Below are positions 1 through 64,000 of a stretch of 64,000 bases of DNA, in pieces. The position numbers were made by a program, and so were the translations under genes. Source of the stretch: Ammoniphilus oxalaticus (GTDB taxonomy: Bacteria > Bacillota > Bacilli > Aneurinibacillales > RAOX-1). The stretch covers positions 62,001 to 126,000 of the forward strand of contig NZ_MCHY01000002.1 of NCBI RefSeq assembly GCF_003609605.1, given 5' to 3'. The notes below the pieces were generated by a model. The model saw only the letters and a list, made by a program, of their open reading frames with translations. It searched no databases and was not told where the DNA came from. Position 1 is the stretch's first letter. The number at the start of each line of letters is the position of its first letter.

Positions 1-137
1 AGCGCGGCAATGATCGAGCCTGCTGACGTACCCGCCAATCGTTCCCACTGATAGCCGGCTTCTTCCATTACTTCTACCGCTCCAAGAAAAGCAAGCCCTT
101 TGATCCCGCCCCCTTCAAAAACAGCGTCAGCCTTCAT
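1..137 (-). CDS. Patatin-like phospholipase family protein, N-terminal part
   Basis: The first 45 codons of a gene that runs off the left edge of the window. The translation begins MKADAVFEGGGIKGLAFLGA and soon reaches LAGTSAGSI. These are the GGGxKG oxyanion loop and the GxSxG nucleophile motif of patatin-like acyl hydrolases, with serine as nucleophile. The Asp of the Ser-Asp dyad would lie outside the window. The ATG follows an AAGGGGG ribosome binding site on the minus strand. That site forms one arm of a perfect 10-bp inverted repeat, so translation may be controlled. The substrate cannot be told from this fragment. Confidence 0.85.
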   Translation of the reverse strand, partial: MKADAVFEGGGIKGLAFLGAVEVMEEAGYQWERLAGTSAGSIIAA

Positions 138-144
138 GTAAAAA

Positions 145-183
145 CCCCCTTACGTATCGCTTTACCATTGTATCGTAAGGGGG
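145..183 (-). promoter_or_regulatory. Inverted repeat that would sequester the patatin gene ribosome binding site
   Basis: CCCCCTTACG (145-154) and CGTAAGGGGG (174-183) form a perfect 10-bp inverted repeat with a 19-nt loop. In the minus-strand transcript the 3' arm contains the AAGGGGG Shine-Dalgarno sequence of the patatin-like gene, so folding would hide it. No U-run follows, which argues against a terminator. Confidence 0.45.
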
Positions 184-204
184 CATCCGTTATTCCAATG
201 TAAG

Positions 205-711
205 TTAATAGAATGGGAAAGAAGAACTTGGATAATCGTATGAATCATAATGACTATAGGAGGAATAAGGGGAGTCGTAGTTCCGCTGATTCATGTAGAA
301 CTCATATTTACTCAGATGATAGGCTCGCTTTTCCATGTAATATGCGTATTTACGCTTATGGTATCGATATTGCCGACATCTTTTCTCATAATGGCGTACT
401 TTCTTCTTATGATAATGGACTTTTTCCATACAGATCGACATCGACATGTGTGACTGGTGCGGCTTCGGAACATGCGGTGATTTCGGCATTTTTGGCATCA
501 AATGCTGCTGACTTGGACAATGCGAGGATTCTAGCGGAATATTCATTTCGTGCGCGGGCGCAAGCGGCATAACTGGCATTTGTGGCATTTTTGGCGGTTG
601 CAGCGGCAGCGACGGTTGTGGCGGCATCTCCTGTTTTGGTTTTACAGGCGGTTGGTACGTCGATTCTGGTTTGATCGGGGGCATCGGCGGCATTTTCTTG
701 TTGTTTTCCAT
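205..711 (-). CDS. Pro/Met-rich, His/Tyr-rich protein, possible spore coat protein
   Basis: 168 residues of strongly biased composition. Residues 1-85 are full of Pro, Met and Gln (MPPMPP, KMPQMPVMP). Residues 95-140 are basic and rich in Tyr, His and Lys (YRYHKRKYAYYMEKRAYHL). The last 25 residues are a Ser/Tyr/Asp tail ending SSSFPFY. There is no signal peptide or membrane segment. An AAAGGAGAGG ribosome binding site stands at normal distance before the ATG. Such composition is typical of cross-linkable spore coat or crust proteins in Bacillales, but I recognise no named family. The spore assignment is inference. The longer plus-strand frames opposite it look like composition artefacts. Confidence 0.6.
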   Translation of the reverse strand: MENNKKMPPMPPIKPESTYQPPVKPKQEMPPQPSLPLQPPKMPQMPVMPLAPAHEMNIPLESSHCPSQQHLMPKMPKSPHVPKPHQSHMSMSICMEKVHYHKKKVRHYEKRCRQYRYHKRKYAYYMEKRAYHLSKYEFYMNQRNYDSPYSSYSHYDSYDYPSSSFPFY

Positions 712-819
712 ATTATAAATCCCTCTCCTTTAGGTTTGTGTCTCTATACCACCATATGAAGGATTATAATTATGCGTAACGACACCCGCCTATCCCCCCC
801 TTAAACCACCGCCTATTTT

Positions 820-1524
820 TCATTCATCGTAATCTGGCGTTTCCGTCTCCTCTTGTATCTTTGAAAAGATTTCCTCCATGATCAATGGGAATGGAAACGG
901 AGAAATCCAAAACGGCGGCGTACCCGTTGGCTTGCGCGGAGTAGGTTGAAAATTCGTCCGCTGCGGCAGCGGAGTCAATTTGTATTCAGCTTGACGACGT
1001 TGTTGCTCATCATCCGTTTTTTGAACCTGTAACGAATCAAGCAGTTGGTCCCAATCCAATCCTCGAAATTGAAAAAAAAGCCTCGGATCTTGAACAAGCT
1101 GCTCCGCTACCTTCATCGCTACAGCTGCCAAATGTTTACAGGGCGGTTCGCCTTCTGCGCATGAGCAATTGTAATCAAACGATTTCGAGAGGAACAACGT
1201 TCGCAAGGGTTCGTTTAACAGCTGCTCATCAACTGTTTTGAGATAAGGCAGCATCACCAAACTTTGATTTGAGCGAAAGCTGTCGTATACCGCTTGCGCC
1301 TGATCGGGCGCAAGCGGGTGGCAGCTGATACGTTGGTCATAGATCATTTGCTGTTCATTGACCGTTGCCGTAATTTCTCCCGCATTTATAGTTAATTCGC
1401 TTACCCGTTGTTGGTCAAACAAGCTCTTCCCCCTTTGCCACCGTGAGACGATGGTCATTTGTTGTTGCCAAGCTGTTTTCCATTTTTGGGAAAGCCACGT
1501 TTCTGATTTTACCAATACACTCAC
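820..1524 (-). CDS. SWIM zinc-finger protein (YwqB-like)
   Basis: 234 residues with a SWIM zinc-binding motif, CxCxnCxH, visible as NCSCAEGEPPCKHLAAVA near residue 120. SWIM domains bind zinc and are thought to mediate nucleic-acid or protein contacts. The gene lies 8 bp downstream of the SNF2-family helicase on the same strand, the same pairing as B. subtilis ywqA-ywqB, so the two products probably work together. It begins with GTG and has only a weak ribosome binding site, which fits translational coupling to the helicase. The C-terminus is Pro-rich and then acidic. Confidence 0.85.
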   Translation of the reverse strand: MSVLVKSETWLSQKWKTAWQQQMTIVSRWQRGKSLFDQQRVSELTINAGEITATVNEQQMIYDQRISCHPLAPDQAQAVYDSFRSNQSLVMLPYLKTVDEQLLNEPLRTLFLSKSFDYNCSCAEGEPPCKHLAAVAMKVAEQLVQDPRLFFQFRGLDWDQLLDSLQVQKTDDEQQRRQAEYKLTPLPQRTNFQPTPRKPTGTPPFWISPFPFPLIMEEIFSKIQEETETPDYDE

Positions 1525-1532
1525 CCGCTCAC

Positions 1533-4373
1533 TTAGAAATCTTCAATCAATTGGTGATGCAACGTCAATAAATCACGCAATTCATCCGAGCCCAGTTCCG
1601 TAATCCAGTTTTCTCCCGAACCAATCACATCCTGTACTAGATCTTGTTTGCGTTCAATCATCCGATCAATTTTTTCTTCTATCGTGCCTAAACAAATTAA
1701 TTTATGGACATGAACGGTTCGGGTTTGACCAATCCGAAACGCCCGATCAGTCGCCTGATTTTCCACGGCGGGATTCCACCAACGGTCAAAATGAATGACA
1801 CGATTTGCTCGCGTTAAATTTAAGCCAACTCCGCCCGCTTTCAAGGACAAAATCAAGATCGGCGAACTCCCTTTCTCTTGAAATTGATCAATCAATCCCT
1901 CGCGTTGCTGGGCTGGTACCCCTCCGTGTAAAAAAGGGATCGTTAACTTGAATTCTTCTTGTAATTTTCGTTGTAATAAATGTCCCATTTTTGTAAACTG
2001 TGTAAATATCAAAATGTGATCCTGATCATCGAGCATTTCCGTAACCATCTCGATCAGTCGATTTAATTTACCCGAACGCGATCCGCTCGCTCCCTGGTCA
2101 AGTAAGGCGGGATGATTACAAATTTGCTTCAACCTTAAAATACTCGATAAAATCAAGCCTTTTCGAGCAAAACCTTGTATATTCTTTTCTTTATCAAGCA
2201 ATTCATTCACCAGTCTTGCATAGAGAGCCGCTTGCTCCGTCGTTAAAGGACAATATTCCTTCGTTTCAATTTTTTCGGGAAGATCGCGAATGACACTTGG
2301 ATCGCTTTTGGATCTGCGCAACAAAAACGGACGCACGAGCCTTTTTAAAGAAGTCATTCGCTCTTTATCACCTAGTTTTTCAATTGGTTGGGCAAACTGG
2401 CGGCGAAAATTTGTTTTTGAACCTAAAAAGCCAGGATTTAAAAATTCAAAAATGGACCACAATTCTTCTAATCGGTTTTCCATCGGGGTCCCGGTTAAGG
2501 TGATCCGATGCCGCGCATTGAAGCCGCGAATCGCTTTTGATTGCAAAGTAGACGAATTTTTGATGTGTTGCGCCTCATCTAATACGATTCCGTCCCACAG
2601 AAGCAGGGAGAAAGAAGCATGGTCGCGTTGAGCCAATGAATAGGTCGTTAAAACGATGTCCACCTTAGTTGCTTGTTCACGAAAAACATCACCAGCCGCG
2701 CGGGTCGGACCATGATGAACCATCACAGACAGGTCTGGAATAAAACGCTGGATCTCTTTTTGCCAGTTGCCAAGCACCGAAGTCGGACAAATCAGTAAAA
2801 AGGGGTGATCTAGCCAGCCTTGCTCTTTACAATAGGCTAAGTAGGACAAAAATTGAATCGTCTTTCCCAACCCCATATCGTCCGCTAGACATGCGCCCAT
2901 GTTCCATTTTCTTAATTGTATTAACCAAGACATCCCCACTCGCTGATAAGGCCGAAGTTGGCCTTGGAACGACACGGGAATTGGATATTCCTCGACTTGC
3001 CCGCCTTGTTCTAACCATTGAAAACATTCATTGATCCAGCCTGTCGTATTCAGGTTTTGAATCGAGATGGGCAACAGATCCGAATCTCCATTCAACGCGT
3101 AAAGATGAAAGGCGTCGCGCAGCGATAAATGTCGTTTCTTCTTCACCTGATCTAACCATTCGAGTGAATTTTTTAATCCGCTCTGATCGAGCACGATCCA
3201 TTCGCCGTTCATTTCCACCAATGGCAGCGACGCCTCCATCCATCGGGTCAATTCAGCCTCATCAACAACTTGGTCGCCTAACGAAAGACGAAAATCAAAG
3301 GCGACTAAACTTTCCAAACCAAGCTCCGTTTGTCCGCTTTGTTCATTCGCGTCAAGCGATACTTCAAGTCGATACGGTATGGACGGCGGGCGTTGCATCG
3401 ATTGCGGAACAAACACAGCGTGCCCTTCACGACGTAAGACGGGGGCGGTTTCTCTAAAAAAGCGATACGCTTGCTCTGTATTCAGTTCACAATAAATAGG
3501 GAGCGTGGAAGCAGCTTGAAATAAGCGCGGAAAGCGCTCCATAACCTCCGCCAATGCATTCATATAAAGAGGGCGGTACCCGCTAAGTCGCGTCCATTCA
3601 AGTAAGTTGCCGCTTGGTTCCATCCAATAAAACCGCAGCTGCCAGCTGGTCGACGCAAGTGTCGGCTCCAAACGAAGACAAAAACGCCCGACCGATTCAA
3701 ACTGCGGTTCGCTGTCTCCGCGCCAATCTTGGTAAGCTTCATACAACTCCTGCCATCGTTTTCCAACACCAGGTTCATCGTACTCCGCGCATAATCGTTG
3801 GATCCAGTCCTCATGTAGATAGAATGCTTTAAATTGTAGCAACTTTCCTAGCTGGCTACGTTTTAACGAGAACTTCGTATTAATAATGAAACGAACGTAG
3901 CTGTCAACGATGTCTTCCGTGAAAGACCGGACCAACTGACCATCTCCGACGAGCCGAATCCCTTCTTGAAACCACTCCTCCAGCTGCTCCATGACTGACA
4001 CAGCGCTCCAATCGGTCACCCATTTGGAAAAGAATAGATCACCGCTTTTTACTAAGCCTGGTTGAAAACGACCTTCCGCTGCTAGCGATGTCGACCAATG
4101 AAACAAACGGCGCCAGAAATCAAGTTCAGACGATAATTCCGACTGCCAAGCGTTAATTTCTAAAAAAGCCTCAGCAAGCCGAGCGCGCTGAATCCAAATT
4201 TGTTGTTGATCAACCGTTCCAAAGTCTTCAAACCGTTCAATCAGCTGTGGCGGCAATGATGAGGGCGTCGCTGTTTGCTCATCTACCGACCACAGACAAA
4301 AAACAACATCTTCCTTTATTCGAGTTGTTGTGTACGTACCAAAAAGTTGCATATGTAGGTCCATCTCCGTCAC
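1533..4373 (-). CDS. SNF2-family DEAD/DEAH-box helicase (YwqA-like)
   Basis: 946 residues. The N-terminal ~450 residues are a variable region with an SNF2-associated domain. The ATPase core follows: Walker A DDMGLGKTIQ, DEAQ (motif II), LTGTPMENRLEELWSI (motif III), LLRRSKSD, then the second RecA lobe with LSLKAGGVGLNLT and ending DRWWNPAVENQATDRAFRIG. These are hallmarks of SWI2/SNF2 double-strand DNA translocases such as B. subtilis YwqA. The GTG at 4373 gives the full frame. ATGs at 4364 and 4352 are also possible starts because ribosome-binding signals are weak here. It forms an operon with the SWIM protein gene. Its cellular role is unproven. Confidence 0.93.
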   Translation of the reverse strand: MTEMDLHMQLFGTYTTTRIKEDVVFCLWSVDEQTATPSSLPPQLIERFEDFGTVDQQQIWIQRARLAEAFLEINAWQSELSSELDFWRRLFHWSTSLAAEGRFQPGLVKSGDLFFSKWVTDWSAVSVMEQLEEWFQEGIRLVGDGQLVRSFTEDIVDSYVRFIINTKFSLKRSQLGKLLQFKAFYLHEDWIQRLCAEYDEPGVGKRWQELYEAYQDWRGDSEPQFESVGRFCLRLEPTLASTSWQLRFYWMEPSGNLLEWTRLSGYRPLYMNALAEVMERFPRLFQAASTLPIYCELNTEQAYRFFRETAPVLRREGHAVFVPQSMQRPPSIPYRLEVSLDANEQSGQTELGLESLVAFDFRLSLGDQVVDEAELTRWMEASLPLVEMNGEWIVLDQSGLKNSLEWLDQVKKKRHLSLRDAFHLYALNGDSDLLPISIQNLNTTGWINECFQWLEQGGQVEEYPIPVSFQGQLRPYQRVGMSWLIQLRKWNMGACLADDMGLGKTIQFLSYLAYCKEQGWLDHPFLLICPTSVLGNWQKEIQRFIPDLSVMVHHGPTRAAGDVFREQATKVDIVLTTYSLAQRDHASFSLLLWDGIVLDEAQHIKNSSTLQSKAIRGFNARHRITLTGTPMENRLEELWSIFEFLNPGFLGSKTNFRRQFAQPIEKLGDKERMTSLKRLVRPFLLRRSKSDPSVIRDLPEKIETKEYCPLTTEQAALYARLVNELLDKEKNIQGFARKGLILSSILRLKQICNHPALLDQGASGSRSGKLNRLIEMVTEMLDDQDHILIFTQFTKMGHLLQRKLQEEFKLTIPFLHGGVPAQQREGLIDQFQEKGSSPILILSLKAGGVGLNLTRANRVIHFDRWWNPAVENQATDRAFRIGQTRTVHVHKLICLGTIEEKIDRMIERKQDLVQDVIGSGENWITELGSDELRDLLTLHHQLIEDF

Positions 4374-4433
4374 AAAGTTATTCCATCATTATATCGAAAG
4401 GAAAGGCCGAAAAAAAATGCCCTAGTTAGGATC

Positions 4434-4952
4434 CTATCCTTCCTTGAGCATATTCTGATCACGATCGTATAAATAGATTTCCCCAATTTTCGTTGAATCT
4501 TTCCGTATAAATCCAAGGTCCGTTAAGTGAGTGACCATCGGTTTGTTCTGTAAATCTGTTTGACAACTAATATGAAGCGCATTGGGGAATGTATCAAACA
4601 ATTGAGCAACCAGCATTTCGAGCGCTTCGCGAACGTATCCTCTGCCTCGAAATTCTTTGAAAATACAGATGGAGGTAATATCGATCGATAAGCCATAAAA
4701 GTCAAAAGGACGAGAAAAGGCTTCGACAAAACCGACGTGAACATTATCGACATAAATCATATAAAATAAAAAATCCGGCGGATTTTGCAATCGAGAGCTC
4801 ACATCTGTCATCGGATCCTTAATATGAAATACAATATCTTCCAACCACTCGCAATGTTCCTCATGTTTCTGAAGAGCAGGTTCTTTCAACCAGTATTCAA
4901 GCATTTTTCGTACTTCATGAGCGTAGATGTTGAGTCGAAGTTCAAGATTCAT
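4434..4952 (-). CDS. GNAT-family N-acetyltransferase
   Basis: 172 residues of the GCN5-related acetyltransferase fold. Beta strand 4 and motif A are visible as SICIFKEFRGRGYVREALEM, with the acetyl-CoA pyrophosphate-binding RGxG turn. A motif B-like region, GFIRKDSTKIGEIYLYDRD, closes the protein. The ATG is preceded by GGAAGGTGAATTTCC. The gene stands alone and is separated from the upstream small gene by a terminator hairpin. The substrate cannot be inferred, since GNAT enzymes acetylate amines ranging from antibiotics to ribosomal proteins. Confidence 0.8.
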   Translation of the reverse strand: MNLELRLNIYAHEVRKMLEYWLKEPALQKHEEHCEWLEDIVFHIKDPMTDVSSRLQNPPDFLFYMIYVDNVHVGFVEAFSRPFDFYGLSIDITSICIFKEFRGRGYVREALEMLVAQLFDTFPNALHISCQTDLQNKPMVTHLTDLGFIRKDSTKIGEIYLYDRDQNMLKEG

Positions 4953-5000
4953 GGAAATTCACCTTCCTGCTAACGAAAATCAGTGCTTTCATTATACATG

Positions 5001-5023
5001 AAAACGCCGCGGAAGCGGCGTGA
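5001..5023 (-). terminator. Rho-independent terminator of the 5053-5250 gene
   Basis: CGCCGC-TTCC-GCGGCG hairpin followed by TTTT on the minus strand, 30 bases past the stop of the small gene. Confidence 0.75.
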
Positions 5024-5052
5024 CAAAAGAACGTTTATCCAAGAATCTTCGA

Positions 5053-5250
5053 TCAACGGTAAGCAATGTACCCCTCTAACTTTTTCTTTAGTTGTTCAAT
5101 CGTAATATCGCTTTCTTCGAGAAGAGCAGGATCTTCTTTTTCCAATCGTTGAACTTCTTCTAAATATTCTGTATACCATACTGCTTTTCGATTCTCATCA
5201 ACAAATTCTTCAAATGCTTTCACTTCTGAGCGTTTAGCCATCTCAGCCAT
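5053..5250 (-). CDS. Small charged protein of unknown function
   Basis: 65 residues, rich in Glu and Lys and predicted mostly helical: EEVQRLEKEDPALLEESDI, then EQLKKKLEGYI. No Cys, signal peptide or membrane segment. A strong AAGGAGGAA ribosome binding site precedes ATG 5250, and a terminator follows the stop, so this looks like a complete independent gene. I do not recognise the family. It is likely a small cytosolic protein restricted to Bacillales. Confidence 0.7.
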   Translation of the reverse strand: MAEMAKRSEVKAFEEFVDENRKAVWYTEYLEEVQRLEKEDPALLEESDITIEQLKKKLEGYIAYR

Positions 5251-5307
5251 GGGCGTTTCTTCCTCCTTGCGATATATCCATTGTCAGAAAATAATATCAC
5301 AAATTGC

Positions 5308-5646
5308 TTAATAACGCCAATATTTAAGATAGTTGTAATGAGCTGTCGGAATTTCTTCGACGATTTGATTATTCTCGTCAACATACACTTCGAATTCGCG
5401 ATACTTTTCTACATCCCACTCCTCTTCTTTATAGCGTTCCACCACTTTCCACTCTAAACGCATCGTCGGTTCACTCGGCGAGGCGGTAACAGGGGTCGCG
5501 TTTACCTGTTCATTAACCAATTCGGCAACGCGCGATAAGCTAAAATGTCCGCTTGGCGACTGAATAGCGACAAGCAAAAACACATTAATTGTTATTACCG
5601 CAATGAGCAAACCATGTAGCAGGTTTGAAGGCCGCTTTCCTTTCAC
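5308..5646 (-). CDS. Single-pass membrane-anchored protein of unknown function
   Basis: 112 residues. Residues 9-30 (LLHGLLIAVITINVFLLVAI) form one transmembrane helix preceded by a Lys/Arg-rich start, placing the acidic C-terminal ~80 residues outside the cytoplasmic membrane. The tail is Trp/Tyr-rich and ends YLKYWRY. The GTG start is chosen because TGAGGTGATC stands 7 bases before it. It is divergent from the glycosidase gene at 5802. No known domain is recognised. Confidence 0.65.
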   Translation of the reverse strand: MKGKRPSNLLHGLLIAVITINVFLLVAIQSPSGHFSLSRVAELVNEQVNATPVTASPSEPTMRLEWKVVERYKEEEWDVEKYREFEVYVDENNQIVEEIPTAHYNYLKYWRY

Positions 5647-5801
5647 TTTCGATCACCTCAACACATTGTATGTACAAGCTGGCCGTTTTAGGTCAGCATA
5701 TCAATTCCGATTCATACAATTTTCCATTCTTTTTGTGATGCTCTATCAACTCTATTCATTTATGATAGAGATATACATAGAAAGGAGTGGAAAAACTAGA
5801 A

Positions 5802-7343
5802 ATGAAATGGAAAAGATGGGCGCGCGCCTTGTTAGCGGTTGGACTCGTTGCCGCTTCGGGTTCAGGCAGTGTCTTTGCCACGAGCAACGACCCAGCGAAC
5901 AATCATGGCAATATGATCTATTTATATGGCGGGAACTCGAACACTTACAAGCAACAGCTCACTAAGACACAAGGGCAAGTCGGAACGTTACTTCCAAACT
6001 ACTTCGGACTCACAAAAGAAGGGCGCTTAACAGAAGCAGTCGATGCCGATTTTGTTAAATATGCGCATCAACATCATTATCGAATCACCCCGTTTATCAG
6101 TAACCATTGGGATCGGGCGCTTGGTGTAAAAGCGATGGAAAATGGGGATAAACTGGCGGATGATCTCGCTCAAGCCGTAATCAAACACAACTTGGATGGG
6201 GTCAATATCGATATCGAAAATCTCACCTTTGAACAACGAGATTTGCAAACGAAATTTTTAACGAGATTGACGAATCAGCTGCGTCCCCTAGGCAAAACAG
6301 TCAGTATTGCCGTTGCCCCCGCTCGAAGCGACACAACGGTCGGCTGGGCGGGCTCCTATGATTTTGAGGCAATTGGTAAAGTCGTCGATACCGTGTTTAT
6401 CATGGCCTATGATCAAAGTTATCAACAGGGACCCGAAGGACCTGTAGCTGGACTTAACTGGGTGGAGCAATCCGTTAAATATTTAACGACCAAAATTCCG
6501 AAAGAAAAACTCGTATTGGGGGTTCCTTTCTACGGACGTTATTGGACGGGCGCGGAAAAAGGTACGGGGATCATTTACCCGCAAACAATGAAATGGATCG
6601 AACGAAATAACGCGAAAACCAATCTCGACCCTACTCACCAAACCCATGTATCCCGTTTTTATGATCAAGAGTCTGGGCAACAAGTGGAAATTTGGTTTGA
6701 TTCAGCGAATACCTTGCTAAAAAAAGTGGAATTAGTTGAAAAATACGGGTTAAAAGGATGGGGCGGTTGGCGGTTGGGACAAGAGGATCCTGCTCTATGG
6801 TCCGCTCTTGCCGAAGTTGATCACTTGCTATTCAAAGATATTAACGATCATTGGGCCAAGCAAGAAATTCAACAGATGGTTGAACAAAAGTTTATAACAG
6901 GATATGCCGATGGCTCGTTCCGACCGCAACTTCCCATCAGTCGCGAGGAAACGGCCACATTGTTAACGACGATTTTGAAGTTAGATCAGACGAAACCGAC
7001 AACATCATACAAAGACGTAGCAAAAGATCGCTGGTCTCACCCGTTTGTTAGCGCTGTATCGGAGAACGGAACAATGACAGGTTACCCAGATAAAACATTC
7101 CGCCCGACACAATCGATTACCCGAGCGGAATTCGCGAGCGCCCTGGCAAGAATCACGCCCGCGTCAAATGCATCATCAGCGATTAACGTTTCCTTTCCCG
7201 ATGTGGATGGACACTGGGCCGCTAAGGCAATCCAACAGATGCAACAAGCAGGGATCATTGCCGGTTATGAAGATGGCAGCTTCCGACCCAATCAAACTGT
7301 AACGCGAGCGGAAGCCGCTGTTATGTTAAGCAAATTAAACTGA
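5802..7343 (+). CDS. Secreted glycoside hydrolase family 18 protein with three SLH domains
   Basis: 513 residues from the ATG at 5802. The order is a signal peptide (MKWKRWARALLAVGLVAAS...VFA), a GH18 barrel of about 310 residues, then three S-layer homology repeats (about residues 343-513; each with a GYxDGSFRP or GYPDKTFRP turn and an SRxE/TRAE motif). The GH18 signature DGVNIDIEN carries the catalytic acid Glu139. The SLH repeats should anchor it to pyruvylated cell-wall polymer, so it probably cleaves N-acetylglucosamine linkages at the cell or spore surface. The barrel resembles YaaH/SleL spore-cortex glucosaminidases more than chitinases. GTG 5787 would sit on its own ribosome binding site, so ATG 5802 is preferred although its spacing is long. 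Confidence 0.88.
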   Translation: MKWKRWARALLAVGLVAASGSGSVFATSNDPANNHGNMIYLYGGNSNTYKQQLTKTQGQVGTLLPNYFGLTKEGRLTEAVDADFVKYAHQHHYRITPFISNHWDRALGVKAMENGDKLADDLAQAVIKHNLDGVNIDIENLTFEQRDLQTKFLTRLTNQLRPLGKTVSIAVAPARSDTTVGWAGSYDFEAIGKVVDTVFIMAYDQSYQQGPEGPVAGLNWVEQSVKYLTTKIPKEKLVLGVPFYGRYWTGAEKGTGIIYPQTMKWIERNNAKTNLDPTHQTHVSRFYDQESGQQVEIWFDSANTLLKKVELVEKYGLKGWGGWRLGQEDPALWSALAEVDHLLFKDINDHWAKQEIQQMVEQKFITGYADGSFRPQLPISREETATLLTTILKLDQTKPTTSYKDVAKDRWSHPFVSAVSENGTMTGYPDKTFRPTQSITRAEFASALARITPASNASSAINVSFPDVDGHWAAKAIQQMQQAGIIAGYEDGSFRPNQTVTRAEAAVMLSKLN

Positions 7344-7414
7344 TAATTTCATTTTATCCGATCGTGTAATCGTTCATACAGTAACTCATGCGATCATTTG
7401 GAATAATCTGCCTC

Positions 7415-7443
7415 TCATATCCGAACGAATTCGAGACATGATA
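7415..7443 (+). promoter_or_regulatory. Possible sigma-G promoter of the SASP gene
   Basis: TCATA (7415-7419) and CATGATA (7437-7443), separated by 17 bp, resemble the sigma-G -35 (GHATR) and -10 (CATnhTA) elements, with one mismatch at the first -35 base. The element lies about 60 bp before the SASP start, which is the expected arrangement for a forespore gene. Confidence 0.4.
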
Positions 7444-7504
7444 GTAGTAGTGGCATTGAACCTCTCTCTTATGAAAACCCAAAAACCACAAGGAGGAAAC
7501 ACAC

Positions 7505-7708
7505 ATGCCCAACAGCAACAATTCTAATCAAACATTAGTTTCAGGTGCAGCTCAAGCTTTGGATCAAATGAAGTATGAGATCGCCCAAGAATTTGGAGTT
7601 CAATTAGGCGCGGACCAAACTTCTCGTGTAAACGGTTCGGTTGGAGGAGAAATCACGAAGCGTCTTGTTCAATTCGCTGAACAAGCTCTTGCTGGAAGAG
7701 TTCAATAA
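7505..7708 (+). CDS. Alpha/beta-type small acid-soluble spore protein
   Basis: 67 residues of the SASP alpha/beta family. It contains the germination protease site in [16 protein letters not shown] and the second conserved block [17 protein letters not shown]. These proteins coat spore DNA in an A-like form, protect it from UV and heat, and supply amino acids on germination. The gene is monocistronic: AAGGAGG ribosome binding site, possible sigma-G promoter upstream and strong terminator downstream. Its presence shows that the organism forms endospores. Confidence 0.96.
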
Positions 7709-7725
7709 AAGCTGAATATAATGGA

Positions 7726-7757
7726 TAAAAGGGGCCTTCTTTAAGGCCCCTTTTTAC
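7726..7757. terminator. Bidirectional terminator between SASP and amidotransferase genes
   Basis: AAAAGGGGCC and GGCCCCTTTT arms, A/T tracts on both sides, shared by the two convergent genes. The last codons of the minus-strand gene lie inside it. Confidence 0.85.
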
Positions 7758-8448
7758 TTTGTTCAACAAAAGCCGCAAATAACCGCCGCGCATCCGCTTG
7801 CCCCGCAAACAAATCTTCTGGATGCCATTGTACCCCAACGACAAACGGGCGCTCCTCGCTTTCAAACGCTTCAATGATTCCATCCGCTGATACAGCTGAC
7901 GAAATAAAGCCTGGCGCCAAACGATTGACCGCTTGATGGTGGAAACTATTCACTCGACTACGCGTATTCCCTGTAATTTCATGCAGCAACGTCCCGGGCT
8001 TCACTTCAATCGAGTGAGTGAGATGATCACGAGGCGCTTGTTGACTATGCTGTAATAGCTCACCTGGATGTTGCTCATAAATGTCTTGATACATTCCGCC
8101 ACCAGCAACGACATTTAGAATTTGCGCACCGCGACAAATACCCAAGATTGGTTTTTTCGCCTTTAAAAAATGTTTAATGAGTATTGCCTCAAGCCAATCC
8201 CGCTCTGGCGTAATCGAGCCCAGTTGTTGGCGCGGTTCTTCTCCGAATAAAAAGGGATCGATATCCCCGCCGCCTGTCAAAAGCAAACCAGCTAAGTTTT
8301 CAGCTAAGGTCTCGACCGTTCTCGCATGCTCCATATAAGGAATGACAATTGGAACTCCACCTGATGCTTCGATCGCATGAATATTAGCGCGTTGCGCTTG
8401 AACCGCGGTTCCCTCTAATGAAGCGCTCACTCCAATTAACGGCATCAT
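7741..8448 (-). CDS. Class I glutamine amidotransferase-like protein (gamma-glutamyl-GABA hydrolase family)
   Basis: 235 residues from ATG 8448, which follows GAGGAGGG. The nucleophile elbow is GICRGAQILNV (Cys) and the His-Glu pair is in GVQWHPEDLFA. The family signature FHHQAVNRLAPG is also present. This is the PuuD/peptidase C26 group, which hydrolyses gamma-glutamyl compounds such as gamma-glutamyl-GABA from polyamine breakdown. No other polyamine gene lies nearby, so the natural substrate is open. An upstream in-frame extension to 8535 lacks a ribosome binding site and is rejected. Confidence 0.88.
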   Translation of the reverse strand: MMPLIGVSASLEGTAVQAQRANIHAIEASGGVPIVIPYMEHARTVETLAENLAGLLLTGGGDIDPFLFGEEPRQQLGSITPERDWLEAILIKHFLKAKKPILGICRGAQILNVVAGGGMYQDIYEQHPGELLQHSQQAPRDHLTHSIEVKPGTLLHEITGNTRSRVNSFHHQAVNRLAPGFISSAVSADGIIEAFESEERPFVVGVQWHPEDLFAGQADARRLFAAFVEQSKKGP

Positions 8449-8592
8449 ATCATTCCCTCCTCTGCTTTCTATTGTACGTTTCACTCGTTGATTATCTTCC
8501 ATTTTTTTGAAAAACCTGTTCATAATTGAATCCATTCATGCTAAAATACAGCCTAAAGGGAAATACTGGGTAATTTAAGGAGGAACGTGAAC

Positions 8593-10188
8593 ATGAAAGC
8601 AATCACCGCGATTACCAACGCGGTTCTCTCAGTAGGGATCCTACTTGCAGCCTGTGGCGCGCTCCCTACCATAAAGAAAAATGATGAAACCGTCCGACTC
8701 AATTTACGAAACGAACCGCCGACGTTGCATCCGGGCCTTGCCATCGAGCACAGTTCGATGATCTTACTTAAAGCCCTCATGGAAGGTTTAACAAGAATTG
8801 GCCCAGATGGCAAGCCGCAGCCCGCTGCAGCGGAGCGAATCGATTTATCCGAAGATCGTTTAACATACACCTTTACCCTTCGTGATTTAACTTGGAGCAA
8901 CGGAGAACCTGTCACTGCCGCCGATTATGAAACGGCTTGGAAATGGGCGCTCAATCCAACAATAGACGCCCCTTATGCTTACCAACTATATCCAATCGCA
9001 AATGCGAAAAAAGCCAAACAGGGCGAAGTGGAATTAACAGAGGTCGGTATCAAAGCTCTCGACACTCATCGACTGGAGGTAATGCTTGAAAACCCGACTC
9101 CTTATTTCCTTGAATTAACCGCGTCCCCTCCTTACTTCCCGATTCATCGCGAAGCTACGGAGAAAAATTCAGAATGGCATACAGCAGCATCATCGTATAT
9201 AGGGAATGGACCTTTTCAACTTACCGAATGGGAACACGGCAATAAACTCGTCTTGGCAAAGAACCCAGATTACTGGGATGCCGACACGGTGCAGCTAGAG
9301 CAAATCGAGATGATGATGCTGAACGAAGATAACACCGAATTCGAACTGTTTCAAAAAGGGAGTTTAGATTGGATAGGCTCCCCATTTTCCGCGCTTTCAA
9401 CAGACGCGTTGGCAGTATTTAAAGAGAATGAGCAATTGCTAACCGCTCCAGTTGCGGGCACATATGAGTATCGATTTAATACAGAACGACCGCCTTTTGA
9501 CAATCCTAACATTCGAAAAGCATTGGCCTACGCGATTGACCGCGATCAGCTTGTCAGTCGAATCACACATGGTGAACAAGCGGCTGCGACGACTTATGCG
9601 CCGCCAGTGACCTTTGCTGACGACGAAGGGCATGAACTATTTTTGGACAATGATGTAGAACAAGCGCGGCAGCTATTGAAACAGGGGCTGCATGAAGCGG
9701 GGTTACAGGAATTGCCCTCAATTGAACTTGTTTATAATACAAGTGAAGCGCATGCTAAAATCGCCGAGGCGATGCAAAAGATGTGGCAACAAAATCTCGG
9801 CGTGACGACCACACTAAAGAGCCTTGAGTGGGAGACGCATGTTATGGAAATTGAAAATGGGAACTATCAACTAGCCCGCATGTCGTGGTTAGCGGACTTT
9901 AATGATCCAGTTAATTTTCTTGAAATTTACACGGATCCGCAAGGAAATAACAACACGAATTGGACAAGCGATGAGTACAATAAATGGATTACCGCCTCAT
10001 ACACCGAAATCGATCCGCGCCGACGCTACCAACACTTGCGCGAAGCGGAAAAAATCTTGATGGACGAGATGCCGACCATTCCGATTTACCATTATGCGTA
10101 CAGCTACGCAAAATCAGAACGTCTGCAAAACATTTACATCGATGCCCTTGGTCATATTGATTTCAAATGGGCCTATCTTGCCCCATAA
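8593..10188 (+). CDS. Oligopeptide ABC transporter substrate-binding lipoprotein (OppA/DppA family)
   Basis: 531 residues. A short signal peptide ends in the lipobox LLAACG, so the mature protein should be lipid-anchored outside the membrane. Family motifs are RNEPPTLHPG near the N-terminus, YTFTLRDLTWSNGEPVTA and ALAYAIDRDQLV. It should capture peptides for an Opp/Dpp permease. No permease or ATPase gene is adjacent, so it is an orphan receptor that must use a transporter encoded elsewhere, or act in sensing. Start ATG 8593 is chosen over GTG 8587 because AAGGAGG lies 7 bases before it. Confidence 0.93.
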   Translation: MKAITAITNAVLSVGILLAACGALPTIKKNDETVRLNLRNEPPTLHPGLAIEHSSMILLKALMEGLTRIGPDGKPQPAAAERIDLSEDRLTYTFTLRDLTWSNGEPVTAADYETAWKWALNPTIDAPYAYQLYPIANAKKAKQGEVELTEVGIKALDTHRLEVMLENPTPYFLELTASPPYFPIHREATEKNSEWHTAASSYIGNGPFQLTEWEHGNKLVLAKNPDYWDADTVQLEQIEMMMLNEDNTEFELFQKGSLDWIGSPFSALSTDALAVFKENEQLLTAPVAGTYEYRFNTERPPFDNPNIRKALAYAIDRDQLVSRITHGEQAAATTYAPPVTFADDEGHELFLDNDVEQARQLLKQGLHEAGLQELPSIELVYNTSEAHAKIAEAMQKMWQQNLGVTTTLKSLEWETHVMEIENGNYQLARMSWLADFNDPVNFLEIYTDPQGNNNTNWTSDEYNKWITASYTEIDPRRRYQHLREAEKILMDEMPTIPIYHYAYSYAKSERLQNIYIDALGHIDFKWAYLAP

Positions 10189-10195
10189 ACCTAAA

Positions 10196-10240
10196 AACAA
10201 ACAAGAAGCTGAACCAATTTGGTCAGCTTCTTGTTTGTTA
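10196..10240. terminator. Bidirectional terminator between OppA and cardiolipin synthase genes
   Basis: About 16-bp arms (AACAAGAAGCTGA / TCAGCTTCTTGTT) with flanking A and T tracts, between the convergent gene ends. Confidence 0.85.
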
Positions 10241-11821
10241 TAAAAGGGGAGACATCAAGCGGGCAATCGATTCCCTCGCCTTTTCCCCTATCGGACGATT
10301 CACTATCTGATCCAAATCCAATTGTTCGGAATAGGATAGGTCTTCGAAGAAATCCTGGCTCAGTCGGTCAGCGACTTTCGGATCATAAATGACCCCGCTC
10401 ACTTCAAAGTTGTGGTGAAAACTACGAATATCAAAATTGGCTGTGCCAATCGTTACGACCTGCCCATCTACAATAATGATTTTGGCATGAATAAAACCTT
10501 TCAAATAGGAGTAAATTTTCACGCCAGCCTCGATTAGTTCCCGATAATACGATCTTGAAGCCCAATGCACGACAACATGATCTGGAATACCCGGAACAAG
10601 AATTCGAACATCGACCCCGCTTAACGCAGCCGTTTTCAATGCCATTGCGATGCTATCGTCTGGAATTAAATACGGCGTCGTAATGTAAACTGTTTTCTTG
10701 GCTTGCGTGATCAAAGAGAAGTATACTTTTAGGATGTATTCCCAATCGGAGTCGGGACCGCTGGCTGCTATTTGCACATGCAGCGGCTGCTTAATTTCAT
10801 GCTTTGGGAAATAGCAAGGTTCTGGGCGCACAATCTGATCGGTTGAAAAACGCCAATCGTGGAGGAAGATCAACTGCAAAAAATAGACAGCATCTCCTTT
10901 CACCATCATATGCGTGTCCCGCCAAAATCCAAACTTTTCATTTAAACCCAAGTATTCGTCGCCTACATTCAATCCCCCTAAAAAACCGACCTCCCCATCA
11001 ATAATCGTAATCTTACGGTGATTGCGGTAATTAATTTTTCTTAAATAAGGAAATAAAATAGGCGAGAAACTGACAAGTTCGACCCCTGCCTCTTTTAATT
11101 CTTGTTTATAGGAGCGCGACAACTGGCGACTGCCTAACCCGTCAATGATCATCCGTACTTTAATGCCTTGTTTCGCCTTTTCGATTAAAATTTTCTTTAA
11201 CTCGTTTCCAACTTGGTCATTACGCAATATAAACGTTATGAAATGAATGTGGTGCTCTGCGCGACGGAGTTCTTCAAACATCTTCTCGAATGTCGCTTCC
11301 CCATTCGTCAAGATCTCAACCTGATTAAGCTGAGTCATTGGCAAACTTGCATTATGTAATAATAAATGAACGAGTCTTTCTTGTTTTGAAGAGATCGGTT
11401 GTAACGTTTGATAATCTGTAACATCATAAGGAATATTGAACAATTGGTGTAATTCATTCAGATTAATTGTTTTATCTTTGTACCTTCTACGTTTTCGAAT
11501 GTTTCTTCCGACAAAAATATAAAACACAAAACCAATAATCGGAAAAATAGTTAAAATAACAAGCCAAGCTACGGTACGAGAAGGATTTCGATTTTCAAGC
11601 ACAATGATCGAAGCAATAAAAATAACGGATAACGTAAACAAAATTGTAAATAAATGTGTAAGAATATAAGAGCTAACTTTCCAAAGCGGTGATGCCTCTT
11701 CACGAAACGTGATCGTTGTAAAAAGCGACCATTCTGAAAGTTCTTCTAGTAAAAAGTGGTAGTATATCCCTAAGATAAATCCCGCTAGAAGAATGAGGAA
11801 AAAAATCAACTTCGATTTCAC
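10238..11821 (-). CDS. cls: Cardiolipin synthase
   Basis: 527 residues from GTG 11821. Three hydrophobic segments occupy the first ~110 residues (LIFFLILLAGFILGIYY, LFTILFTLSVIFIASIIVL, LVILTIFPIIGFVFYIFVG). Two phospholipase D HKD motifs follow: HRKITIIDGEVGFLGG and HAKIIIVDGQVVTIGTANFD. The enzyme condenses two phosphatidylglycerols into cardiolipin at the membrane. The start is set by AGGAAGGGGGG seven bases upstream; the longer frame from 11863 lacks such a signal. The gene is single and is divergent from the Fur-family gene. Confidence 0.94.
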   Translation of the reverse strand: MKSKLIFFLILLAGFILGIYYHFLLEELSEWSLFTTITFREEASPLWKVSSYILTHLFTILFTLSVIFIASIIVLENRNPSRTVAWLVILTIFPIIGFVFYIFVGRNIRKRRRYKDKTINLNELHQLFNIPYDVTDYQTLQPISSKQERLVHLLLHNASLPMTQLNQVEILTNGEATFEKMFEELRRAEHHIHFITFILRNDQVGNELKKILIEKAKQGIKVRMIIDGLGSRQLSRSYKQELKEAGVELVSFSPILFPYLRKINYRNHRKITIIDGEVGFLGGLNVGDEYLGLNEKFGFWRDTHMMVKGDAVYFLQLIFLHDWRFSTDQIVRPEPCYFPKHEIKQPLHVQIAASGPDSDWEYILKVYFSLITQAKKTVYITTPYLIPDDSIAMALKTAALSGVDVRILVPGIPDHVVVHWASRSYYRELIEAGVKIYSYLKGFIHAKIIIVDGQVVTIGTANFDIRSFHHNFEVSGVIYDPKVADRLSQDFFEDLSYSEQLDLDQIVNRPIGEKARESIARLMSPLL

Positions 11822-11998
11822 GGACACACCCCCCTTCCTATTGATGTAGAGTTTGGCTTCCATTTTATCATCTTGAGCTCAGTTTATACAACAAATCCGT
11901 TTTCTATTTGTAATTATTACATATACATTATATACTTAGGGGAAACTAGCCAGGAAATGATCATGAATTTGATATTGTACGCAGTGGAGGTTAAATAT

Positions 11999-12418
11999 AT
12001 GAAGGAAACGTTAATCAAGCTCGTTATCGAAAAAATAAAGGAAAAAGGCGGCAGAGTGACGATCCAACGATTAGCGATCATAAATCTGCTGCTGCAACTT
12101 GATCATCCAACAGCGGAAGAAATATACCAATATATGAAGGAAGAATACCCTACACTCTCTTTTACAACCGTTTATAATACACTCGATTCTTTACGAGAAA
12201 TGGGGATTTTACGCGAATATCGGTTTGGCGACGCATCTCGTTTCGAAATGGCGGAAGAAAATCACGATCACTTCCTCTGTCTAACGTGCGGAAGAATCGA
12301 AGATATTCCAGAAGTAGACATTACCGTCACTCCACATTCAATATCCGATCGTTATCAGATCCTTACGACCGAGGTGACGCTAAAGGGATTGTGCATAGCA
12401 TGTCAGAAACAAAGTTAA
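11999..12418 (+). CDS. Fur-family metalloregulator (Fur/PerR type)
   Basis: 139 residues from ATG 11999, preceded by GTGGAGGT. The winged-helix region is HPTAEEIYQYMKEEYP...TTVYNTLDSLREMG. A metal-sensing segment, RFEMAEENHDHFLCLTC, and a second pair CIAC give the four-cysteine structural zinc site. At the position of the PerR Asp85 (RFD in B. subtilis) this protein has Glu (RFE). That is closer to iron-sensing Fur, but PerR cannot be excluded. It should repress iron-uptake or peroxide genes with Fe(II) or Mn(II) bound. It is monocistronic. Confidence 0.9.
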   Translation: MKETLIKLVIEKIKEKGGRVTIQRLAIINLLLQLDHPTAEEIYQYMKEEYPTLSFTTVYNTLDSLREMGILREYRFGDASRFEMAEENHDHFLCLTCGRIEDIPEVDITVTPHSISDRYQILTTEVTLKGLCIACQKQS

Positions 12419-12457
12419 ATAACCTACCTTTATTATGGAATCATCTTAAAAAATTGC

Positions 12458-12493
12458 GTCAAAAAAGCCTAACAGGTCGCTTAGGCTTTTTAC
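12458..12493. terminator. Bidirectional terminator after the Fur-family gene
   Basis: AAAAAGCCTAA and TTAGGCTTTTT arms around an 8-nt loop, between the convergent Fur-type and universal stress protein genes. Confidence 0.85.
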
Positions 12494-12511
12494 CTTTTCA
12501 TATTCGTCGGA

Positions 12512-12937
12512 CTATTTTACTACAATGACAGGGCAAGTTGCCTTTTGAACAACATGATGGCTCACACTGCCAAGGAATAGTTCCTTTAATCCGCTTAAGC
12601 CACGGCTTCCCATAATGATCAAATCCGCGTTACGCTCTTTGGCAAATTCGACAATCATCTGAGCCGGCTGCCCTTCTAACACAATCGCACTCTTCTTATG
12701 ATTCGACAACAAACTAATCTTTTCTTCCACCTCTTGGCGCATCTCATTCGCCATATTATAATAAGCTTCTCGAACGACCTCATAGTACTCGACACGAGAC
12801 GGGATAGATACAACAGTCAGTACGTTTAACACAATTCGCGCATCCTGCTCAGCAAGTCGAATTGCTTTATCTAGAGCTTTCTTACTTAATTCCGATCCGT
12901 CGTAAGGCGCTACAATGCGAGAACATACCGTAATCAT
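12512..12937 (-). CDS. Universal stress protein, copy 1 of 3
   Basis: 141 residues of the UspA family. It begins ITVCSRIVAPYDGSELSKKA and ends with the nucleotide-binding signature IMGSRGLSGLKELFLGSVSH (G-2x-G-9x-G-S/T), so it probably binds ATP. AAAAGGAGATG precedes the ATG. It is the downstream-most of three tandem paralogues on the same strand; each has its own ribosome binding site and is separated from the next by hairpins, so they are probably separate transcripts. The role is general stress survival, details unknown. Confidence 0.92.
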   Translation of the reverse strand: MITVCSRIVAPYDGSELSKKALDKAIRLAEQDARIVLNVLTVVSIPSRVEYYEVVREAYYNMANEMRQEVEEKISLLSNHKKSAIVLEGQPAQMIVEFAKERNADLIIMGSRGLSGLKELFLGSVSHHVVQKATCPVIVVK

Positions 12938-13070
12938 ACTCTCATCTCCTTTTAACGAATGTTTTCTTTCTTACCTTCATTATATCCGTATAGGAGAGTA
13001 TCAACTGTGACCAATTAAGGAATATTTATAAAACGCAAAGCCATTTATCTAATAAAGAGCATTAAAGAGA

Positions 13071-13140
13071 AAAAGAGCCGACAGTTAAACGAAAGGTCTC
13101 CAAATCAGGAGCATCCTACCATTACTGCCCAGGCTCTTTT
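13071..13140. other. Long structured element between two universal stress protein genes
   Basis: Outer arms AAAAGAGCC (13071-13079) and GGCTCTTTT (13132-13140) enclose nested pairings: GACAGT/ACTGCC (with a G-U pair), GGT/ACC and CTCC/GGAG. The result is a long hairpin with asymmetric internal loops. A T-rich tract follows on both strands. It may act as the copy-2 terminator, but the ordered inner helices are more than a terminator needs. I do not match it to a known riboswitch. Confidence 0.45.
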
Positions 13141-13196
13141 ATTTATAACAACATCGGTATATGTACCTTATAAAAACAAATAAGTCCTCTTAAATT

Positions 13197-13622
13197 TTAT
13201 TTCGTTATATAGACAGGACAAGCTGACTTTTGAACAACGTATTGACTCACACTGCCCAAAAACCACTCTTGCAGACCGCTTAAGCCACGACTCCCCATAA
13301 TCACAAGGTCAACGCCGTTATCTTTTGAAAACTCAACGATTTTAGCGCCTGGATTCCCTTCTAACACAGTAATTTTCGTCTCATTATTAGGTAAAGTCTT
13401 TAAAGACTCTTCGATTTCTTGCTCCAATTCTTTCGCTGCTTTAAAATAAGACTCTCTTACTCCATCATTGTAGGCAAGCCGATCTGGAATCGACAACACC
13501 GTTACGGCGTTAATTTGAATCTTTTCATCCTGTTTGGCAAGTTGAATCGCTGTGTTTAACGCCTTCTTACTTAATTCTGAGCCATCATAAGGCACGACAA
13601 TGCGTGAACATACTGATAACAT
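13197..13622 (-). CDS. Universal stress protein, copy 2 of 3
   Basis: 141 residues from ATG 13622, where a GGGGGG ribosome binding site lies 7 bases upstream; the frame extends to 13715 without support. Very similar to the flanking copies (LSVCSRIVVPYDGSELSKKA; IMGSRGLSGLQEWFLGSVSQ). The G-2x-G-9x-G-S signature is intact, so ATP binding is likely. It differs mainly in the middle helices. Its 3' side leads into the long structured element at 13071-13140. Confidence 0.92.
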   Translation of the reverse strand: MLSVCSRIVVPYDGSELSKKALNTAIQLAKQDEKIQINAVTVLSIPDRLAYNDGVRESYFKAAKELEQEIEESLKTLPNNETKITVLEGNPGAKIVEFSKDNGVDLVIMGSRGLSGLQEWFLGSVSQYVVQKSACPVYITK

Positions 13623-13756
13623 ACTTGTTCCCCCCATATAAGCATTAATTTGTCCTTCTATATTATACCTCTTAAGTCTAGAACGGGCTACAAAAATAAT
13701 GAATATTTGAAACATTTTAAAAGTGGCAAGCAGTTAACTCTTTATTTGAAAGAAAA

Positions 13757-13791
13757 TAAAAAAAGCCTAGCGTAAACACTAGACTTTTTCC
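13757..13791 (-). terminator. Terminator of universal stress protein copy 3
   Basis: AAAAAGTCTAG-TGTTTACG-CTAGGCTTTTTTT on the minus strand: 11-bp stem with one mismatch and a seven-T tract. Confidence 0.85.
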
Positions 13792-13836
13792 ATGATGGCT
13801 CATCTCTGTACAACAGCCCTTGGTATCGGTATGATG

Positions 13837-14274
13837 TTATTTAACAACAAATACGGGACAGGCAGATTTCTGAACGACATAATGACTGACACTACCGAGA
13901 AACAATTCCTGAAGTCCGCTTAAACCACGACTTCCCATAATGACCAAATCCGTGCCATTTTCCTTGGTAAATTCAACGATCATATAAGCTGGGTTACCTT
14001 CTAACGTAATCGTTCTTGTTTTATTCGGTAAATCACTAAGTTTTTCAGAAATCTCCTCTAACATCTCTTGAGCTGTATTATAATGAGCCTCTCTTACACG
14101 GGCGTCATTATATACACCATGGTAGGTGATCCTCGTTGGTATCGAAACAACGGTAAGGATGTCCAACTCAATCCGCTGATCCTGCTTAGCGATTTTAATC
14201 GCCTTGTCAAGGGCTTTTTTACTTAATTCGGAGTTATCGTAAGGCACCGCAATACGCGAACATACAGATAACAT
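13837..14274 (-). CDS. Universal stress protein, copy 3 of 3
   Basis: 145 residues from ATG 14274, with AAGGGGGTT 8 bases upstream. Starts LSVCSRIAVPYDNSELSKKA and ends IMGSRGLSGLQELFLGSVSH. It carries a 4-residue insertion (HGVYNDAR region) relative to the other two copies and keeps the nucleotide-binding signature. It is the upstream-most of the tandem and has its own terminator. Divergence between copies suggests an old duplication that has been kept, not a recent amplification. Confidence 0.92.
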   Translation of the reverse strand: MLSVCSRIAVPYDNSELSKKALDKAIKIAKQDQRIELDILTVVSIPTRITYHGVYNDARVREAHYNTAQEMLEEISEKLSDLPNKTRTITLEGNPAYMIVEFTKENGTDLVIMGSRGLSGLQELFLGSVSHYVVQKSACPVFVVK

Positions 14275-14373
14275 CTTTTTCAACCCCCTTAAGGTTAACA
14301 TACACATTCATTATACATGTTTATACACGGCTCGTCTGTGAATAAATAAAGACTCTTGAAAGGTGACGGCGTT

Positions 14374-14793
14374 ATGAAGAAATTTCATCGGCTTTATATT
14401 GAATTTCTATATTACTTTAATATTGAACGGGATTACTATGAATGCCACGAAGTAATGGAAGAGTATTGGATGAACCAAGGCAATAATGGATGGCTGCAAT
14501 CCCTGTTACAAGTCGCTGTCGGGTTGCATCATTTTCGCAATCAGAACATAAACGGCGCAATCAAGTTGTTTGAACAGGCTTTGCGTAAAAAGGAAATACA
14601 TTGGGACGGAACGCTCGGAATTGATGACCTTCAGCTCTTTCAACAAGTGGAGGACTATGTAAATAAACTATATCGCTATGAACAAGAACCTTTTTCATTT
14701 TATGATTTGACAATCAAGATTACAGATCCCTCTTTACGTCAACTTGTTGAACAATGTGTGCCAGAAGGCGTGGATGAAGATGATAAATTTTAA
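14374..14793 (+). CDS. DUF309 domain protein
   Basis: 139 residues from ATG 14374, preceded by AAAGGTGA. The DUF309 signature YYECHEVMEEYW lies near residue 20, and LLQVAVGLHHFRNQNINGA follows. The Glu/His pattern of DUF309 helical bundles suggests a metal- or ligand-binding site, but no biochemical role is established. The frame could begin at TTG 14356; the ATG is better placed. It is followed by a DUF1292 gene on the same strand about 100 bp away. Confidence 0.85.
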   Translation: MKKFHRLYIEFLYYFNIERDYYECHEVMEEYWMNQGNNGWLQSLLQVAVGLHHFRNQNINGAIKLFEQALRKKEIHWDGTLGIDDLQLFQQVEDYVNKLYRYEQEPFSFYDLTIKITDPSLRQLVEQCVPEGVDEDDKF

Positions 14794-14897
14794 TATTTTC
14801 CCGTATAAAACAAAATTTTAATGGGAAGATAGTCAAAGGTAGGCTATACTGTTCATAAACTAACTCAACGAGGTAAACGTTGGAAAGGGGATTAAAC

Positions 14898-15200
14898 ATG
14901 GACAATCAGATCGAATTAGGTGAAATTTTCACGCTGGTCGATGAAAATGACGAAGAACAAGAAGTAGAAGTACTTGGTAAGCTTGAAATTGATGAGGATA
15001 CGTATATTGCCGTCAGTTTTGTTCAAGAAATTGAAGAGAATGAGGATGAAGAAATAGATGTTTTCTTCTTGCGGGTTGATCCGAATGGTGAACTAGACGC
15101 GATTGAATCCGATGAGGAGTTCGAAAAAGTAGCGAACGCGTTTGAAGAAGCAATGCATGATGAACATGGGTGCGATGACCCGACTCATAATCACGGTTAA
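14898..15200 (+). CDS. DUF1292 family protein
   Basis: 100 residues, very acidic, beginning MDNQIELGEIFTLVDENDEE. It has the DUF1292 pattern in which a beta-rich half (VEVLGKLEIDEDTYIAVSFV) is followed by VDPNGELDAIESDEEFEKVA. The tail is His-rich (DEHGCDDPTHNHG) and might bind metal. AAAGGGGATT precedes ATG 14898. Function unknown; in Firmicutes these proteins often sit near the RNase-like genes yrrK and yrzL, which are not seen here. Confidence 0.85.
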   Translation: MDNQIELGEIFTLVDENDEEQEVEVLGKLEIDEDTYIAVSFVQEIEENEDEEIDVFFLRVDPNGELDAIESDEEFEKVANAFEEAMHDEHGCDDPTHNHG

Positions 15201-15205
15201 ACCAC

Positions 15206-15236
15206 AAATCCCCTTCCTGACGAGGGGATTTTTTTA
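15206..15236. terminator. Bidirectional terminator after the DUF1292 gene
   Basis: AAATCCCCT and AGGGGATTT arms, followed by a run of Ts on the plus strand. It is shared with the convergent endonuclease IV gene. Confidence 0.85.
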
Positions 15237-16058
15237 TTGTCCATCCGCTATGAATTGGCGGATTTGTTCAATTTCTATTTGGTGTGTATAATCGGCTGAC
15301 TGCGGTGTTTCTAAAATAAGCGGCAAGGCTTGCGCGACTTTAGAACGAGTTAGCTCGCGAAAGGCTTCTATTCCGATATAACCTTGACCAATGTTAGCGT
15401 GACGATCACGATGCGAACGAAAAGGATAAACCGAATCGTTTAGATGAATCGCTTTTAAATGGGTAAAATAATCCGAGCCTGTTCGCGTTAATGAATCCCA
15501 ATTTACGCCGTTCCATAATCCGCTGGCAAATGCGTGACACGTATCGAGACAAAATCCAATTTTTTCGCTATGTTCAACTAGGTTCCGTACTTGAATTAAT
15601 TCTTCAAAGGTCGCCCCCATATGTCCCGCGTTATTTTCAATGAGAAGCAACGCCTCCCCTGTCCAGTCCGCTAACACTTGATTGAGCAGCTCAATCATCA
15701 GTTTGTATCCTTCTAATAAATCCGAGCCTTTGTATTTACCAAAGTGGACAACGAGACCGATCGACCCACACGTTTCGGTAATTTCGAGATCATTGAGCAG
15801 TGATGCCCGCATCGTTTCCCTCAGATGTGGATCATGCTCTGATAAATTAATGAGATAAGGCGCGTGAGCAATCGAGACGAGTCCCTCAGCTAAACAAAAT
15901 CGAGCGCAAGCCGCGGCATCTTTCGTATCGAATGACTTTACTTTCAGACTACGCGGATTCTTCGGGAAATATTGAAAAGATGTAGCCCCGATTTTCTTCG
16001 CGTATTGCGCAGCCCCTGCGTAACCTTTGCGAATACTCACATGACAGCCGATTTTCAC
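15234..16058 (-). CDS. nfo: Deoxyribonuclease IV (AP endonuclease, Nfo)
   Basis: 274 residues of AP endonuclease family 2. Zinc-ligand motifs are IAHAPYLINL, VVHFGKYKGS, LLIENNAGHMG, GFCLDTCHAFASG and HLNDSVYPFRSHRDRHANIG, as in E. coli Nfo. It nicks DNA 5' of abasic sites in base excision repair, and in spore formers it contributes to repair during outgrowth. GTG 16058 is the start: GGAGGT lies 8 bases before it. It is followed downstream only by the shared terminator. Confidence 0.95.
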   Translation of the reverse strand: MKIGCHVSIRKGYAGAAQYAKKIGATSFQYFPKNPRSLKVKSFDTKDAAACARFCLAEGLVSIAHAPYLINLSEHDPHLRETMRASLLNDLEITETCGSIGLVVHFGKYKGSDLLEGYKLMIELLNQVLADWTGEALLLIENNAGHMGATFEELIQVRNLVEHSEKIGFCLDTCHAFASGLWNGVNWDSLTRTGSDYFTHLKAIHLNDSVYPFRSHRDRHANIGQGYIGIEAFRELTRSKVAQALPLILETPQSADYTHQIEIEQIRQFIADGQ

Positions 16059-16083
16059 ACCGATCTACCTCCATTAGGTTGGT

Positions 16084-16854
16084 CTATTCCCGCAAAAATT
16101 GGAGCGACTGGGCTACCTCTTGCAACATCCTTTGACGAGACAGCGGATCATTAAATGAATGAGGAGCGTCGGGGATCGCCCGCAACATCTTCCGTTCCGC
16201 GCTAATCTCGCTAAATAACCGTTCTGAATCGACTGGCGGCACAAGTGGGTCTGTCAAAGAGTAAATTATTGCGGTTGGTACTTTAATCGAACGATAGCGG
16301 CTTGGATCCTGACTGTCCAAATCACGGTAAAAATCGTAAGACAACGTATAATAAGCTTGCGTCTTTTCTTTAAAAAAGCGGTAGCCGCCATCCCGTTCCC
16401 ACTTTTGGATTGCCGCTTTAGCATCCCCATCATTATTGTCCGCAATAATATAAATGATATCTTTCATTGAGTAAGGCGGCGCAATGAGAAGCAATCCATC
16501 AACGGCTTGTTTTAAACAAAATTGCAAAGCCACGGTACAGCCCATGCTATGTCCAATTAAATATACTTTTTTGAATCGGCTAGCAACGGTCTCATAAATC
16601 ACCGCTAGATCTTCCACTTCAGCAGTCAGTGTATGCTGACTAAAATCGCCTTCCGCTTGATTAATATTGTTTGTAAAATCGATGGAAATAGAGGATATTT
16701 CTCTCTCTCTTAAATACGCCCGCGTTTCAGAGATGACGTAAGATTGAATACTACCCGTAAATCCATGGCAAAGTAAAAAGACCTCGTCATCACCAAACAA
16801 ATGCTCTTTAACGTACATGTTGAGTCCTTTTCTATTTTTTATGTAGCGGCCCAT
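16084..16854 (-). CDS. Alpha/beta hydrolase (serine hydrolase family)
   Basis: 256 residues from ATG 16854, which follows GAGGAGAT. Motifs are the oxyanion HG in FLLCHGFTGS, the nucleophile GHSMGC, the acid in YSLTDPLVP and the His in DAPHSFND. The strand order and small cap suggest an esterase or acyl hydrolase. It sits just upstream of nfo on the same strand with a 25-bp gap, so it may be cotranscribed. The substrate cannot be told. Confidence 0.85.
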   Translation of the reverse strand: MGRYIKNRKGLNMYVKEHLFGDDEVFLLCHGFTGSIQSYVISETRAYLREREISSISIDFTNNINQAEGDFSQHTLTAEVEDLAVIYETVASRFKKVYLIGHSMGCTVALQFCLKQAVDGLLLIAPPYSMKDIIYIIADNNDGDAKAAIQKWERDGGYRFFKEKTQAYYTLSYDFYRDLDSQDPSRYRSIKVPTAIIYSLTDPLVPPVDSERLFSEISAERKMLRAIPDAPHSFNDPLSRQRMLQEVAQSLQFLRE

Positions 16855-17000
16855 TTCTATCTCCTCGCTTTTGCTGTATTCATTATCTAGTTTCTCTAAA
16901 AAAACGAAAAAAGGCAACTCAAACTAATAAAATTACATAGCTGGTCTACATAGTATGTTCTGTTAACTTCTTCCTATGCCATCCTAAATATTGGATCAAA

Positions 17001-17040
17001 AAACAAGCGAGAAAAACAGGTGCGTTTCTCTCGCTTGTCG
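17001..17040 (-). terminator. Terminator of the pdh operon
   Basis: ACAAGCGAGA/TCTCGCTTGT arms followed by TTTTTT on the minus strand, just past the pdhD stop. Confidence 0.85.
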
Positions 17041-17051
17041 TAACTTCATTA

Positions 17052-18464
17052 TTATTTATTAATTTGATGAATCGCCAGGCCTAAAGCGCCTTCAGCGGCT
17101 TCCATAGTAATCTCACCTAACGTCGGATGAGCATGAATTGTTAAGGCAATGTCTTCTAACGTCGCCCCCATTTCAAGCGCTAAACCGACTTCAGCGATTA
17201 GATTGGATGCTTCTGGACCAACGATTTGTCCCCCTAATAAAAGTCCGGTCTCTTCATCTCCGATCAATTTAACGAAACCTTCTGCAGCATCCATCGTTAA
17301 CGCTCGTCCGTTAGCCGCATAAGGGAAACGCCCGATCGAAATGCTATAACCTTGTTCTTTCGCTTCCGCTTCACTTAAGCCAACGCTTGCAAGTTCAGGA
17401 TCAGAGAAAACAACGGCCGGCATTGCTTTGTAATCAACCGCGCTCGCTTGCCCAGCAATTGCTTCCGCAGCTACTTTTCCTTCATAAGATGCTTTATGAG
17501 CAAGCGCAGCCCCCGCAACAATATCACCAATCGCATAAATATTATCTACGTTTGTTTTCCCTTGGTGATCTACTTTAATTAAGCCGCGTTCATCGAGCTC
17601 CATGTTGATCGCCTCTAAGCCCAGTTCGTCCGTGTTTGGTCGACGACCGACCGTAACCAACACATAATCGGCTGTTACCGATTTTTCCTCGCCGTCAACC
17701 GCATACGTGACAGTCACATCGTTGTCTGTTTGCTCCGCCTTTTGAGCCATTGCCCCTGTCACAACATCAACAGAAGCCTTTCGCAAGTTGCGCGAAACCC
17801 AACGGGACATTTCATTTTCAAAACCAGGTAAAATCGTGTCCGTTCCCTCAAGCACAGTCACTTTCGAACCGAATTTTGCAAACGTTTGTCCCAATTCAAT
17901 CCCGATATAGCCACCGCCAATGACGACGAGACTTTTTGGAATTTCTGTTAAGTTTAACGCCTCGGTTGAGGATAAAATGCGATCGCCGAATGGAAACGGC
18001 TTTAACTCGATTGGGCGTGACCCCGTCGCAATAATACAATGGTTAAAACGATAACGATCCACGTCATATCCGTTGATCACGCGCGCTTCACGCTCATTGA
18101 CAAACAACGCTTCCCCTTTTACGTGTTCCACATTGTTTCCCTTTAGAAGCGAGCCAACCCCGCCAGTCAATCGATTCGTAATCCCATTCTTCCATTCTTG
18201 CACTTTCTCAAAGTCAACTTTAACGCCTTCAACGCTGATCCCCATTTCTGAAGAAGACCCGGCGGATTCATATTGAGCCGCCGCCGTAATCAACGCTTTC
18301 GACGGAATACATCCGCAGTTTAGACAAACTCCCCCTAAATCTGCTTTATCAACAATGACGACGCTTTTCCCAAGCTGCGCGGCGCGAATGGCGGCAACAT
18401 AGCCGCCCGGTCCCGCTCCGATCACGAGCACATCAACTTCTGTCGTAAACTCTCCAACTACCAT
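17052..18464 (-). CDS. pdhD: Dihydrolipoamide dehydrogenase, E3 of pyruvate dehydrogenase
   Basis: 470 residues. FAD motif [15 protein letters not shown], redox disulfide C47-x4-C52 in [10 protein letters not shown] (with an extra Cys50 between), NAD motif [15 protein letters not shown]-ribityl motif IYAIGDIV and the C-terminal HAHPTLGE base. It reoxidises the dihydrolipoyl group of E2 with NAD+. It is the last gene of pdhABCD, 4 bp after pdhC. A normal redox cysteine is encoded here, which contrasts with the TGA-containing relative at 30271-31632. Confidence 0.97.
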
Positions 18465-18468
18465 CGAT

Positions 18469-19794
18469 CTACACCTCCATGACGAGCAACTGAGGGTCTG
18501 CTAACAATTGCTTGATATAGTTTAAGAACTTTTGAGCCGTTACACCGTCTACAATTCGATGGTCAAAACTAAACACAATCGACATCATTGTCGCAATCGT
18601 GATTTCTCCGTCGCGGACTACGGGCTTTTCTTCCATGCGACCAATACCAAGGATCGCAACCTCAGGGTGATTAATCACAGGATTAAAGAAGTAACTGCCT
18701 ACCCCGCCAAGGTTCGTAATTGTAATCGTGCCATCTCTCATTTCATCTGGAGACAGTTCGCCATCTCGTCCACGAAGAGCAAGCTCTCTGATTTCCGAAG
18801 CGAGCGACCAAATATTTTTACGATCCGCATTACGCACTACGGGCACGATCAAGCCGGCTTCCGTATCCGTTGCAATTCCAACGTTATAGTATTTTTTATA
18901 AATAATTTCTTCATTTTCATCGTCAATTGAAGCGTTCATGACTGGGAATTCACGACATGCCGCCACTAATGCCTTAACAATAAACGGTAAATAAGTCACA
19001 TTTACCCCTTTTTGTTCGCCTAAAGCTCTTGCTTTTTTGCGTAGCTCGATCAGCGCCCCAACGTCTACCTCATCCATATACGTTACGTGCGGAGCCGTAT
19101 ACATGGATCGAACCATGTTCCTTGCAATCGCCCGACGAATACCTTTTAACGGTACGCGTTCTTCGAGTTGAGTGTCATCTGCCACCATCGTAGACACAGA
19201 CGGTCTCGCCGCTGGCGTAGCAGAAGCCGCCGCCGACGCTGCTTCTTGAGCTACCGACTCACTGGACGCTGCTGGAGCGCCGCCACCCGCCGCAAACGTT
19301 TCAACATCCTCGCGCGTAATTCGACCGTTTTTGCCTGTTCCAGTCACTTCCGCAAGGTGAACTCCTTTTTCACGAGCAAACTTACGCACACTTGGCGTTG
19401 CTAAAACGTTTCGATTTCCTTCATTCGATCCATTCGTCGCGGCCATTGGTGTATTAATCTTCGCGTTATTAACTTGCTCTGCGACACCGCCGCCGACAGC
19501 GCAAACGTTATCGTCGTTGCTCGTCGTTGCCGCCGCTGGAGCGCCCTCCCCGCCTTCAACTTCAAATACGATTAGGACTTGTCCAACCGTGACAACCGCG
19601 CCTTCGTCAACTTTAATTTCGGCTACTTTACCGGTCACAGGAGAAGTAACTTCTACGACAGACTTATCGTTTTGGACATCAATAATCACTTGGTCTTCTT
19701 TTACACTATCTCCCGCTTGGATATGCCACTTGACAATTTCTCCCTCATGGATTCCTTCGCCAAGTTCCGGGAATTTAAATTCAAACACTGCCAC
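18469..19794 (-). CDS. pdhC: Dihydrolipoamide acetyltransferase, E2 of pyruvate dehydrogenase
   Basis: 441 residues. One N-terminal lipoyl domain has lipoyl-lysine K44 in [10 protein letters not shown]. Ala/Pro/Asn-rich linkers flank a peripheral E1/E3-binding domain (about residues 135-170; [14 protein letters not shown]...NGRITREDV), followed by the catalytic domain ending [15 protein letters not shown], where His and Asp are the active residues. It transfers acetyl groups from E1 to CoA and forms the core of the complex. GTG start after GGGAGG. The first linker unusually contains a Cys (NVCAVGGG). It lies 62 bp after pdhB. Confidence 0.97.
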
Positions 19795-19856
19795 CCTATA
19801 AAACCTCCCTTACCTTTTCTATATCTTCACCCCATTAGCATTGGGGATTGCTTGTC

Positions 19857-20837
19857 TTAAAATTCTAAAACTTCTTGAATCGCCGCTTTAACGCGTTTTG
19901 GATCTGGCAACCAATCATCTTCGACTAAGGCGAACGGATAAACCGTATCTGGCGCTGTCACCCGAAGAACCGGGGCCTCCAAATGTAAAATCGCTTTCTC
20001 ATTGATTTGGGCAACAACCTCAGCAGCAATCCCCGCTGATTTTTGAGCTTCTTGCACAACGATCGCGCGATTCGTTTTTTCTACCGACGCTAAAATTGTC
20101 TCAATATCAATCGGGCTAATTGTGCGTAGATCAATAACCTCTACTTTTACGCCCTGTTCTTTTTCTATTTCCTCCGCCGCCGTTAGCGAAGTGTGGACCA
20201 TTGCCCCGTACGTGATGATCGTTACATCAGTCCCTTCGCGAACAACATTCGCTTTTCCAAGAGGAATCGTATATTCGCCTTCAGGCACTTCACCGCGGAA
20301 AGAGCGATACAGTTTCATATGCTCAAGGAAAACAACCGGGTCATTATCGCGAATCGCCGAGATTAAAAGTCCCTTCGCATCGTAAGGATTAGACGGGATG
20401 ACAACTTTTAGACCCGGTGTTTGGGCCACAAGTCCTTCTAAACTATCCGCATGAAGCTCAGGTCCCTTAATTCCACCGCCAAACGGAGCGCGAAATGTAA
20501 TGGGGCTATTGTATCTTCCGCCTGAACGATACCGCATCCGAGCAGCCTGAGCAGCGACGGAGTCAAACATCTCAAAAACAAACCCAAAGAATTGAATTTC
20601 CGCGACGGAGCGATATCCTTGTAAACCAAGTCCGATCGCTAAACCGCCAATTCCAGATTCAGCTAAAGGAGTGTCGAACACGCGTTCCTCACCGAATTGT
20701 TGTTGCAACCCTTCTGTCGCTCGGAATACTCCTCCATTTTTCCCTACGTCTTCTCCAAACACAAGCACATTTGGATCTCGCTCTAATTCCAAACGCATCG
20801 CATCCGTAATCGCTTGGATCATCGTCATTTGAGCCAT
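19857..20837 (-). CDS. pdhB: Pyruvate dehydrogenase E1 beta subunit
   Basis: 326 residues, matching the usual 325. Conserved blocks are [40 protein letters not shown] and the C-terminal [12 protein letters not shown]. With PdhA it binds thiamine diphosphate and decarboxylates pyruvate. The ATG lies 3 bp after the pdhA stop, and its ribosome binding site GGAGGG lies inside the pdhA end, so the two subunits are translationally coupled as expected for a heterotetramer. Confidence 0.97.
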
Positions 20838-20840
20838 AAC

Positions 20841-21938
<1,098 letters not shown>

Positions 21939-22205
21939 TCATTTTTATTTTCTGTTATACAATAAAGGGACGACTGTGTCCCATTGTATTCACACAGTGA
22001 AGATCTTACAAATGCATCAAGTAAAACTCATTATATAGTACATATTAAAACAAATCTACCCTGAATTTCCTTGATATCGTACATAATGCGCGACTTTTGC
22101 AATTCGTTCGCAAAGTTCGTATTCGGGTAAACCTAGGCGTAGCGGCTCTTTTTCAATTCATTGATACACCGTTCAAAATGCATTGTAACAGTTTAATCTA
22201 ATCGG

Positions 22206-23024
22206 TTATCGTCTCGCTTCATAACGCATCTTCAATTCGTCGCTTTGCGCCTTGATTTCCTGCTGGTAGCGGGCGATGGTATCCGAGCCCATCACTCGTC
22301 CTCCACACCCTTCTAAAAAAGTAAGCAATCCTTCCCGAAATCGCTCGACGGTCCCTATTCCTGTTAATTCAGCTAAACTTGCCATCGCTTCCAAGCGCAC
22401 ATCGAGCGCGCCTTTTGTATCCTCGGTCGGCGCTGCAATTTCATAAAAACGTTGCGCTTGCTCAGCTCTTGCTTGTCCCGAACCCGTAATGACAATGAAA
22501 GCTTGAACGATGGATGCCTTGATTTGTCTACGCTGAGCAATCCCGCAAAACTTCCGACCAGAAATACTTAAATCGTAGTCGCCTGGACAATAGGAACCAA
22601 CGATTTCCCCTTTTTGAACACGTCCCCCGATCGCTTGTAAAGCGGCCTGAATGACCTGATACATCAACTCAAAGTCTTGGGAAATCGACATGTTGCGGTT
22701 CAAATTTGGACAAATAATCGATATGTTTAAGACGCCAGGATCAAGTGGCACGGCAGCCCCGCCAGAATTGCGAACCGTAACAGCATACCCTTCCGCTTCA
22801 AATGTACGCATCGCCTTTTCCGCTTGGGGCAAGCGACGATCCCGTAACCCTAACACAAATGCGCGCTGATGTCGCCATAGATGAATCATCGGCGGCAACA
22901 AGCCCTCTCCTACTTTTCTAGCAATGACTTCATCCCAAGCAAAAGGATAAACGATGTCCCCTTCAAAGCAGCGAGAGCTTGAATCAATGATCTGGAAATG
23001 AGGCGGTAAGAGCATCGAAGACAT
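22206..23024 (-). CDS. lipL: Octanoyl-[GcvH]:protein N-octanoyltransferase (LipL-like)
   Basis: 272 residues of the biotin/lipoate ligase fold. LipL-type sequence SYCPGDYDLSISGRKFCGIA contains the catalytic Cys and the binding Lys; RNSGGAAVPLDPGVLNISI forms the substrate tunnel. LipL is an amidotransferase that passes octanoyl groups from GcvH to E2 subunits, so its place next to pdhABCD makes sense: PdhC needs lipoylation. ATG 23024 follows GAGAGGAT; the frame extends upstream without support. Lipoate-protein ligase A is the main alternative, but length and motif favour LipL. Confidence 0.85.
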   Translation of the reverse strand: MSSMLLPPHFQIIDSSSRCFEGDIVYPFAWDEVIARKVGEGLLPPMIHLWRHQRAFVLGLRDRRLPQAEKAMRTFEAEGYAVTVRNSGGAAVPLDPGVLNISIICPNLNRNMSISQDFELMYQVIQAALQAIGGRVQKGEIVGSYCPGDYDLSISGRKFCGIAQRRQIKASIVQAFIVITGSGQARAEQAQRFYEIAAPTEDTKGALDVRLEAMASLAELTGIGTVERFREGLLTFLEGCGGRVMGSDTIARYQQEIKAQSDELKMRYEARR

Positions 23025-23265
23025 ACAAAAAATCCTCTCTTCCATTGATGAACTTTGGACCATTATACACTATTGTCACTTGAGAAAGAATGTTTATAAA
23101 TTAAAATGTATAAAAAAATACGAATAATCCTACTCTCTGTTTGGGCCATTACTAAGCCCCTCATACTCCTTAAAAAAAACTTTTTTATCAACTTGGATAA
23201 ATCCCGCGCAAAAGTAAACAATATTGCCGAACGATACGCCATAACGAAAAGGGAGTGTAACGAAG

Positions 23266-23739
23266 TTGTCGCGCCTAAAAAAACGATTTCCGCAAGGCTT
23301 CATCCTGCTCTTTATCGCATGTTTTTCAATTTTAACGGCTTGTCAATCATCCACGATCCAAGAAACAACGCCAGCGCAAACAGATTATAGCCATTCTATT
23401 CAAAAAATAAAATTTAAACTATCCGACACGAGCCAAGCGCAAAAGATATCTCGCCAAATTAAAGGCGTTGATCGAGCAGTCGCTGTCGTCATCGACCAAG
23501 ATGTATCGGTTGCGTTAGAAGTAAGCGGTTTTGATCGCTTGCGTTTACAGACGATTCGAAAAGAAACACACCAACAACTGAGTCGCAAAATGAAAGGTCC
23601 TTATACGTTCCATATCACAACAGATAAAAAACTGTATCAAAGTTTGAAGACGTTACAGTCTGAGCTAATCAACGCCACGAAATCAGGGACTGAACTAGAA
23701 AATAGATTTAATAAGATAAAAGAAGACATGCATGGCTAA
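23266..23739 (+). CDS. YhcN/YlaJ-like sporulation lipoprotein
   Basis: 157 residues. The signal peptide ends in lipobox ILTACQSS. The YhcN/YlaJ domain runs through VDRAVAVVIDQDVSVALEVS and ends FHITTDKKLYQSLKTLQSEL. Members are lipoproteins of the forespore inner membrane or spore with poorly known function in outgrowth. TTG 23266 is the start, with AAGGGAG 10 bases upstream; no ATG fits the signal peptide. The domain match is good, but the overall family is loosely conserved. Confidence 0.8.
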   Translation: MSRLKKRFPQGFILLFIACFSILTACQSSTIQETTPAQTDYSHSIQKIKFKLSDTSQAQKISRQIKGVDRAVAVVIDQDVSVALEVSGFDRLRLQTIRKETHQQLSRKMKGPYTFHITTDKKLYQSLKTLQSELINATKSGTELENRFNKIKEDMHG

Positions 23740-23800
23740 CGCGGAACAAACAAGCCTCTCGTATTTCATGGTATGATGGATATATAAGGAGGGGCGCAAC

Positions 23801-24130
23801 ATGGCTAAGAAAAGAAAAACATATTATCTAGAAGAAAAAACGATATTAAAAGTAAAAGATTTCGCCCGCAAAAAGGAAATGAGTGAAAATGAAGCGTTTG
23901 AATCTGCAATTCATGTCTATGAAAAATTTCATGAGGAAGCAGATCGCTTTATCGCGGTACCCAAAGAGCATCGAACCGTTCTGACCGAAGCGCTCGATCA
24001 TATGATCTACCAAAGCAAGCAGCTTTTTGAAACATCGTGGTTACCACAGGAAGAAAAGCAAATCCTCGAACCCGTTTTATCGAATCGAATTGAACTATTA
24101 AATGAAATCAAAAAACTTTTTGACGATTAA
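23801..24130 (+). CDS. Small helical protein with ribbon-helix-helix-like N-terminus
   Basis: 109 residues. The N-terminus KKRKTYYLEEKTILKVKDFA followed by KKEMSENEAFESAIHVYEKF has the beta-strand/two-helix spacing of ribbon-helix-helix (CopG-like) DNA-binding domains. The rest is a helical acidic segment. AAGGAGGGG precedes the ATG. It lies between a sporulation lipoprotein gene and a tyrosine recombinase gene. It might be a small DNA-binding regulator, but no partner toxin is present, and the domain call is weak. Confidence 0.6.
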   Translation: MAKKRKTYYLEEKTILKVKDFARKKEMSENEAFESAIHVYEKFHEEADRFIAVPKEHRTVLTEALDHMIYQSKQLFETSWLPQEEKQILEPVLSNRIELLNEIKKLFDD

Positions 24131-24251
24131 CAGGCTCTCTCTAAACGGAGGGTCTTTTCCTTTTTTACGCAATCGTTGTTTATACGATATAATAGAAGGT
24201 GTTTAAATTTAGGAATTGCTAGGGGTGTCATTATAAAAGGAGGTCATTTCG

Positions 24252-25388
24252 GTGCCTACGCAGGAATCACGCTTTATTGTCCGTGATCCATTTCAACAAT
24301 TAAATAAACCTGTTCGTTTAATTATTCAAAACCTGCCAGATGAGGCCAAGCAATACTTGGCTGATCTGATCGCTGAAGAATTATCGCTGCTCACCGTCAC
24401 AAATTACGCATATGATTTAAACTTGCTGTGGGACTTTTGCCAACAAGAACAAATCCAGGACATTCAGGAAATCGATCATACCTTGCTTAAATCATTTTTC
24501 CAATATATCGCCAATGGATACGAGCGAATTGTTGCGACGAAAGTGAATAAGACCGATCAAGAAACAGGCGAAGCCACGCAACAATGGGTTGAAAAACGTT
24601 ATTTTCGAACGAATTCGCTCGCTGGCGGTCAGGCCCGTAAATCGTCCACTTACAATTCCTTTTTCGATTATTTGTTACGCAATCATTTCATAGAAAGCAA
24701 TCCGATGAAAGAGTTGGAAAAGAAGCGAGCGAGTAAAAAAGGGGGCGCAAAGCGTCAACCAGAACCGATCTTTCTTACCCATCAGGAATGTATTGACTAC
24801 CTACTGGCCATCGATAAATATTATGAGGATAAGCTTGATGATAAACGTTATAAGCCTGAGCTTGTGATTCGCGATCGAGCGATCATCTTACTTCTGATGA
24901 ACACGGGATTGCGCGTTTCGGAACTGTGTCAGTTAAACGTCGAGAGTATTCGGCTGCATCGCGATAGCACAACACTATCTATTTTAGGAAAAGGCAAGAA
25001 AAATCGAACGTTGCACCTCAATGACCAAACATTCGAAGCGATTAGCGCCTATTTAGACGCGCGACCGAAAGATGTCCCAAAAGAACATCAAGATGCGCTG
25101 TTTTTAAACCGTGATTTGAGACGGATTAGCCGTAAAGCAGTTTACGAGGTTGTCAAAAAGTATGCAAGAATTGCCAACATCGACGAATCAACCGTGCGAA
25201 AACTGTCTCCGCACAAATTGCGTCATACGTTTGCCACACTCGTCTTGCAAAACGGCGCCAATATTAAAGTTGTTCAAGAACTGCTTGGGCACGAAAACAT
25301 TGCTACGACGAACATTTACGTTCATGCTGTTGATCGTGAGAAAGAGGCGGCAATTCAATCTTTAAACGGATTATTCAACTCATCATAA
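24252..25388 (+). CDS. Tyrosine recombinase (XerC/XerD/XerS type)
   Basis: 378 residues. An N-terminal SAM-like DNA-binding domain (about 50-190) precedes the catalytic domain with MNTGLRVSELCQL (first Arg), KLSPHKLRHTFATLVL (His-x-x-Arg), LLGHENIATTNIYVH (His and nucleophile Tyr). It cuts and rejoins DNA through a 3'-phosphotyrosine. It is longer than XerC/XerD (about 300), closer to single-protein XerS (about 356), and has a Lys-rich inter-domain loop. GTG start after AAAGGAGG. No integrase-flanking att repeats or phage genes are visible, so it is probably a housekeeping or chromosomal recombinase. Confidence 0.88.
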   Translation: MPTQESRFIVRDPFQQLNKPVRLIIQNLPDEAKQYLADLIAEELSLLTVTNYAYDLNLLWDFCQQEQIQDIQEIDHTLLKSFFQYIANGYERIVATKVNKTDQETGEATQQWVEKRYFRTNSLAGGQARKSSTYNSFFDYLLRNHFIESNPMKELEKKRASKKGGAKRQPEPIFLTHQECIDYLLAIDKYYEDKLDDKRYKPELVIRDRAIILLLMNTGLRVSELCQLNVESIRLHRDSTTLSILGKGKKNRTLHLNDQTFEAISAYLDARPKDVPKEHQDALFLNRDLRRISRKAVYEVVKKYARIANIDESTVRKLSPHKLRHTFATLVLQNGANIKVVQELLGHENIATTNIYVHAVDREKEAAIQSLNGLFNSS

Positions 25389-25428
25389 AAAAAGAGCGCG
25401 GATTCATTCCCTGCGCTCTTTGTTTTAT
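25386..25428. terminator. Bidirectional terminator between recombinase and cold-shock genes
   Basis: AAAGAGCGC (25391-25399) and GCGCTCTTT (25413-25421) arms with flanking A and T tracts. Confidence 0.85.
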
Positions 25429-25435
25429 TTGAGTG

Positions 25436-25633
25436 TTATAGTTTTACGACATTGGCCGCTTGTGGTCCGCGGCTACCTTCTACGATATCAAAACTAACCA
25501 TTTGTCCTTCTTCTAACGTTTTAAATCCCGTACCTTCAATTGCCGTAAAGTGAACAAACACGTCCGCGCCGTTTTGGCGTTCAATAAATCCATATCCCTT
25601 TTCCGCGTTGAACCATTTTACTTTGCCTTGCAT
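25436..25633 (-). CDS. Cold-shock protein (CspA family)
   Basis: 65 residues, the whole cold-shock domain: [16 protein letters not shown] (RNP1 region, KGYGFI) and VFVHF (RNP2). It binds single-stranded RNA and DNA and melts mRNA structure at low temperature. GGGAGGTTTTATTTG precedes the ATG. The ~215 bases upstream hold no gene and probably include a structured 5' leader: GCATAGT and ACTATGC repeats are present near 25783-25822. Confidence 0.97.
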
Positions 25634-25847
25634 AACAAATAAAACCTCCCTGGCCTGTCTGTGATCCGTGTTAAAAGCGGAAAAACGATCTTTTTCAGCC
25701 CATATGGACCGATGTTAAGATTAGACGTTCTAGCCGACTTTCACACTCGCCTTAATCTAAAACCTAACCGTTTTTCGCATAGTTTGCTGGTTAGATTTTC
25801 TACTTCAGACTATGCAACTCGGGCGTAATGGGTGCGCGGGTCTTGCT

Positions 25848-26420
25848 TTATTGTAGATTCATTGAATCGCCAGAAATGCGGACCTTGCTATGCTTTAAAA
25901 TACTCCCCTCATATTTAAACGACCCGGCCCATGTTTCTTCCCGCTCAATCTCTGAGTGGCAACATGGACTGCGATACCGCGCTGGATTAAAACGCTGCAT
26001 ATATCCAAGTTCAGCCCGACAAACCCGACATTTTAATCGATACACTTTTGTCGGTAACTGGACCGTATTCGTGGAGATTCCCCCGACGCGCTTTAACTCT
26101 TGTTCAAATACGGGATGATGATCATCAAACGGTTGGCCTTGTCGAAACAAGTGATAATGACAAAGCTCATGTAACAGCACAGCTATAAAGATTTCTCGGT
26201 CGATAAAACGCGCGGCATATTTACTCATTTCGATCCGCAACGACTCCCGCTTACCGCCGCGGATTCCGTAAATGAATCTTCCCATTGAACGAGTTAACCT
26301 TCCGTTCCAGCGAACCGGAATCGCCAACGGCTGCTCCCAAAAGTGAGCGGACAATTTTTCGGCTAGCGCCTGCAATTTTTCTGGGCTAAAGTCGATCTCT
26401 TCCCGAATGTTCACCCTCAT
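25848..26420 (-). CDS. SprT-like zinc metalloprotease-domain protein
   Basis: About 190 residues. The zinc site HELCHYHLF (HExxH) is near residue 85, and a C-terminal zinc ribbon follows, CRVCRAELG then SPCCHSE. The SprT-like family includes the Spartan protease domain that acts on DNA-protein cross-links; bacterial SprT is little studied. ATG 26420 lies right against GGGGAGGGG, so GTG 26414 at better spacing may be the true start. It follows the unknown gene at 26442 by 21 bp, same strand, probably one operon. Confidence 0.85.
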   Translation of the reverse strand: MRVNIREEIDFSPEKLQALAEKLSAHFWEQPLAIPVRWNGRLTRSMGRFIYGIRGGKRESLRIEMSKYAARFIDREIFIAVLLHELCHYHLFRQGQPFDDHHPVFEQELKRVGGISTNTVQLPTKVYRLKCRVCRAELGYMQRFNPARYRSPCCHSEIEREETWAGSFKYEGSILKHSKVRISGDSMNLQ

Positions 26421-26441
26421 CCCCTCCCCTTTTGTCCGCTA

Positions 26442-26873
26442 CTACTCTTCTTCAGCAAATACAGAGACAATTTCGCGTGTAAGCAATGCTTGATCTCCCT
26501 CATTATATTGCTTAATGATCTGATCTAAATATGCCTCAAACATTCGATTTAGAAACGGCAACTCAAATCGTTCTTGCTCTTTATCCCCATAGACGAAACA
26601 AATATGATCTGGTTGTTCATCAAGTAACGTCCAATCTTTTTTTTGTAAAGCGAGATAGAATTCCCCATTTGCATTTTTTAATTGAAACCCAATCACAGCT
26701 TGTCCTTCCCATTCCCCACCCGTAAAATCTAACGCTGCTTGCGTCGCCCCATCCAATAATCTCTTAAAATAATCAGCGGCAGTCGGCGTCTGACAAATCA
26801 ACCGCCATTGGTCTTTCTCTTCTTCTTGCTCCAGCTTCGCTTGCTCAATCCAATGACTAATTTCTACATCCAT
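26442..26873 (-). CDS. Cytosolic protein of unknown function
   Basis: 143 residues, acidic, no Cys-rich or membrane segments. It begins MDVEISHWIEQAKLEQEEEK and contains a beta-rich centre (GQAVIGFQLKNANGEFYLAL). AGGAGC lies 7 bases before the ATG. It is probably cotranscribed with the downstream SprT-like gene. No family is recognised. Confidence 0.7.
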   Translation of the reverse strand: MDVEISHWIEQAKLEQEEEKDQWRLICQTPTAADYFKRLLDGATQAALDFTGGEWEGQAVIGFQLKNANGEFYLALQKKDWTLLDEQPDHICFVYGDKEQERFELPFLNRMFEAYLDQIIKQYNEGDQALLTREIVSVFAEEE

Positions 26874-27039
26874 TCGTCTTGCTCCTAACCTTTTGATTTG
26901 ATTACTTCCATCCTAAGCCTCCTTTTATCGAATTGCAAATCGACAGGTAAGCTTGTTTTATCTAGCTAAATCGGATCGATTCGTCTACAATAAATAGGAC
27001 AAGCGCTCAGTTCTAAAAATAAAAGTAGGTATCGAACAT

Positions 27040-29088
27040 ATGCCAAGAACGTTATTTGAAATCTTTCGGAAAAAAGGACTATTAGCCGCAAAGTTACCCG
27101 CATACCAGCCGCGAAAAGCCCAGTATTTCATGGCCAAAACGGTGTTAAATTGTTTAACAGAGCAAACACATGGCTTAATTGAGGCGGGCACCGGCACGGG
27201 GAAATCATTCGGGTATGCATTGCCAGCCGCATACTGGGCGATGAAAGAAGAGAAGCGAGTAATTATCTCTACGAATACAATCCCTTTGCAAAATCAGCTG
27301 TTACGTAATGAGTTACCGCTCGTCAAACAAATCCTAGCCGAACTCGACGATGAGTGGGGGGCTGAATTCCGCTTTGAATTAGCCAAAGGTCGCGGCAACT
27401 ATATATGCAAACGGAAACTGGATCAGTACACAACACAATCGCTGCTCGAAGAAACCCCATATAGCTCACTCGCTACCCGTGTGAAAAGCCAGTTAAGATC
27501 AATGAATGTCGGGGATCGCGATGAGCTGCCATTTCCAGTTCCCTCCGCTTTATTCAATGAGATTAAAGGGGATGCGGAAGATTGCATGGGCAAGGAAAGT
27601 CCGTTTCACGAGCAGTGCTTCATTCAACAATCCCGTCGCAAACTACAAAAAGCGCAAATTATCGTTGTCAATCATGCTTTGTTTTTTACCGATCTTGTGT
27701 TACGAACACAAGGCGCTAATTTGTTGCCTGATTACGATTGCGTTATTCTCGATGAGGCTCATCGCGTTGAAGAACAAGTCACGAGGCAATTCCAATATAC
27801 AGTTAATTTAGATTTAATCTACAATTTGTTTACGCGCTTTACGCGAGGGCGAACGCACTGGGCCCGATCTATTGATGACGCTTCACTAAAGGCGAACATG
27901 GAAGCGCTGTATACGCGCTTGCACGGACGATGGGTCGAACTGATTGCCCCGCTCGGCCAAAATTTAGCGGCCCGCGATTATCATCAATACCCGCTACAGC
28001 GAGCAATCGTTGACCACTATCCTTTCGAGGACATCTTTAAAGAAGCGGTACAGCGCATTCAAGAAAAGAAAACGGAACTGGAATTTGACCAAGGTGAAAA
28101 TGAAACAACAGTCGCCTTGGGTCGATATATCGGACATTTGCAAGGAATGGATGAAATGCTTCGACATGTCCTGTTGCGATTGCATCCAAACGATTGGGCC
28201 ACATGGGTTGAGTTCACCCCACCCAAGAAAGATTCGGCGCTGAAAGAAGATGTTTACTGGGCTCAGTGCCTAACGTTACATTCTGCGCCGATCGAAGTGG
28301 CCGAACTGCTGCGAGCGGAATTGTTCAGTAAAAAGACCGTGATATTAACTTCCGCCACTTTAACAGCGCAAGGCGATTTTTCGTTTGTGGGACAACGATT
28401 GGGAATCGATCACTATGAAACTTATGAAGCGCAGAGCCCTTTTGATTATACAGAACAGTCAATGTTGATTGTGCCTGAGCAGGCTCCCGCGCCGACAGCC
28501 CGAAATTTTGACGCTTATTTGATCGATGCGATGAAAGAAGTGTTGCGTCATACGCGCGGAAGAACATTTCTCCTGTTTACCGCCTACACTCAGATGAACA
28601 AAGTATACAGCGAACTGACGGCTTGGTTAGAGCAACATGAAATGAAGGGACTACTGCATGAAACGGGGGTTTCCAGAGAACAATTGTTGCGTGATTTTCG
28701 CTCCGCGGACAACACCGTGTTGTTTGGTTGTGAAACCTTTTGGGAAGGGGTAGATATCCCCGGATCCGATCTCATCTGTGTCGTCATTTCTAAGCTGCCC
28801 TTTCCCGTACCGACTGACCCGATTACGAAGGCGCGAACAGACCGACTTGAATCGCTCGGAAAAAATGCGTTTGAAGAATATGCGTTACCCTTTTCAATCC
28901 TTCGCCTAAAACAAGGCTTTGGACGTTTGATCCGCACCAAACAAGATCGCGGCATTGTCGTTATTCTTGATTCACGCCTTCATCTGCGACGGTACGGGAA
29001 GCAAATTTTGGACAGTTTACCTGACAGCCCATTGGCTCAGCAAACGACAGACATCCCCGTCGCCTTACGAAAACTTGGCCTACTCTAA
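27040..29088 (+). CDS. DinG/XPD-family ATP-dependent DNA helicase
   Basis: 682 residues of superfamily 2. Walker A GTGTGKSFGYALPA, motif II DEAHRVEEQ, ITSATL-type segment ILTSATL, and motif VI GRLIRTKQDRG. The Fe-S domain positions are Cys123, Cys182, Ser187 and Cys193, with spacing x4 and x5 as in DinG/XPD, so the third of the four cluster ligands is Ser (codon AGT). It is probably a 5'-3' helicase that resolves unusual DNA structures, like YpvA of B. subtilis. No exonuclease domain is present. Ribosome binding (AGTAGG) is weak. Confidence 0.9.
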   Translation: MPRTLFEIFRKKGLLAAKLPAYQPRKAQYFMAKTVLNCLTEQTHGLIEAGTGTGKSFGYALPAAYWAMKEEKRVIISTNTIPLQNQLLRNELPLVKQILAELDDEWGAEFRFELAKGRGNYICKRKLDQYTTQSLLEETPYSSLATRVKSQLRSMNVGDRDELPFPVPSALFNEIKGDAEDCMGKESPFHEQCFIQQSRRKLQKAQIIVVNHALFFTDLVLRTQGANLLPDYDCVILDEAHRVEEQVTRQFQYTVNLDLIYNLFTRFTRGRTHWARSIDDASLKANMEALYTRLHGRWVELIAPLGQNLAARDYHQYPLQRAIVDHYPFEDIFKEAVQRIQEKKTELEFDQGENETTVALGRYIGHLQGMDEMLRHVLLRLHPNDWATWVEFTPPKKDSALKEDVYWAQCLTLHSAPIEVAELLRAELFSKKTVILTSATLTAQGDFSFVGQRLGIDHYETYEAQSPFDYTEQSMLIVPEQAPAPTARNFDAYLIDAMKEVLRHTRGRTFLLFTAYTQMNKVYSELTAWLEQHEMKGLLHETGVSREQLLRDFRSADNTVLFGCETFWEGVDIPGSDLICVVISKLPFPVPTDPITKARTDRLESLGKNAFEEYALPFSILRLKQGFGRLIRTKQDRGIVVILDSRLHLRRYGKQILDSLPDSPLAQQTTDIPVALRKLGLL

Positions 29089-29100
29089 ATCGTTAAAAAC

Positions 29101-29140
29101 ATAAATAGGATGCCCCTGTTGATACGGGCATCCTATTTTT
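29101..29140. terminator. Bidirectional terminator between helicase and metA
   Basis: ATAGGATGCCC (29105-29115) and GGGCATCCTAT (29126-29136) arms followed by a T-run, at the two convergent gene ends. Confidence 0.88.
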
Positions 29141-30074
29141 ATCTTAAGAGATCTTGCTTTACTTTCCTTTCCAACTCATACGGCGTTTCTTGGTAGACAT
29201 AGTAGTTCAACCAATTGCCAAATAATAAGTTCGCGTGTGAACGCCATGTTTGAGGCGGTTGTTTCGTAGGATCGTCATTAGGAAAATAATTATACGGCAC
29301 TTGAATGTCTAAGCCGAGATTTACGTCACGATCATACTCTTCTTTCAAAGTAAGCGGATCGTATTCGGAATGACCTGACACAAAAATTTGTCGGCCATCT
29401 TTGGAAGCTACGAGGTAAACACCCGACTGTTCTGACTCCGATAATATTTCTAAATCTGACACCTTTTCAATATCTTCTCTCCGAACTTCCGTATGGCGTG
29501 ATTGCGGCACGTAGAATAGATCATCGAACCCTCGCAATAGTTTCACATTCTGCTTTTCGATTGTATGTGGGAAAACGCCGAACATCTTCTGATCTAATTC
29601 ATATTTCGGCACACCATAATGATAATATAACCCCGCTTGGGCAGCCCAACAAATATGCAGTGTTGAGGTCACGTTCTCCATTTTCCAATCCATAATTTGT
29701 TTTAACTCATCCCAATAATTAACGTCCTCGAAATTTAACAGTTCGATCGGGGCCCCTGTAATAATCATTCCATCGTACGCCTGGTCTTTTATATCATCAA
29801 AGGTTTTGTAAAAAGCTTTGAGATGAGCATGCGACGTATTTTTAGACACATGTGTTTTCGGATGAATGAAATCGATCTCTACTTGTAAAGGGGTGTTGCC
29901 CAATAAACGTAGAAGTTGAGTTTCCGTAGTTTCCTTCAAAGGCATCAAATTCAAGATAACAATTTTAAGCGGACGGATATCTTGATGATACGCTCTGCTC
30001 TCCGACATGACGAAAATATTCTCTTTATTCAAAATTTCCATCGCTGGAAGATGATCTGGAATTTTAATAGGCAT
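29139..30074 (-). CDS. metA: Homoserine O-acetyltransferase (MetA/HTS family)
   Basis: 311 residues, full length for the MetA family. Catalytic Cys142 in [10 protein letters not shown], His-Glu in [10 protein letters not shown]. The position that sets acyl-donor choice, residue 111 in TGAPIE, is Glu, which in this family goes with acetyl-CoA rather than succinyl-CoA. It makes O-acetylhomoserine for methionine synthesis. AAGGAGTG precedes the ATG at longer than usual spacing. No S-box (SAM) riboswitch is visible in the ~190 bases upstream. Confidence 0.95.
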
Positions 30075-30240
30075 TCTGGGCTCACTCCTTTTCTTTCAAT
30101 GATCATTTTACCTTATTATACAGTAAATTCAATTTTAACTAAAATCAAAAAGATTGTTCGTTCAATGAGTCGATGGATCATTGACAATTTCGTCCTATTT
30201 ACGCGAGGGTAAATTTACAAGTCCAGCTTAGTGTATAACA

Positions 30241-30270
30241 AAAAGGGGTGTTATTCAACACCCCTTTTGG
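30241..30270 (-). terminator. Terminator of the TGA-containing oxidoreductase gene
   Basis: AAAAGGGGTGTT/AACACCCCTTTT arms and a TTTTT tract on the minus strand, directly after the stop codon. Confidence 0.88.
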
Positions 30271-31632
30271 TTAGGAAAGCATTCCCCGCGTCGTTTCGAT
30301 CAAAAATTCGGCTAGCGTCGGGTGGACAGGAATGATTTCTTCAAAATCCTGTACCGTCAATTTTGCTTTAATTGCGATGGTCATCATATGAATTAATTCA
30401 TCCGCGTCCGCACCGACAAAGTGAGCGCCAAGCAGCGCGCCGGTCTGCTTATCCGCAATGATTTTTATATGTCCTTCTGTTTCTCCAAGCAAGATCGCTG
30501 TCCCCGATTGATTGTATGAAGCTTTGGCGACGACAATATCCAACTCTTTTTCCCGCGCCTCTTGCTCTGTCATTCCAACGCCGCTAATCGGCGGTTGGGT
30601 AAAGATCGCATTTGTCATATGTTCATAGTTCGGTTTCAATTCATTGCCGCGTAACGCATTCCGTACTGCAACTTTCGCCTGATGGGCAGCAATCGGCGTA
30701 AACATGTACCCCCCAATTGCGTCTCCAGCGGCATAAATTTTCTCTGCTGTCGTTTGTAAGTATTCATTCACTTTGATCCCACGGTTCGTATATTCGACCC
30801 CAGCCGCGTCCAATTGTAGTCCGACAATGTTGGGTCGGCGCCCTGTCGCTACTAATACCACTTCGGCTTCGATCTGTAGCGAACGATCACCAACTTGGGC
30901 GTGGACAACCAATTGATTGTCATCGATCTGTTCAATCTTTTCGATATCGGCGCGCAGTTGGAGGTCAATTCCCATTTTTTTAGAAATCTCTTGAATCGCC
31001 TCAGCGCTATCCCGATCAACCATCGGCAGCACGCGTTCACTGCGGTGCAGCAACGTCACTTTCGTTCCTGCGCTCGCCATAATATGAGCGAATTCCATTC
31101 CAATAATCCCTCCGCCAATCACGACCATGCTCTTCGGCAATCTCTCTGTAAATAAAATTTCTTTGCTCGTAATCGCATGCTCAATCCCTGGAATCGGCGG
31201 TCTTGCTGAGTCAGACCCAACGCCAATTAAAAAACGATTTGCCGTATACGTGGTATCGCCAACCTGGATCGCTTCAGGAGAAATAAATTGCGCCTCCCCC
31301 ATGACGAGGTCAACACCCATTTTCTCCAAGTAGGGACCTTTGCCGCCAACGAAAGAGCCGATTAAGCGATTCTTTCGTTCCATTACCCGCTGCCAATTGA
31401 GTTGCAAACCTTCTGAAACAATCCCAAATTCCGCCGCATCTTGCATTGTATTCCATACATCCGCAGACCTTACCAAGGCCTTTTTCGGCATTCAACCCCA
31501 GTTCAGACAGGTTCCTCCGACCTTTTCTTTCTCCACCAAAAGTGTTTTCGCCCCTAAAGCCCGCGCTTCGCGCAGTCCATCAAAGCCAACGGTCCCAGCC
31601 CCAATAATAATCATATCGTAGTGTTTACTCAT
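30271..31632 (-). CDS. Dihydrolipoamide dehydrogenase-like disulfide oxidoreductase with in-frame TGA at the redox cysteine (candidate selenoprotein)
   Basis: The complete frame is 453 residues from ATG 31632 (GGAGGG ribosome binding site) if the TGA at 31492-31494 is read through. Before it lies the FAD motif MIIIGAGTVGFDGL and GGTCLNWG; after it MPKKALV. Aligned with the family C-x4-C motif, TGA stands exactly at the second redox Cys (Cys42, Sec47). Downstream everything is intact: NAD motif VIGGGIIGMEF, FAD motif IYAAGDAIGG and the HPTLAE base. A hairpin follows the TGA at SECIS distance. It would reduce a disulfide or similar substrate with NAD(P)H. The alternative is a single nonsense mutation; the frame from MPKKAL alone would lack FAD binding and has no ribosome binding site. 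Confidence 0.8.
31466..31480 (-). promoter_or_regulatory. Candidate bacterial SECIS hairpin of the oxidoreductase
   Basis: On the minus strand GGCCTT-GGT-AAGGTC forms a 6-bp stem (one G-U) with a G-starting 3-nt loop, 17 nt after the TGA. Bacterial SECIS elements usually have a small loop with a G in the first two positions about 16-37 nt after UGA. Chance cannot be excluded, because the same bases encode the conserved KALVRS. Confidence 0.5.
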
Positions 31633-31693
31633 CTTGAATCCCTCCGATTGTTATGAATAATAATAACGATAGCTTTTACCACTTTTGTTGTTT

Positions 31694-32176
31694 CTAAATT
31701 TGTCTCGGTCGCTTTCTTGTGATTAAATTCTCCTCTGTCGTTAAATACGTATCAAAAGATGGACTTTCTTTTAAGTAAGGCCTTAATTTATAATAGCAAA
31801 TTTTCAAATTCGCATTGCCTTCTTCAATCGGAAATTTCTCCTCAATATCAATGTAGCGATCGACCGCCTTTTGAATCTGGTCGATCATATGCGGCGTGGT
31901 TGCTTCATCAAATATCTCATAAGTCTCGCGCGACATGTAATATGGATCTTTTGGAATCGCTTTCAAATAAGGAGCCAGCAAATCATAGTCTAGCGCGAGG
32001 TTTTCCTTGATCAAAACGCTAAGATAAATACCATCCGCTTTTTCTTTTGCGAAACGGGCAACCGCCCCTTTTACTTCTTCAATTGAGATCTCTTTTAAGG
32101 GCCATTTTTGATGCGGTTGTTCAATTTCCGCTTGCTTGCTTGAAGGAGCAAGCCAACGTTTAAACCGTTTTAGCAT
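31694..32176 (-). CDS. Conserved protein of unknown function (possibly DUF3939)
   Basis: 160 residues with a basic N-terminus (MLKRFKRWLAP) and an acidic, helical remainder. Notable segments are ISIEEVKGAVARFAKEKADG and DPYYMSRETYEIFDEA, which resemble my memory of the DUF3939 family; I cannot confirm that. AGGTGG precedes the ATG. It lies 60 bp upstream of the TGA-containing oxidoreductase on the same strand and might be cotranscribed with it. Confidence 0.7.
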   Translation of the reverse strand: MLKRFKRWLAPSSKQAEIEQPHQKWPLKEISIEEVKGAVARFAKEKADGIYLSVLIKENLALDYDLLAPYLKAIPKDPYYMSRETYEIFDEATTPHMIDQIQKAVDRYIDIEEKFPIEEGNANLKICYYKLRPYLKESPSFDTYLTTEENLITRKRPRQI

Positions 32177-32337
32177 GGAACCACCTCACTTTTTATCCAT
32201 TCGTGATTCTTGTATGTATTCTACAAACTATCAGTAAATCCTTCTTTCTGCTAGATGTCGCTTGGTTAATCCCACTTAAATTGGGCAAATATAGAAATTG
32301 AACCACTTAGCAGACAACAGGAAGGAGATTAACAGCA

Positions 32338-33429
32338 ATGAACCAGGATTTACACGTGATCTTCACAGTGGAGAACTCAGTCGGTTGGATAACGCTAAAC
32401 CGTCCAAAAGCGCTAAATGCGCTTTCATATGAAATGGTGTTGGAAATTCGCGAACAATTACGTATTTGGAAAGACAACCCAGCGGTGGCGCTTGTTTGTA
32501 TTGTTGGCGCAGGGGATAGGGCTTTATGCGCTGGAGCAGATATTCGCGCCCTTTATCAGGAGAAACATACGAGTGGAGACGCGCGGGCTTTAGCTAGAGC
32601 CTATTTTTCCGCGCAATATGAGATGGATCACATCATCCACACCTACCCTAAACCATGCCTTGTAATCATGGATGGGATCGTGATGGGCGGCGGTGTTGGA
32701 CTGTCGATCGGATGCAGTCATCGTCTTGTTACCGAAAACACCAAATGGGCCATGCCGGAGATGAACATTGGTTTTTTTCCCGATGTTGGAGCCAGTTATT
32801 TTCTCAATCAAATGCCTGGACATGTGGGTCGTTACCTCGCCTTAACTTCGGAAACGATCACCGCAGCCGACACACTTTACATCGGCGCAGCAGATCTGTA
32901 TTTAGCTGCTGAGTCGGTCAAGCCCTGTCTGGAAGCGCTACGGGCTCATCCATGGCAACAGGATGGTGTCCAAGAGGATCTTGCCACTTTACTTCATTCT
33001 TTATCTAGTCCAAGTCCTGAGCCTTCGTTGCTTGAAGAACATCAAGACAAAATCAATGAACATTTTAGGCACAATTGCGTCGAAGAAATTGTGTCTTCTT
33101 TAAAAGAAGCTTCGCTCGTTGGTTGTGATTGGTCCGCGCAAAAAATAGGAGCCATCCAGCAAAAGTCGCCGACTTCTTTAAAAGTAACGTTGGAGCAAAT
33201 GATGCGGGGCAAAACTTTACCGTTAGACGCGTGTTTCAATATGGAAGTCGAACTGGGTGTTGAATTTATGGGACGGGATGATTTCTTTGAAGGGGTGCGG
33301 GCGACGTTAATCGATAAAGATAAAGCGCCGCAATGGTCACCGCAACATTTAAAAGACGTCACCTCAGAAATGGTTGCCGCTTACTTTCAGGAAATGGGCC
33401 ACACCTCGTCTTCATCCAGCATTTCCTAG
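32338..33429 (+). CDS. Enoyl-CoA hydratase/isomerase family protein, 3-hydroxyisobutyryl-CoA hydrolase type
   Basis: 363 residues, the length of 3-hydroxyisobutyryl-CoA hydrolases rather than hydratases (about 260). Crotonase-fold motifs: ITLNRPKALNALSYEMV, CAGADIRALYQ, and the oxyanion/active-site stretch MDGIVMGGGVGLSIGC with MPEMNIGFFPDVGASYFL. The family hydrolyses 3-hydroxyisobutyryl-CoA in valine breakdown. AGGAAGGAG precedes the ATG. No other valine-degradation gene is adjacent, so the specific substrate is inferred from length and motifs. Confidence 0.85.
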   Translation: MNQDLHVIFTVENSVGWITLNRPKALNALSYEMVLEIREQLRIWKDNPAVALVCIVGAGDRALCAGADIRALYQEKHTSGDARALARAYFSAQYEMDHIIHTYPKPCLVIMDGIVMGGGVGLSIGCSHRLVTENTKWAMPEMNIGFFPDVGASYFLNQMPGHVGRYLALTSETITAADTLYIGAADLYLAAESVKPCLEALRAHPWQQDGVQEDLATLLHSLSSPSPEPSLLEEHQDKINEHFRHNCVEEIVSSLKEASLVGCDWSAQKIGAIQQKSPTSLKVTLEQMMRGKTLPLDACFNMEVELGVEFMGRDDFFEGVRATLIDKDKAPQWSPQHLKDVTSEMVAAYFQEMGHTSSSSSIS

Positions 33430-33442
33430 GTCAGTTCACGAT

Positions 33443-33486
33443 AGAAGGGTACTCGCCTTCCCCTTAACGGCAAACAGTACCCTTCT
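33443..33486. terminator. Bidirectional terminator between CoA hydrolase and kinase-like genes
   Basis: AGAAGGGTACT (33443-33453) and AGTACCCTTCT (33476-33486) perfect 11-bp arms between convergent genes. Confidence 0.7.
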
Positions 33487-34071
33487 TCATTTCCATTTAA
33501 AATTGCCATAATCAATCACAACGATTCTCCCTTTTCTCAAACGAATGTTTGGCCAGCGGATTCTTCGCTTTGGGGAAATCAAATCACCTGGGATTATCCC
33601 GCTCCGTTCAAATTGTTTGATTATCTTTTTTATTTCAGCCTTGATTCCTTTCTTCTTTGGAACGGGCTTGGTAATACGTTGCATAACGAGCCAACCATGA
33701 CCAAATTCTTTAATTTTAGCTAACCTTTTTTGAAGACGCGGCGGCGCCGACTGATACATCTCGACCTCACGCTGATTGTTGTTTATTCCGTTAAATGCGA
33801 TCGCTATCTTTAGTACCCAACCATTGTCAAGATCAAAAACAATTCTTTTTTTACCGCAGCCGAGCTCTTTAAGTTTAATATCATTGAATCTCTCTCTCGC
33901 CTTTTCCTTCAAAGATTTACGCAGTGGATATTTTTCGGTCTCTACCTCCTGGATCCATGCCTCAACGAGCAACGCATCCTCCACATCCAAATAATCAAAG
34001 AGACTCACCTTATCCTTCACCTCCCACCGATCATGAGCTAAGAAAAGATGATCTCTTTGTATTGTATTCAT
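33487..34071 (-). CDS. Small protein-kinase-like protein
   Basis: 194 residues. Elements of a minimal kinase fold: a glycine-poor P-loop and beta-3 Lys in GCGKKRIVFDLDNGWVLKIA, a hinge-like HGWLVMQRI, and VVIDYGNFKW where DYG would match the DFG metal-binding motif. A canonical HRD catalytic loop is not visible, so it may be a degenerate or atypical kinase, comparable to YrzF-type proteins in Bacillus. The start is uncertain: no strong ribosome binding site stands before ATG 34071. No neighbour suggests a substrate. Confidence 0.65.
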   Translation of the reverse strand: MNTIQRDHLFLAHDRWEVKDKVSLFDYLDVEDALLVEAWIQEVETEKYPLRKSLKEKARERFNDIKLKELGCGKKRIVFDLDNGWVLKIAIAFNGINNNQREVEMYQSAPPRLQKRLAKIKEFGHGWLVMQRITKPVPKKKGIKAEIKKIIKQFERSGIIPGDLISPKRRIRWPNIRLRKGRIVVIDYGNFKWK

Positions 34072-34133
34072 TTGGATTGAAGTGGTCTAAACGGTTACCT
34101 ATCAACACAAAAAAACTTTTTAGAAAGCATATA

Positions 34134-34790
34134 TTAAACTTGCTTTAGGTCGTCAAATAACCATTGCAGGTAGTCCTGTTCATTCTCCGCTGTAATCTCA
34201 TGACGAGCGAAAAAGGAAGAAAATCGAACGTTCCTAGCGCGGTGGTTCTGGAAGAATTGTGCGTTTTGCTTTGCTTGACTCATCGTAAACAACGGATCAT
34301 AGGAACCGTGCGAAATGTAGACTGAAACTTGATCAATCGACTCATGCTGATCATCTTCTTTAACAAATGGGGGCAAATATCCACTTAAAGCGATAATCCC
34401 TTTAATCCGATTCCCTTCACGCAAAGCCAATGTCATCGCGAGCGCCGCTCCTTGACTAAATCCTAAAATATATTGAAACTTTGGATCAATGGCATATCTT
34501 TTTCTGCAGTACGCTAGCGTTTTTTGTAATCGATCGACACTTTCATCAAATGATTCCCGATTCGGATTTCCAAAGCCTTGAATTTCATAATGGGAATACC
34601 CATCCTCTCGATCATGGAAACCACGGATACTAATTAAGATAAACTCATCTTTTAATTGCTCAACAAGAGCAAGCGCATTCTCTTCATTGCTCCCAATCCC
34701 ATGAAGAACAAACAACGTAGGATAGCTTTTCTTCTCGGCGCTGTCAGCAGTGGGAACTGAAATCTTGTATGTCAGCGGGCTTTTCATCAT
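34134..34790 (-). CDS. Alpha/beta hydrolase, carboxylesterase/phospholipase type
   Basis: 218 residues from ATG 34790, which follows ACGGAGGA. Oxyanion motif FVLHGIGSNEENAL, nucleophile GFSQGAALAM, acid SHGSYDPLF and His in FFARHEITAE. The pattern fits the carboxylesterase/lysophospholipase group that includes B. subtilis YtpP-like and YodD-like enzymes. The Met-Met start allows 34787 as well. The upstream extension to 34835 is unlikely. The gene is single; the substrate is unknown. Confidence 0.85.
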   Translation of the reverse strand: MMKSPLTYKISVPTADSAEKKSYPTLFVLHGIGSNEENALALVEQLKDEFILISIRGFHDREDGYSHYEIQGFGNPNRESFDESVDRLQKTLAYCRKRYAIDPKFQYILGFSQGAALAMTLALREGNRIKGIIALSGYLPPFVKEDDQHESIDQVSVYISHGSYDPLFTMSQAKQNAQFFQNHRARNVRFSSFFARHEITAENEQDYLQWLFDDLKQV

Positions 34791-34882
34791 TTTTCCTCCG
34801 TAAAATAGATTAGTAGAATTAATTATAACAAACACGAGCCAAACTACAAACAGACGATCGTAGAGTAGCTAGCCTTAAACAT

Positions 34883-34924
34883 AAAAAAATCCGACCTACA
34901 AGATCAGTAGGTCGGGTTTTTTTG
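34883..34924. terminator. Terminator of the OpuC-type operon
   Basis: CCGACCTAC (34891-34899) and GTAGGTCGG (34907-34915) arms with seven-base A and T tracts. It serves the minus-strand transporter operon. Confidence 0.85.
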
Positions 34925-34930
34925 CCTCTA

Positions 34931-35833
34931 TTATTCGATTAGCCCAGCTTCCGTTAAGAAGCGCTTAGCTACAGCGTCAACTCGTTCACCATCGTTATCT
35001 ACTTGTCCATTCATTTTCTGCATCGTCTCTTCATTAATTTTTCCAGCTAATTGAAGAAGAACTTCTTCCAACTCAGGATGGGCTTCTAACGTATCTTGTC
35101 GAACAAGCGGTAGCGCGTGATAAGGCGGGAAGAACGATTTATCATCTTCCAGCACTCTTAAATCATATTCGGTTAATTGACCGTCTGTCGTGTAAGAGTT
35201 AATCACGTCAACCTCTCCAGAATCGATCGCGCGGTACATCATCCCGTGATCCATTCCTTTAACTTCTTTAAATTCGATGCCATATTCCTTGCTAAACCCT
35301 GGTAATCCATCAGGTCGATCAATAAACTCGAATACAGCTCCAAACGTGAAATCTTTGGCATGTTCAGCGAAGTCACTAAACGTCACGACGCCAAGTTCCT
35401 CTGCCTTATCTTCATATAGAGCCAAAGTATAAGTGTTATTAAACCCAAACGGTTCTAATGCTGTGAGTCCGTCTTCAGCTACAAACTCTTTTACCATCGC
35501 TAATGTTTCATCCGCATTTCCTGGCTCTGCTTGATAATAGTTAGCCACAATCGTGCCCGTGTAATCAGGGATCACTTGAATGTTATCACTTGTGATCGCA
35601 TTCCAGACTACGTTGGAGCCACCCATATTCTCTCTATAAACAACGTTTAAATCTGTTTTTGCATCGATCATCTGTCCAATAATGTGTGAAAGAATAATAC
35701 TTTCTGTATTGTTTCGCGAACCTACAGCAATTGTATCTCCATCTTTGGCTCCTTGGCCGCCACCTCCGCAAGCAGTAAGCAGCATAACAGAAGCAAGTAA
35801 CGCAGTAATAAGTTTATAACTTTTCTTTATCAT
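34931..35833 (-). CDS. Osmoprotectant (glycine betaine/carnitine/choline) ABC transporter substrate-binding lipoprotein, OpuCC-like
   Basis: 300 residues. Signal peptide with lipobox LLTACGG, then an OpuAC-type periplasmic-binding domain: AVGSRNNTESIILSHIIGQM, NVVWNAITSDNIQVIPDYTG, VDVINSYTTDGQL. It binds quaternary-ammonium osmolytes at the membrane outer face. AGGGGGATATT precedes the ATG; the gene is 9 bp after the permease gene. It is the last gene of the operon. The exact ligand (betaine, carnitine, choline or other) cannot be fixed from sequence reading. Confidence 0.9.
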   Translation of the reverse strand: MIKKSYKLITALLASVMLLTACGGGGQGAKDGDTIAVGSRNNTESIILSHIIGQMIDAKTDLNVVYRENMGGSNVVWNAITSDNIQVIPDYTGTIVANYYQAEPGNADETLAMVKEFVAEDGLTALEPFGFNNTYTLALYEDKAEELGVVTFSDFAEHAKDFTFGAVFEFIDRPDGLPGFSKEYGIEFKEVKGMDHGMMYRAIDSGEVDVINSYTTDGQLTEYDLRVLEDDKSFFPPYHALPLVRQDTLEAHPELEEVLLQLAGKINEETMQKMNGQVDNDGERVDAVAKRFLTEAGLIE

Positions 35834-35842
35834 AATATCCCC

Positions 35843-36499
35843 CTATTTTCTTAACCCTTTTGGAGTCGTCCAGTACTCAAGGCGGTTAAATATACCTTCG
35901 ACTAATAAAGCTAATAGTGTTGCAGGAATAGCTCCTAAAAAGATTAAGCCATCAATCCCACGTGTAATTCCTAAAAATATAAAATCACCTAAACCTCCAG
36001 CGCCGATAAAAGCAGCTAGTGTCGCGTTTCCAATGTTGATAACAGCCGATGTGCGTATACCAGCCATAATAATCGGCAGCGCCAATGGTAGCTCTACTTT
36101 AAAAAGGATTTGCATGCTGGTCATACCCATCCCTTTGGCCGCTTCCCTTGTCGAAGTATCCACATCATTTATACCCGCATACGTATTACGCACGATCGGT
36201 AATAAGGAATATAAAAACAATGCGGCGATTCCCGTTTGAACGCCGATTCCAAAAATCGGAATCATAAATCCGAGTACGGCTAAACTAGGTATTGTTTGTA
36301 AAATACCGGTTCCGCCCAAAACAATCGGAACGAGCCATTTCACACGGGTAATGATCACCCCTAGTAAAACACCTAATACGACAGCCATCACCATTGAGAA
36401 AAAAACAAGTTGTATATGGATGAATGTCGCATCCAAAACTTCAGGCCAACGCATTTGCCATTGCTGAACAATTTGATCCCACAAACTTAAGTTCTTCAT
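35843..36499 (-). CDS. Osmoprotectant ABC transporter permease, OpuCB-like
   Basis: 218 residues with five or six membrane segments. The EAA coupling loop is STREAAKGMGMTSMQILFKV followed by ELPLALPIIMAGIRT. It forms the membrane channel with the ATPase and binding protein. The ATG overlaps the ATPase stop by four bases (ATGA), so translation is coupled. B. subtilis OpuC has two permease genes; only one is present here, so it probably works as a homodimer. Confidence 0.9.
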   Translation of the reverse strand: MKNLSLWDQIVQQWQMRWPEVLDATFIHIQLVFFSMVMAVVLGVLLGVIITRVKWLVPIVLGGTGILQTIPSLAVLGFMIPIFGIGVQTGIAALFLYSLLPIVRNTYAGINDVDTSTREAAKGMGMTSMQILFKVELPLALPIIMAGIRTSAVINIGNATLAAFIGAGGLGDFIFLGITRGIDGLIFLGAIPATLLALLVEGIFNRLEYWTTPKGLRK

Positions 36500-37626
36500 T
36501 CTTCCTCCTCCATTTCAGTCCATTGACTCGACAGAGCAGAAAGTAATGTACCTCGCGTGACTAGACCAATAACTTGTTTGTGGTCATTCAAAACAGGAAT
36601 GATGCCTGTCGAAGAACGCGCCATTTTTACAATTGCATGTTTAGCGCTGTCATTATGGGAAAGAGTTAATTCAGAGGTATCTACGATTTCTTCAAGCGTT
36701 CTAATACTGTCCATCGTCCTTATTAAATCGGATGCAGATACAATACCTTTGAAAGTCCGATCTTCATTAATAATAATCAAATGCGTTATTTTACGTTGCC
36801 GCATGGTCGATAAAGCTTTTTCAGGTGACCGATGCGCATAAGATGAAACAACCTGCTCTCTCATTACTTCGGTCACGGGCATCAATTCTGGATTTTGAAT
36901 AATTTGATGTTTTCCGATGAATTCTTCTACGAACCCATCCGCAGGATCATGCAATAAGACCTCTGGAGTATCAAGTTGCAATAACTTCCCATCTTTCATA
37001 ATCGCAATTCGATCGCCCATTCTAAGCGCCTCATCCATATCATGGGTAACAAACACGATCGTCTTCCTTAGCTTTTGTTGCAAAGAAAGTAACTCTTCTT
37101 GCAGTTGCTCGCGTGTAATCGGATCTAAAGCCCCAAATGGCTCATCCATTAAAATAATGTCCGGGTCGGATGCTAATGCCCTTGCAACCCCTACGCGTTG
37201 TTGCTGACCCCCTGACAACTCTTTTGGATACCGATCACGGAATGTGTCTGGATCAAGACCGACGAGCTGCAATAATTCAGTTACCCGTTCCTTAATCTTC
37301 TGCTTATCCCATCCCTTTAATTGGGGAACGATCGCAATGTTTTTTTCAATCGTATAATGTGGAAACAAGCCGATCTGTTGAATAACATAACCAATATTGC
37401 GCCGCAGTTGGGCTGCATTTAAATCTTTAATGTCTTTACCGTCCACGGTAATGGTTCCGTGTGTCGCTGGGATCATCTGATTAATCATTTTCATTGTTGT
37501 AGATTTTCCAGAACCACTCGGTCCGATTAAAACGAGAAATTCCCCAGCAGGAATTTCAAAACTGACTGAATCCACTCCTTTCGTTCCATCCCCAAAAATT
37601 TTACTTACATTGTCAAATTTAATCAT
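36496..37626 (-). CDS. Osmoprotectant ABC transporter ATP-binding protein with CBS domains, OpuCA-like
   Basis: 376 residues. Walker A GPSGSGKST, Q-loop, signature ELSGGQQQR, Walker B IILMDEPFGALD and H-loop FVTHDMDEALRMGD. The C-terminal ~130 residues hold two CBS repeats (HLIIINEDRTFKGIVSASDL and GIIPVLNDHKQVIGLVTRGT). In OpuC/OpuA-type ATPases these regulate transport by ionic strength or by cyclic di-AMP. First gene of a three-gene operon with the permease and binding protein. Confidence 0.94.
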   Translation of the reverse strand: MIKFDNVSKIFGDGTKGVDSVSFEIPAGEFLVLIGPSGSGKSTTMKMINQMIPATHGTITVDGKDIKDLNAAQLRRNIGYVIQQIGLFPHYTIEKNIAIVPQLKGWDKQKIKERVTELLQLVGLDPDTFRDRYPKELSGGQQQRVGVARALASDPDIILMDEPFGALDPITREQLQEELLSLQQKLRKTIVFVTHDMDEALRMGDRIAIMKDGKLLQLDTPEVLLHDPADGFVEEFIGKHQIIQNPELMPVTEVMREQVVSSYAHRSPEKALSTMRQRKITHLIIINEDRTFKGIVSASDLIRTMDSIRTLEEIVDTSELTLSHNDSAKHAIVKMARSSTGIIPVLNDHKQVIGLVTRGTLLSALSSQWTEMEEEE

Positions 37627-38128
37627 AGTGCCTCCTCACCAATTACGGAACGACTGATGTTCTCTTGCTAGCAGCTCCATCTACTAGTATACAGCTCATT
37701 CTTATTTGTGACGAGTTGCACAATCTACTATATAAGAACGCGTTGCCATGTTTGTATACAATATCACGGTGATAACGTCGTTTGAGTGATTGTTAGTCCT
37801 TTCTTCTCCATTTTACTCGCGTTAACTACAATTTTTATCTTTTGAATGGTAATATTTGTAATACTGAGCATCCTTAACCAAAACGGAAGAGCGGATGTGA
37901 CATAAAAGACTTTTTAACGCGGATAAAAAACAAAAATGAAGGAAAGAAGGTCCTTAAGTACATATTTTTAAATATGGCATAAAAATTTAAAGATCCATCT
38001 TTCCTATTTTTAATAATAAATATGGTTTTAGCGTAAATGTAATAAAAGAATTAACAAATAAAGGGGGAGTGTAGACGGTGAGATGAAATGTGTAAGTATC
38101 AAATAGGCTACTACAGAAAAATGAATAG
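37627..38128. other. Gene-free region upstream of the OpuC-type operon
   Basis: About 500 bases of AT-rich sequence. I see no supported open frame and no RNA gene. Its right part holds an AAAGGGGGAG ribosome-binding-like stretch near 38061-38070 that leads only into a 7-codon frame, just before the transporter-like remnant at 38129-38200. Confidence 0.5.
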
Positions 38129-38200
38129 GAATGTACCAATCTAGTTGCAGCAGCCATGATCATACCTCATCTGATTATATGGTTTAAGAAGAAGAATTAA
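38129..38200 (+). pseudogene. Short remnant of a membrane protein C-terminus
   Basis: The frame reads ECTNLVAAAMIIPHLIIWFK then KKN and stop, which looks like the last helix and basic tail of a transporter. A TAG stands immediately upstream and there is no start. A ribosome-binding-like sequence lies 60 bases before it. This is best explained as the leftover 3' end of a deleted transporter gene. Its place beside the oxalate block makes a lost oxalate or carboxylate carrier possible, but 23 residues cannot prove that. Confidence 0.35.
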
Positions 38201-38210
38201 ATAAATTCGT

Positions 38211-38978
38211 TTACTCACTGTAGCCTAATCTTTTTGAGATTTGCTTACCAATACTCATGACTTTGTTTTCCAGCTTGCTTAATCTTTCTTCTGTCATTCT
38301 CATTTTAGGCCCAGAAATACTAAATGCGGCAATCACATTACTTGTGTGGTCAAAAATAGGCACAGCAATACAGTTAATGCCAAGTTCGTTTTCTTCCAAG
38401 TCTAAAGCATACCCTTTTTCTTTTATCTTATCCAGTTGTTGATACAACGATTCTTTATCTGTAATCGTAAAGGGCGTGTGGGGTTCAAACGGATACTCGT
38501 CAAACGCTTTCTCCACCTCTTTACGGGGTAAATAAGCCAGAATTGCTTTTCCTACTGATGTACAATGCATCGGCGCCCTTGTACCAACTTTAGAATGCAT
38601 ACGAAGTGTCTCATTGCCTTCTAACTTTTCAATATAAACAACTTCACCACGGTCATAAACAACCAGATGAATGACTTCATTGGTCAACTGTTCTAATTCT
38701 TTTAAGAAAGGCTTTGCTTCCGCGCGCAGATCAATCGAATCGAGCAGGGATGAACTTAATTCTAAAACTTTATAACCTAATTTATAACGATCTGTCTCTG
38801 TCTCTTGTTCAACATAGCCGTATTGCACAAAAGTGGATAACATCCTGTAAACAGACGTTTTGTTAAATCCTAACTCTTTAGAAATTTCCGTAACCCCGCA
38901 ACCCACTTTTCGCTTTCTTAAAAAATCGAGTATTTGTAGGGCGCGACCAAGTGACTTCACCATGCTCTCATTAGACAT
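38211..38978 (-). CDS. IclR-family transcriptional regulator of the oxalate/glyoxylate block
   Basis: 255 residues from ATG 38978, 8 bases after AGGAGGTG. The N-terminal winged helix is GRALQILDFLRKRK...TEISKELGFNKTSVYRMLST. The C-terminal effector domain holds APMHCTSVGKAILAYLP and LDLEENELGINCIAVPIFD. IclR regulators of glyoxylate and allantoin pathways (such as AllR) bind glyoxylate or related acids. It lies downstream of the reductase gene, on the same strand but after a terminator. Palindromic GTTTC/GAAAC arrays before gcl and the ligase gene are its likely operators. Confidence 0.92.
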   Translation of the reverse strand: MSNESMVKSLGRALQILDFLRKRKVGCGVTEISKELGFNKTSVYRMLSTFVQYGYVEQETETDRYKLGYKVLELSSSLLDSIDLRAEAKPFLKELEQLTNEVIHLVVYDRGEVVYIEKLEGNETLRMHSKVGTRAPMHCTSVGKAILAYLPRKEVEKAFDEYPFEPHTPFTITDKESLYQQLDKIKEKGYALDLEENELGINCIAVPIFDHTSNVIAAFSISGPKMRMTEERLSKLENKVMSIGKQISKRLGYSE

Positions 38979-39030
38979 ACGATACACCTCCTATTTTTAA
39001 TTTGCTCGTAACAAAAACAACATGTAAAAA

Positions 39031-39055
39031 GGACAGGGCCAAAACCCTGTCCTTA
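39031..39055 (-). terminator. Terminator of the gcl-reductase operon
   Basis: GGACAGGG-TTTTGG-CCCTGTCC followed by TTTTT on the minus strand, just after the reductase stop. Confidence 0.88.
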
Positions 39056-39078
39056 CAAGTCAAGAGACTGACTTAGCT

Positions 39079-39954
39079 CTATTTGTCATAAAGCTTGTAC
39101 AATGCTTGTGTACCAAGATCTTCATGACCCATTTCAGCCAGCTTATCGTTGTTAGCTTTCATTAATTCAAGTCCAGGTAATTCTGCGCCCATTTCTTTAG
39201 CCGCTTCCAATCCGATTACCATATCTTTAATAAAGTGCTTGATATAGAATCCTGGATCAAAGTCGCCAGATGTCATTTTAGGAGCAAGATTGCTTAGCTG
39301 CCAGCTTCCCGCAGCGCCTGTTTCGATGCTTTCAAGCACACGAATCGGGTCTAATCCAGCTTTTTTAGCGTAGATCATTGATTCTACAGCTCCCATTAAA
39401 GTTGAAGCAAGCGCAATTTGGTTACACTGCTTTGTATGCTGTCCTGCTCCCGCAGCGCCTTGTAACACAATATTTTGACCCATTAATTCAAAGATTGGCT
39501 TTACAGCGTCAAATGCTGCTTGGTCGCCGCCAACCATAATCGATAAACGAGCTTCTCTCGCTCCGATGTCGCCACCAGAAACAGGAGCGTCTAACGAATG
39601 CATCCCACGGCTTTTCGCTTCGTCATAAATACGAGCGGCAAGCGAAGGGCTGGAAGTAGTCATATCAATAAAGTATGTGCCTTCTTTAGCATTCGGAATT
39701 AAACCTTCCGCGCCAAGGTATACTTCTTCAACGTCTTTTGGATAACCAACAATCGTAATAATTACATTTGCTTGTTTAGCAACATCAGCAACTGTGTCAG
39801 CCCACTTTGCGCCTTTTTCAAGCAGCGCATTTGCTTTTTCTTTGGTGCGGTTGTAAACAACTAAGGAGTAGCCGCCATCAATCAGATGACCCGCCATGCT
39901 TTGTCCCATAACGCCAAGTCCAATAAAACCAATTGTAGTTGTGCTTTTGTCCAT
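39079..39954 (-). CDS. garR: 2-hydroxy-3-oxopropionate (tartronate semialdehyde) reductase
   Basis: 291 residues of the beta-hydroxyacid dehydrogenase family. NAD(P) motif GFIGLGVMGQSMAGHLIDGG, substrate motif LDAPVSGGDIGAREA and the catalytic Lys in HTKQCNQIALAS. It reduces tartronate semialdehyde, the product of glyoxylate carboligase, to D-glycerate. It follows gcl by 84 bp on the same strand and precedes a terminator. The related 3-hydroxyisobutyrate dehydrogenases share these motifs; the gcl context decides the call. Confidence 0.92.
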   Translation of the reverse strand: MDKSTTTIGFIGLGVMGQSMAGHLIDGGYSLVVYNRTKEKANALLEKGAKWADTVADVAKQANVIITIVGYPKDVEEVYLGAEGLIPNAKEGTYFIDMTTSSPSLAARIYDEAKSRGMHSLDAPVSGGDIGAREARLSIMVGGDQAAFDAVKPIFELMGQNIVLQGAAGAGQHTKQCNQIALASTLMGAVESMIYAKKAGLDPIRVLESIETGAAGSWQLSNLAPKMTSGDFDPGFYIKHFIKDMVIGLEAAKEMGAELPGLELMKANNDKLAEMGHEDLGTQALYKLYDK

Positions 39955-40038
39955 TTTCGTCTCCCTTTCTTATCTCAATATATGTAATCCTCCTCCCCCT
40001 CTTTACAGAGAGGAGAGGAGGATATAAATAACGATCTA

Positions 40039-41775
40039 TTATAGACTGTCAGAGTAGTTGAAGCCTTTAAGCGTACCGTTGTTTGAGAATTGGCAAACTG
40101 TATCGCTCGCTACGATCACTTCAATTACGTAAGGCTTGTTAAGGTCTTTCGCGCGTTGTAATGCAGGCTTAATATCTTCCCATTTCGTTACACGCTCACC
40201 ACGAACACCCATACCTGCCGCAGTCTTTACGAAGTCAATACCAAGGTTTCCGTTATCAGAAAGCTCGTTTTCGTACTCTAAACCAGTATCGATTCTGCGT
40301 TCGCCGTAGAACCAGTTTTGTTGTTGACGAATCAATCCAAGCAATCCGTTATGCATAACGAATACAACAACTGGAATGTCGTATTTAGCAGCTGTAGCTA
40401 AGTCTTGTAATGACATACCTAAGCTACCGTCACCAAGAATATTAACAGCTTGACGCTCAGGGAACGCAAGTTTAGCAGCCATTGCAGCTCCTAGACCCCA
40501 TCCCATTGTACCGCCTCCACCAGTTAATAGGTATGTGCGCGGCACATATGTTTCGAATAATTGACATGACCAGATTTGGCTGATTCCGCAGTCATGTGAA
40601 ACGAAAGCGTCGCGATCTAAGAATTCTCTTAGTTCTCTTAATGCGCGTTCTTGTCTGATCGGGTTATCATCGTAGTCAGTCTTACGAGCATATTTTGCTC
40701 TTTCTTCCGTTAAGTCAAGCTTCGCTGGAGCCTCAGCTGTAGCAGCCACATCAGCAGTAAGCTTTTTGTATGTTTCAGCTAACTTACTCATGAATGTTTT
40801 AACGTCGGATACAACGCCTAGCTCCGTTTCAACTGTCTTACCGATATCTTTTTCATCGATATTAACCATGATAATTTTTGCGTCACGTTTGAAAATCTCA
40901 ACGTTTCCTGTGCTACGGTCAGCAAAACGTCCACCAAGGTTAATGATCAAGTCAGATTCTAAAATTGTTTTGTTACCGAATGGAGTATCTAACATCGTAC
41001 CCATACGACCAGCAAATAGCGGGTGATCGTTAGGGAATGTATCCATACCCATACCTGTTGTAACCACAGGAATTTGCAACGCTTCAGCTAGTTCTTTTAA
41101 TTCAGCTGTAGAGTTAGAAAGGTTGATACCGCCACCCGCAACAAGAACAGGCTTTTTAGCTTCTTTCAAGAACTCAAGAACTTTCTCGATATCTTCATCT
41201 GAAGCTTGCGGCAATACATCTGGTTCGCTAGAAGCGATTAATGCGTCAAGATCCACTTCAACCTCAACTTTTTGCGCGTCTACTGGAAGGTCAAGCAACA
41301 CAGGACCTTTGCGTCCTTTTGTAGCTGTTTCCCATGCTTCATGGATCATTTCAACTGCTTTAGATCCATCTGTTAATTGATACACAGCCTTACAAACAGG
41401 CTTAGCCATTTCAGTGATTGGCGCTTCTTGGAACTGCATTGTTCCTAAAAGAGTTGCTTTTTGTTGTCCAACGATCGCGATCAATGGGATAGAATCCATG
41501 AAAGCTCCGTATAACCCTGTTAGGAAGTTCGTTCCGCCAGGACCTGATGTCGCTGAACAAACACCAACTTTTCCAGTGGCGCGGGAATATCCGTCAGCCA
41601 TGAACACAGCTGTTTGCTCGTGGCGAACCACATAAGAATCGATTTTAGTATCTTCTAGAATTGAATCGTAGAATGGTAGAATAGCTGCTCCAGGCACACC
41701 ATAAAGTTGTGTTACTCCGCGCTTTTCAAGATAAAGCGCAATTGCTTGAGCTGCTGTCATTTTAACTTTAGCCAT
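40039..41775 (-). CDS. gcl: Glyoxylate carboligase (thiamine diphosphate enzyme)
   Basis: 578 residues of the acetolactate synthase-like family. Diphosphate-binding segment GDGSLGMSLQDLATAAKYDI...HNG near residue 450, and LLGLIRQQQNWFYGERRID as in Gcl. It should join two glyoxylates into tartronate semialdehyde and CO2, as the adjacent reductase gene implies. Unlike E. coli Gcl, which has Val51, this protein keeps Glu (E53 in VVRHEQTAVF) at the cofactor-activating position. TGAGGAGGA precedes the ATG. An acetolactate synthase is a less likely alternative because no small subunit gene is near. Confidence 0.85.
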   Translation of the reverse strand: MAKVKMTAAQAIALYLEKRGVTQLYGVPGAAILPFYDSILEDTKIDSYVVRHEQTAVFMADGYSRATGKVGVCSATSGPGGTNFLTGLYGAFMDSIPLIAIVGQQKATLLGTMQFQEAPITEMAKPVCKAVYQLTDGSKAVEMIHEAWETATKGRKGPVLLDLPVDAQKVEVEVDLDALIASSEPDVLPQASDEDIEKVLEFLKEAKKPVLVAGGGINLSNSTAELKELAEALQIPVVTTGMGMDTFPNDHPLFAGRMGTMLDTPFGNKTILESDLIINLGGRFADRSTGNVEIFKRDAKIIMVNIDEKDIGKTVETELGVVSDVKTFMSKLAETYKKLTADVAATAEAPAKLDLTEERAKYARKTDYDDNPIRQERALRELREFLDRDAFVSHDCGISQIWSCQLFETYVPRTYLLTGGGGTMGWGLGAAMAAKLAFPERQAVNILGDGSLGMSLQDLATAAKYDIPVVVFVMHNGLLGLIRQQQNWFYGERRIDTGLEYENELSDNGNLGIDFVKTAAGMGVRGERVTKWEDIKPALQRAKDLNKPYVIEVIVASDTVCQFSNNGTLKGFNYSDSL

Positions 41776-41985
41776 TAATTATTCCTCCTCATAACCCTAA
41801 AAATTTCTTTAGTATGGATAGTGACTAGCTATATACTAATTTACCACATATCCGAACAAATTGTTCTATGAAAATCGAGGGAATCTGCCTAACAAGCAAA
41901 TCACCTTCACTATTAAACACCAAACAGAGAAGCATTCGGCATTAAATTGTGAACAATCTCTTTTTTCACTGTTGAATACGCCTGT

Positions 41986-42012
41986 GTTTCTCATTGAGAA
42001 ACAGCGTTTCTC
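41986..42012. promoter_or_regulatory. Three-half-site palindrome array upstream of gcl (putative IclR operator)
   Basis: GTTTC at 41986, GAAAC at 41998 and GTTTC at 42006 build two overlapping perfect palindromes: GTTTCTC-ATT-GAGAAAC and GAGAAAC-AGC-GTTTCTC. The same spacing (0, 12, 20) recurs at 45409-45434. It is about 110 bases downstream of the likely start of transcription. Confidence 0.65.
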
Positions 42013-42124
42013 CAAACAAGCAAAAAAATTGACAAACTTGCTCGATTCATAAACGAATAATTCGTTAGAGTGGCTTCTGTCTGTCTGTTACACAATAAGA
42101 ACACAATTTCTTATTTGTAACTTT

Positions 42125-42153
42125 ATACTAACAGTCAACCACAAAAAAATCAA
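42125..42153 (-). promoter_or_regulatory. Probable vegetative promoter of gcl
   Basis: On the minus strand TTGATT (-35; 42148-42153), 17 bp, TAGTAT (-10; 42125-42130). The same boxes, the same spacing and closely similar flanks lie upstream of the ligase gene at 45448-45476. The leader to gcl would be about 340 nt. Confidence 0.6.
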
Positions 42154-42171
42154 GACCTATTTTTAGCAAAA

Positions 42172-42216
42172 AACCAAATGGATCTTTCTTCAATTATAGA
42201 AAGATTCCTTTTTGAC
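42172..42216 (-). terminator. Hairpin upstream of the gcl promoter, likely terminator of the ACP transcript
   Basis: AATCTTTCT and AGAAAGATcc-type arms around an 8-nt loop with T-rich flanks on both strands. It ends a row of three stem-loops after the ACP gene. Confidence 0.6.
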
Positions 42217-42238
42217 TATGATTCATCATCTCATAGGT

Positions 42239-42334
42239 ACTGATCGCTCTCTCAGTAATTGGTGTTTGACCGAGAGAGCCAATCAGTTGAGTGATTTGGA
42301 TCGTGAAAATGAGGCAATATCCAAATCACTGGTA
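42239..42334. repeat. Two strong stem-loops between acp and gcl
   Basis: First: arms ACTGAT..GCTCTCTC and GAGAGAGC..ATCAGT (42239-42290). Second: perfect 12-bp arms AGTGATTTGGAT and ATCCAAATCACT (42292-42334). Neither has a clean T-run. They lie in the 3' untranslated part of the ligase-reductase-ACP transcript and may stabilise or process it. Confidence 0.6.
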
Positions 42335-42395
42335 GATTCCTACTCCTAAACTAGCAGAATTGTCTTGTAAGTTAATCTAGTAGTCTATATCTAGC

Positions 42396-42635
42396 TTACG
42401 CCTTGGCAGCGCTAATCAAGTCAACAACTTGACCAACCGTCTCAAGACCAGCAGCATCCGAATCAGAAATTTTCAAATCAAAAGCATTTTCAATTTCTGT
42501 CACAATGCTGACGATATCAACGGAATCGACCCCAAGATCGTCACTGATTGTAGATTCAACTTTGATGCTGTCTCCCTCAATAGCTAAGAAATCAGCAAAC
42601 AACTCTCTCACTTGGTTAAAGATGCTATCAGACAT
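42396..42635 (-). CDS. Acyl carrier protein dedicated to the oxalate block
   Basis: 79 residues from ATG 42635, preceded by GTGGAGGAAG. The phosphopantetheine site is DLGVDSVDIVSIVTEIEN, with the Ser of DSVD as attachment point. The third helix contains SDSDAAGLETVGQVVDLI. It is not next to any fatty-acid gene; it sits 110 bp after the reductase and downstream of the ligase in the same orientation. The location suggests that an acyl group made by the ligase, perhaps oxalyl, is carried on this protein. That is inference. Confidence 0.9.
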   Translation of the reverse strand: MSDSIFNQVRELFADFLAIEGDSIKVESTISDDLGVDSVDIVSIVTEIENAFDLKISDSDAAGLETVGQVVDLISAAKA

Positions 42636-42744
42636 GTCACTTCCTCCACTCATTCTTAAAGTTTTGTAATTCATTCATTTCATTAATATACATAAAACAT
42701 AATGGGTTGGAAACCATTATATGTCTTACATTTTAAAAATAGAA

Positions 42745-43734
42745 CTATCTTACATGAATTAAATCTTTGTCAATCGTTAGTAATTTAACACATGCATAGA
42801 TCGCGTCTAGGTTTGGAGTTGGGGTATCCGTAATTTTCCCTAGTTCGCAAACAGCTCCAACAAGAGCATCAATCTCTAACGTGCGTCCAGCTTCCAAGTC
42901 TTGCAACATAGAAGTTCTGTGCGCTCCAACCGCTTCTGCGCCTTGAATTCTCTGATCAACAGATACTCCGAAACGGATACCTAGTTTTTCAGCGATCGTT
43001 TGAGCCTCAACCATCATGTTTCGAGCCAATTCTCTAGTAGGAGCATACTGACAAATCTCCTCCAAAGTACCATGTGTTAATGCGCTAATCGGGTTGAATG
43101 CGCAGTTGCCCCATAACTTAACCCAAATTTCATCGCGGATCGTCGTGCGCACAGGCGCTCTCAAACCAGCAGCATTAATTCTTCTTGAAATTTCACGAAC
43201 ACGTTCGCTCCTCGAACCATCTAATTCCCCTAGGGAGAAACGGTCGCCATCAATGTGTTGAACAATTCCAGGACCAGCTAATTCTGTCGCTGGGTAAACA
43301 ACGCAGCCGATCACACGATCTGTTTCTAGATTAGCTTCAATAATACCGCCTGGATCAACAGACTCAATACGACTTCCTTCGTATGGTCCGCCATGTTTGT
43401 GGAAATACCACCAAGGCACTCCATTTTGCGCAGTAATTACGACCGTATCCGGGCCATAAAGTGGACGCATGTTTGGAGCTAGTCCAGGTAAACTGTGAGC
43501 CTTTAACGCTACGATAACAACGTCCTGCTCTCCAGCTTCTTCCATTCTGCTCGTCGCTAATTTAGGATGAGCTACTTGTTCTGTTCCATCTGACATACGC
43601 AAAGTTAAACCGTTTTGTTGAATGGCTTCTAAGTGAGCGCCACGAGCAATTAATGTTACCTCTTCACCAGCTAATGCAAGCTTAGCGCCAAGATAGCCAC
43701 CAATAGCTCCTGCTCCTACGATACAAAAACGCAA
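42745..43734 (-). CDS. PanE-like reductase, likely oxalyl-CoA reductase (PanE2 type)
   Basis: 329 residues of the ketopantoate reductase family. NADP motif CIVGAGAIGGYLGAKLALAG, central KLWGNCAFNPISALTHGT with the catalytic Lys and Asn, and the C-terminal domain GRTLEIDALVGAVCELG. It starts with TTG after AGGGAGGAAG, 15 bp downstream of the ligase. In Methylobacterium extorquens a PanE homologue (PanE2) was reported to reduce oxalyl-CoA to glyoxylate. The placement between an oxalate-type ligase and gcl supports the same role here. No pantothenate genes are near. Confidence 0.85.
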   Translation of the reverse strand: MRFCIVGAGAIGGYLGAKLALAGEEVTLIARGAHLEAIQQNGLTLRMSDGTEQVAHPKLATSRMEEAGEQDVVIVALKAHSLPGLAPNMRPLYGPDTVVITAQNGVPWWYFHKHGGPYEGSRIESVDPGGIIEANLETDRVIGCVVYPATELAGPGIVQHIDGDRFSLGELDGSRSERVREISRRINAAGLRAPVRTTIRDEIWVKLWGNCAFNPISALTHGTLEEICQYAPTRELARNMMVEAQTIAEKLGIRFGVSVDQRIQGAEAVGAHRTSMLQDLEAGRTLEIDALVGAVCELGKITDTPTPNLDAIYACVKLLTIDKDLIHVR

Positions 43735-43749
43735 TGATCTCTTCCTCCC

Positions 43750-45267
43750 TTATGAAATTCCTAGCAGTTCTGCCAAGTTAACTCTCTGTATTTTACTTGT
43801 TGCCCCACGCGGGATTTCGTCCACGATATGGAATCTTCTAGGCACTTTAAAGTCAGCCAATTGCGCTGAACAGTGCGCCCGCAATTCTTTCTCGTCCGCA
43901 TCTCCTTTTAAGACAACTGCCGCATGAATATCTTCCCCGTAAACTTTACTAGGAACAGCAAACGCAATCGCTTCCGAAACTGCGGGATGACGTAAAAGAA
44001 CATCGTCAACTTCAATCGGTGATATTTTTTCACCGCCACGGTTGATAATTTCTTTGAATCGTCCTGTTAGAGATAAATATCCGTCTTCATCTTTGAAACC
44101 TTGGTCCCCTGTGCGGAACCATCCATTTGCAAACGCCTCTGCGTTTGCTTCCGGATTCTCTTCGTATCCTGAGAAAATATTTGGTCCTTTTACAACAACT
44201 TCACCCAATTCCCCGTTTTCCAACAGGTTTCCTTCTTCGTCCATAATGCCAACTTCTACACCAAACCCGATCCCAACACTGCCTGGCTTTCGTTGCGCCG
44301 GAGGTAATGGGTTGGAAGCCATTTGGTGACAAGCTTCTGACATTCCGTAAGCCTCTAGAACCGGAGCCTTAAACACTTCTTCCATGCGCTCTAGTATAAC
44401 AGGCGGTAACGGTGAACTACTGGAACGAATAAAACGGAACGGGTTTGCTTCGATAATGTCCTTGTTGCTTTCAGCTCTAGCAAGTAACGTCTGATGCATT
44501 GTTGGAACAGCTGAGTACCACGTCGGCTTATAAGTATCGACCCAACTCCAAAATTCAAGGGCGCTAAACCCTGGTGGGCAAACCAATTTACCCCCCGCCG
44601 CTAAAGTGGATAGCGTTGAGGCAATAATGCCATGAATATGGAATAAAGGCATGACACATAACCCTGTGTCATCTTTTGTTAAATTATATGTTGATTTAAT
44701 ATTGTTTGCCGACGCCACAATGTTTGAATGACGAAGTGGCACTCGCTTTGGCGCGCCGGTTGTCCCGCTCGTGTGCAAAATCATTGCCACATCTTCAGGC
44801 GCTGCCAATTCCGTAGGACGAGGTTCGCGTTGCCCTTTAATTAATTCAAAAGATAGAGTCCCATCTTCCTGTGGTGTTGCTTCAATGAGAGCCATATCTT
44901 CCGTCATGGCTTCGCGCGCTAATTCCGCGGAACCCGGAAGCGTGATAAGCGCTCGCGCTTTTGTATCCTCATAATAGTACGCAAACTCTTCTTTTTTATA
45001 ATTTGGATTTAGCGGAGCTGCTGTAGCGGAAATGGCAACCGCCAAAAAAGTAACTACAGTTTCTGGGCCATTCCCCATTACCATCGCTACACGATCTCCG
45101 CGACCAATTCCGAAGCTATTTAATGCTGCCGATAACTGAATGACATTATCATATAATTGTTTATAAGATAATGTCGGTTTACCCGGAGCGAAAAGAGCCT
45201 CGTCATGATCGCTTCCTGTTGGACTAAGAAGATCATGTATTGTCATGTTTAAGGGAGTCTTTATCAT
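43750..45267 (-). CDS. AMP-forming acyl-CoA ligase, probably oxalate-CoA ligase, copy 1
   Basis: 505 residues from ATG 45267 (GAAGGTAT upstream). ANL superfamily motifs: ILHTSGTTGAPKRVPLRHSN (P-loop), EAYGMSEACHQMASNPLPP, WFRTGDQGFKDEDGYLSLTG, RFKEIINRGGEKISP and the C-terminal Lys in GATSKIQRV. The stretch with SEACHQMASNP and RKPGSVG is typical of Pcs60/AAE3 oxalyl-CoA synthetases. It should activate oxalate with ATP. The first gene of ligase-reductase-ACP. At the C-terminal G-K motif this copy has SK where copy 2 has GK. Confidence 0.88.
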   Translation of the reverse strand: MIKTPLNMTIHDLLSPTGSDHDEALFAPGKPTLSYKQLYDNVIQLSAALNSFGIGRGDRVAMVMGNGPETVVTFLAVAISATAAPLNPNYKKEEFAYYYEDTKARALITLPGSAELAREAMTEDMALIEATPQEDGTLSFELIKGQREPRPTELAAPEDVAMILHTSGTTGAPKRVPLRHSNIVASANNIKSTYNLTKDDTGLCVMPLFHIHGIIASTLSTLAAGGKLVCPPGFSALEFWSWVDTYKPTWYSAVPTMHQTLLARAESNKDIIEANPFRFIRSSSSPLPPVILERMEEVFKAPVLEAYGMSEACHQMASNPLPPAQRKPGSVGIGFGVEVGIMDEEGNLLENGELGEVVVKGPNIFSGYEENPEANAEAFANGWFRTGDQGFKDEDGYLSLTGRFKEIINRGGEKISPIEVDDVLLRHPAVSEAIAFAVPSKVYGEDIHAAVVLKGDADEKELRAHCSAQLADFKVPRRFHIVDEIPRGATSKIQRVNLAELLGIS

Positions 45268-45408
45268 AAGTATACCTTCTCTCTTCGCTGATTTACATGT
45301 TTTTTTATGGAACACCATGTTTTTGTCCTGTTTAAACCCTACCACACTTACTCATTATCACAAATCACTGACAACGATCTAACTAAAATATGAAATATCT
45401 TCCCCCTT

Positions 45409-45434
45409 GTTTCTCATTGCGAAACGCTATTTCG
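45409..45434. promoter_or_regulatory. Three-half-site operator overlapping the ligase transcription start
   Basis: GTTTC at 45409, GAAAC at 45421 and ATTTC at 45429: the same 0, 12, 20 spacing as before gcl. It lies 14 bases downstream of the -10 box, a repressor position. The likely binder is the IclR regulator at 38211-38978. Confidence 0.65.
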
Positions 45435-45447
45435 TATTTGTAAGTTA

Positions 45448-45476
45448 ATACTACCAGCCCAGTTTTAAAAAATCAA
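45448..45476 (-). promoter_or_regulatory. Probable promoter of the ligase-reductase-ACP operon
   Basis: Minus-strand TTGATT (45471-45476), 17 bp spacer, TAGTAT (45448-45453). The surrounding ~50 bases are clearly similar to the gcl promoter region, pointing to a duplicated regulatory block. Confidence 0.6.
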
Positions 45477-45604
45477 GAACATTTTTTAAATTAAAATTCG
45501 ATTATGTATTTTTATTTTATTCCGAAAACAATTAAAAACACAAGCTTTTTCATCCGCTTTTTCCGCGTAATTCCTATGTTCCGCGGATGTAAACCCTTTC
45601 ACAA

Positions 45605-45646
45605 AATAAACATAGACCTCTCTATATTCAAGAAAGGTCTATGTCA
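45605..45646 (-). terminator. Terminator after ligase copy 2
   Basis: ACATAGACCT/AGGTCTATGT perfect 10-bp arms (45610-45619 and 45635-45644) followed by TTTATTTT on the minus strand. Confidence 0.75.
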
Positions 45647-45705
45647 GCAAACAAACTATAATTGTTATTTTATTTTTATTTAAAACCGCGATGAACGTAA
45701 AGCCT

Positions 45706-47220
45706 CTATTCTAGACCAAGTAACTTAGCCATATTAATTCTTTGAATCTTACCCGTCGCTCCGCGAGGGATCTCGTCCAAGAAAAGAATTTTTCTCGGCA
45801 CTTTAAAGTCGGCCAATTGTTTAGCGCAGTGCGCCCGCAATTCTTTTTCTGTCGTTTCTACTTTCAATACAACAGCGGCTTGAATATCCTCTCCATACAC
45901 TTTGCTCGGTACAGCAAATGTGATTGCCGCTGATACCGCTGGATGACGCAATAGGATATCGTCCACTTCCGCAGGAGAAATTTTCTCTCCGCCACGGTTG
46001 ATAATTTCTTTAAATCGTCCAGTTAACGTTAAGTACCCATCTTCGTCTTTAAACCCTTGATCTCCCGTGCGGAACCAACCATTTGTGAAAGCTTCAGCAT
46101 TTGCCTCAGGATTAGATTCGTAGCCTTTAAATACGTTCGGCCCCTTAATAACAACCTCTCCTAGCTCCCCTTGCGGCAACAAGTTTCCTTCCTCGTCCAT
46201 AATTCCAATCTCAACGCCAACTCCAATTCCTACGCTACCCGCTTTTCGTTTTGCTGGTGGAATTGGATTAGAAGCCATTTGGTGGGCCGCCTCTGACATC
46301 CCGTAAGCTTCAAGCACAGGCGCTTTAAATGTTTCCTCCATCCGCTCTAGAATAACTGGCGGTAACGGAGAACTACTGGAGCGAATAAAACGGAATGGAT
46401 TTGCTTCGATAATTTCCTTATTGCTTTCCGCTCTAGCAAGTAATGTTTGATGCATCGTTGGAACGGCGGAGTACCAAGTCGGTTTAAATGTATCGACCCA
46501 GCCCCAAAATTCAAGCGCGCTAAATCCTGGCGGGCAGACCAACTGACCTCCTGAACCAAGCGTGGACAAAACGGATGCGACAATCCCGTGAATATGAAAC
46601 AACGGCATGATACATAACGCCGTATCGTCTTTTGATAGATTGTAAGTTGATTTAATATTCATTGCGGTTGCGACTAAATTTGAATGCAAAATTGGCACGC
46701 GTTTTGGCGCCCCTGTCGTTCCGCTTGTATGCAAGATCATCGCCACATCTTCTGGAGAAGCAAGTTCTGTTTCCTTTGGTTCAAAAGAAGCGCCCTTGAC
46801 TTGTTCAAATGCGAGCGTTCCATCTTCTTGCGGTCTTGCTTCTATAATAGCCATATCTTCCGTAGCCGCTTCAAGCGCGAGCGCCGCGGAATCAGGCAGC
46901 GTGATCAAAGCTTTAGCTTTTGTATCTCCATAGTAGAATGCGAATTCATCTTTTGTGTAGTTAGGATTAAGCGGGGCCGCCGTCGAACAAAAAGCAACAG
47001 CTAAGAAGGTAATTACAGTTTCGGGCCCATTCCCCATTACAATCGCTACGCGATCTCCCCGACCAATACCGAATCGATTTAAGGTGGACGCTAATGATAT
47101 AACATTGTCATACAGTTGTTTATAAGTAAGTGATTGTTAACCAGGAGCTAAAATAGCGTTACCTTGCTCATTTCCTTTGATCAGATCTTCCAGAGTCATT
47201 TCTGTTGGACTCTTAATCAT
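45706..47220 (-). pseudogene. Oxalate-CoA ligase copy 2, interrupted by a nonsense codon
   Basis: A paralogue of copy 1 along its whole length (505 codons against 506). The true start is ATG 47220 with AAGGAGAAGG upstream, but codon 28 is TAA (47137-47139) where copy 1 has AAA (APGKPTLSYK versus APG-stop-QSLTYK). The frame continues afterwards as QSLTYKQLYDNVISLASTLN without a shift. All catalytic motifs remain, including GATGKIQRI. Either it is a recent pseudogene, or a shortened protein begins at an internal start such as 47037, which would lack much of the N-terminal domain and has no clear ribosome binding site. Confidence 0.75.
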
Positions 47221-47299
47221 TTTCAACCTTCTCCTTCCGCCTTTCGGCCTTTTATTTATGAACGTACTTTTTATGATATGTAACAGGTTGTCGGTAATA

Positions 47300-47313
47300 C
47301 AAAAGCGCTTACA
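47300..47313 (-). promoter_or_regulatory. Possible catabolite-responsive element (cre)
   Basis: TGTAAGCGCTTTTG on the minus strand matches the CcpA cre consensus TGWAARCGYTWNCW at all but the last two specified positions. It lies about 80 bases before the start of ligase copy 2. Confidence 0.35.
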
Positions 47314-47417
47314 TTTGTTGTTGCGATTAAAAACTGATCCTTTTAAATTTATGGACCTTTTCGCGCTAACTCTCCTTTCTAGTCCTAATTTCAGTGTAAT
47401 ATAATAGTGAAAATTAA

Positions 47418-47432
47418 CGAAATTCCATTTCG
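47418..47432. promoter_or_regulatory. Palindrome upstream of ligase copy 2, relative of the IclR operator
   Basis: CGAAAT-TCC-ATTTCG is a perfect palindrome. Its GAAAT-N3-ATTTC core has the same spacing as the second and third half-sites of the arrays at 41986 and 45409. The first half-site is missing here. Confidence 0.45.
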
Positions 47433-47598
47433 GCTGAATTTTCAGGCAAAACCTTATTCTTTAAGCGTTTTACTTCTTTTTACGCTACCTCAGAGCACAT
47501 TTTATTTTTTTATGTTGTTCTTCACAATGAAATGAAAAAAAGAGAGAAATTTGTAACATTTTAGACCCAACACGCGCATTTTCACTATTATATCTTTT

Positions 47599-49074
47599 TT
47601 ACGTGCCGCAATAGGTTCGATACGGTCGCGTGGATGCCGGCGGCAATGTTGTGTATTCCTCCTGCTCGGTTGTATGTTCATAAGGGTTGGATAAAATCGC
47701 AAGGAATTTCGTCAAAGGAGTGAAATCATCGCGTTCAACCGCCGCAGTTAAAACTTCTTCAACACGATGGTTGCGAGGAATGACCGCTGGATTATTATGT
47801 TTCATCATTTGTAGCGACGCTTGCCTCGTTTCCGATTGTCGCTCCCGTCGCGCCTCCCACTTTTCCATCCATCTTAAAAAGGCTGGAGCCCCAAACAACG
47901 TAGTTGCTCCCGATTTGTCGAAAGTTAACGAGCGAAATGTATTCGTATAGTCAGCTTTATTATTCAGCATGAGGTCAAGCAATTCGGCGATCAGCTTTTC
48001 GTCATCTACTTCTTCATTAAATAACCCTAACTTCGCCCTCATCCCTGTCAACCACTGATCATGGAATCGATCCGCAAAACGGGATATCGCATCCTGTGCC
48101 ATCTCAACTGCTTTGCTTTGATCACTGTGCAACAACGGCAAGATGGTTTCCGCAAATCGGGCCAAATTCCATTCCCCAATTAACGGTTGGTTTCCATATG
48201 CATATCGGCCCTGCGCATCAATTGAACTAAAGACTGTTGCTGGATCGTACACATCCATGAATGCGCAGGGACCATAATCAATCGTCTCCCCGTTTAGCGC
48301 CATATTATCTGTGTTCATCACGCCATGAATGAAGCCGACCAACTGCCAATTGGCAATCAGCGTCGCTTGACGGTCAATCACTTCGTTTAATAACGAAAGG
48401 TAGCGGTTATCCGCTTGAAGCGCTTCTGTGAAATGACGATTCAACGTATAGTCGGCGAGAACTTGTAGATCTTCTTGTTTCCCCCAGTGGGATACATATT
48501 GAAATGTTCCGACCCGAATATGACTCGTTGCCACACGAGTTAAAATGGCCAGAGGTAATCGCTCCTCCCGAATGACTGCATTATTTGTTTTCACGACGGC
48601 CAAACTGCGTGTTGTCGAAATACCTAAAGCATTCATCGCTTCGCTCATAATATATTCGCGTAACATGGGTCCCAGGGCAGCCCTGCCATCACCTGACCGA
48701 GAATACGGAGTGCGCCCTGGGCCTTTCAATTGAATATCGACTCTCTCTCCCGAAGGAGTGATTTGTTCACCGAGTAGAATCGCCCTGCCATCACCTAGCA
48801 TCGTGAAATGTCCAAACTGATGACCAGCGTACGCTTGCGCTAGTGGGGATGCCCCTGTTGGAACTTCATTTCCAGCTAAGGCCGCCAAACCTCCATTTTT
48901 CTTTAAAGATTCACTGTCTAGACCAAGCGACTCCGCCAGTGACTCATTTAATATAATGATGCGCGGCGAATCCACAGGCGTTGGATCCACCTTCGAATAG
49001 AACATGTCGGGCAGACGGGCGTAACTATTGTCAAAATTCCATCCAACAGCGGATTCAGCATTTTCTTTTGTCAT
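47599..49074 (-). CDS. selO: SelO (YdiU) family protein adenylyltransferase
   Basis: 491 residues of the SelO pseudokinase family. Motifs: [20 protein letters not shown] (glycine-rich loop), [45 protein letters not shown] (catalytic loop and metal-binding Asp). SelO proteins transfer AMP from ATP to protein hydroxyls in a reversed nucleotide orientation. The C-terminus is YRTYCGT: the residue that is selenocysteine in animal SelO is Cys here (TGC codon). A ribosome binding site (AAAGGAGATG) precedes the ATG. Confidence 0.93.
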
Positions 49075-49222
49075 TGCAACGTATCATCTCCTTTTTAAAC
49101 CAGTCGTTTATATAATCGTATCAAATTTTCGTTTTTTATACCAATAAAAGGGACGACATTATTGTTCTCCTTTTCCCTCGTATTATTCAAACAAAACTAC
49201 TTTTCCAGGCCCTTACAAGCTT

Positions 49223-49621
49223 TTACAAGCGTTTTTCAATTAGCAACGTAAACAAGAAAGCCCTTTTAACCGAAAACCCGAGATGTCTAAACACAGCGAG
49301 TGCATATTGATTATTTTTCTCCACCAACCCTTGGATCACTTCAACTCCTTTTCTTTTGGCTTGTTCAAAAAAAGCGTTCGAAAACCCGCTGACGATTCCC
49401 TTTCCTTTATAAGTAGTATCCAAGACGACTAAATCGACAAACAATGCCTTATCACGAATTCGATAACAAATATAGCCAACGACAACGCCGCCATCCTCCA
49501 AAACCGTGACTCCCGTAGCTTTGGCAAGTCTTTTTTCAATGACGGAAGGATGTACTTTAAATTGGGAAGCCGCTAGATCTATCAATCGCCGATCATCTCG
49601 CAAAGGAATCCGATCCCTCAA
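49223..49621 (-). CDS. GNAT-family N-acetyltransferase
   Basis: About 132 residues from TTG 49621. GNAT features: FVDLVVLDTTYKGKGIVSGF, a motif A with GKG in the acetyl-CoA loop, and YALAVFRHLGFSVKRAFLFT at the end. The start is uncertain: the frame can reach ATG 49660, but that has no ribosome binding site, whereas a GGGGAGGG stretch sits 8 bases before the TTG and too close to GTG 49627. The upstream sequence contains a run of nine Gs that could slip. Substrate unknown. Confidence 0.75.
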   Translation of the reverse strand: MRDRIPLRDDRRLIDLAASQFKVHPSVIEKRLAKATGVTVLEDGGVVVGYICYRIRDKALFVDLVVLDTTYKGKGIVSGFSNAFFEQAKRKGVEVIQGLVEKNNQYALAVFRHLGFSVKRAFLFTLLIEKRL

Positions 49622-49785
49622 ATACACTGCCCTCCCCCCCCCTCTATTAGATATCCTCATAGTATGTGATCTTCATTCTGACTGACCTGTACAATCGCAT
49701 ATTTAAATAAATAGAATCATTCGCCGTGACCATATTACGCGCTGTTCATAATTTGTAGTAGACGGATATGAAGGGAGGGGCCTAA

Positions 49786-49926
49786 ATGGGTAAAAAAATA
49801 AAAAACACATTAGAGGGAAGCGGCAACTCAAAGGTTCGGGTTGGAAATGAGGCTGAATCAGCTTCAACATCACTTGCTGCTGTTTTAGCAAAGGCGTTGG
49901 AAGCTCAAATACAAAGCAAGTTCTAA
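49786..49926 (+). CDS. Small protein with SGNSxVxVxN motif, member 1
   Basis: 46 residues. Basic start MGKKIKNTLEGSGNSKVRVG, then NEAESASTSLAAVLAKALEA and QIQSKF. An AAGGGAGGGG ribosome binding site stands at good distance before the ATG. A likely beta-type SGNS-V-V segment is followed by an Ala/Ser-rich amphipathic helix. It shares this plan with the next two genes on the same strand, so the three form an array of related small proteins. The family is not recognised; a spore, toxin or structural role are all possible. Confidence 0.7.
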   Translation: MGKKIKNTLEGSGNSKVRVGNEAESASTSLAAVLAKALEAQIQSKF

Positions 49927-49955
49927 CATAAAACATCTGTGGAAGGGGAATAAAA

Positions 49956-50102
49956 ATGAGCAGAAAAATGGAGAACAAACTTAAAAACAGTGGAAATTCC
50001 GAGGTTTGTGTGGAAAACTCAGCTGAATCTACCGCCTTAGCCGCCGCGATTGCCCTTGCCCTAGCCGCGCAGTTCCAACAACAAAAGAAGTTTGAACCTT
50101 AA
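49956..50102 (+). CDS. Small protein with SGNSxVxVxN motif, member 2
   Basis: 48 residues, clearly a paralogue of the previous gene: NKLKNSGNSEVCVENSAEST against NTLEGSGNSKVRVGNEAESA. The second half, ALAAAIALALAAQF, is more hydrophobic and could insert in a membrane; the tail is polar (QQQKKFEP). GGAAGGGG precedes ATG 49956, 29 bases after the first gene, and a terminator hairpin follows. The repeated motif with differing hydrophobicity argues that these are real, expressed small proteins rather than chance frames. Confidence 0.7.
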   Translation: MSRKMENKLKNSGNSEVCVENSAESTALAAAIALALAAQFQQQKKFEP

Positions 50103-50105
50103 AAA

Positions 50106-50134
50106 CAAGCTCCACACACTGTGGGGCTTTTTAA
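50106..50134 (+). terminator. Terminator after small protein members 1 and 2
   Basis: AAGCTCCACA and TGTGGGGCTT arms (one mismatch) followed by TTTT, 5 bases past the stop of member 2. Confidence 0.7.
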
Positions 50135-50161
50135 AATAAAAGTTATCGGGAGGGTAAAGCG

Positions 50162-50446
50162 TTGTCAAACGGAAAAATTGATATTGACAACATGATTAAT
50201 CATAGCGGAAACGCAAACGTCTTTGTTTATGTAGATACAACCTCCATCGCTTTTGCGATGCTCTGTTGCTTTGGTTCATTTGCCGCAACAAACGCTTCCT
50301 TAACAGGCCAGAACGAAACATATGAAACGATGATGAAGGGGATTTTGAAAACGTTTGATGATTTTTTGGAAAAAGATAAAATTCGCCGAGAAGAGTTTAT
50401 TAACGAAGTAAAAGAAGCGATGCAGCCTAATAATGAAGAAAAGTAG
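50162..50446 (+). CDS. Small membrane-type protein with SGNA motif, member 3
   Basis: 94 residues from TTG 50162 after GGGAGGG. It begins SNGKIDIDNMINHSGNANVF and VYVD, echoing the SGN-V-V block of the two preceding small proteins. A hydrophobic stretch TTSIAFAMLCCFGSFAATNA follows, with adjacent cysteines, and then an acidic helical tail (KTFDDFLEKDKIRREEFINE). The tail is absent from the other two. It may be an elongated relative working with them. Function unknown. Confidence 0.65.
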   Translation: MSNGKIDIDNMINHSGNANVFVYVDTTSIAFAMLCCFGSFAATNASLTGQNETYETMMKGILKTFDDFLEKDKIRREEFINEVKEAMQPNNEEK

Positions 50447-50472
50447 TTGTCGTCTGATGCGGGGTGATCAAG

Positions 50473-50517
50473 GCAGATTAAGAAAAAGGAGATATCTTTC
50501 TTAATCTGCTTCGTTTT
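50473..50517 (+). terminator. Terminator after small protein member 3
   Basis: GCAGATTAAGAAA and TTTCTTAATCTGC perfect 13-bp arms followed by TTCGTTTT. Confidence 0.85.
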
Positions 50518-50540
50518 GGACTCGTTGACCCACATAAAGC

Positions 50541-50570
50541 AAAAATAACCGCCCAAACGGACGGTTATTC
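50541..50570 (-). terminator. Terminator of the YkuS-like gene
   Basis: AATAACCG/CGGTTATT arms with a TTTTT tract on the minus strand. Confidence 0.75.
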
Positions 50571-50605
50571 AATCGCTTGCGCTGCGGGTAAACCCCGTTT
50601 AATTG

Positions 50606-50848
50606 TTAGAAGCTGTGATCGATCGAGTTAAGTACGTCGTCCGCTGTCATCCCGTCGGCGTTAATTACACCAGCCATATTCGCTCGTTGAGAAACTTCGA
50701 ACAAATGTTTGTTTTGCCCGGAAACGACACAATAATCACAATCAGCCGCATTGTTTTCATCTAAGTTAACGACGTCATGACCTTGATTCTTCAAAGTCTG
50801 CGCAATATCGCTCAATGTGTTTTCAACACCAATTCTTTTCTTAGCCAT
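50606..50848 (-). CDS. UPF0180 (YkuS) family protein
   Basis: 80 residues matching the YkuS family: MAKKRIGVENTLSDIAQTLK, DCDYCVVSGQNKHLFEVS and ANMAGVINADGMTADDVLN. The CxxC-like pair and small alpha/beta fold are conserved across Bacillales, but no function is established. GAGGAGGTGAAT precedes the ATG and a terminator follows, so it is monocistronic. Confidence 0.88.
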   Translation of the reverse strand: MAKKRIGVENTLSDIAQTLKNQGHDVVNLDENNAADCDYCVVSGQNKHLFEVSQRANMAGVINADGMTADDVLNSIDHSF

Positions 50849-51012
50849 GATTATTCACCTCCTCGTCCCCATCTACTATTTCCTTATTTTGCAAGATTAA
50901 TACTTCATACAATGACAACGCAAGGTCAACCCTTTCTTTTGCGATTTTTGCCGCTAACCACTATAGTGGGAATTATCGGTTGTACATAACGAAACTAAAA
51001 GGAGAGATAAAG

Positions 51013-51354
51013 TTGGAATGGACGAAAACATCGGAGCTTGTCGCCGTGATTCGCGATCAGTTTATACATCAACCGCTTGAGATGACCTATACAGAGTGGG
51101 AAGATGATGATCTCGATACTGATGAAACGATCACCGTGTTGCATGGTTCCCTAACGGAAATAGAAATGATTGAGAATCGTTGGAAAGGGTATGATTTGCG
51201 CTTGGGCTTTAAGACAGACGGACAACCACTAGGCGCTGAAATCTGGATGGACTTCCCGCCAGACGACGAGGACACAATTGCTCAAATGAATGAACCGAAT
51301 AAGCTGCTGTTGTTAGCCAATGAAGCGACACTAACCTTAAAAAAGGAACTTTAA
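51013..51354 (+). CDS. Acidic cytosolic protein of unknown function
   Basis: 113 residues from TTG 51013, which lies 8 bases after AAAGGAGAG. Acidic, with repeated Asp/Glu clusters (EWEDDDLDTDE, DFPPDDEDT) between beta-strand-like segments such as YDLRLGFKTDG. No Cys, no membrane segment. It is not recognised. It lies 70 bp before the M48-type peptidase gene on the same strand and could be cotranscribed. Confidence 0.65.
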   Translation: MEWTKTSELVAVIRDQFIHQPLEMTYTEWEDDDLDTDETITVLHGSLTEIEMIENRWKGYDLRLGFKTDGQPLGAEIWMDFPPDDEDTIAQMNEPNKLLLLANEATLTLKKEL

Positions 51355-51426
51355 AACCCTTTTAACTTTTCAAGCTACTTCTTTGCTTTTGTTCAGGCGC
51401 ATATAGATAGGGAAGGAGGTGGCAGC

Positions 51427-52287
51427 ATGATTAAACTTCCTTTCCGTTATGCCCTCTCGTCACTGTACGCCAAACTAATTATCGACGATGTTTTTCTCGC
51501 TTTACAAACCGCGGCTGCGTTCAACTGGCAACAATACCTCATTTTTTTAGATCCAGCTATGCAATATACGTATCAACAACGCACCCGAGAGTTAACGATG
51601 ATGACGCCATTGTCGAATGAATCAGAAACAGTGGAGGAAAAATTAGGGTTAGACGAGGAAACAGTAAGGCTGGTTAAAGAGGTTTGCATTGATTTAAAAG
51701 CGGGTGAAGTAACTGTCATCTTATGGAACAAAATGAATGCGGGCTATGTGTTTCGCCGTATTTTACTTCCCGCAAATTGGAAGGAATTACTGACAGAACA
51801 AGAGTTAAAAGCGGTCGTCGGACATGAATTAGGCCATCTTAAAATGGGGGCGGACGCGATGGTTCCCATGCGCATCGTTAATCGAATCGGCGATGAACTC
51901 CTCTATACATTGCTCCCGATCCAAGCGACAGGCTATTTCTTGCTATTAATGTCCTTAATCTCGCAAAACCCCGCGTACTTAAAAGCTCTATCCCTCACCT
52001 TCTTGTTTCGTCTAGGTTATCTGTTGATTGAAAATCTATTTTCTAGGAAAGATGAATACAAAGCCGATCGTTATGGTAAAAAAGTTAGTTCAGCTGAGGC
52101 GATGATCACCGCGTTAAAAAAATTAGAACGGGGAGCGAAAACGGAAGCGTTTGAAAATTTAGGGAAACTTCCAAACAGTAAACAGTGGTATTATCATTGG
52201 CTGTTAAAAAAAGACACTGGTCGTTTCCGCGAATCGATGCTCGATCACCCATTCCTTCATAAACGAATCAAAGCTTTACGCGCATGA
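51427..52287 (+). CDS. M48-type zinc metallopeptidase
   Basis: 286 residues. The zinc site is VVGHELGHLKMGAD (HExxH), and the third ligand Glu lies in SRKDEYKADRYGKK. Hydrophobic segments between them (LPIQATGYFLLLMSLIS and AYLKALSLTFLFRLGYLLIE) give two membrane helices, a layout like HtpX/Oma1-type membrane proteases but shorter. It probably degrades misfolded membrane proteins. GGAAGGAGGTGG precedes the ATG. Confidence 0.88.
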   Translation: MIKLPFRYALSSLYAKLIIDDVFLALQTAAAFNWQQYLIFLDPAMQYTYQQRTRELTMMTPLSNESETVEEKLGLDEETVRLVKEVCIDLKAGEVTVILWNKMNAGYVFRRILLPANWKELLTEQELKAVVGHELGHLKMGADAMVPMRIVNRIGDELLYTLLPIQATGYFLLLMSLISQNPAYLKALSLTFLFRLGYLLIENLFSRKDEYKADRYGKKVSSAEAMITALKKLERGAKTEAFENLGKLPNSKQWYYHWLLKKDTGRFRESMLDHPFLHKRIKALRA

Positions 52288-52337
52288 ATCACAGGGACGC
52301 GAATCAATCACTTCATCTTATATGTACAGACTGACAA

Positions 52338-52370
52338 CAAAAAGACGGGTTGGGAAGAGCCGCCCGTCTA
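52338..52370 (-). terminator. Terminator of the IDEAL-domain gene
   Basis: AGACGGG/CCCGTCT arms followed by TTTTTG on the minus strand, overlapping the stop codon. Confidence 0.7.
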
Positions 52371-52673
52371 CTGCGCATCTAACATCGATTCCTTCTTTGC
52401 GCGCAATTCCCGTAACCAATTCCAGTCTCGTCTGTCAAGAGCAAGATCAATAATGCAGTTAATGTCATCTAATTTTAAATGAGGGTCCTCTTTGACAGTT
52501 ATGGATTTGATCGGGACATTAAACGTTCTACGAAGCGTTGGATCATAAACTTTCACGTAAGAGCCTGATTGCGAGAAGATGGTCACATAACCAACGCCAA
52601 TCCACTCTTGTCCAAGATAGTCTTTATACTTGAATTCGATCCACTGACCGATTAGTTTTTCTTCTAACTTCAT
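52368..52673 (-). CDS. IDEAL-domain protein
   Basis: 101 residues from ATG 52673, preceded by AGGAGGGGG. An SH3-like beta-rich first half (LIGQWIEFKYKDYLGQEWIG and GYVTIFSQSGSYVKVYD) is followed by the IDEAL segment IDLALDRRDWNWLRELRAKK. IDEAL-motif proteins in Bacillus include ComK-associated and YpiB-type helpers; the exact function is unknown. About 500 bases upstream carry no gene. Confidence 0.75.
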   Translation of the reverse strand: MKLEEKLIGQWIEFKYKDYLGQEWIGVGYVTIFSQSGSYVKVYDPTLRRTFNVPIKSITVKEDPHLKLDDINCIIDLALDRRDWNWLRELRAKKESMLDAQ

Positions 52674-53099
52674 ATCATGTCCCCCTCCTTTCAATTCCTT
52701 CGCGCGCTTAATGTCGAAATTTATCGCGAAAAAACGATTTCGTTCGGTGAACGACGGGGCGACGCTTGTTCAACGTCAAGTGAGCCAACACTAGCGCGCT
52801 TGTTGCAATTAGATTTCTTTGGAGTTCCCGCCAACAACCGTTGACTCCGTAGAGTCAAACGCTTATTACCGCTATGTTTCCGCTATCCCTTATTTAACAG
52901 ATGAGAAGCAGTCCGTCTCTCCCTGATAGTATTACCACTAAATGGATGTATAAACATCAATGCAAGTGATGCGCTCTGATAACGCTGATCTACAGGTTAC
53001 TCGATCCCTTACACACCGCTTCACAACATCGGATTGCGTTCATTGCAACGAACTCTATAACACATCATATTCAAAAAGTCAATAGCTTGTGTATAAAAA
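52674..53099 (-). other. Gene-free region with structured leader-like sequence
   Basis: No supported frame on either strand. On the minus strand TTTGACTC-TACG-GAGTCAAC (about 52840-52860) forms a hairpin with an extra-stable c(UACG)g tetraloop, and GTTGTTGGC / GCCAACA-type complementary blocks surround it. No T-box sequence is present. It could be the long leader of the IDEAL-domain gene or a separate small RNA. Confidence 0.4.
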
Positions 53100-53126
53100 A
53101 CAAAAAAACCGCCAATTGGCGGCTGA
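53100..53126 (-). terminator. Terminator of the nucleotidase-ACT operon
   Basis: CCGCC-AATT-GGCGG followed by seven Ts on the minus strand. Confidence 0.8.
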
Positions 53127-53195
53127 ACGATCCGAGTTATCCATTTTTATTATAGATAAGAAAATTTCCATTTCACTTCATCAAGCATCTTCAAT

Positions 53196-53723
53196 TTAAT
53201 GAAGTGAAAGGACACGATCCACGCGAGGCAGATTTTGAATAGAGGTAATGACATCGGTAGGGATCGGTTCATCTGTTAGTGAAACCAACAATGCGTCTCT
53301 CCCTTTTTGCTCCCGTGAAAGGTTCATACTTGAAATGTTGATTTTGTGATGGGCTAACACTTTTGAAACCTCGTGGACAATCCCTGGAGAATCGGTATGA
53401 AAAACAAGCAGTCCTGCCGTTTCTGGTGTAATGCGGCATGCATATCGATTGATCTCACTAAAGTGTGGACCTTGGTAATCTTGTGATAGCGTGTACTTAT
53501 TTTTACCGGTGTGGATAATCGCAATCTCATTCAGGTACTCGCCAGTCCTTGTTTCAACTTGAATATCTTCCGCCGCGCTAAATGTCAGGAGTTCGTCTCG
53601 AATTTCCTCTGCAACGCGCTGATGTTCCTCGCGACTAAGCACAGTCAGTTTTATTTTGCCTGGATCTGACTCTAAACGGTTGATAAGTCGAATCAAACCG
53701 CGGAGTCCCCCAAAATCCGTCAT
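53196..53723 (-). CDS. ACT-domain protein
   Basis: 175 residues from ATG 53723. The C-terminal half is an ACT domain, AGLLVFHTDSPGIVHEVSKV and HHKINISSMNLSREQKG, like those of serine biosynthesis and serine dehydratase proteins, which bind amino acids. The N-terminal half is an uncharacterised alpha/beta segment. The start codon overlaps the stop of the nucleotidase gene (TGATG), so translation is coupled. No catalytic domain is visible, so it is probably a ligand-binding regulator. Confidence 0.8.
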   Translation of the reverse strand: MTDFGGLRGLIRLINRLESDPGKIKLTVLSREEHQRVAEEIRDELLTFSAAEDIQVETRTGEYLNEIAIIHTGKNKYTLSQDYQGPHFSEINRYACRITPETAGLLVFHTDSPGIVHEVSKVLAHHKINISSMNLSREQKGRDALLVSLTDEPIPTDVITSIQNLPRVDRVLSLH

Positions 53724-54295
53724 CAAGCATCTCCTCCATTTTCTTTCAAGAAATTCGTCACTTCGCGCCAATTCGTCACACGATGCACTCCAGATGGCAA
53801 GGTCGCCTGGTTATATGGCGTATCTATTAGAAAAACAGGAACACTCAATTCTTCCCAAATATGCAAAGCGTTTTCCAAGCGATCTTCAACCATGTAGTTG
53901 ACATGATATTCCTTAATTGCGGGGATCTTATTGTGCGTGCCTGTACAAACAATCGGGGAATTCGGGAATCCATGTTCCTTAATCCACTTTTCCGTCAACT
54001 CTTCAAATTCCTCTAACCTAGCTGTGATATAAACAATGTTGTAATGATCATCAATCCACTTTAGCTCTTCTTGTGCGCAACTACGCGGGTGCGATTGCTC
54101 ATAGACAGGCGCGCTATGTTCGTCAAATAGTTTTGAAAAATCGTCGTAATCCATTTCAAAAATTTCGTGAAGATCATATTGTACAATCTCTTCAGGCTTT
54201 ACCTGCTTCCCCAATAACTCATTAAAATAAGGAATAAAGGAATCAAATTCCGTTAACGTGCCATCAATATCAATTCCCATTGTTTGTTTTTTCAT
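53723..54295 (-). CDS. HAD-type 5'(3')-nucleotidase (YqfW/NT5C-like)
   Basis: 190 residues. HAD motif I GIDIDGTLTEFDSF (two Asp), motif II VYITAR, and motif IV YMVEDRLENALHIWE. This architecture matches NT5C-type deoxyribonucleotidases and B. subtilis YqfW, which dephosphorylate nucleoside monophosphates. ATG start; the ACT-domain gene overlaps its stop. The pairing with an ACT protein suggests amino-acid-linked control, though the partner's ligand is unknown. Confidence 0.85.
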   Translation of the reverse strand: MKKQTMGIDIDGTLTEFDSFIPYFNELLGKQVKPEEIVQYDLHEIFEMDYDDFSKLFDEHSAPVYEQSHPRSCAQEELKWIDDHYNIVYITARLEEFEELTEKWIKEHGFPNSPIVCTGTHNKIPAIKEYHVNYMVEDRLENALHIWEELSVPVFLIDTPYNQATLPSGVHRVTNWREVTNFLKENGGDA

Positions 54296-54396
54296 TTATG
54301 GATTCTCCTATTCTATTTACAATGTCATCTTAACTAGCAGATACGCTAACAGCCACGCGCCTTATTCCCGTTTCGCAATTACGCTATGATGGAGAA

Positions 54397-54424
54397 AAAG
54401 CAGCCCGTAATCAGACTGCTTTAC
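54397..54424 (-). terminator. Terminator of the thioredoxin-like gene
   Basis: AAGCAG/CTGCTT arms followed by TTTTT on the minus strand. Confidence 0.65.
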
Positions 54425-54429
54425 CTCTT

Positions 54430-54774
54430 CTATTCATCCAGCGTGGAAGCGACTTGAACAGCTCGTTGCAGAAAATGTTCGATCTCTTCCCTGGATTTAC
54501 CTAGCTTGCTTACAAAACGAATCAATTCCTGACCGTTTTTAAATGCGATAAAACTAGGAATCCCGAAAATATCCAACTGTTGACTCAATTCCGGAAATCG
54601 ATCTCTGTCGAGGGATACAAATGAAATTTGATCCTTAAATTGTTTTTCTAATTCGGGCATAAAAGGATCGATCCGATGACAATCCGGGCACCAAGCAGTG
54701 TAAAATTTAGCGACTGTCAATTCTTGTTTGGCGATCTGTTCGTCCCATTCTGCTTTATTGTTTAGCTCAATCAT
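54430..54774 (-). CDS. Thioredoxin-family protein with CPDC active site
   Basis: 114 residues from ATG 54774. Thioredoxin fold: beta strand TVAKFYTAWCPDCHRIDPF with the redox CxxC as CPDC, cis-Pro in FGIPSFIAF. The Trp before CPDC and length fit a cytosolic thiol-disulfide oxidoreductase of the YtpP type. The start lies 1 base after the stop of the upstream small gene, so they form an operon. GAAAGAGAG serves as ribosome binding site within the preceding gene. Confidence 0.9.
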   Translation of the reverse strand: MIELNNKAEWDEQIAKQELTVAKFYTAWCPDCHRIDPFMPELEKQFKDQISFVSLDRDRFPELSQQLDIFGIPSFIAFKNGQELIRFVSKLGKSREEIEHFLQRAVQVASTLDE

Positions 54775-54775
54775 C

Positions 54776-54979
54776 TTATTTGCTCTCTTTCTCTTTATCT
54801 CGTTCTGCTTCATTCACAAATTTACGCAATAGCTTGTTCTCTTCATCCACCTGATGAAATGAACTCGGATAAACCGCCACCCACTTCGGCGGCAGACGCT
54901 TCACGGCTTCAAGCTGTTTATCTTGTTTCTCTAATTCGCCCTCTGTCAGCAACTTCTCCAGTTCTTTTTCAACATCCAT
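54776..54979 (-). CDS. Small charged protein cotranscribed with the thioredoxin-like gene
   Basis: 67 residues, highly charged and helical: EKELEKLLTEGELEKQDKQL, a short hydrophobic centre PPKWVAVYPSSFHQ, and a basic/acidic tail. Its stop codon is separated from the thioredoxin-like start by one base, which argues that it is a real gene. AAGGAAACAAG before the ATG gives a modest ribosome binding site. No family recognised. Confidence 0.65.
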   Translation of the reverse strand: MDVEKELEKLLTEGELEKQDKQLEAVKRLPPKWVAVYPSSFHQVDEENKLLRKFVNEAERDKEKESK

Positions 54980-55077
54980 CGCTTGTTTCCTTTCCTCATC
55001 AAAATAAGTAGCTATTCTGCTATTATAGACAGGGATTGGAAGGGTTATGTAGGCCCATGAAGCGAGCGTTCATTCAA

Positions 55078-55734
55078 CTAAAGTAACAAACGCTCCAATT
55101 CCTTCAAAGCAGTCGTATGTTCGAACGTTGCAACTCCTTGTTCCAAAAGTTCATCTTGATTTGCTTGATATGAAATAAAAGGGATACCCGCTTCTTGAGC
55201 AGCCATACCGTCGATCCAAGAATCCCCGATAAACACCCACTGATCTTTTGGAAGCTGGCCCCACTTTCTCATCATTATAAACAAACAGGAAGGCGATGGT
55301 TTCAACGCTTCCATCTGTTCACGACCAATCACACAATCAAACATATGAAAAATGGACAGTTGCTCTAATGCTTCCCGCGCGGCCGAATAGGCGTTATTTG
55401 TAGCGATCGTCACGATTTTATTTGCTTCCTTGAGGGCTTGCAAAATTTCGCGCGCATGAGGCTCCAAGGCCGCATCACGCATACCCTTTGCTTCTACTTC
55501 CCCGACCAAACGCCACACCTTTTGTTCAAATTGAGCAAAACGTGGATGCGCGCGGCCTGATTCGATGATTTGCGAAGCTGTCTGACTTTCCCAATTCGGA
55601 TTGACCTCGATGATCTCGTTTGCCAATAAAAAATCGTAAACAACCTGCTTCATCTCATGAAAGTCAATATTCGATTTTAACAACGTGTTATCCATATCAA
55701 AAATAATGCCTTGAAAAGACTTTGCTTGCGTCAT
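55078..55734 (-). CDS. HAD-family hydrolase (phosphoglycolate phosphatase-like)
   Basis: 218 residues. HAD motif I GIIFDMDNTLLKSN, motif II IVTIATNNAYS, Lys in EALKPSPSCLF, motif IV VFIGDSWIDGMAA. A four-helix cap (residues 15-95) places it in subfamily IA, next to phosphoglycolate phosphatase and pyrophosphatase-like enzymes. It has no adjacent partner. A role in removing 2-phosphoglycolate is possible given the C2 metabolism here but is not shown. Confidence 0.85.
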   Translation of the reverse strand: MTQAKSFQGIIFDMDNTLLKSNIDFHEMKQVVYDFLLANEIIEVNPNWESQTASQIIESGRAHPRFAQFEQKVWRLVGEVEAKGMRDAALEPHAREILQALKEANKIVTIATNNAYSAAREALEQLSIFHMFDCVIGREQMEALKPSPSCLFIMMRKWGQLPKDQWVFIGDSWIDGMAAQEAGIPFISYQANQDELLEQGVATFEHTTALKELERLLL

Positions 55735-55795
55735 CCGATTTTCCTCTCATACACATTCCCACTGACAAGGGTTAAACCCAGCTTTCTCTCGTCTA

Positions 55796-55823
55796 TGAAA
55801 AAGGAGCGATTTGGCTCCTTTAG
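55796..55823 (-). terminator. Terminator of the SelW-like gene
   Basis: AAAGGAGC/GCTCCTTT arms followed by TTTTT on the minus strand; the gene stop lies at the hairpin edge. Confidence 0.8.
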
Positions 55824-56071
55824 TTTAATATTAACTCTCTGATTAATCCGACTACTTCGTTCTCTTCTGGGAATCGATCCAACTCTTTTTTAGAGTATAC
55901 CAATCGGTCATTAACGGTAATTTCGAAGATTCCGCCTCCTTTAGGCAAGAGCGCCACATCTTCCACATCATTTCGAAAATTGTCATCACTCATTAATTCT
56001 TCCACCAAACTGATGGCTTTTGGCAAGTAATTTCACATATTACAAAATTCGATTTGAACGTTTAACTTCAC
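55820..56071 (-). CDS. SelW-like Rdx-family selenoprotein with CxxU (TGA) motif
   Basis: 83 residues from GTG 56071, 8 bases after AGGGGG, if TGA at 56033-56035 is read as selenocysteine. The sequence VNVQIEFCNM-U-NYLPKAISL places TGA exactly at the U of the CxxU motif (Cys10, Sec13). It is followed by the Rdx signature LLPKGGGIFEITVNDRLVYS and the closing FPEENEVVGLIREL. This is the SelT/SelW/SelH family of thiol-redox proteins. The frame from MPKAISL alone would lack the redox motif and has no ribosome binding site. A hairpin follows at SECIS distance. It has its own terminator. Sec use is highly probable. Confidence 0.85.
56002..56016 (-). promoter_or_regulatory. Candidate bacterial SECIS hairpin of the SelW-like gene
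   Basis: Minus strand CCATC-AGTTT-GGTGG: 5-bp stem (one U-G) and a 5-nt loop with G in the second position followed by U. The loop begins 21 nt after the TGA, inside the normal 16-37 nt range. Confidence 0.55.
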
Positions 56072-56158
56072 CGTTTATTCCCCCTATGTATTAGCAATAT
56101 TACATTATAGTATATCGAATTTAGCGAAGCGCGCCAACATAACAATGTGTTATTGAAA

Positions 56159-57055
56159 CTAATAGTTTCCTTGTTTGACCAGCCTTTTCATCAAGCTGAT
56201 AAACTGTTCCCCCGCTTTTGATAAATAACGCCCTTTCTTATACGCTAAAACTAATGTCCGACGCGCCTGAATATCGGAAATTGGGAGGTAAATCGGACGC
56301 AGGGTTGCATGTTCCGATCGTGTGACCATCTTTGGGATCAAGCCGATTCCCATCCCCGAGGCGACAAGCGATTGCAACGTTTCAATATTCGTCGTTTCGA
56401 AGATCGCTTGCGGTTCAAACCCAACCTGTTGACAAAGTTGGGCGGCAATTTGACGAAAACCTTGCCCCTTTTTCAATAGAATGAACGGTTCATCTTGACA
56501 GTCGGCTAACTTAGCTTCTTTTAAAGTACCAAACCGATGTTGCGGCGGGACCGCCAGTAGAATATCTTCTTCAAGAACGGGAATAAAGTCTAACCCCTGT
56601 TCATGTAATGGCAGTGACAATAAGCTGAAATCGGTTTGTCCCCTCGCTGTTAATGACTCAAGTTGAGCTGTCGGTTCCTCGACTAACACCAACTCGATGC
56701 CTGGAAAATCATGTTGAAATTGTTGCAATGCCTGAGGCAACAACCGCGCTCCTGTAATCGGCAAGCTTCCAATCACCAATTGTCCTTTCTTGCTTTCGGC
56801 AACATCCATCATCTCTTGTTTGAGTTGTTCCACTTGGTCAATGATTCGAGACGCTTGATCAATAAACCTTTTCCCTGCGTATGTCAGTTGTAACGAGCCG
56901 GGGCGGCGCTCAAATAATGATACAGAAAGTTCTTTCTCGAGTTTTATAATTTGTTGACTTAAAGAAGGCTGCGCTAAGTGAAGTTTCTCGGCCGCTCGCG
57001 AGAAGTTCTTCTCCTCGGCTAACATTAACGCATACCTCAATTGTCTTAATTCCAT
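56159..57055 (-). CDS. LysR-family transcriptional regulator, divergent from leuCD
   Basis: 298 residues from ATG 57055 with AGGTGAG upstream. The N-terminal helix-turn-helix is NFSRAAEKLHLAQPSLSQQI, followed by the linker helix and an effector domain of type LysR_substrate. It is divergent from leuC, and a palindrome typical of LysR sites lies between them. It probably controls leuCD, perhaps responding to a pathway intermediate such as 2-isopropylmalate. The effector is inferred only from position. Confidence 0.9.
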   Translation of the reverse strand: MELRQLRYALMLAEEKNFSRAAEKLHLAQPSLSQQIIKLEKELSVSLFERRPGSLQLTYAGKRFIDQASRIIDQVEQLKQEMMDVAESKKGQLVIGSLPITGARLLPQALQQFQHDFPGIELVLVEEPTAQLESLTARGQTDFSLLSLPLHEQGLDFIPVLEEDILLAVPPQHRFGTLKEAKLADCQDEPFILLKKGQGFRQIAAQLCQQVGFEPQAIFETTNIETLQSLVASGMGIGLIPKMVTRSEHATLRPIYLPISDIQARRTLVLAYKKGRYLSKAGEQFISLMKRLVKQGNY

Positions 57056-57063
57056 GCTTCTCA

Positions 57064-57088
57064 CCTATCACTATAGGTTAAACCTATA
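57064..57088. promoter_or_regulatory. LysR-type palindrome between regulator and leuC
   Basis: TATAGGTT-A-AACCTATA (57072-57088) is a perfect 17-bp palindrome containing the T-N11-A pattern. CCTAT-CACT-ATAGG (57064-57077) overlaps it. AT-rich promoter sequence for leuC follows. Confidence 0.65.
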
Positions 57089-57178
57089 TCTTTTATAGTT
57101 ATTATATCCTAGACTTAATGAAAAGAAAATGTTAAAAATAAATTAATCATGTGTAACAACGTTAGGGGGAAACAAGCA

Positions 57179-58585
57179 ATGAAGCCAAAGACGATGTTTG
57201 AAAAAATTTGGGACAACCATGTTATTCATCAAGAAGCAGGTAAACCGAGCTTGCTTTATATCGACCTTCACCTTGTGCACGAAGTTACTTCGCCGCAAGC
57301 ATTCGAAGGACTGCGTTTATCTGGAAGAAAAGTGCGTCGTCCAGATTTAACGTTCGCGACAATGGATCACAACATACCGACGGAAGACAAATTTAATATT
57401 ACCGATCCAATCGCTAAACAACAGATCGATACGCTCGTTGAAAACTGTAACGACTTCGGCGTGCCGCTCGCCGATTTAAACAGTCCTGATCAAGGGATTG
57501 TGCATATTATTGGACCTGAGCTCGGCTTAACTCTGCCAGGAAAAACGATTGTTTGCGGAGATAGCCATACGTCCACACACGGCGCTTTCGGAGCGCTTGC
57601 TTTTGGAATCGGCACGAGCGAAGTCGAGCATGTGCTCGCAACGCAATGCTTACAACAAACGAAACCGAAAACACTCGAAGTTCGCGTGAATGGTCAATTA
57701 CCAACTGGCGCGTCTGGAAAAGACTTAATCTTAGGCATTATCGCTAAATTCGGAGCGGATTTTGCTACAGGATATGTCATCGAGTATACGGGAGAGGCCA
57801 TTCGCCAGTTGTCGATGGAAGATCGCATGACCGTATGTAATATGTCCATCGAAGCGGGCGCGCGAGCAGGGCTGATCGCTCCCGATGAAACGACATTTCA
57901 ATATTTAGAAGGCAGACGCTATGCTCCGAAAGGAGAAGCTTGGGCTGAAGCGGTCAAGGTATGGGAACAATTGGTAACCGATTCAGGAGCCGCGTATGAT
58001 CACATCGTTGAAATTGAAGCATCCACAATCGCCCCGCAAGTCACTTGGGGAACAAGTCCGGGAATGGGAGCGGACATTACGCAATCCGTGCCGACTCCGA
58101 CTGATTTTGAGAGCATCAATGACCAAAAAGCATGCGCTGCCGCGCTTGATTATATGGACTTAAAGCCGGGAACGCCCATCAGCGAAATTGCAATTGATCG
58201 CGTCTTTATCGGCTCTTGCACGAATGGTAGAATCGAAGACTTAAGGGCCGTCGCAAAAGTGGCCAAAGGCTATAAGGTAGCTTCGCGTGTCAATGCGATG
58301 ATCGTGCCGGGTTCGCAAGCGGTCAAACGACAAGCGGAAGAAGAAGGCTTGGACCAAATCTTTGTAGAAGCGGGATTTGATTGGCGTGAACCTGGTTGCA
58401 GCATGTGCTTAGCGATGAACCCTGACGTCTTAGCTCCTGGCGAACGCTGCGCTTCAACTTCCAACCGTAACTTCGAAGGTCGTCAAGGCCGTGGCGGAAG
58501 AACGCATTTAGTTAGCCCCGCGATGGCTGCGGCAGCTGCAATCAAAGGACATTTCCACGATGTCCGCGACTGGGATTTTAAATAA
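57179..58585 (+). CDS. leuC: 3-isopropylmalate dehydratase large subunit
   Basis: 468 residues from ATG 57179 (AGGGGG 9 bases upstream). Aconitase-superfamily 4Fe-4S Cys residues in [14 protein letters not shown] and [12 protein letters not shown]. Active-site motifs [20 protein letters not shown] and [20 protein letters not shown]. With LeuD it isomerises 2-isopropylmalate to 3-isopropylmalate in leucine synthesis. It is first in a leuCD operon; leuA and leuB are not in the window. Confidence 0.97.
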
Positions 58586-58613
58586 ATTTCATAATAGGAA
58601 GGTGATTCAATCA

Positions 58614-59219
58614 ATGGAACCATTTAAAAAGCTTACGAGCGTAGTCGCGCCGCTTGACCGTGTCAACGTGGATACGGACGCAATCATTCCGAAGCAATTT
58701 CTAAAACGAATCGAACGCTCTGGATTTGGACAATTTTTATTTTATGAGTGGCGTTTTGACGAACAAGATCAAAAAAATGATGATTTTGAATTAAACAAGC
58801 CACGCTACGCAGGCTCAAATATTTTATTATCGCGCGCGAACTTTGGCTGCGGGTCTTCTCGGGAACACGCGCCATGGGCACTGCTAGATTATGGCTTTAA
58901 AGTCGTAATCGCCCCTTCTTTTGCCGATATCTTTTTTAACAACTGTTTTAAAAACGGGATTCTGCCGATTCGCTTAAGCGAAGAACAGGTCGAACAATTA
59001 TTCCAAAACACAGGAGCGCAAGAAGGCTACGCCTTGACGGTTGACCTGGAAGCGCAAACTGTTTCCGACGCAAGTGGACTCACGATGAGCTTTGAGATCG
59101 ATCCTTATCGCAAGGAATGTTTATTGAAAGGGCTCGACGATATCGCGATTACGCTCGAGTACGATCAACAAATTGGCGAATATGAAGCGAATTATCCGTC
59201 CTACTATGAGGTCAAATAA
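58614..59219 (+). CDS. leuD: 3-isopropylmalate dehydratase small subunit
   Basis: 201 residues from ATG 58614, with AGGAAGGTGA upstream. Swivel-domain motifs: [20 protein letters not shown], and [20 protein letters not shown]. It completes the active site with LeuC. The gene begins 28 bp after leuC and is followed by a strong terminator hairpin, which marks the end of the operon. Confidence 0.97.
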
Positions 59220-59232
59220 TATTTAGCATTCA

Positions 59233-59272
59233 ACAACAGGGAGGGAACCCATTCGGTTCCCTCCCTGTTTCA
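59233..59272 (+). terminator. Terminator of leuCD
   Basis: ACAGGGAGGGAACC and GGTTCCCTCCCTGT perfect 14-bp arms around CATTC, then TTTC. Confidence 0.85.
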
Positions 59273-59329
59273 TGTACCTATATAAAAACGTTTCTGCTCC
59301 CTCTATCTTCTTTAAACCTGTTCTATCTC

Positions 59330-59563
59330 CTATGATCTTCTTCTCCTGCGCTGCATCCGGCCCGGTTTTCCTTTTGTTAAAATACAAGGTACGCCGTAAC
59401 CGATGGCTCCCGGTCGCTTCATCTTTTCGACATAGGCCATCCCTCTTGAGCATGGTTGCTTACATGCGATACACGTATCAACCGTGACAGTCTGCATGAA
59501 ATGTTCCATCGGATCAACAGTCGAAGCTACCGCTTTATTTGTTCTTCTATTTTTCGGCGCCAT
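59330..59563 (-). CDS. Small basic cysteine-containing protein
   Basis: 77 residues from ATG 59563. Centre DTCIACKQPCSRGMAYVEKM holds three cysteines in a zinc-finger-like spacing, with another Cys in GYGVPCILTKGK; the tail is Arg-rich (MQRRRRRS). GTG 59572 with AGGTGAAGAGG overlap is the alternative start. It may be a small metal- or nucleic-acid-binding protein. The family is not recognised, and the opposite strand holds competing frames, so this call is tentative. Confidence 0.5.
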   Translation of the reverse strand: MAPKNRRTNKAVASTVDPMEHFMQTVTVDTCIACKQPCSRGMAYVEKMKRPGAIGYGVPCILTKGKPGRMQRRRRRS

Positions 59564-59629
59564 CCTCTTCACCTGCCCTTATTTCTCGTTCACCTCACCA
59601 TATGTAACCGAGATCGTCCAGGTTCCAAC

Positions 59630-59663
59630 GAAAAAAGCAGCTCACAAAAATCATGAGCTGCCT
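59630..59663 (-). terminator. Terminator of the exporter-like gene
   Basis: GCAGCTCA/TGAGCTGC arms followed by TTTTTT on the minus strand, overlapping the stop. Confidence 0.8.
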
Positions 59664-60675
59664 ACCATCTCCAACGCCAGGAGAGCCATCGATTTTCCTC
59701 CTCTAAATAAGGAAAATGACCCTCTTGACTCACATATCGATTATAGCGCCGCAACCGCCTATCCATCCTTCCGAGCGCGGTTAAGATCTCCAATAAACTT
59801 TGTCCGCCGTGTTCCTCATCCGTCCGAATGTAACATTGTTTCCACCACTCGAGGTCAAGGCCAGTCCCTTTAGGTAAGGCGCTATGCGCCATCACCGCTA
59901 ACACAGATTCATACAACAATTTAATTTCTTCTTCGCTTCTCATTTGGGCTTGTTCATCAGGCCAATGGATCCGTCCATAATGTTCGGTCACGACGATAAA
60001 ATCTTGTAGAATCTCATTCTTACTCGCCTCGATGTGCAACCCTTTGTAATAGTTTTTCTTGCGCACTTCACTTTTGGACTGCTCCCGCATCCACTGTTCA
60101 AAACGGGCTGTCTGGCTAACAATCTCTTTCAATTCATTCATTTCCTTAAATCGAAACAGGCCTTCCGCTTGCCAATATGAATAGTAGACGATCAAAATTT
60201 TTAATGCCTGTTCGTAATTTCTGCGTAAATGGGTGACATACTTCGGAGGGAGTAAGACGATATTGATCAAGCCGGAAATGACAACCCCAACAAACGTGAT
60301 CATAAATCGATTCCCCGAATAAAATAAAAAGTTATCAGTCGGAGCTTCCATAATAAAAATAACAGTCACGATCGCCAGTGGGATACTTTCTTTCCATTTA
60401 AATAGATTGGTTAACGTAATCACCGTGATAATCGCCAACGACACCGTATAAAAATGAACGTCGAATAATAGCGCGACAGAAATGGCGACGACTGCCCCAA
60501 CAATATTGGCCTGAATTTGTTCGACGGCATAACGCAAAGAACGTTCATTCGTCGGCTGAATAGAAATCGCCGCAGCGACTGCGGCGAAAACAGCCGGTTC
60601 AAGCCCGAGCAATGTAGCGACAAAAAGGGAGACCATCACAGATACCGCTGTTTTGATTGTTCTTCTCCCGAGCAT
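59662..60675 (-). CDS. Aromatic acid exporter family membrane protein (YqjA/ArAE-like)
   Basis: 337 residues. Five or six membrane helices in residues 8-150: VSVMVSLFVATLLGLEPAVF, IVGAVVAISVALLF, VSLAIITVITLTNLF, LAIVTVIFIM, FMITFVGVVISGLINIVLLP. A ~190-residue cytosolic helical domain follows. This is the FUSC/ArAE_1 layout of B. subtilis YqjA-type proteins, proposed to export aromatic acids. ATG start after TAGGAGG. It is 38 bp downstream of the M16 protease gene on the same strand, probably cotranscribed. Confidence 0.85.
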   Translation of the reverse strand: MLGRRTIKTAVSVMVSLFVATLLGLEPAVFAAVAAAISIQPTNERSLRYAVEQIQANIVGAVVAISVALLFDVHFYTVSLAIITVITLTNLFKWKESIPLAIVTVIFIMEAPTDNFLFYSGNRFMITFVGVVISGLINIVLLPPKYVTHLRRNYEQALKILIVYYSYWQAEGLFRFKEMNELKEIVSQTARFEQWMREQSKSEVRKKNYYKGLHIEASKNEILQDFIVVTEHYGRIHWPDEQAQMRSEEEIKLLYESVLAVMAHSALPKGTGLDLEWWKQCYIRTDEEHGGQSLLEILTALGRMDRRLRRYNRYVSQEGHFPYLEEENRWLSWRWRW

Positions 60676-60713
60676 GACAAAAGCCTCCTATTTTTAGTAG
60701 CAAATTGGAAACG

Positions 60714-61952
60714 CTAACGCTTCTTCTTTTCCTGCGGTAATAGCGCCGTGAATAAATAGTTATCAGGGTCTAACATACGCGCAGCCACCCGCTGTACATC
60801 CGCCGCCGTTACCTGTTGAATGAGAGCCAACTCCTCTTCAGGATCGGCTGGAAGTCCCCTAACCGCCATCGCTCCCATATGGGCATTGTAAGCGCCCGCG
60901 CCCTCTAGCCCCATAATTTTAAATCCTTCCAAAGAGTTGCGGGCAACGGTTAGTTCCTCGTCACTAACCGGATCGCGTCGAATCCGCTCCCATTCCTCCA
61001 CAATGATTTTTTCCACATCGTCAATCTTCCGATGGTCGAGTCCAACACTCACGACAAAACAACCAGACCCTAACCAAGCTTCATGAGAGCTGTCAACCGC
61101 ATAAGCCAATCCTTCTTCTTCGCGAATGCGCTGAAACAACCTGGAAATCTCATTGCCGCCTAAAATCGCATTCATCACCTGAATCGGTAGACGATCGGGA
61201 TCTTCAAGTCCCGGGGCGCGCGTCCCTAGCAACAACTGGGCTTGATCCACCTCACGATGATAACGTTCTATCCCCTTGATGATTTTAGATTCCGCCTGCG
61301 CTGGCTTGGGCGTTTGCGTGAACTTTCGCTTGCCTAGCTTCGCTTCTAAAATGGGCAAAATTTCGTCGGCCTCAATTCTGCCCGCAATGGAGATCGTTAG
61401 CGTTTCATCAAAATACCAACGTTCATAAAAACCCTGAACATCGTCGCGTCCAATTGTGGCGATACTTTGTCGGGTTCCGAGAATCGGGTGCGCCATCGCA
61501 TGTCCTTCATACAAAATTTCCATGAATCGGTCCATCAGAAACTCGCCAGGAATATCATTGTACATGTCAATCTCTTCTTGAATGATTGAACGCTCCCGAT
61601 CGATATCATGCGCCGGAAACAGTGGATGAAGGTACAGATCAAGCAGAATATCGAGCGCATTCTCCCATTGTCGATAGGGCACGTCCAGGGCATAGGTCGT
61701 CGTGTCGCGTTCCGTATAAGCGTTTAGGAAACCGCCAATCTTTAGCGTATCAATCGAAATTTGCTTATAGTCTCTTTTGTTCGTGCCTCGAAACATCATA
61801 TGTTCAACGAAATGGGCCAACCCTTGTTGATCGCTTGGATCGCTTTGCGAACCAACCCCAACGAGAATATCGATACATACTTTAAAACTGGTTGGAATCG
61901 TCTTGATGTAAACAGGGATCCCATTCGATAAATAGTACGTTTGAAAGCTCAT
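60714..61952 (-). CDS. M16-family zinc metalloprotease
   Basis: 412 residues. Inverted zinc motif HFVEHMMFRGT (HxxEH) near residue 48 and the downstream Glu in RERSIIQEEIDMYNDIPG. The second, inactive lobe ends RVAARMLDPDNYLFTALL. Homologous to mitochondrial processing peptidase-like YmxG of Bacillus. It probably degrades peptides in the cytosol. GAGAGGAG precedes the ATG. Confidence 0.92.
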   Translation of the reverse strand: MSFQTYYLSNGIPVYIKTIPTSFKVCIDILVGVGSQSDPSDQQGLAHFVEHMMFRGTNKRDYKQISIDTLKIGGFLNAYTERDTTTYALDVPYRQWENALDILLDLYLHPLFPAHDIDRERSIIQEEIDMYNDIPGEFLMDRFMEILYEGHAMAHPILGTRQSIATIGRDDVQGFYERWYFDETLTISIAGRIEADEILPILEAKLGKRKFTQTPKPAQAESKIIKGIERYHREVDQAQLLLGTRAPGLEDPDRLPIQVMNAILGGNEISRLFQRIREEEGLAYAVDSSHEAWLGSGCFVVSVGLDHRKIDDVEKIIVEEWERIRRDPVSDEELTVARNSLEGFKIMGLEGAGAYNAHMGAMAVRGLPADPEEELALIQQVTAADVQRVAARMLDPDNYLFTALLPQEKKKR

Positions 61953-62110
61953 GTATTTCTCCTCTCTTTGAAGCTTTATTTCATCTTAGAAGAAACGAAC
62001 GAATTGTTCAACTGAAAAGAAAACTACGCTCCATTTTACGCTCTGCATGTTCACAATTAAGTCAGTTTACTGAATTTTTTTAAGTGATACGATAATTTCA
62101 CTACCTAATT

Positions 62111-62371
62111 GTGGATGTTTGCAGAAGAAAGGGGGGAGTGGCTCGGTTGTTGGCAAGCCGTCATTTCATCGTGATTATCTGGGCGGTCATCTTTGTCACT
62201 CTTTCTAAAGGGGTGCAGAGTGGGATTGAAAAAGTGAGTAAATTAGCGATGCCGTTACTAATTGGTTTGTTCTTAGTGATTACGTTCCGCGGTTTGAGCC
62301 TGGAAGGAGCTAGCCTAGGTCTCAATCACTTTTTTACACCCGATTGCCGTACGAAAGAATGCAATCGCTAA
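62111..62371 (+). pseudogene. Fragment of a sodium:neurotransmitter symporter-family transporter
   Basis: 86 codons giving RHFIVIIWAVIFVTLSKGVQ, SGIEKVSKLAMPLLIGLFLV and ITFRGLSLEGASLGLNHFF, which match the middle helices of NSS-family Na+-coupled amino-acid transporters. Full members have about 450 residues and 11-12 helices; no further parts are found on either side. This is a decayed remnant. An imperfect ribosome-binding-like GGGGGGAG precedes it. Confidence 0.65.
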
Positions 62372-62399
62372 AAAACGATAACGTAGAGATCGACGGATA

Positions 62400-62432
62400 C
62401 GAGCAAGGTTAGGATTTTTCTAACCTTGCTCT
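62400..62432. terminator. Strong hairpin after the transporter fragment
   Basis: GAGCAAGGTTAG (62401-62412) and CTAACCTTGCTC (62420-62431), perfect 12-bp arms. No clean U-run follows, so it may be a remnant terminator or an RNA-processing hairpin. Confidence 0.45.
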
Positions 62433-62515
62433 CTTAGATTGGAGAAGGTTCGGCTTTCGATGAGAGACTACACGATTTTCTCCTGTTAAATCGCCCGCCT
62501 GTCTGTCGTCGAAAA

Positions 62516-63292
62516 TTACGCGATCATCGGATCGTTCACAGGTTTGTTAACCAATGAACGGATTACCTTAGCAATACCCCGGTTCCAATTGCCGTCGGAA
62601 GCATAGCGCACATTCATCCCTTTCAACGTCGGACCGTGATAATAACGCCCGGACTCTTGCAAATAATTTTGGCTGATGAATTTGGCGACTACGTCAATCC
62701 CCTCGGCTTTCGTCTTGAAATGCTTGGCGCTTTGATACGGACTGTTATCATAGGCCATAAACCCGAATAAATTATTTTTCTCGCGACTAATTTTCGAGTT
62801 CCCCCAGCCACTTTCCCACGCGGCATGCGCGATTAAATAATAAGCATTGACCTCATAATCATTTTCCGCTTCCACAAATGCCTTACCTAAACCTTCCAGG
62901 CCTGTCCCTGCCAATAACCGATCAGCCTCTCCCGCTGATAAACCAGAAGGCTTACGTAAATCAAGCGTTGTCACGTCTGAACTTTGCGCTTCCTGACGAA
63001 ATTGACGGCGCTTATCCGCTAATTCCTGTTGCAAAAGTAATACCCTTGACGCAGACGTGTTGTCTAGCAATAATTTTTCATGCTTGGCCTCCGCGACCAA
63101 ATGCGTCTGACCCGTTTCTTGTTTCAGTTGCTCATATTGTTCATCTATCGGTTGGTCCATGATCGTCGCAATCAATTCCTTTGAAAATGCTTGTCCGAGA
63201 AGAATCGGTGGTGTGACCTGTAGTTGTTGGGCTATGGCAGTAACTAAAAAAAGAATGGCGATCATTACAGTCGTCTTATTCATCTGGTACAA
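62516..63292 (-). CDS. Cell-wall glucosaminidase-domain protein
   Basis: 258 residues. An N-terminal hydrophobic anchor (MIAILFLVTAIAQQLQ), a charged helical linker, then a mannosyl-glycoprotein endo-beta-N-acetylglucosaminidase-like domain: YYLIAHAAWESGWGNSKISR with the catalytic Glu, NNLFGFMAYD, and the closing YASDGNWNRGIAKVIRSLV. It should cut peptidoglycan glycan strands at N-acetylglucosamine residues outside the membrane. TTG 63292 is favoured because GAGGGGAG lies 9 bases before it. Confidence 0.85.
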   Translation of the reverse strand: MYQMNKTTVMIAILFLVTAIAQQLQVTPPILLGQAFSKELIATIMDQPIDEQYEQLKQETGQTHLVAEAKHEKLLLDNTSASRVLLLQQELADKRRQFRQEAQSSDVTTLDLRKPSGLSAGEADRLLAGTGLEGLGKAFVEAENDYEVNAYYLIAHAAWESGWGNSKISREKNNLFGFMAYDNSPYQSAKHFKTKAEGIDVVAKFISQNYLQESGRYYHGPTLKGMNVRYASDGNWNRGIAKVIRSLVNKPVNDPMIA

Positions 63293-63362
63293 AAAATTGT
63301 TCTCCCCTCTGTGAAAAAATATTGATTTCTAGTTTATATTCACAGAGGAGAAAGAATATCAC

Positions 63363-64000
63363 TTAAAAATGAGATCGGGCGATTTTCTCGCTTGGCTGCT
63401 CTTGCTCGGATAGAAACGAGAATAAGTATGAAAGCTCACGTCCGCCTAATAGATTCTGATCGCTTAAATGACGGCCGCCTGTTTTTAATCTATTCATTTC
63501 TCGTAACGATGACTTTTGCTCGCTTTTAGCCAAAAATTGAATTTTTAATTCATTTTCCCCTTTTAATTCAGTAAACGGAAGCGTTAATTTGGGAAGAACT
63601 CTCTGTTCCGCCGCAACCCGAATCTTCACGCTAAAATGGGAATCGTTTAATTTCCGAAGTGTTTCCCTTGACAAAAAGGGCTGCCCTTGTTCGCCAAGTT
63701 CTCGTTTAAAAACAATCCGCCGCAACCAATTTATAAAGACGATAAACCAATGAGATGCTTGACGATAAGGCCTAAATCCGTTCTCCATTTTCGTATGAAA
63801 AACGTGATGATTTTTCCGATTGAGCTGCTTTTCAACGGGGACCAGCGTGAAACTGACACGAGCACGTTCTCCTTCTTCCAATAGGAGATGATCTGGAAAA
63901 ATGACGTCACTGGACGGCAGGGAAAACATTTGATCAAAATTTAACTTTAATTCACAGACAGAAAGATGGGCGGGGACGGCTAACGCTGTCAGATCCACGG
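63363..64000 (-). CDS. Protein of unknown function, C-terminal part
   Basis: The frame is open to the right edge, so this is probably the end of a longer protein. At least 211 residues: a Val/Leu/Phe-rich beta-type stretch (FDQMFSLPSSDVIF, HLLLEEGERARVSFTLVP), a central hydrophobic segment SHWFIVFINWLRRIVF, then Arg/Lys-rich beta segments. The C-terminus is RSHF. The mid-protein hydrophobic region might touch the membrane. No family recognised. Confidence 0.6.
   Translation of the reverse strand, partial: VDLTALAVPAHLSVCELKLNFDQMFSLPSSDVIFPDHLLLEEGERARVSFTLVPVEKQLNRKNHHVFHTKMENGFRPYRQASHWFIVFINWLRRIVFKRELGEQGQPFLSRETLRKLNDSHFSVKIRVAAEQRVLPKLTLPFTELKGENELKIQFLAKSEQKSSLREMNRLKTGGRHLSDQNLLGGRELSYLFSFLSEQEQPSEKIARSHF

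Follow-up and report, generated by a model that had tools for sequence, protein, structure and literature searches.

What is an in-frame TGA doing at a catalytic position of an otherwise intact disulfide reductase gene in Ammoniphilus oxalaticus? The gene lies on the minus strand at 30271..31632 of the window (the whole 64,000-nucleotide stretch of DNA analyzed here) and runs from 31632 to 30271. Its 453 codons extend from an ATG start to a TAA stop and contain a single internal TGA, codon 47 (31492..31494, minus strand), which sits precisely where the redox motif (GGTCLNWG-U-MPKKALVRS) has its second cysteine and is aligned with Cys in all the Cys paralogues. Read as selenocysteine (Sec), this codon would fill the second, flavin-facing charge-transfer position of a C-x4-U motif. 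The codon of the interchange thiol, Cys42 (31507..31509, minus strand), is invariant in the alignment. A preliminary description of this DNA had claimed a full-length frame interrupted only at this cysteine, a good ribosome binding site, and intact FAD and NAD(P) dinucleotide folds and an intact His-Glu base, and all of these were recovered: GGAGGG is present by eye 7 nt 5' of the ATG (31640..31645, minus strand), and the alignment located the catalytic His437-Glu442 pair in HPTLAE (30307..30324, minus strand). The terminator that it placed 3' of the gene was recovered in part. An inverted repeat with T/A tails is visible between the gene and metA (30241..30268) and is likely a terminator separating the two, but it was absent from the output of a consensus terminator scan.

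A Sec reading requires an organism that uses Sec, and the absence of the machinery had been named beforehand as a ground for dropping the claim. The genome of A. oxalaticus (3.3 Mb, 13 contigs, 99.9% complete) was found to encode SelA (588.7 bits), SelB (391.1 bits), SelD (428.7 bits) and tRNA-Sec (64.6). The reading frame of SelD itself (L086, G000:C9:181052-181981) has one in-frame TGA, and this protein is probably a selenoprotein as well. The second gene of the window reported to carry TGA in place of Cys (55820-56071, minus strand) is real and encodes an Rdx/SelW-type (SelT/SelW/SelH) protein, a known family, with CNMU at the CxxU motif and the TGA at codon 13. Together, SelA, SelB, tRNA-Sec, SelD and the TGA-bearing SelD and SelW-type genes identify the organism as a Sec user with several selenoproteins. 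Elsewhere in the window, at 47599-49074 (minus strand), we observed a homolog of the YdiU/SelO-type protein adenylyltransferases (551 bits to NF000658) that is free of internal stops.

The conservation of the TGA was then examined in homologs. Among 101 related genomes, orthologs sharing 51-69% identity were found in five genomes belonging to three families of Bacilli. In each of the five, the full-length frame is interrupted once, by a TGA, and is otherwise open, and each of the five genomes has a tRNA-Sec; matches at 38% identity or below were stop-free. Every close relative thus carries TGA and none carries Cys, and the case raised at the outset, that all close strains would have Cys, did not materialize. 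Sampling more widely, in 399 genomes of the class and 398 of the phylum, yielded neither further orthologs nor a Cys version closer than about 40%; as no close Cys ortholog of the Bacilli branch was found there, the classical Cys/Sec pair rests on more distant paralogues. The A. oxalaticus genome has further Cys paralogues, and the pyruvate dehydrogenase operon has one of them (17052-18464, 572 bits) as its E3, which rules out the Sec enzyme for that role. The Cys paralogues of 19 genomes of the 30-genome set described below were stop-free, and no TAA or TAG interruptions were seen among the matches in those 19 genomes. A plasmid search (query P0001) returned, among the best matches listed, only Cys MerA-like proteins below 60% identity and therefore gave no evidence of plasmid spread.

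A hairpin with loop GGU had been proposed at SECIS distance from the TGA. Its loop and position held, but the stem is of 7 bp rather than 6: the element AGGCCUU-GGU-AAGGUCU spans 31465..31481 (minus strand), with the loop starting 17 nt after the UGA. The bSECIS model specifies a stem of 4-16 bp, a loop of 3-9 nt with G in its first two positions, a distance of 16-37 nt from the UGA and a minimum free energy of at most -7.5 (PMC13188914), and the window hairpin, at -9.0 kcal/mol, falls within all four of the model's constraints. Its folding energy is unexceptional (z = -0.22 against synonymous recoding, -1.10 against shuffles). As energy alone was not significant, we turned to the length of the stem around a G-led loop, which is exceptional (p = 0.0375), and to codon conservation. 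In each of the 20 sequences from Bacilli and Rokubacteria, a GGU-led loop starts exactly 17 nt after the UGA. Five of the six Bacilli use the same five codons in a row for K-A-L-V-R, although only 14 of the gene's 154 conserved degenerate sites are identical, and these codons, including TTG GTA AGG TCT, recur in Rokubacteria of about 70% GC. The set with 3-nt loops is nearly invariant and consequently offers little covariation; four members have a shifted register, a 4-nt loop and two compensatory pairs. In Nitrospirota, a different conserved hairpin, CUAUCC-GGC-GGAUAG, was found slightly further downstream, and no single consistent SECIS hairpin was found in the SAR324/Planctomycetota/Acidobacteria branch. 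The case for a SECIS is built on where the hairpin lies, on its loop and on its conservation, not on the energy of the window hairpin.

How widespread is a TGA at this position? A collection of 84,980 species was scanned with the class I motif carrying TGA at the second cysteine, a pattern of 19.5 specified bases for which about one locus is expected by chance in 5e11 positions counting both strands. The scan returned 28 loci, from Ammoniphilus, Rokubacteria, Nitrospirota, SAR324, Planctomycetota, Acidobacteria, a single Rhodospirillaceae and an archaeal MAG. Nearly all the frames read on for at least 400 codons; two of the few exceptions are cut by contig or locus ends. In the 30 genomes made up of the scan genomes and the Bacilli, tRNA-Sec scored above the curated cut-off in 26. 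The remaining four comprise the archaeal and Rhodospirillaceae MAGs and, from Rokubacteria, G493 and G500, two MAGs that may be incomplete assemblies. Two of the scan loci were discarded: the archaeal L057, whose frame has just 39 codons left after the TGA, was judged noise, and L073, a plain dihydrolipoamide dehydrogenase (DLD) from the Rhodospirillaceae genome that has no tRNA-Sec above the cut-off, was judged an error. A hit on a viral contig, L081, likewise had a short frame after the TGA and was taken as noise. Sec at the first cysteine (UxxxxC) was not seen in any locus examined. In one Rokubacteria genome (G498) the reductase occurs twice, as two distinct copies that both contain TGA (L067 and L078).

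Could the TGA of A. oxalaticus have arisen by chance mutation of a Cys codon to a stop, or by a sequencing error, in a dead or misassembled gene? TGC or TGT becomes TGA in one step, and L057 and L073 resemble accidents of this kind. Set against this are five independent orthologs from three families that, at 51-69% identity, keep both the TGA and an otherwise intact frame, the tRNA-Sec in all their genomes, and the frozen codons of the hairpin, which together render the explanation extremely improbable. A true stop at the TGA followed by re-initiation at the adjoining AUG (UGA AUG), giving a 406-residue protein devoid of the FAD-binding N-terminus, has in its favor that ATG directly follows the TGA in all six Bacilli sequences and an ORF finder reports the 406-aa frame from that ATG. 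Nearly all the other Sec loci, however, have ATT, ATC or ATA after the TGA. Re-initiation would also make the conserved N-terminal dinucleotide-binding motif and Cys42 pointless and leave the SECIS hairpin unexplained, and we consider it very unlikely.

The residue inserted at a UGA cannot be identified from sequence alone, which leaves room for readthrough by another route, near-cognate suppression or partial reassignment of the code, with Trp, Arg or Cys inserted. Against this, UGA terminates ordinary genes of the window (for example 820-1524 and 36496-37626), and TGA-interrupted genes were seen only at catalytic Cys/Sec positions, together with a SECIS and a complete Sec apparatus; the odds of such readthrough seem to us very slim. 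Taken with the fold and the motifs, the Sec machinery and the conservation of both TGA and SECIS favor instead, with a probability that we put at about 95%, a selenoprotein flavoenzyme in which UGA47 would be read as Sec by means of SelB, tRNA-Sec and the SECIS element.

To place the Sec enzymes among their relatives, a quick tree of 75 proteins was built with the TGA column masked and with SH-aLRT as the only support measure. Sec appears in four branches of this tree; the fewest Sec/Cys changes compatible with it are six, and well-supported branches require at least three of them. One origin shared by Bacilli and Rokubacteria is possible (AU p = 0.10), and an origin shared by Nitrospirota and the SAR324 group is rejected (AU p = 9e-7). 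The SAR324 group is intermixed with Cys proteins annotated as 'FAD-containing oxidoreductases' (NF004992), with 67% identity in Cupriavidus. We think it quite probable that disulfide reductases of the two-cysteine kind acquired a flavin-facing Sec repeatedly and convergently, at least three times and on different enzyme backbones: in Bacilli with or without Rokubacteria, in Nitrospirota, and in SAR324/Planctomycetota/Acidobacteria. If true, this design would be a general catalytic solution and not the property of one odd gene. Near the Bacilli and Rokubacteria Sec branches, the tree also holds two Cys reductases, L104 and L108, in which YPTYASD and FPTYGSD replace the HPTxxE pair; by their sequences they appear to be an unusual subgroup.

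Which enzyme, then, does the gene encode? Its product combines the Pyr_redox_2 and Pyr_redox_dim domains with the GGxC-x4-C/U and HPxxxE motifs of class I flavin disulfide reductases. An AF2 model (pLDDT 92.8) has the class I fold, with DLD and MerA as top PDB fold matches (TM 0.92-0.96), and the best PDB sequence matches are mercuric reductase, DLD and glutathione reductase. The preliminary label 'dihydrolipoamide dehydrogenase-like' is sound for the superfamily but not for the enzyme, which narrowly misses the DLD model (TIGR01350, 407.5 vs 408.8 bits) and has His-Arg where DLD has its NAD-type Glu. Glutathione reductase was rejected as well, with scores clearly below the cut-offs (NF004776, 376.8/480 bits; TIGR01424, 353.6/606; TIGR01421, 298.6/556), as was mercuric reductase (TIGR02053, 369.3 vs 454.5 bits), whose CC pair is missing from the C-terminus. 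The Arg, residue 197 (31042..31044, minus strand), follows strand 2 of the NAD(P) domain and is of the NADP(H) type. It is kept in six of six orthologs and, because Arg is also found at this position in GR and MerA, the Glu of DLD lying one position earlier, its conservation suggests that the reductase is NADPH-dependent.

Gene neighborhoods, partly conserved in Bacilli, were of limited use as a guide to the substrate, and nothing clear was found beside the other Sec branches. Only A. oxalaticus, G002 and G003 share the order DUF3939, Sec gene, metA; in G032, alone among the ortholog genomes, the gene lies near the E1/E2 genes of a 2-oxoacid dehydrogenase. By eye, the Sec gene of one Nitrospirae contig (L077:1426-2844) has directly upstream of it, in divergent orientation, a small SirA/TusA-like ORF and a gene for a probable YedE/YeeE-type membrane protein, two gene types with links to the handling of sulfur and selenium.

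By analogy with the enzyme family, a mechanism can be proposed. UGA47 would be translated as Sec by SelB and tRNA-Sec with the help of the hairpin just downstream, and the product would be a homodimeric class I disulfide reductase. Electrons would pass from NAD(P)H, more likely NADPH, to FAD and on to a Cys42-Sec47 selenenylsulfide. Sec47 would be the flavin-facing charge-transfer residue, and Cys42 the interchange thiol that attacks the substrate disulfide, with His437 and Glu442 of the partner subunit assisting. The substrate is probably a low-molecular-weight or protein disulfide. Selenium at the flavin-facing position would be expected to speed electron transfer from flavin to chalcogen, and a selenolate should be less prone to permanent over-oxidation and recover more easily from oxidation.

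Class I disulfide reductases are textbook flavoenzymes, and the charge-transfer complex that FAD forms with their second cysteine has served for decades to study them. Selenium placed there by nature would open to test the long-standing question of how the flavin-facing atom affects rate, redox potential and oxidation resistance. What began as an observation on one gene extends to several bacterial lineages, and the prokaryotic selenoproteome gains a family, apparently several, independently evolved. Automatic annotation will probably end such genes at the UGA or label them 'dihydrolipoyl dehydrogenase family', and further members are therefore likely to be hidden.

A review of May 2026 that aims at all known and predicted prokaryotic selenoproteins lists 119 families (PMC13188914), and a class I disulfide reductase with C-x4-U is absent from this inventory. 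Nor was it found in the passages searched on an earlier list of 87 families, the deep-Sep set and a 2005 survey, all in open-access papers, and for the proteins scanned, no NCBIfam model (June 2026) names such a selenoprotein. Judged by the open-access literature and NCBIfam, the C-x4-U reductase appears to be an undescribed selenoprotein family. The active-site Cys of CoA-disulfide reductase lies near the flavin. A CoA-disulfide reductase selenoprotein is listed in the same inventory as an FAD-dependent oxidoreductase (TIGR03385) with a single active-site Cys/Sec in UGxP (PMC13188914). The preliminary view, that an FAD-contacting Sec is not known from any described member of the family, thus needs refining: in the wider superfamily there is a precedent, and it is the two-cysteine C-x4-U form that appears to be new. 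Both proteins belong to the same flavoprotein superfamily and have Sec at an active-site Cys position, but in the Ammoniphilus enzyme the predicted Sec is paired with a Cys. The selenoprotein subtype of type III sulfide:quinone reductase (NF049943, HxxU; PMC13188914) is likewise an FAD-dependent Sec oxidoreductase and differs in enzyme class and motif. The 'putative mercuric reductase' NF041115 (UxxU), a metal-binding domain protein (PMC13188914), shares only the mercuric-reductase label and is not a flavin disulfide reductase. The ordinary class I enzymes GR, DLD and MerA have the same fold, FAD and NAD(P) domains, dimerization domain, GGxC-x4-C/U motif and HPTxxE pair. They are only 30-40% identical to the Ammoniphilus enzyme, which differs in having a predicted Sec as its second redox residue and, unlike MerA, has no C-terminal Cys pair. 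Animal high-Mr thioredoxin reductase is also a class I disulfide reductase that uses Sec, which it carries in a mobile C-terminal GCUG tail, with Cys next to the FAD; the Ammoniphilus enzyme has no such tail and places its predicted Sec at the flavin-facing position itself.

Follow-up and report, generated by a model that had tools for sequence, protein, structure and literature searches.

Gene order and features of the locus

The sequence analysed here, referred to as the window, is a stretch of 64,000 nucleotides from Ammoniphilus oxalaticus (contig C2, bases 62001-126000), the genome of which amounts to 3.32 Mb in 13 contigs. Its minus strand carries, in the direction of transcription, LigB (interrupted), LigA, PanE, ACP1, a GCL-like gene, a TSR-like gene, and a gene for an IclR-family regulator (Table 1). 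LigA and PanE are separated by 15 bp, PanE and ACP1 by 109 bp, and ACP1 and the GCL-like gene by 620 bp.

Table 1. Genes and regulatory features of the oxalate locus (window positions).
Feature	Position	Strand	Details
IclR-family regulator	38211..38987	-	258 aa; PF01614/PF09339; role inferred
TSR-like dehydrogenase	39079..39954	-	291 aa; TIGR01505, below cut-off
GCL-like ThDP enzyme	40039..41775	-	578 aa; TIGR01504, below cut-off; Glu where Gcl has Val
Operator-like site GTTTCTCAATGAGAAAC before GCL	41986..42002	-	the other zero-mismatch site in the genome
GCL promoter TTGATT-17-TAGTAT	42125..42153	-	read from sequence; layout as before LigA
ACP1, divergent stand-alone acyl carrier protein	42396..42635	-	79 aa; PF00550; DSVD phosphopantetheine site
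PanE2-type reductase, predicted oxalyl-CoA reductase	42745..43734	-	329 aa; TTG start, GGAGG site; NF005089
LigA, AAE3/Pcs60-type oxalate--CoA ligase	43750..45267	-	505 aa; ATG 45267; PF00501 + PF13193
Operator-like site GTTTCGCAATGAGAAAC before LigA	45409..45425	-	matches without mismatch; the 3.3 Mb genome has one other such site
LigA promoter TTGATT-17-TAGTAT	45448..45476	-	read from sequence
LigB, second ligase copy	45706..47220	-	80% identical to LigA; in-frame TAA at codon 28 (47137-47139)

The coordinates, strand and families of the ligase, reductase and ACP genes are all as originally predicted. That prediction had also placed the three in one operon, which holds for the closely spaced ligase and reductase; for ACP1, at its greater distance behind panE, co-transcription is a possibility. 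The statement that no fatty-acid genes lie nearby was borne out as well, since seven host fab or related proteins (PlsX, FabH, FabD1, FabG, FabF, FabD2 and the housekeeping ACP) match only ACP1 within the window. Between window positions 35000 and 50000, no Rfam family matched at its gathering score.

The ligases and the reductase

When LigA was compared with solved structures, the four top matches (433, 418, 390 and 286 bits) were all named oxalate-CoA ligase or oxalyl-CoA synthetase. These include 5ie0 (433 bits), the Arabidopsis oxalyl-CoA synthetase AAE3, as well as 6qjz and 8aff; the next family, fatty acyl-CoA synthetase, scores 205 bits. LigA thus has the features expected of an AAE3/Pcs60 member, a two-domain ANL enzyme that is by sequence nearest to proven oxalate-CoA ligases. 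A third ligase, LigC, is intact, 64% identical, and located on contig C8 (L144:8304-9860), where neither PanE, which is single-copy in the genome, nor an ACP is found around it. The best match to the host ligases in 40 other genomes has 38% identity. LigA, LigB and LigC form one group (96/94) in a tree of 35 ligases, and this group joins two cyanobacterial ligases (100/100).

At 173 alignment columns with at least 95% agreement among 32 full-length ligases, all of them taken from PanE2 loci, LigA deviates at 20, and most of these deviations are common to LigB or LigC. One that is not is S491, which replaces a glycine adjoining what is presumably the catalytic lysine and which is absent from LigB, LigC and the 32 comparison ligases.

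PanE belongs to the PanE/ApbA fold family, PRK06522.1-4 subfamily, and scores 484.3 bits on NF005089 (cut-off 223). It keeps 84 of the 85 near-invariant columns of 86 homologues, and the host genome has just one further match, a stretch with 26% identity. Only the host itself had a match at E<=1e-40 among 41 genomes, and likewise at E<=1e-60 among 398 genomes of the class. The ligase-PanE2 module is new for this bacterial class among the genomes sampled.

A scan of named genomes found relatives of PanE in at least 580 stretches, of which the best 80 were kept. The nearest of these come from metagenome-assembled genomes of Cyanocohniella, Hydrococcus, Chloroflexales and Nostoc (64-69% identity), followed mostly by proteobacteria; no record title among the best 80 of at least 580 names a member of the Bacillota. 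In a tree of 87 rows the PanE of the window forms a long branch. The simplest reading is horizontal gain, which is the most likely origin of the ligase-reductase pair. The locus puts a ligase-PanE2 pair for oxalate assimilation into the Bacilli, where it looks imported and is related to pairs in Cyanobacteria and Chloroflexota. The same tree contains two PanE2 loci of Oxalobacter formigenes HC-1 (L047, L048), the PanE proteins of which are identical.

Survey of PanE2 loci

Is an acyl carrier protein a regular companion of PanE2? The gene neighbourhood was surveyed at 86 PanE2 loci of other organisms, namely the best 80 of the at least 580 relatives and six plasmid loci, fetched from among 62 plasmid records. 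Within this sample an AAE3 ligase (at least 45% identity) is present in 33 loci, frc in 22, oxc in 18, and frc and/or oxc in 23. Altogether 56 loci have a ligase, frc or oxc, and 30 have none of these, several of them on short contigs. In none of the 86 are a ligase and frc/oxc found together, a mutual exclusion that one would expect of alternative suppliers of one substrate, oxalyl-CoA. LigA-PanE is an already known two-gene pair. In Azospirillum, Skermanella and Phyllobacterium (L014, L015, L018) the PanE2 gene shares its locus with genes for NAD(P) transhydrogenase subunits, in keeping with a requirement for NADPH.

No ACP was detected in any of these 86 loci (best 80 of at least 580, plus six plasmid), whether ACP1, ACP2 and the housekeeping ACP were used as tblastn queries (E<=1e-3) or the loci were searched with a profile of 33 ACPs (E<=10), which did detect all three control loci. 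The idea that the carrier protein would be conserved in the operon of relatives is thus contradicted within this sample. Since LigA and PanE keep most of the conserved columns, these enzymes resemble their ACP-less kin.

A promoter and operator shared with the glycerate-pathway genes

The LigA and GCL-like genes are preceded by the same promoter in the same layout, and by an operator-like site (Table 1). The pattern GTTTCNCAATGAGAAAC is matched without a mismatch at just two sites of the genome, before LigA and before the GCL-like gene. Elsewhere it occurs in four further places, each with 2 mismatches; a control pattern gave 3 matches. The stretch common to both genes after the promoter can be written as a 25-base pattern, which in seven scanned stretches has zero mismatches only there. 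No operator-like site is present ahead of ACP1, ACP2 or frc/oxc. The shared promoter and operator-like site tie LigA-PanE to the glycerate pathway. The IclR regulator probably acts on both promoters through the common site, and such a role would fit the position of its gene, which closes the second gene set.

The GCL-like and TSR-like genes, originally predicted to lie next to the operon, are both downstream on the same strand, but both proteins miss the cut-offs of their families. On TIGR01504 the GCL-like enzyme reaches 408.8 bits (cut-off 711.2), and on the model for acetolactate synthase 499.7 bits (cut-off 538.35); it is the best of five TIGR01504 matches in the genome, none of which is above the cut-off, and its best solved relative is Gcl. 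The TSR-like protein scores 260.8 bits on TIGR01505 (cut-off 340.75), which is still its top model. At standard position 51 the GCL-like enzyme has Glu, whereas the three Gcl-type proteins compared, two annotated gcl products and one Polaromonas locus protein chosen by similarity, have Val. An excerpt of one paper describes valine as characteristic of the entire Gcl family (PMC3534367). The GCL-like enzyme thus lacks this hallmark and retains the canonical active-site glutamate that valine replaces in the family, a separate and testable point on the mechanism of glyoxylate carboligation. It is called GCL-like here, and its role is suggested by gene context.

A probable route from oxalate to glycerate

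The families, the gene neighbourhood and the shared promoter and operator support well the predicted route from oxalate through glyoxylate to glycerate; its substrates, cofactor and direction of flux would be as follows. LigA would adenylate oxalate with ATP and then transfer it to coenzyme A, and the PanE2-type reductase would use NAD(P)H to reduce oxalyl-CoA to glyoxylate. From two glyoxylates the GCL-like ThDP enzyme would then form tartronate semialdehyde, which the TSR-like enzyme would reduce to glycerate. ACP1 would be a member of a lineage-specific group of two ACPs with a cargo other than oxalate. This explanation as a whole, a CoA-based oxalate assimilation module with an imported ligase-reductase pair and an ACP1 that carries something else, is in our judgement likely.

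ACP1 and its paralogue ACP2

ACP1 probably begins at ATG 42635, which has a GGAGG site, within a longer ORF from 42674. It scores 53 bits on PF00550 (cut-off 20.8), has the phosphopantetheine serine of PP-binding proteins in the motif DSVD, and is a genuine carrier, probably phosphopantetheinylated. It fails the housekeeping equivalog TIGR00517 (67.0 against 70.45) and passes the ACP subfamily model NF002150 (75.6 against 66 bits), the latter counting against a specialised reading. The genome encodes just three PP-binding proteins, the fab-cluster ACP (contig C8), ACP2 (contig C9) and ACP1, and no further carrier domains of the NRPS/PKS type. ACP2 shares 79% identity with ACP1; its gene is solitary and has both a ribosome site of its own and a terminator-like hairpin. 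Its location far from the oxalate genes indicates that such ACPs can stand alone, and a role of ACP1 as a private carrier of the operon, as had been proposed, is not borne out. A second FabD, FabD2, which is 51% identical to the fab-cluster FabD, is encoded about 6 kb from ACP2 (the two genes lie at L004:953-1900 and L004:7934-8185); it is a possible partner.

ACP1 and ACP2 were compared with 31 other ACPs, made up of the fab-cluster ACP of the host and matches given as loci in two ACP searches. One of these searches gave loci for 30 of 46 places, ACP1 being one, and gene context was checked for the host ACP and that of one other genome (G047). At positions that are invariant or nearly so in the 31, both proteins have the changes A37V, L40V, E44S, M47T/S, D51N, E52A, E56K, E60S/A, E63A and Y74L (numbering by alignment columns). 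Lost among these are the acidic helix-II/III residues, through E44S, D51N, E52A, E56K, E60S/A and E63A. From the DSxD motif to TVG the net charge is -7 and -5 in ACP1 and ACP2, against -12 in the housekeeping ACP. Acidic residues of helix II guide fatty-acid enzymes. Their loss suggests a specialised ACP that serves something special, and ACP1 is probably for something other than ordinary fatty-acid synthesis.

Of the residues shared by ACP1 and ACP2, 30 of 62 have different codons, and dS is saturated (26.7), a value usable merely as "old". Judged by their codons, the two genes parted long ago. At E<=1e-17, G047 is the only one of 397 other genomes of the class with a similar ACP, and none is found in 397 other genomes of a phylum draw that overlaps the class draw. 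The G047 match, the sole further one in Bacilli, was rejected as an ordinary fab-cluster ACP. Plasmid relatives comprise 23 records, all below 60% identity, and the 20 listed (34.7-42.3%) are uninformative. A single-sequence AlphaFold model of ACP1 has a mean pLDDT of 59.6, too poor for use or for a structure search.

An AT-rich stem-loop region lies between panE and ACP1. It was considered as a terminator or riboswitch and rejected, as its folding energy is the same as that of shuffled sequences and no terminator-like site is listed there. Promoter-like sites are present just upstream of ACP1 (42773-42744 and 42713-42685); the ACP1 region has 18 such sites against a mean of 13.5 (sd 3.4) in shuffles, not clearly more. 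ACP1 may be co-transcribed with panE and have no role in the chemistry.

Oxalyl-CoA or oxalyl-ACP

The original prediction went further and proposed that oxalate may be carried on ACP1, for which the adjacency of the gene is the sole support. LigA would load holo-ACP1 with oxalate and the reductase would act on oxalyl-ACP1. The gene order LigA-PanE-ACP1 on one strand agrees with this, as do the residues in which ACP1 is unlike an ordinary fatty-acid ACP, the lack of fab genes in the window and of further NRPS/PKS-type carriers in the genome, and S491, specific to LigA. However, an ACP is absent from all 86 other PanE2 loci sampled (best 80 of at least 580, plus six plasmid), PanE deviates from its family at a single near-invariant column, ACP2 is distant from any oxalate genes, and ACP1 follows a 109 bp gap with no operator of its own. 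In addition, contig C11 (L145) carries frc, oxc, an OxlT-like transporter, formate dehydrogenase and FdhD-like genes together; oxc scores 881 bits on TIGR03254, above the cut-off, and the other names come from reading the proteins. With frc and oxc in the same genome, oxalyl-CoA is expected in the cell regardless of LigA. We consider an oxalyl-ACP pathway very unlikely.

Carriage of oxalate by ACP1, if real, would make this a novel form of oxalate metabolism. In its fullest form, ACP1 and ACP2 would represent a new class of stand-alone ACP in which the recognition helix is neutralised, and ACP1 would have been recruited behind the imported pair to channel oxalyl-ACP. Assimilation to glyoxylate would then be kept apart from the oxalyl-CoA that oxc consumes for energy, which would explain why one cell keeps frc/oxc as well as a ligase/PanE route. 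This too is highly improbable. The term "oxalyl-ACP" is absent from the literature searched, and papers that join oxalyl-CoA and acyl carrier protein describe no such pathway in their titles and the beginnings of their abstracts. For Ammoniphilus and Oxalophagus, no genome study is among the matches listed.

Could ACP1 be tied functionally to the oxalate operon and yet not carry oxalate? It might be an acyl-loaded sensor or a carrier of another short acyl group that growth on oxalate requires, with read-through that starts at the LigA promoter as the means of its expression. Its place downstream of panE with no recognisable terminator between them, the retention of two old paralogues and the neutralised recognition helix would suit such a role. 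Against it, no partner enzyme was found, the shared operator is absent upstream of both ACP1 and ACP2, and ACP1 has promoter-like sites directly ahead of it, though such sites are not clearly more frequent than in shuffles. A tie of this kind is unlikely, if less so than carriage of oxalate.

A CoA-based module with an unrelated ACP1 is the reading that we prefer, though chance adjacency is an uncomfortable explanation for a gene that is co-directional with the pair and directly downstream of it, in a genome with just three PP-binding proteins. The residue losses of ACP1 and ACP2 and the LigA-specific S491 are further counterpoints.

Comparison with known systems

Dedicated carrier proteins for small acids have a precedent in malonate decarboxylase and citrate lyase, which carry out ACP-dependent catabolism of short diacids. 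Their carriers bear a dephospho-CoA prosthetic group attached by dedicated transferases, and no such transferases were seen in the host genome stretches read.

AAE3 and Pcs60 (FAT2) are the closest solved relatives of LigA across almost its full length. Unlike these, LigA is bacterial, is paired with a PanE2 reductase, and has three genomic copies, one of them interrupted. In engineered yeast, FAT2 together with panE2 of Methylobacterium extorquens gave glyoxylate via oxalyl-CoA, and the excerpts of these reports name no dedicated ACP (PMC12686821, PMC10127448).

The window PanE can be likened to M. extorquens PanE2, a PanE/ApbA-type reductase of the same kind that acts from oxalyl-CoA to glyoxylate, through a homologue in Methylobacterium bullatum, where a PanE 55% identical to that of the window lies beside a ligase that is 52% identical. 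The work on Methylobacterium PanE2 reportedly dealt with just this reduction of oxalyl-CoA. The window PanE differs in its Bacilli host, and only here does ACP1 follow panE.

As in the Gcl/Tsr glycerate pathway, gcl-like and tsr-like genes lie side by side, here with a promoter and operator in common with LigA; unlike in that pathway, the two proteins fall below the family cut-offs and the GCL-like one has Glu for Val at position 51. It is this promoter and operator that link the ligase-PanE2 pair to a glycerate-pathway operon.
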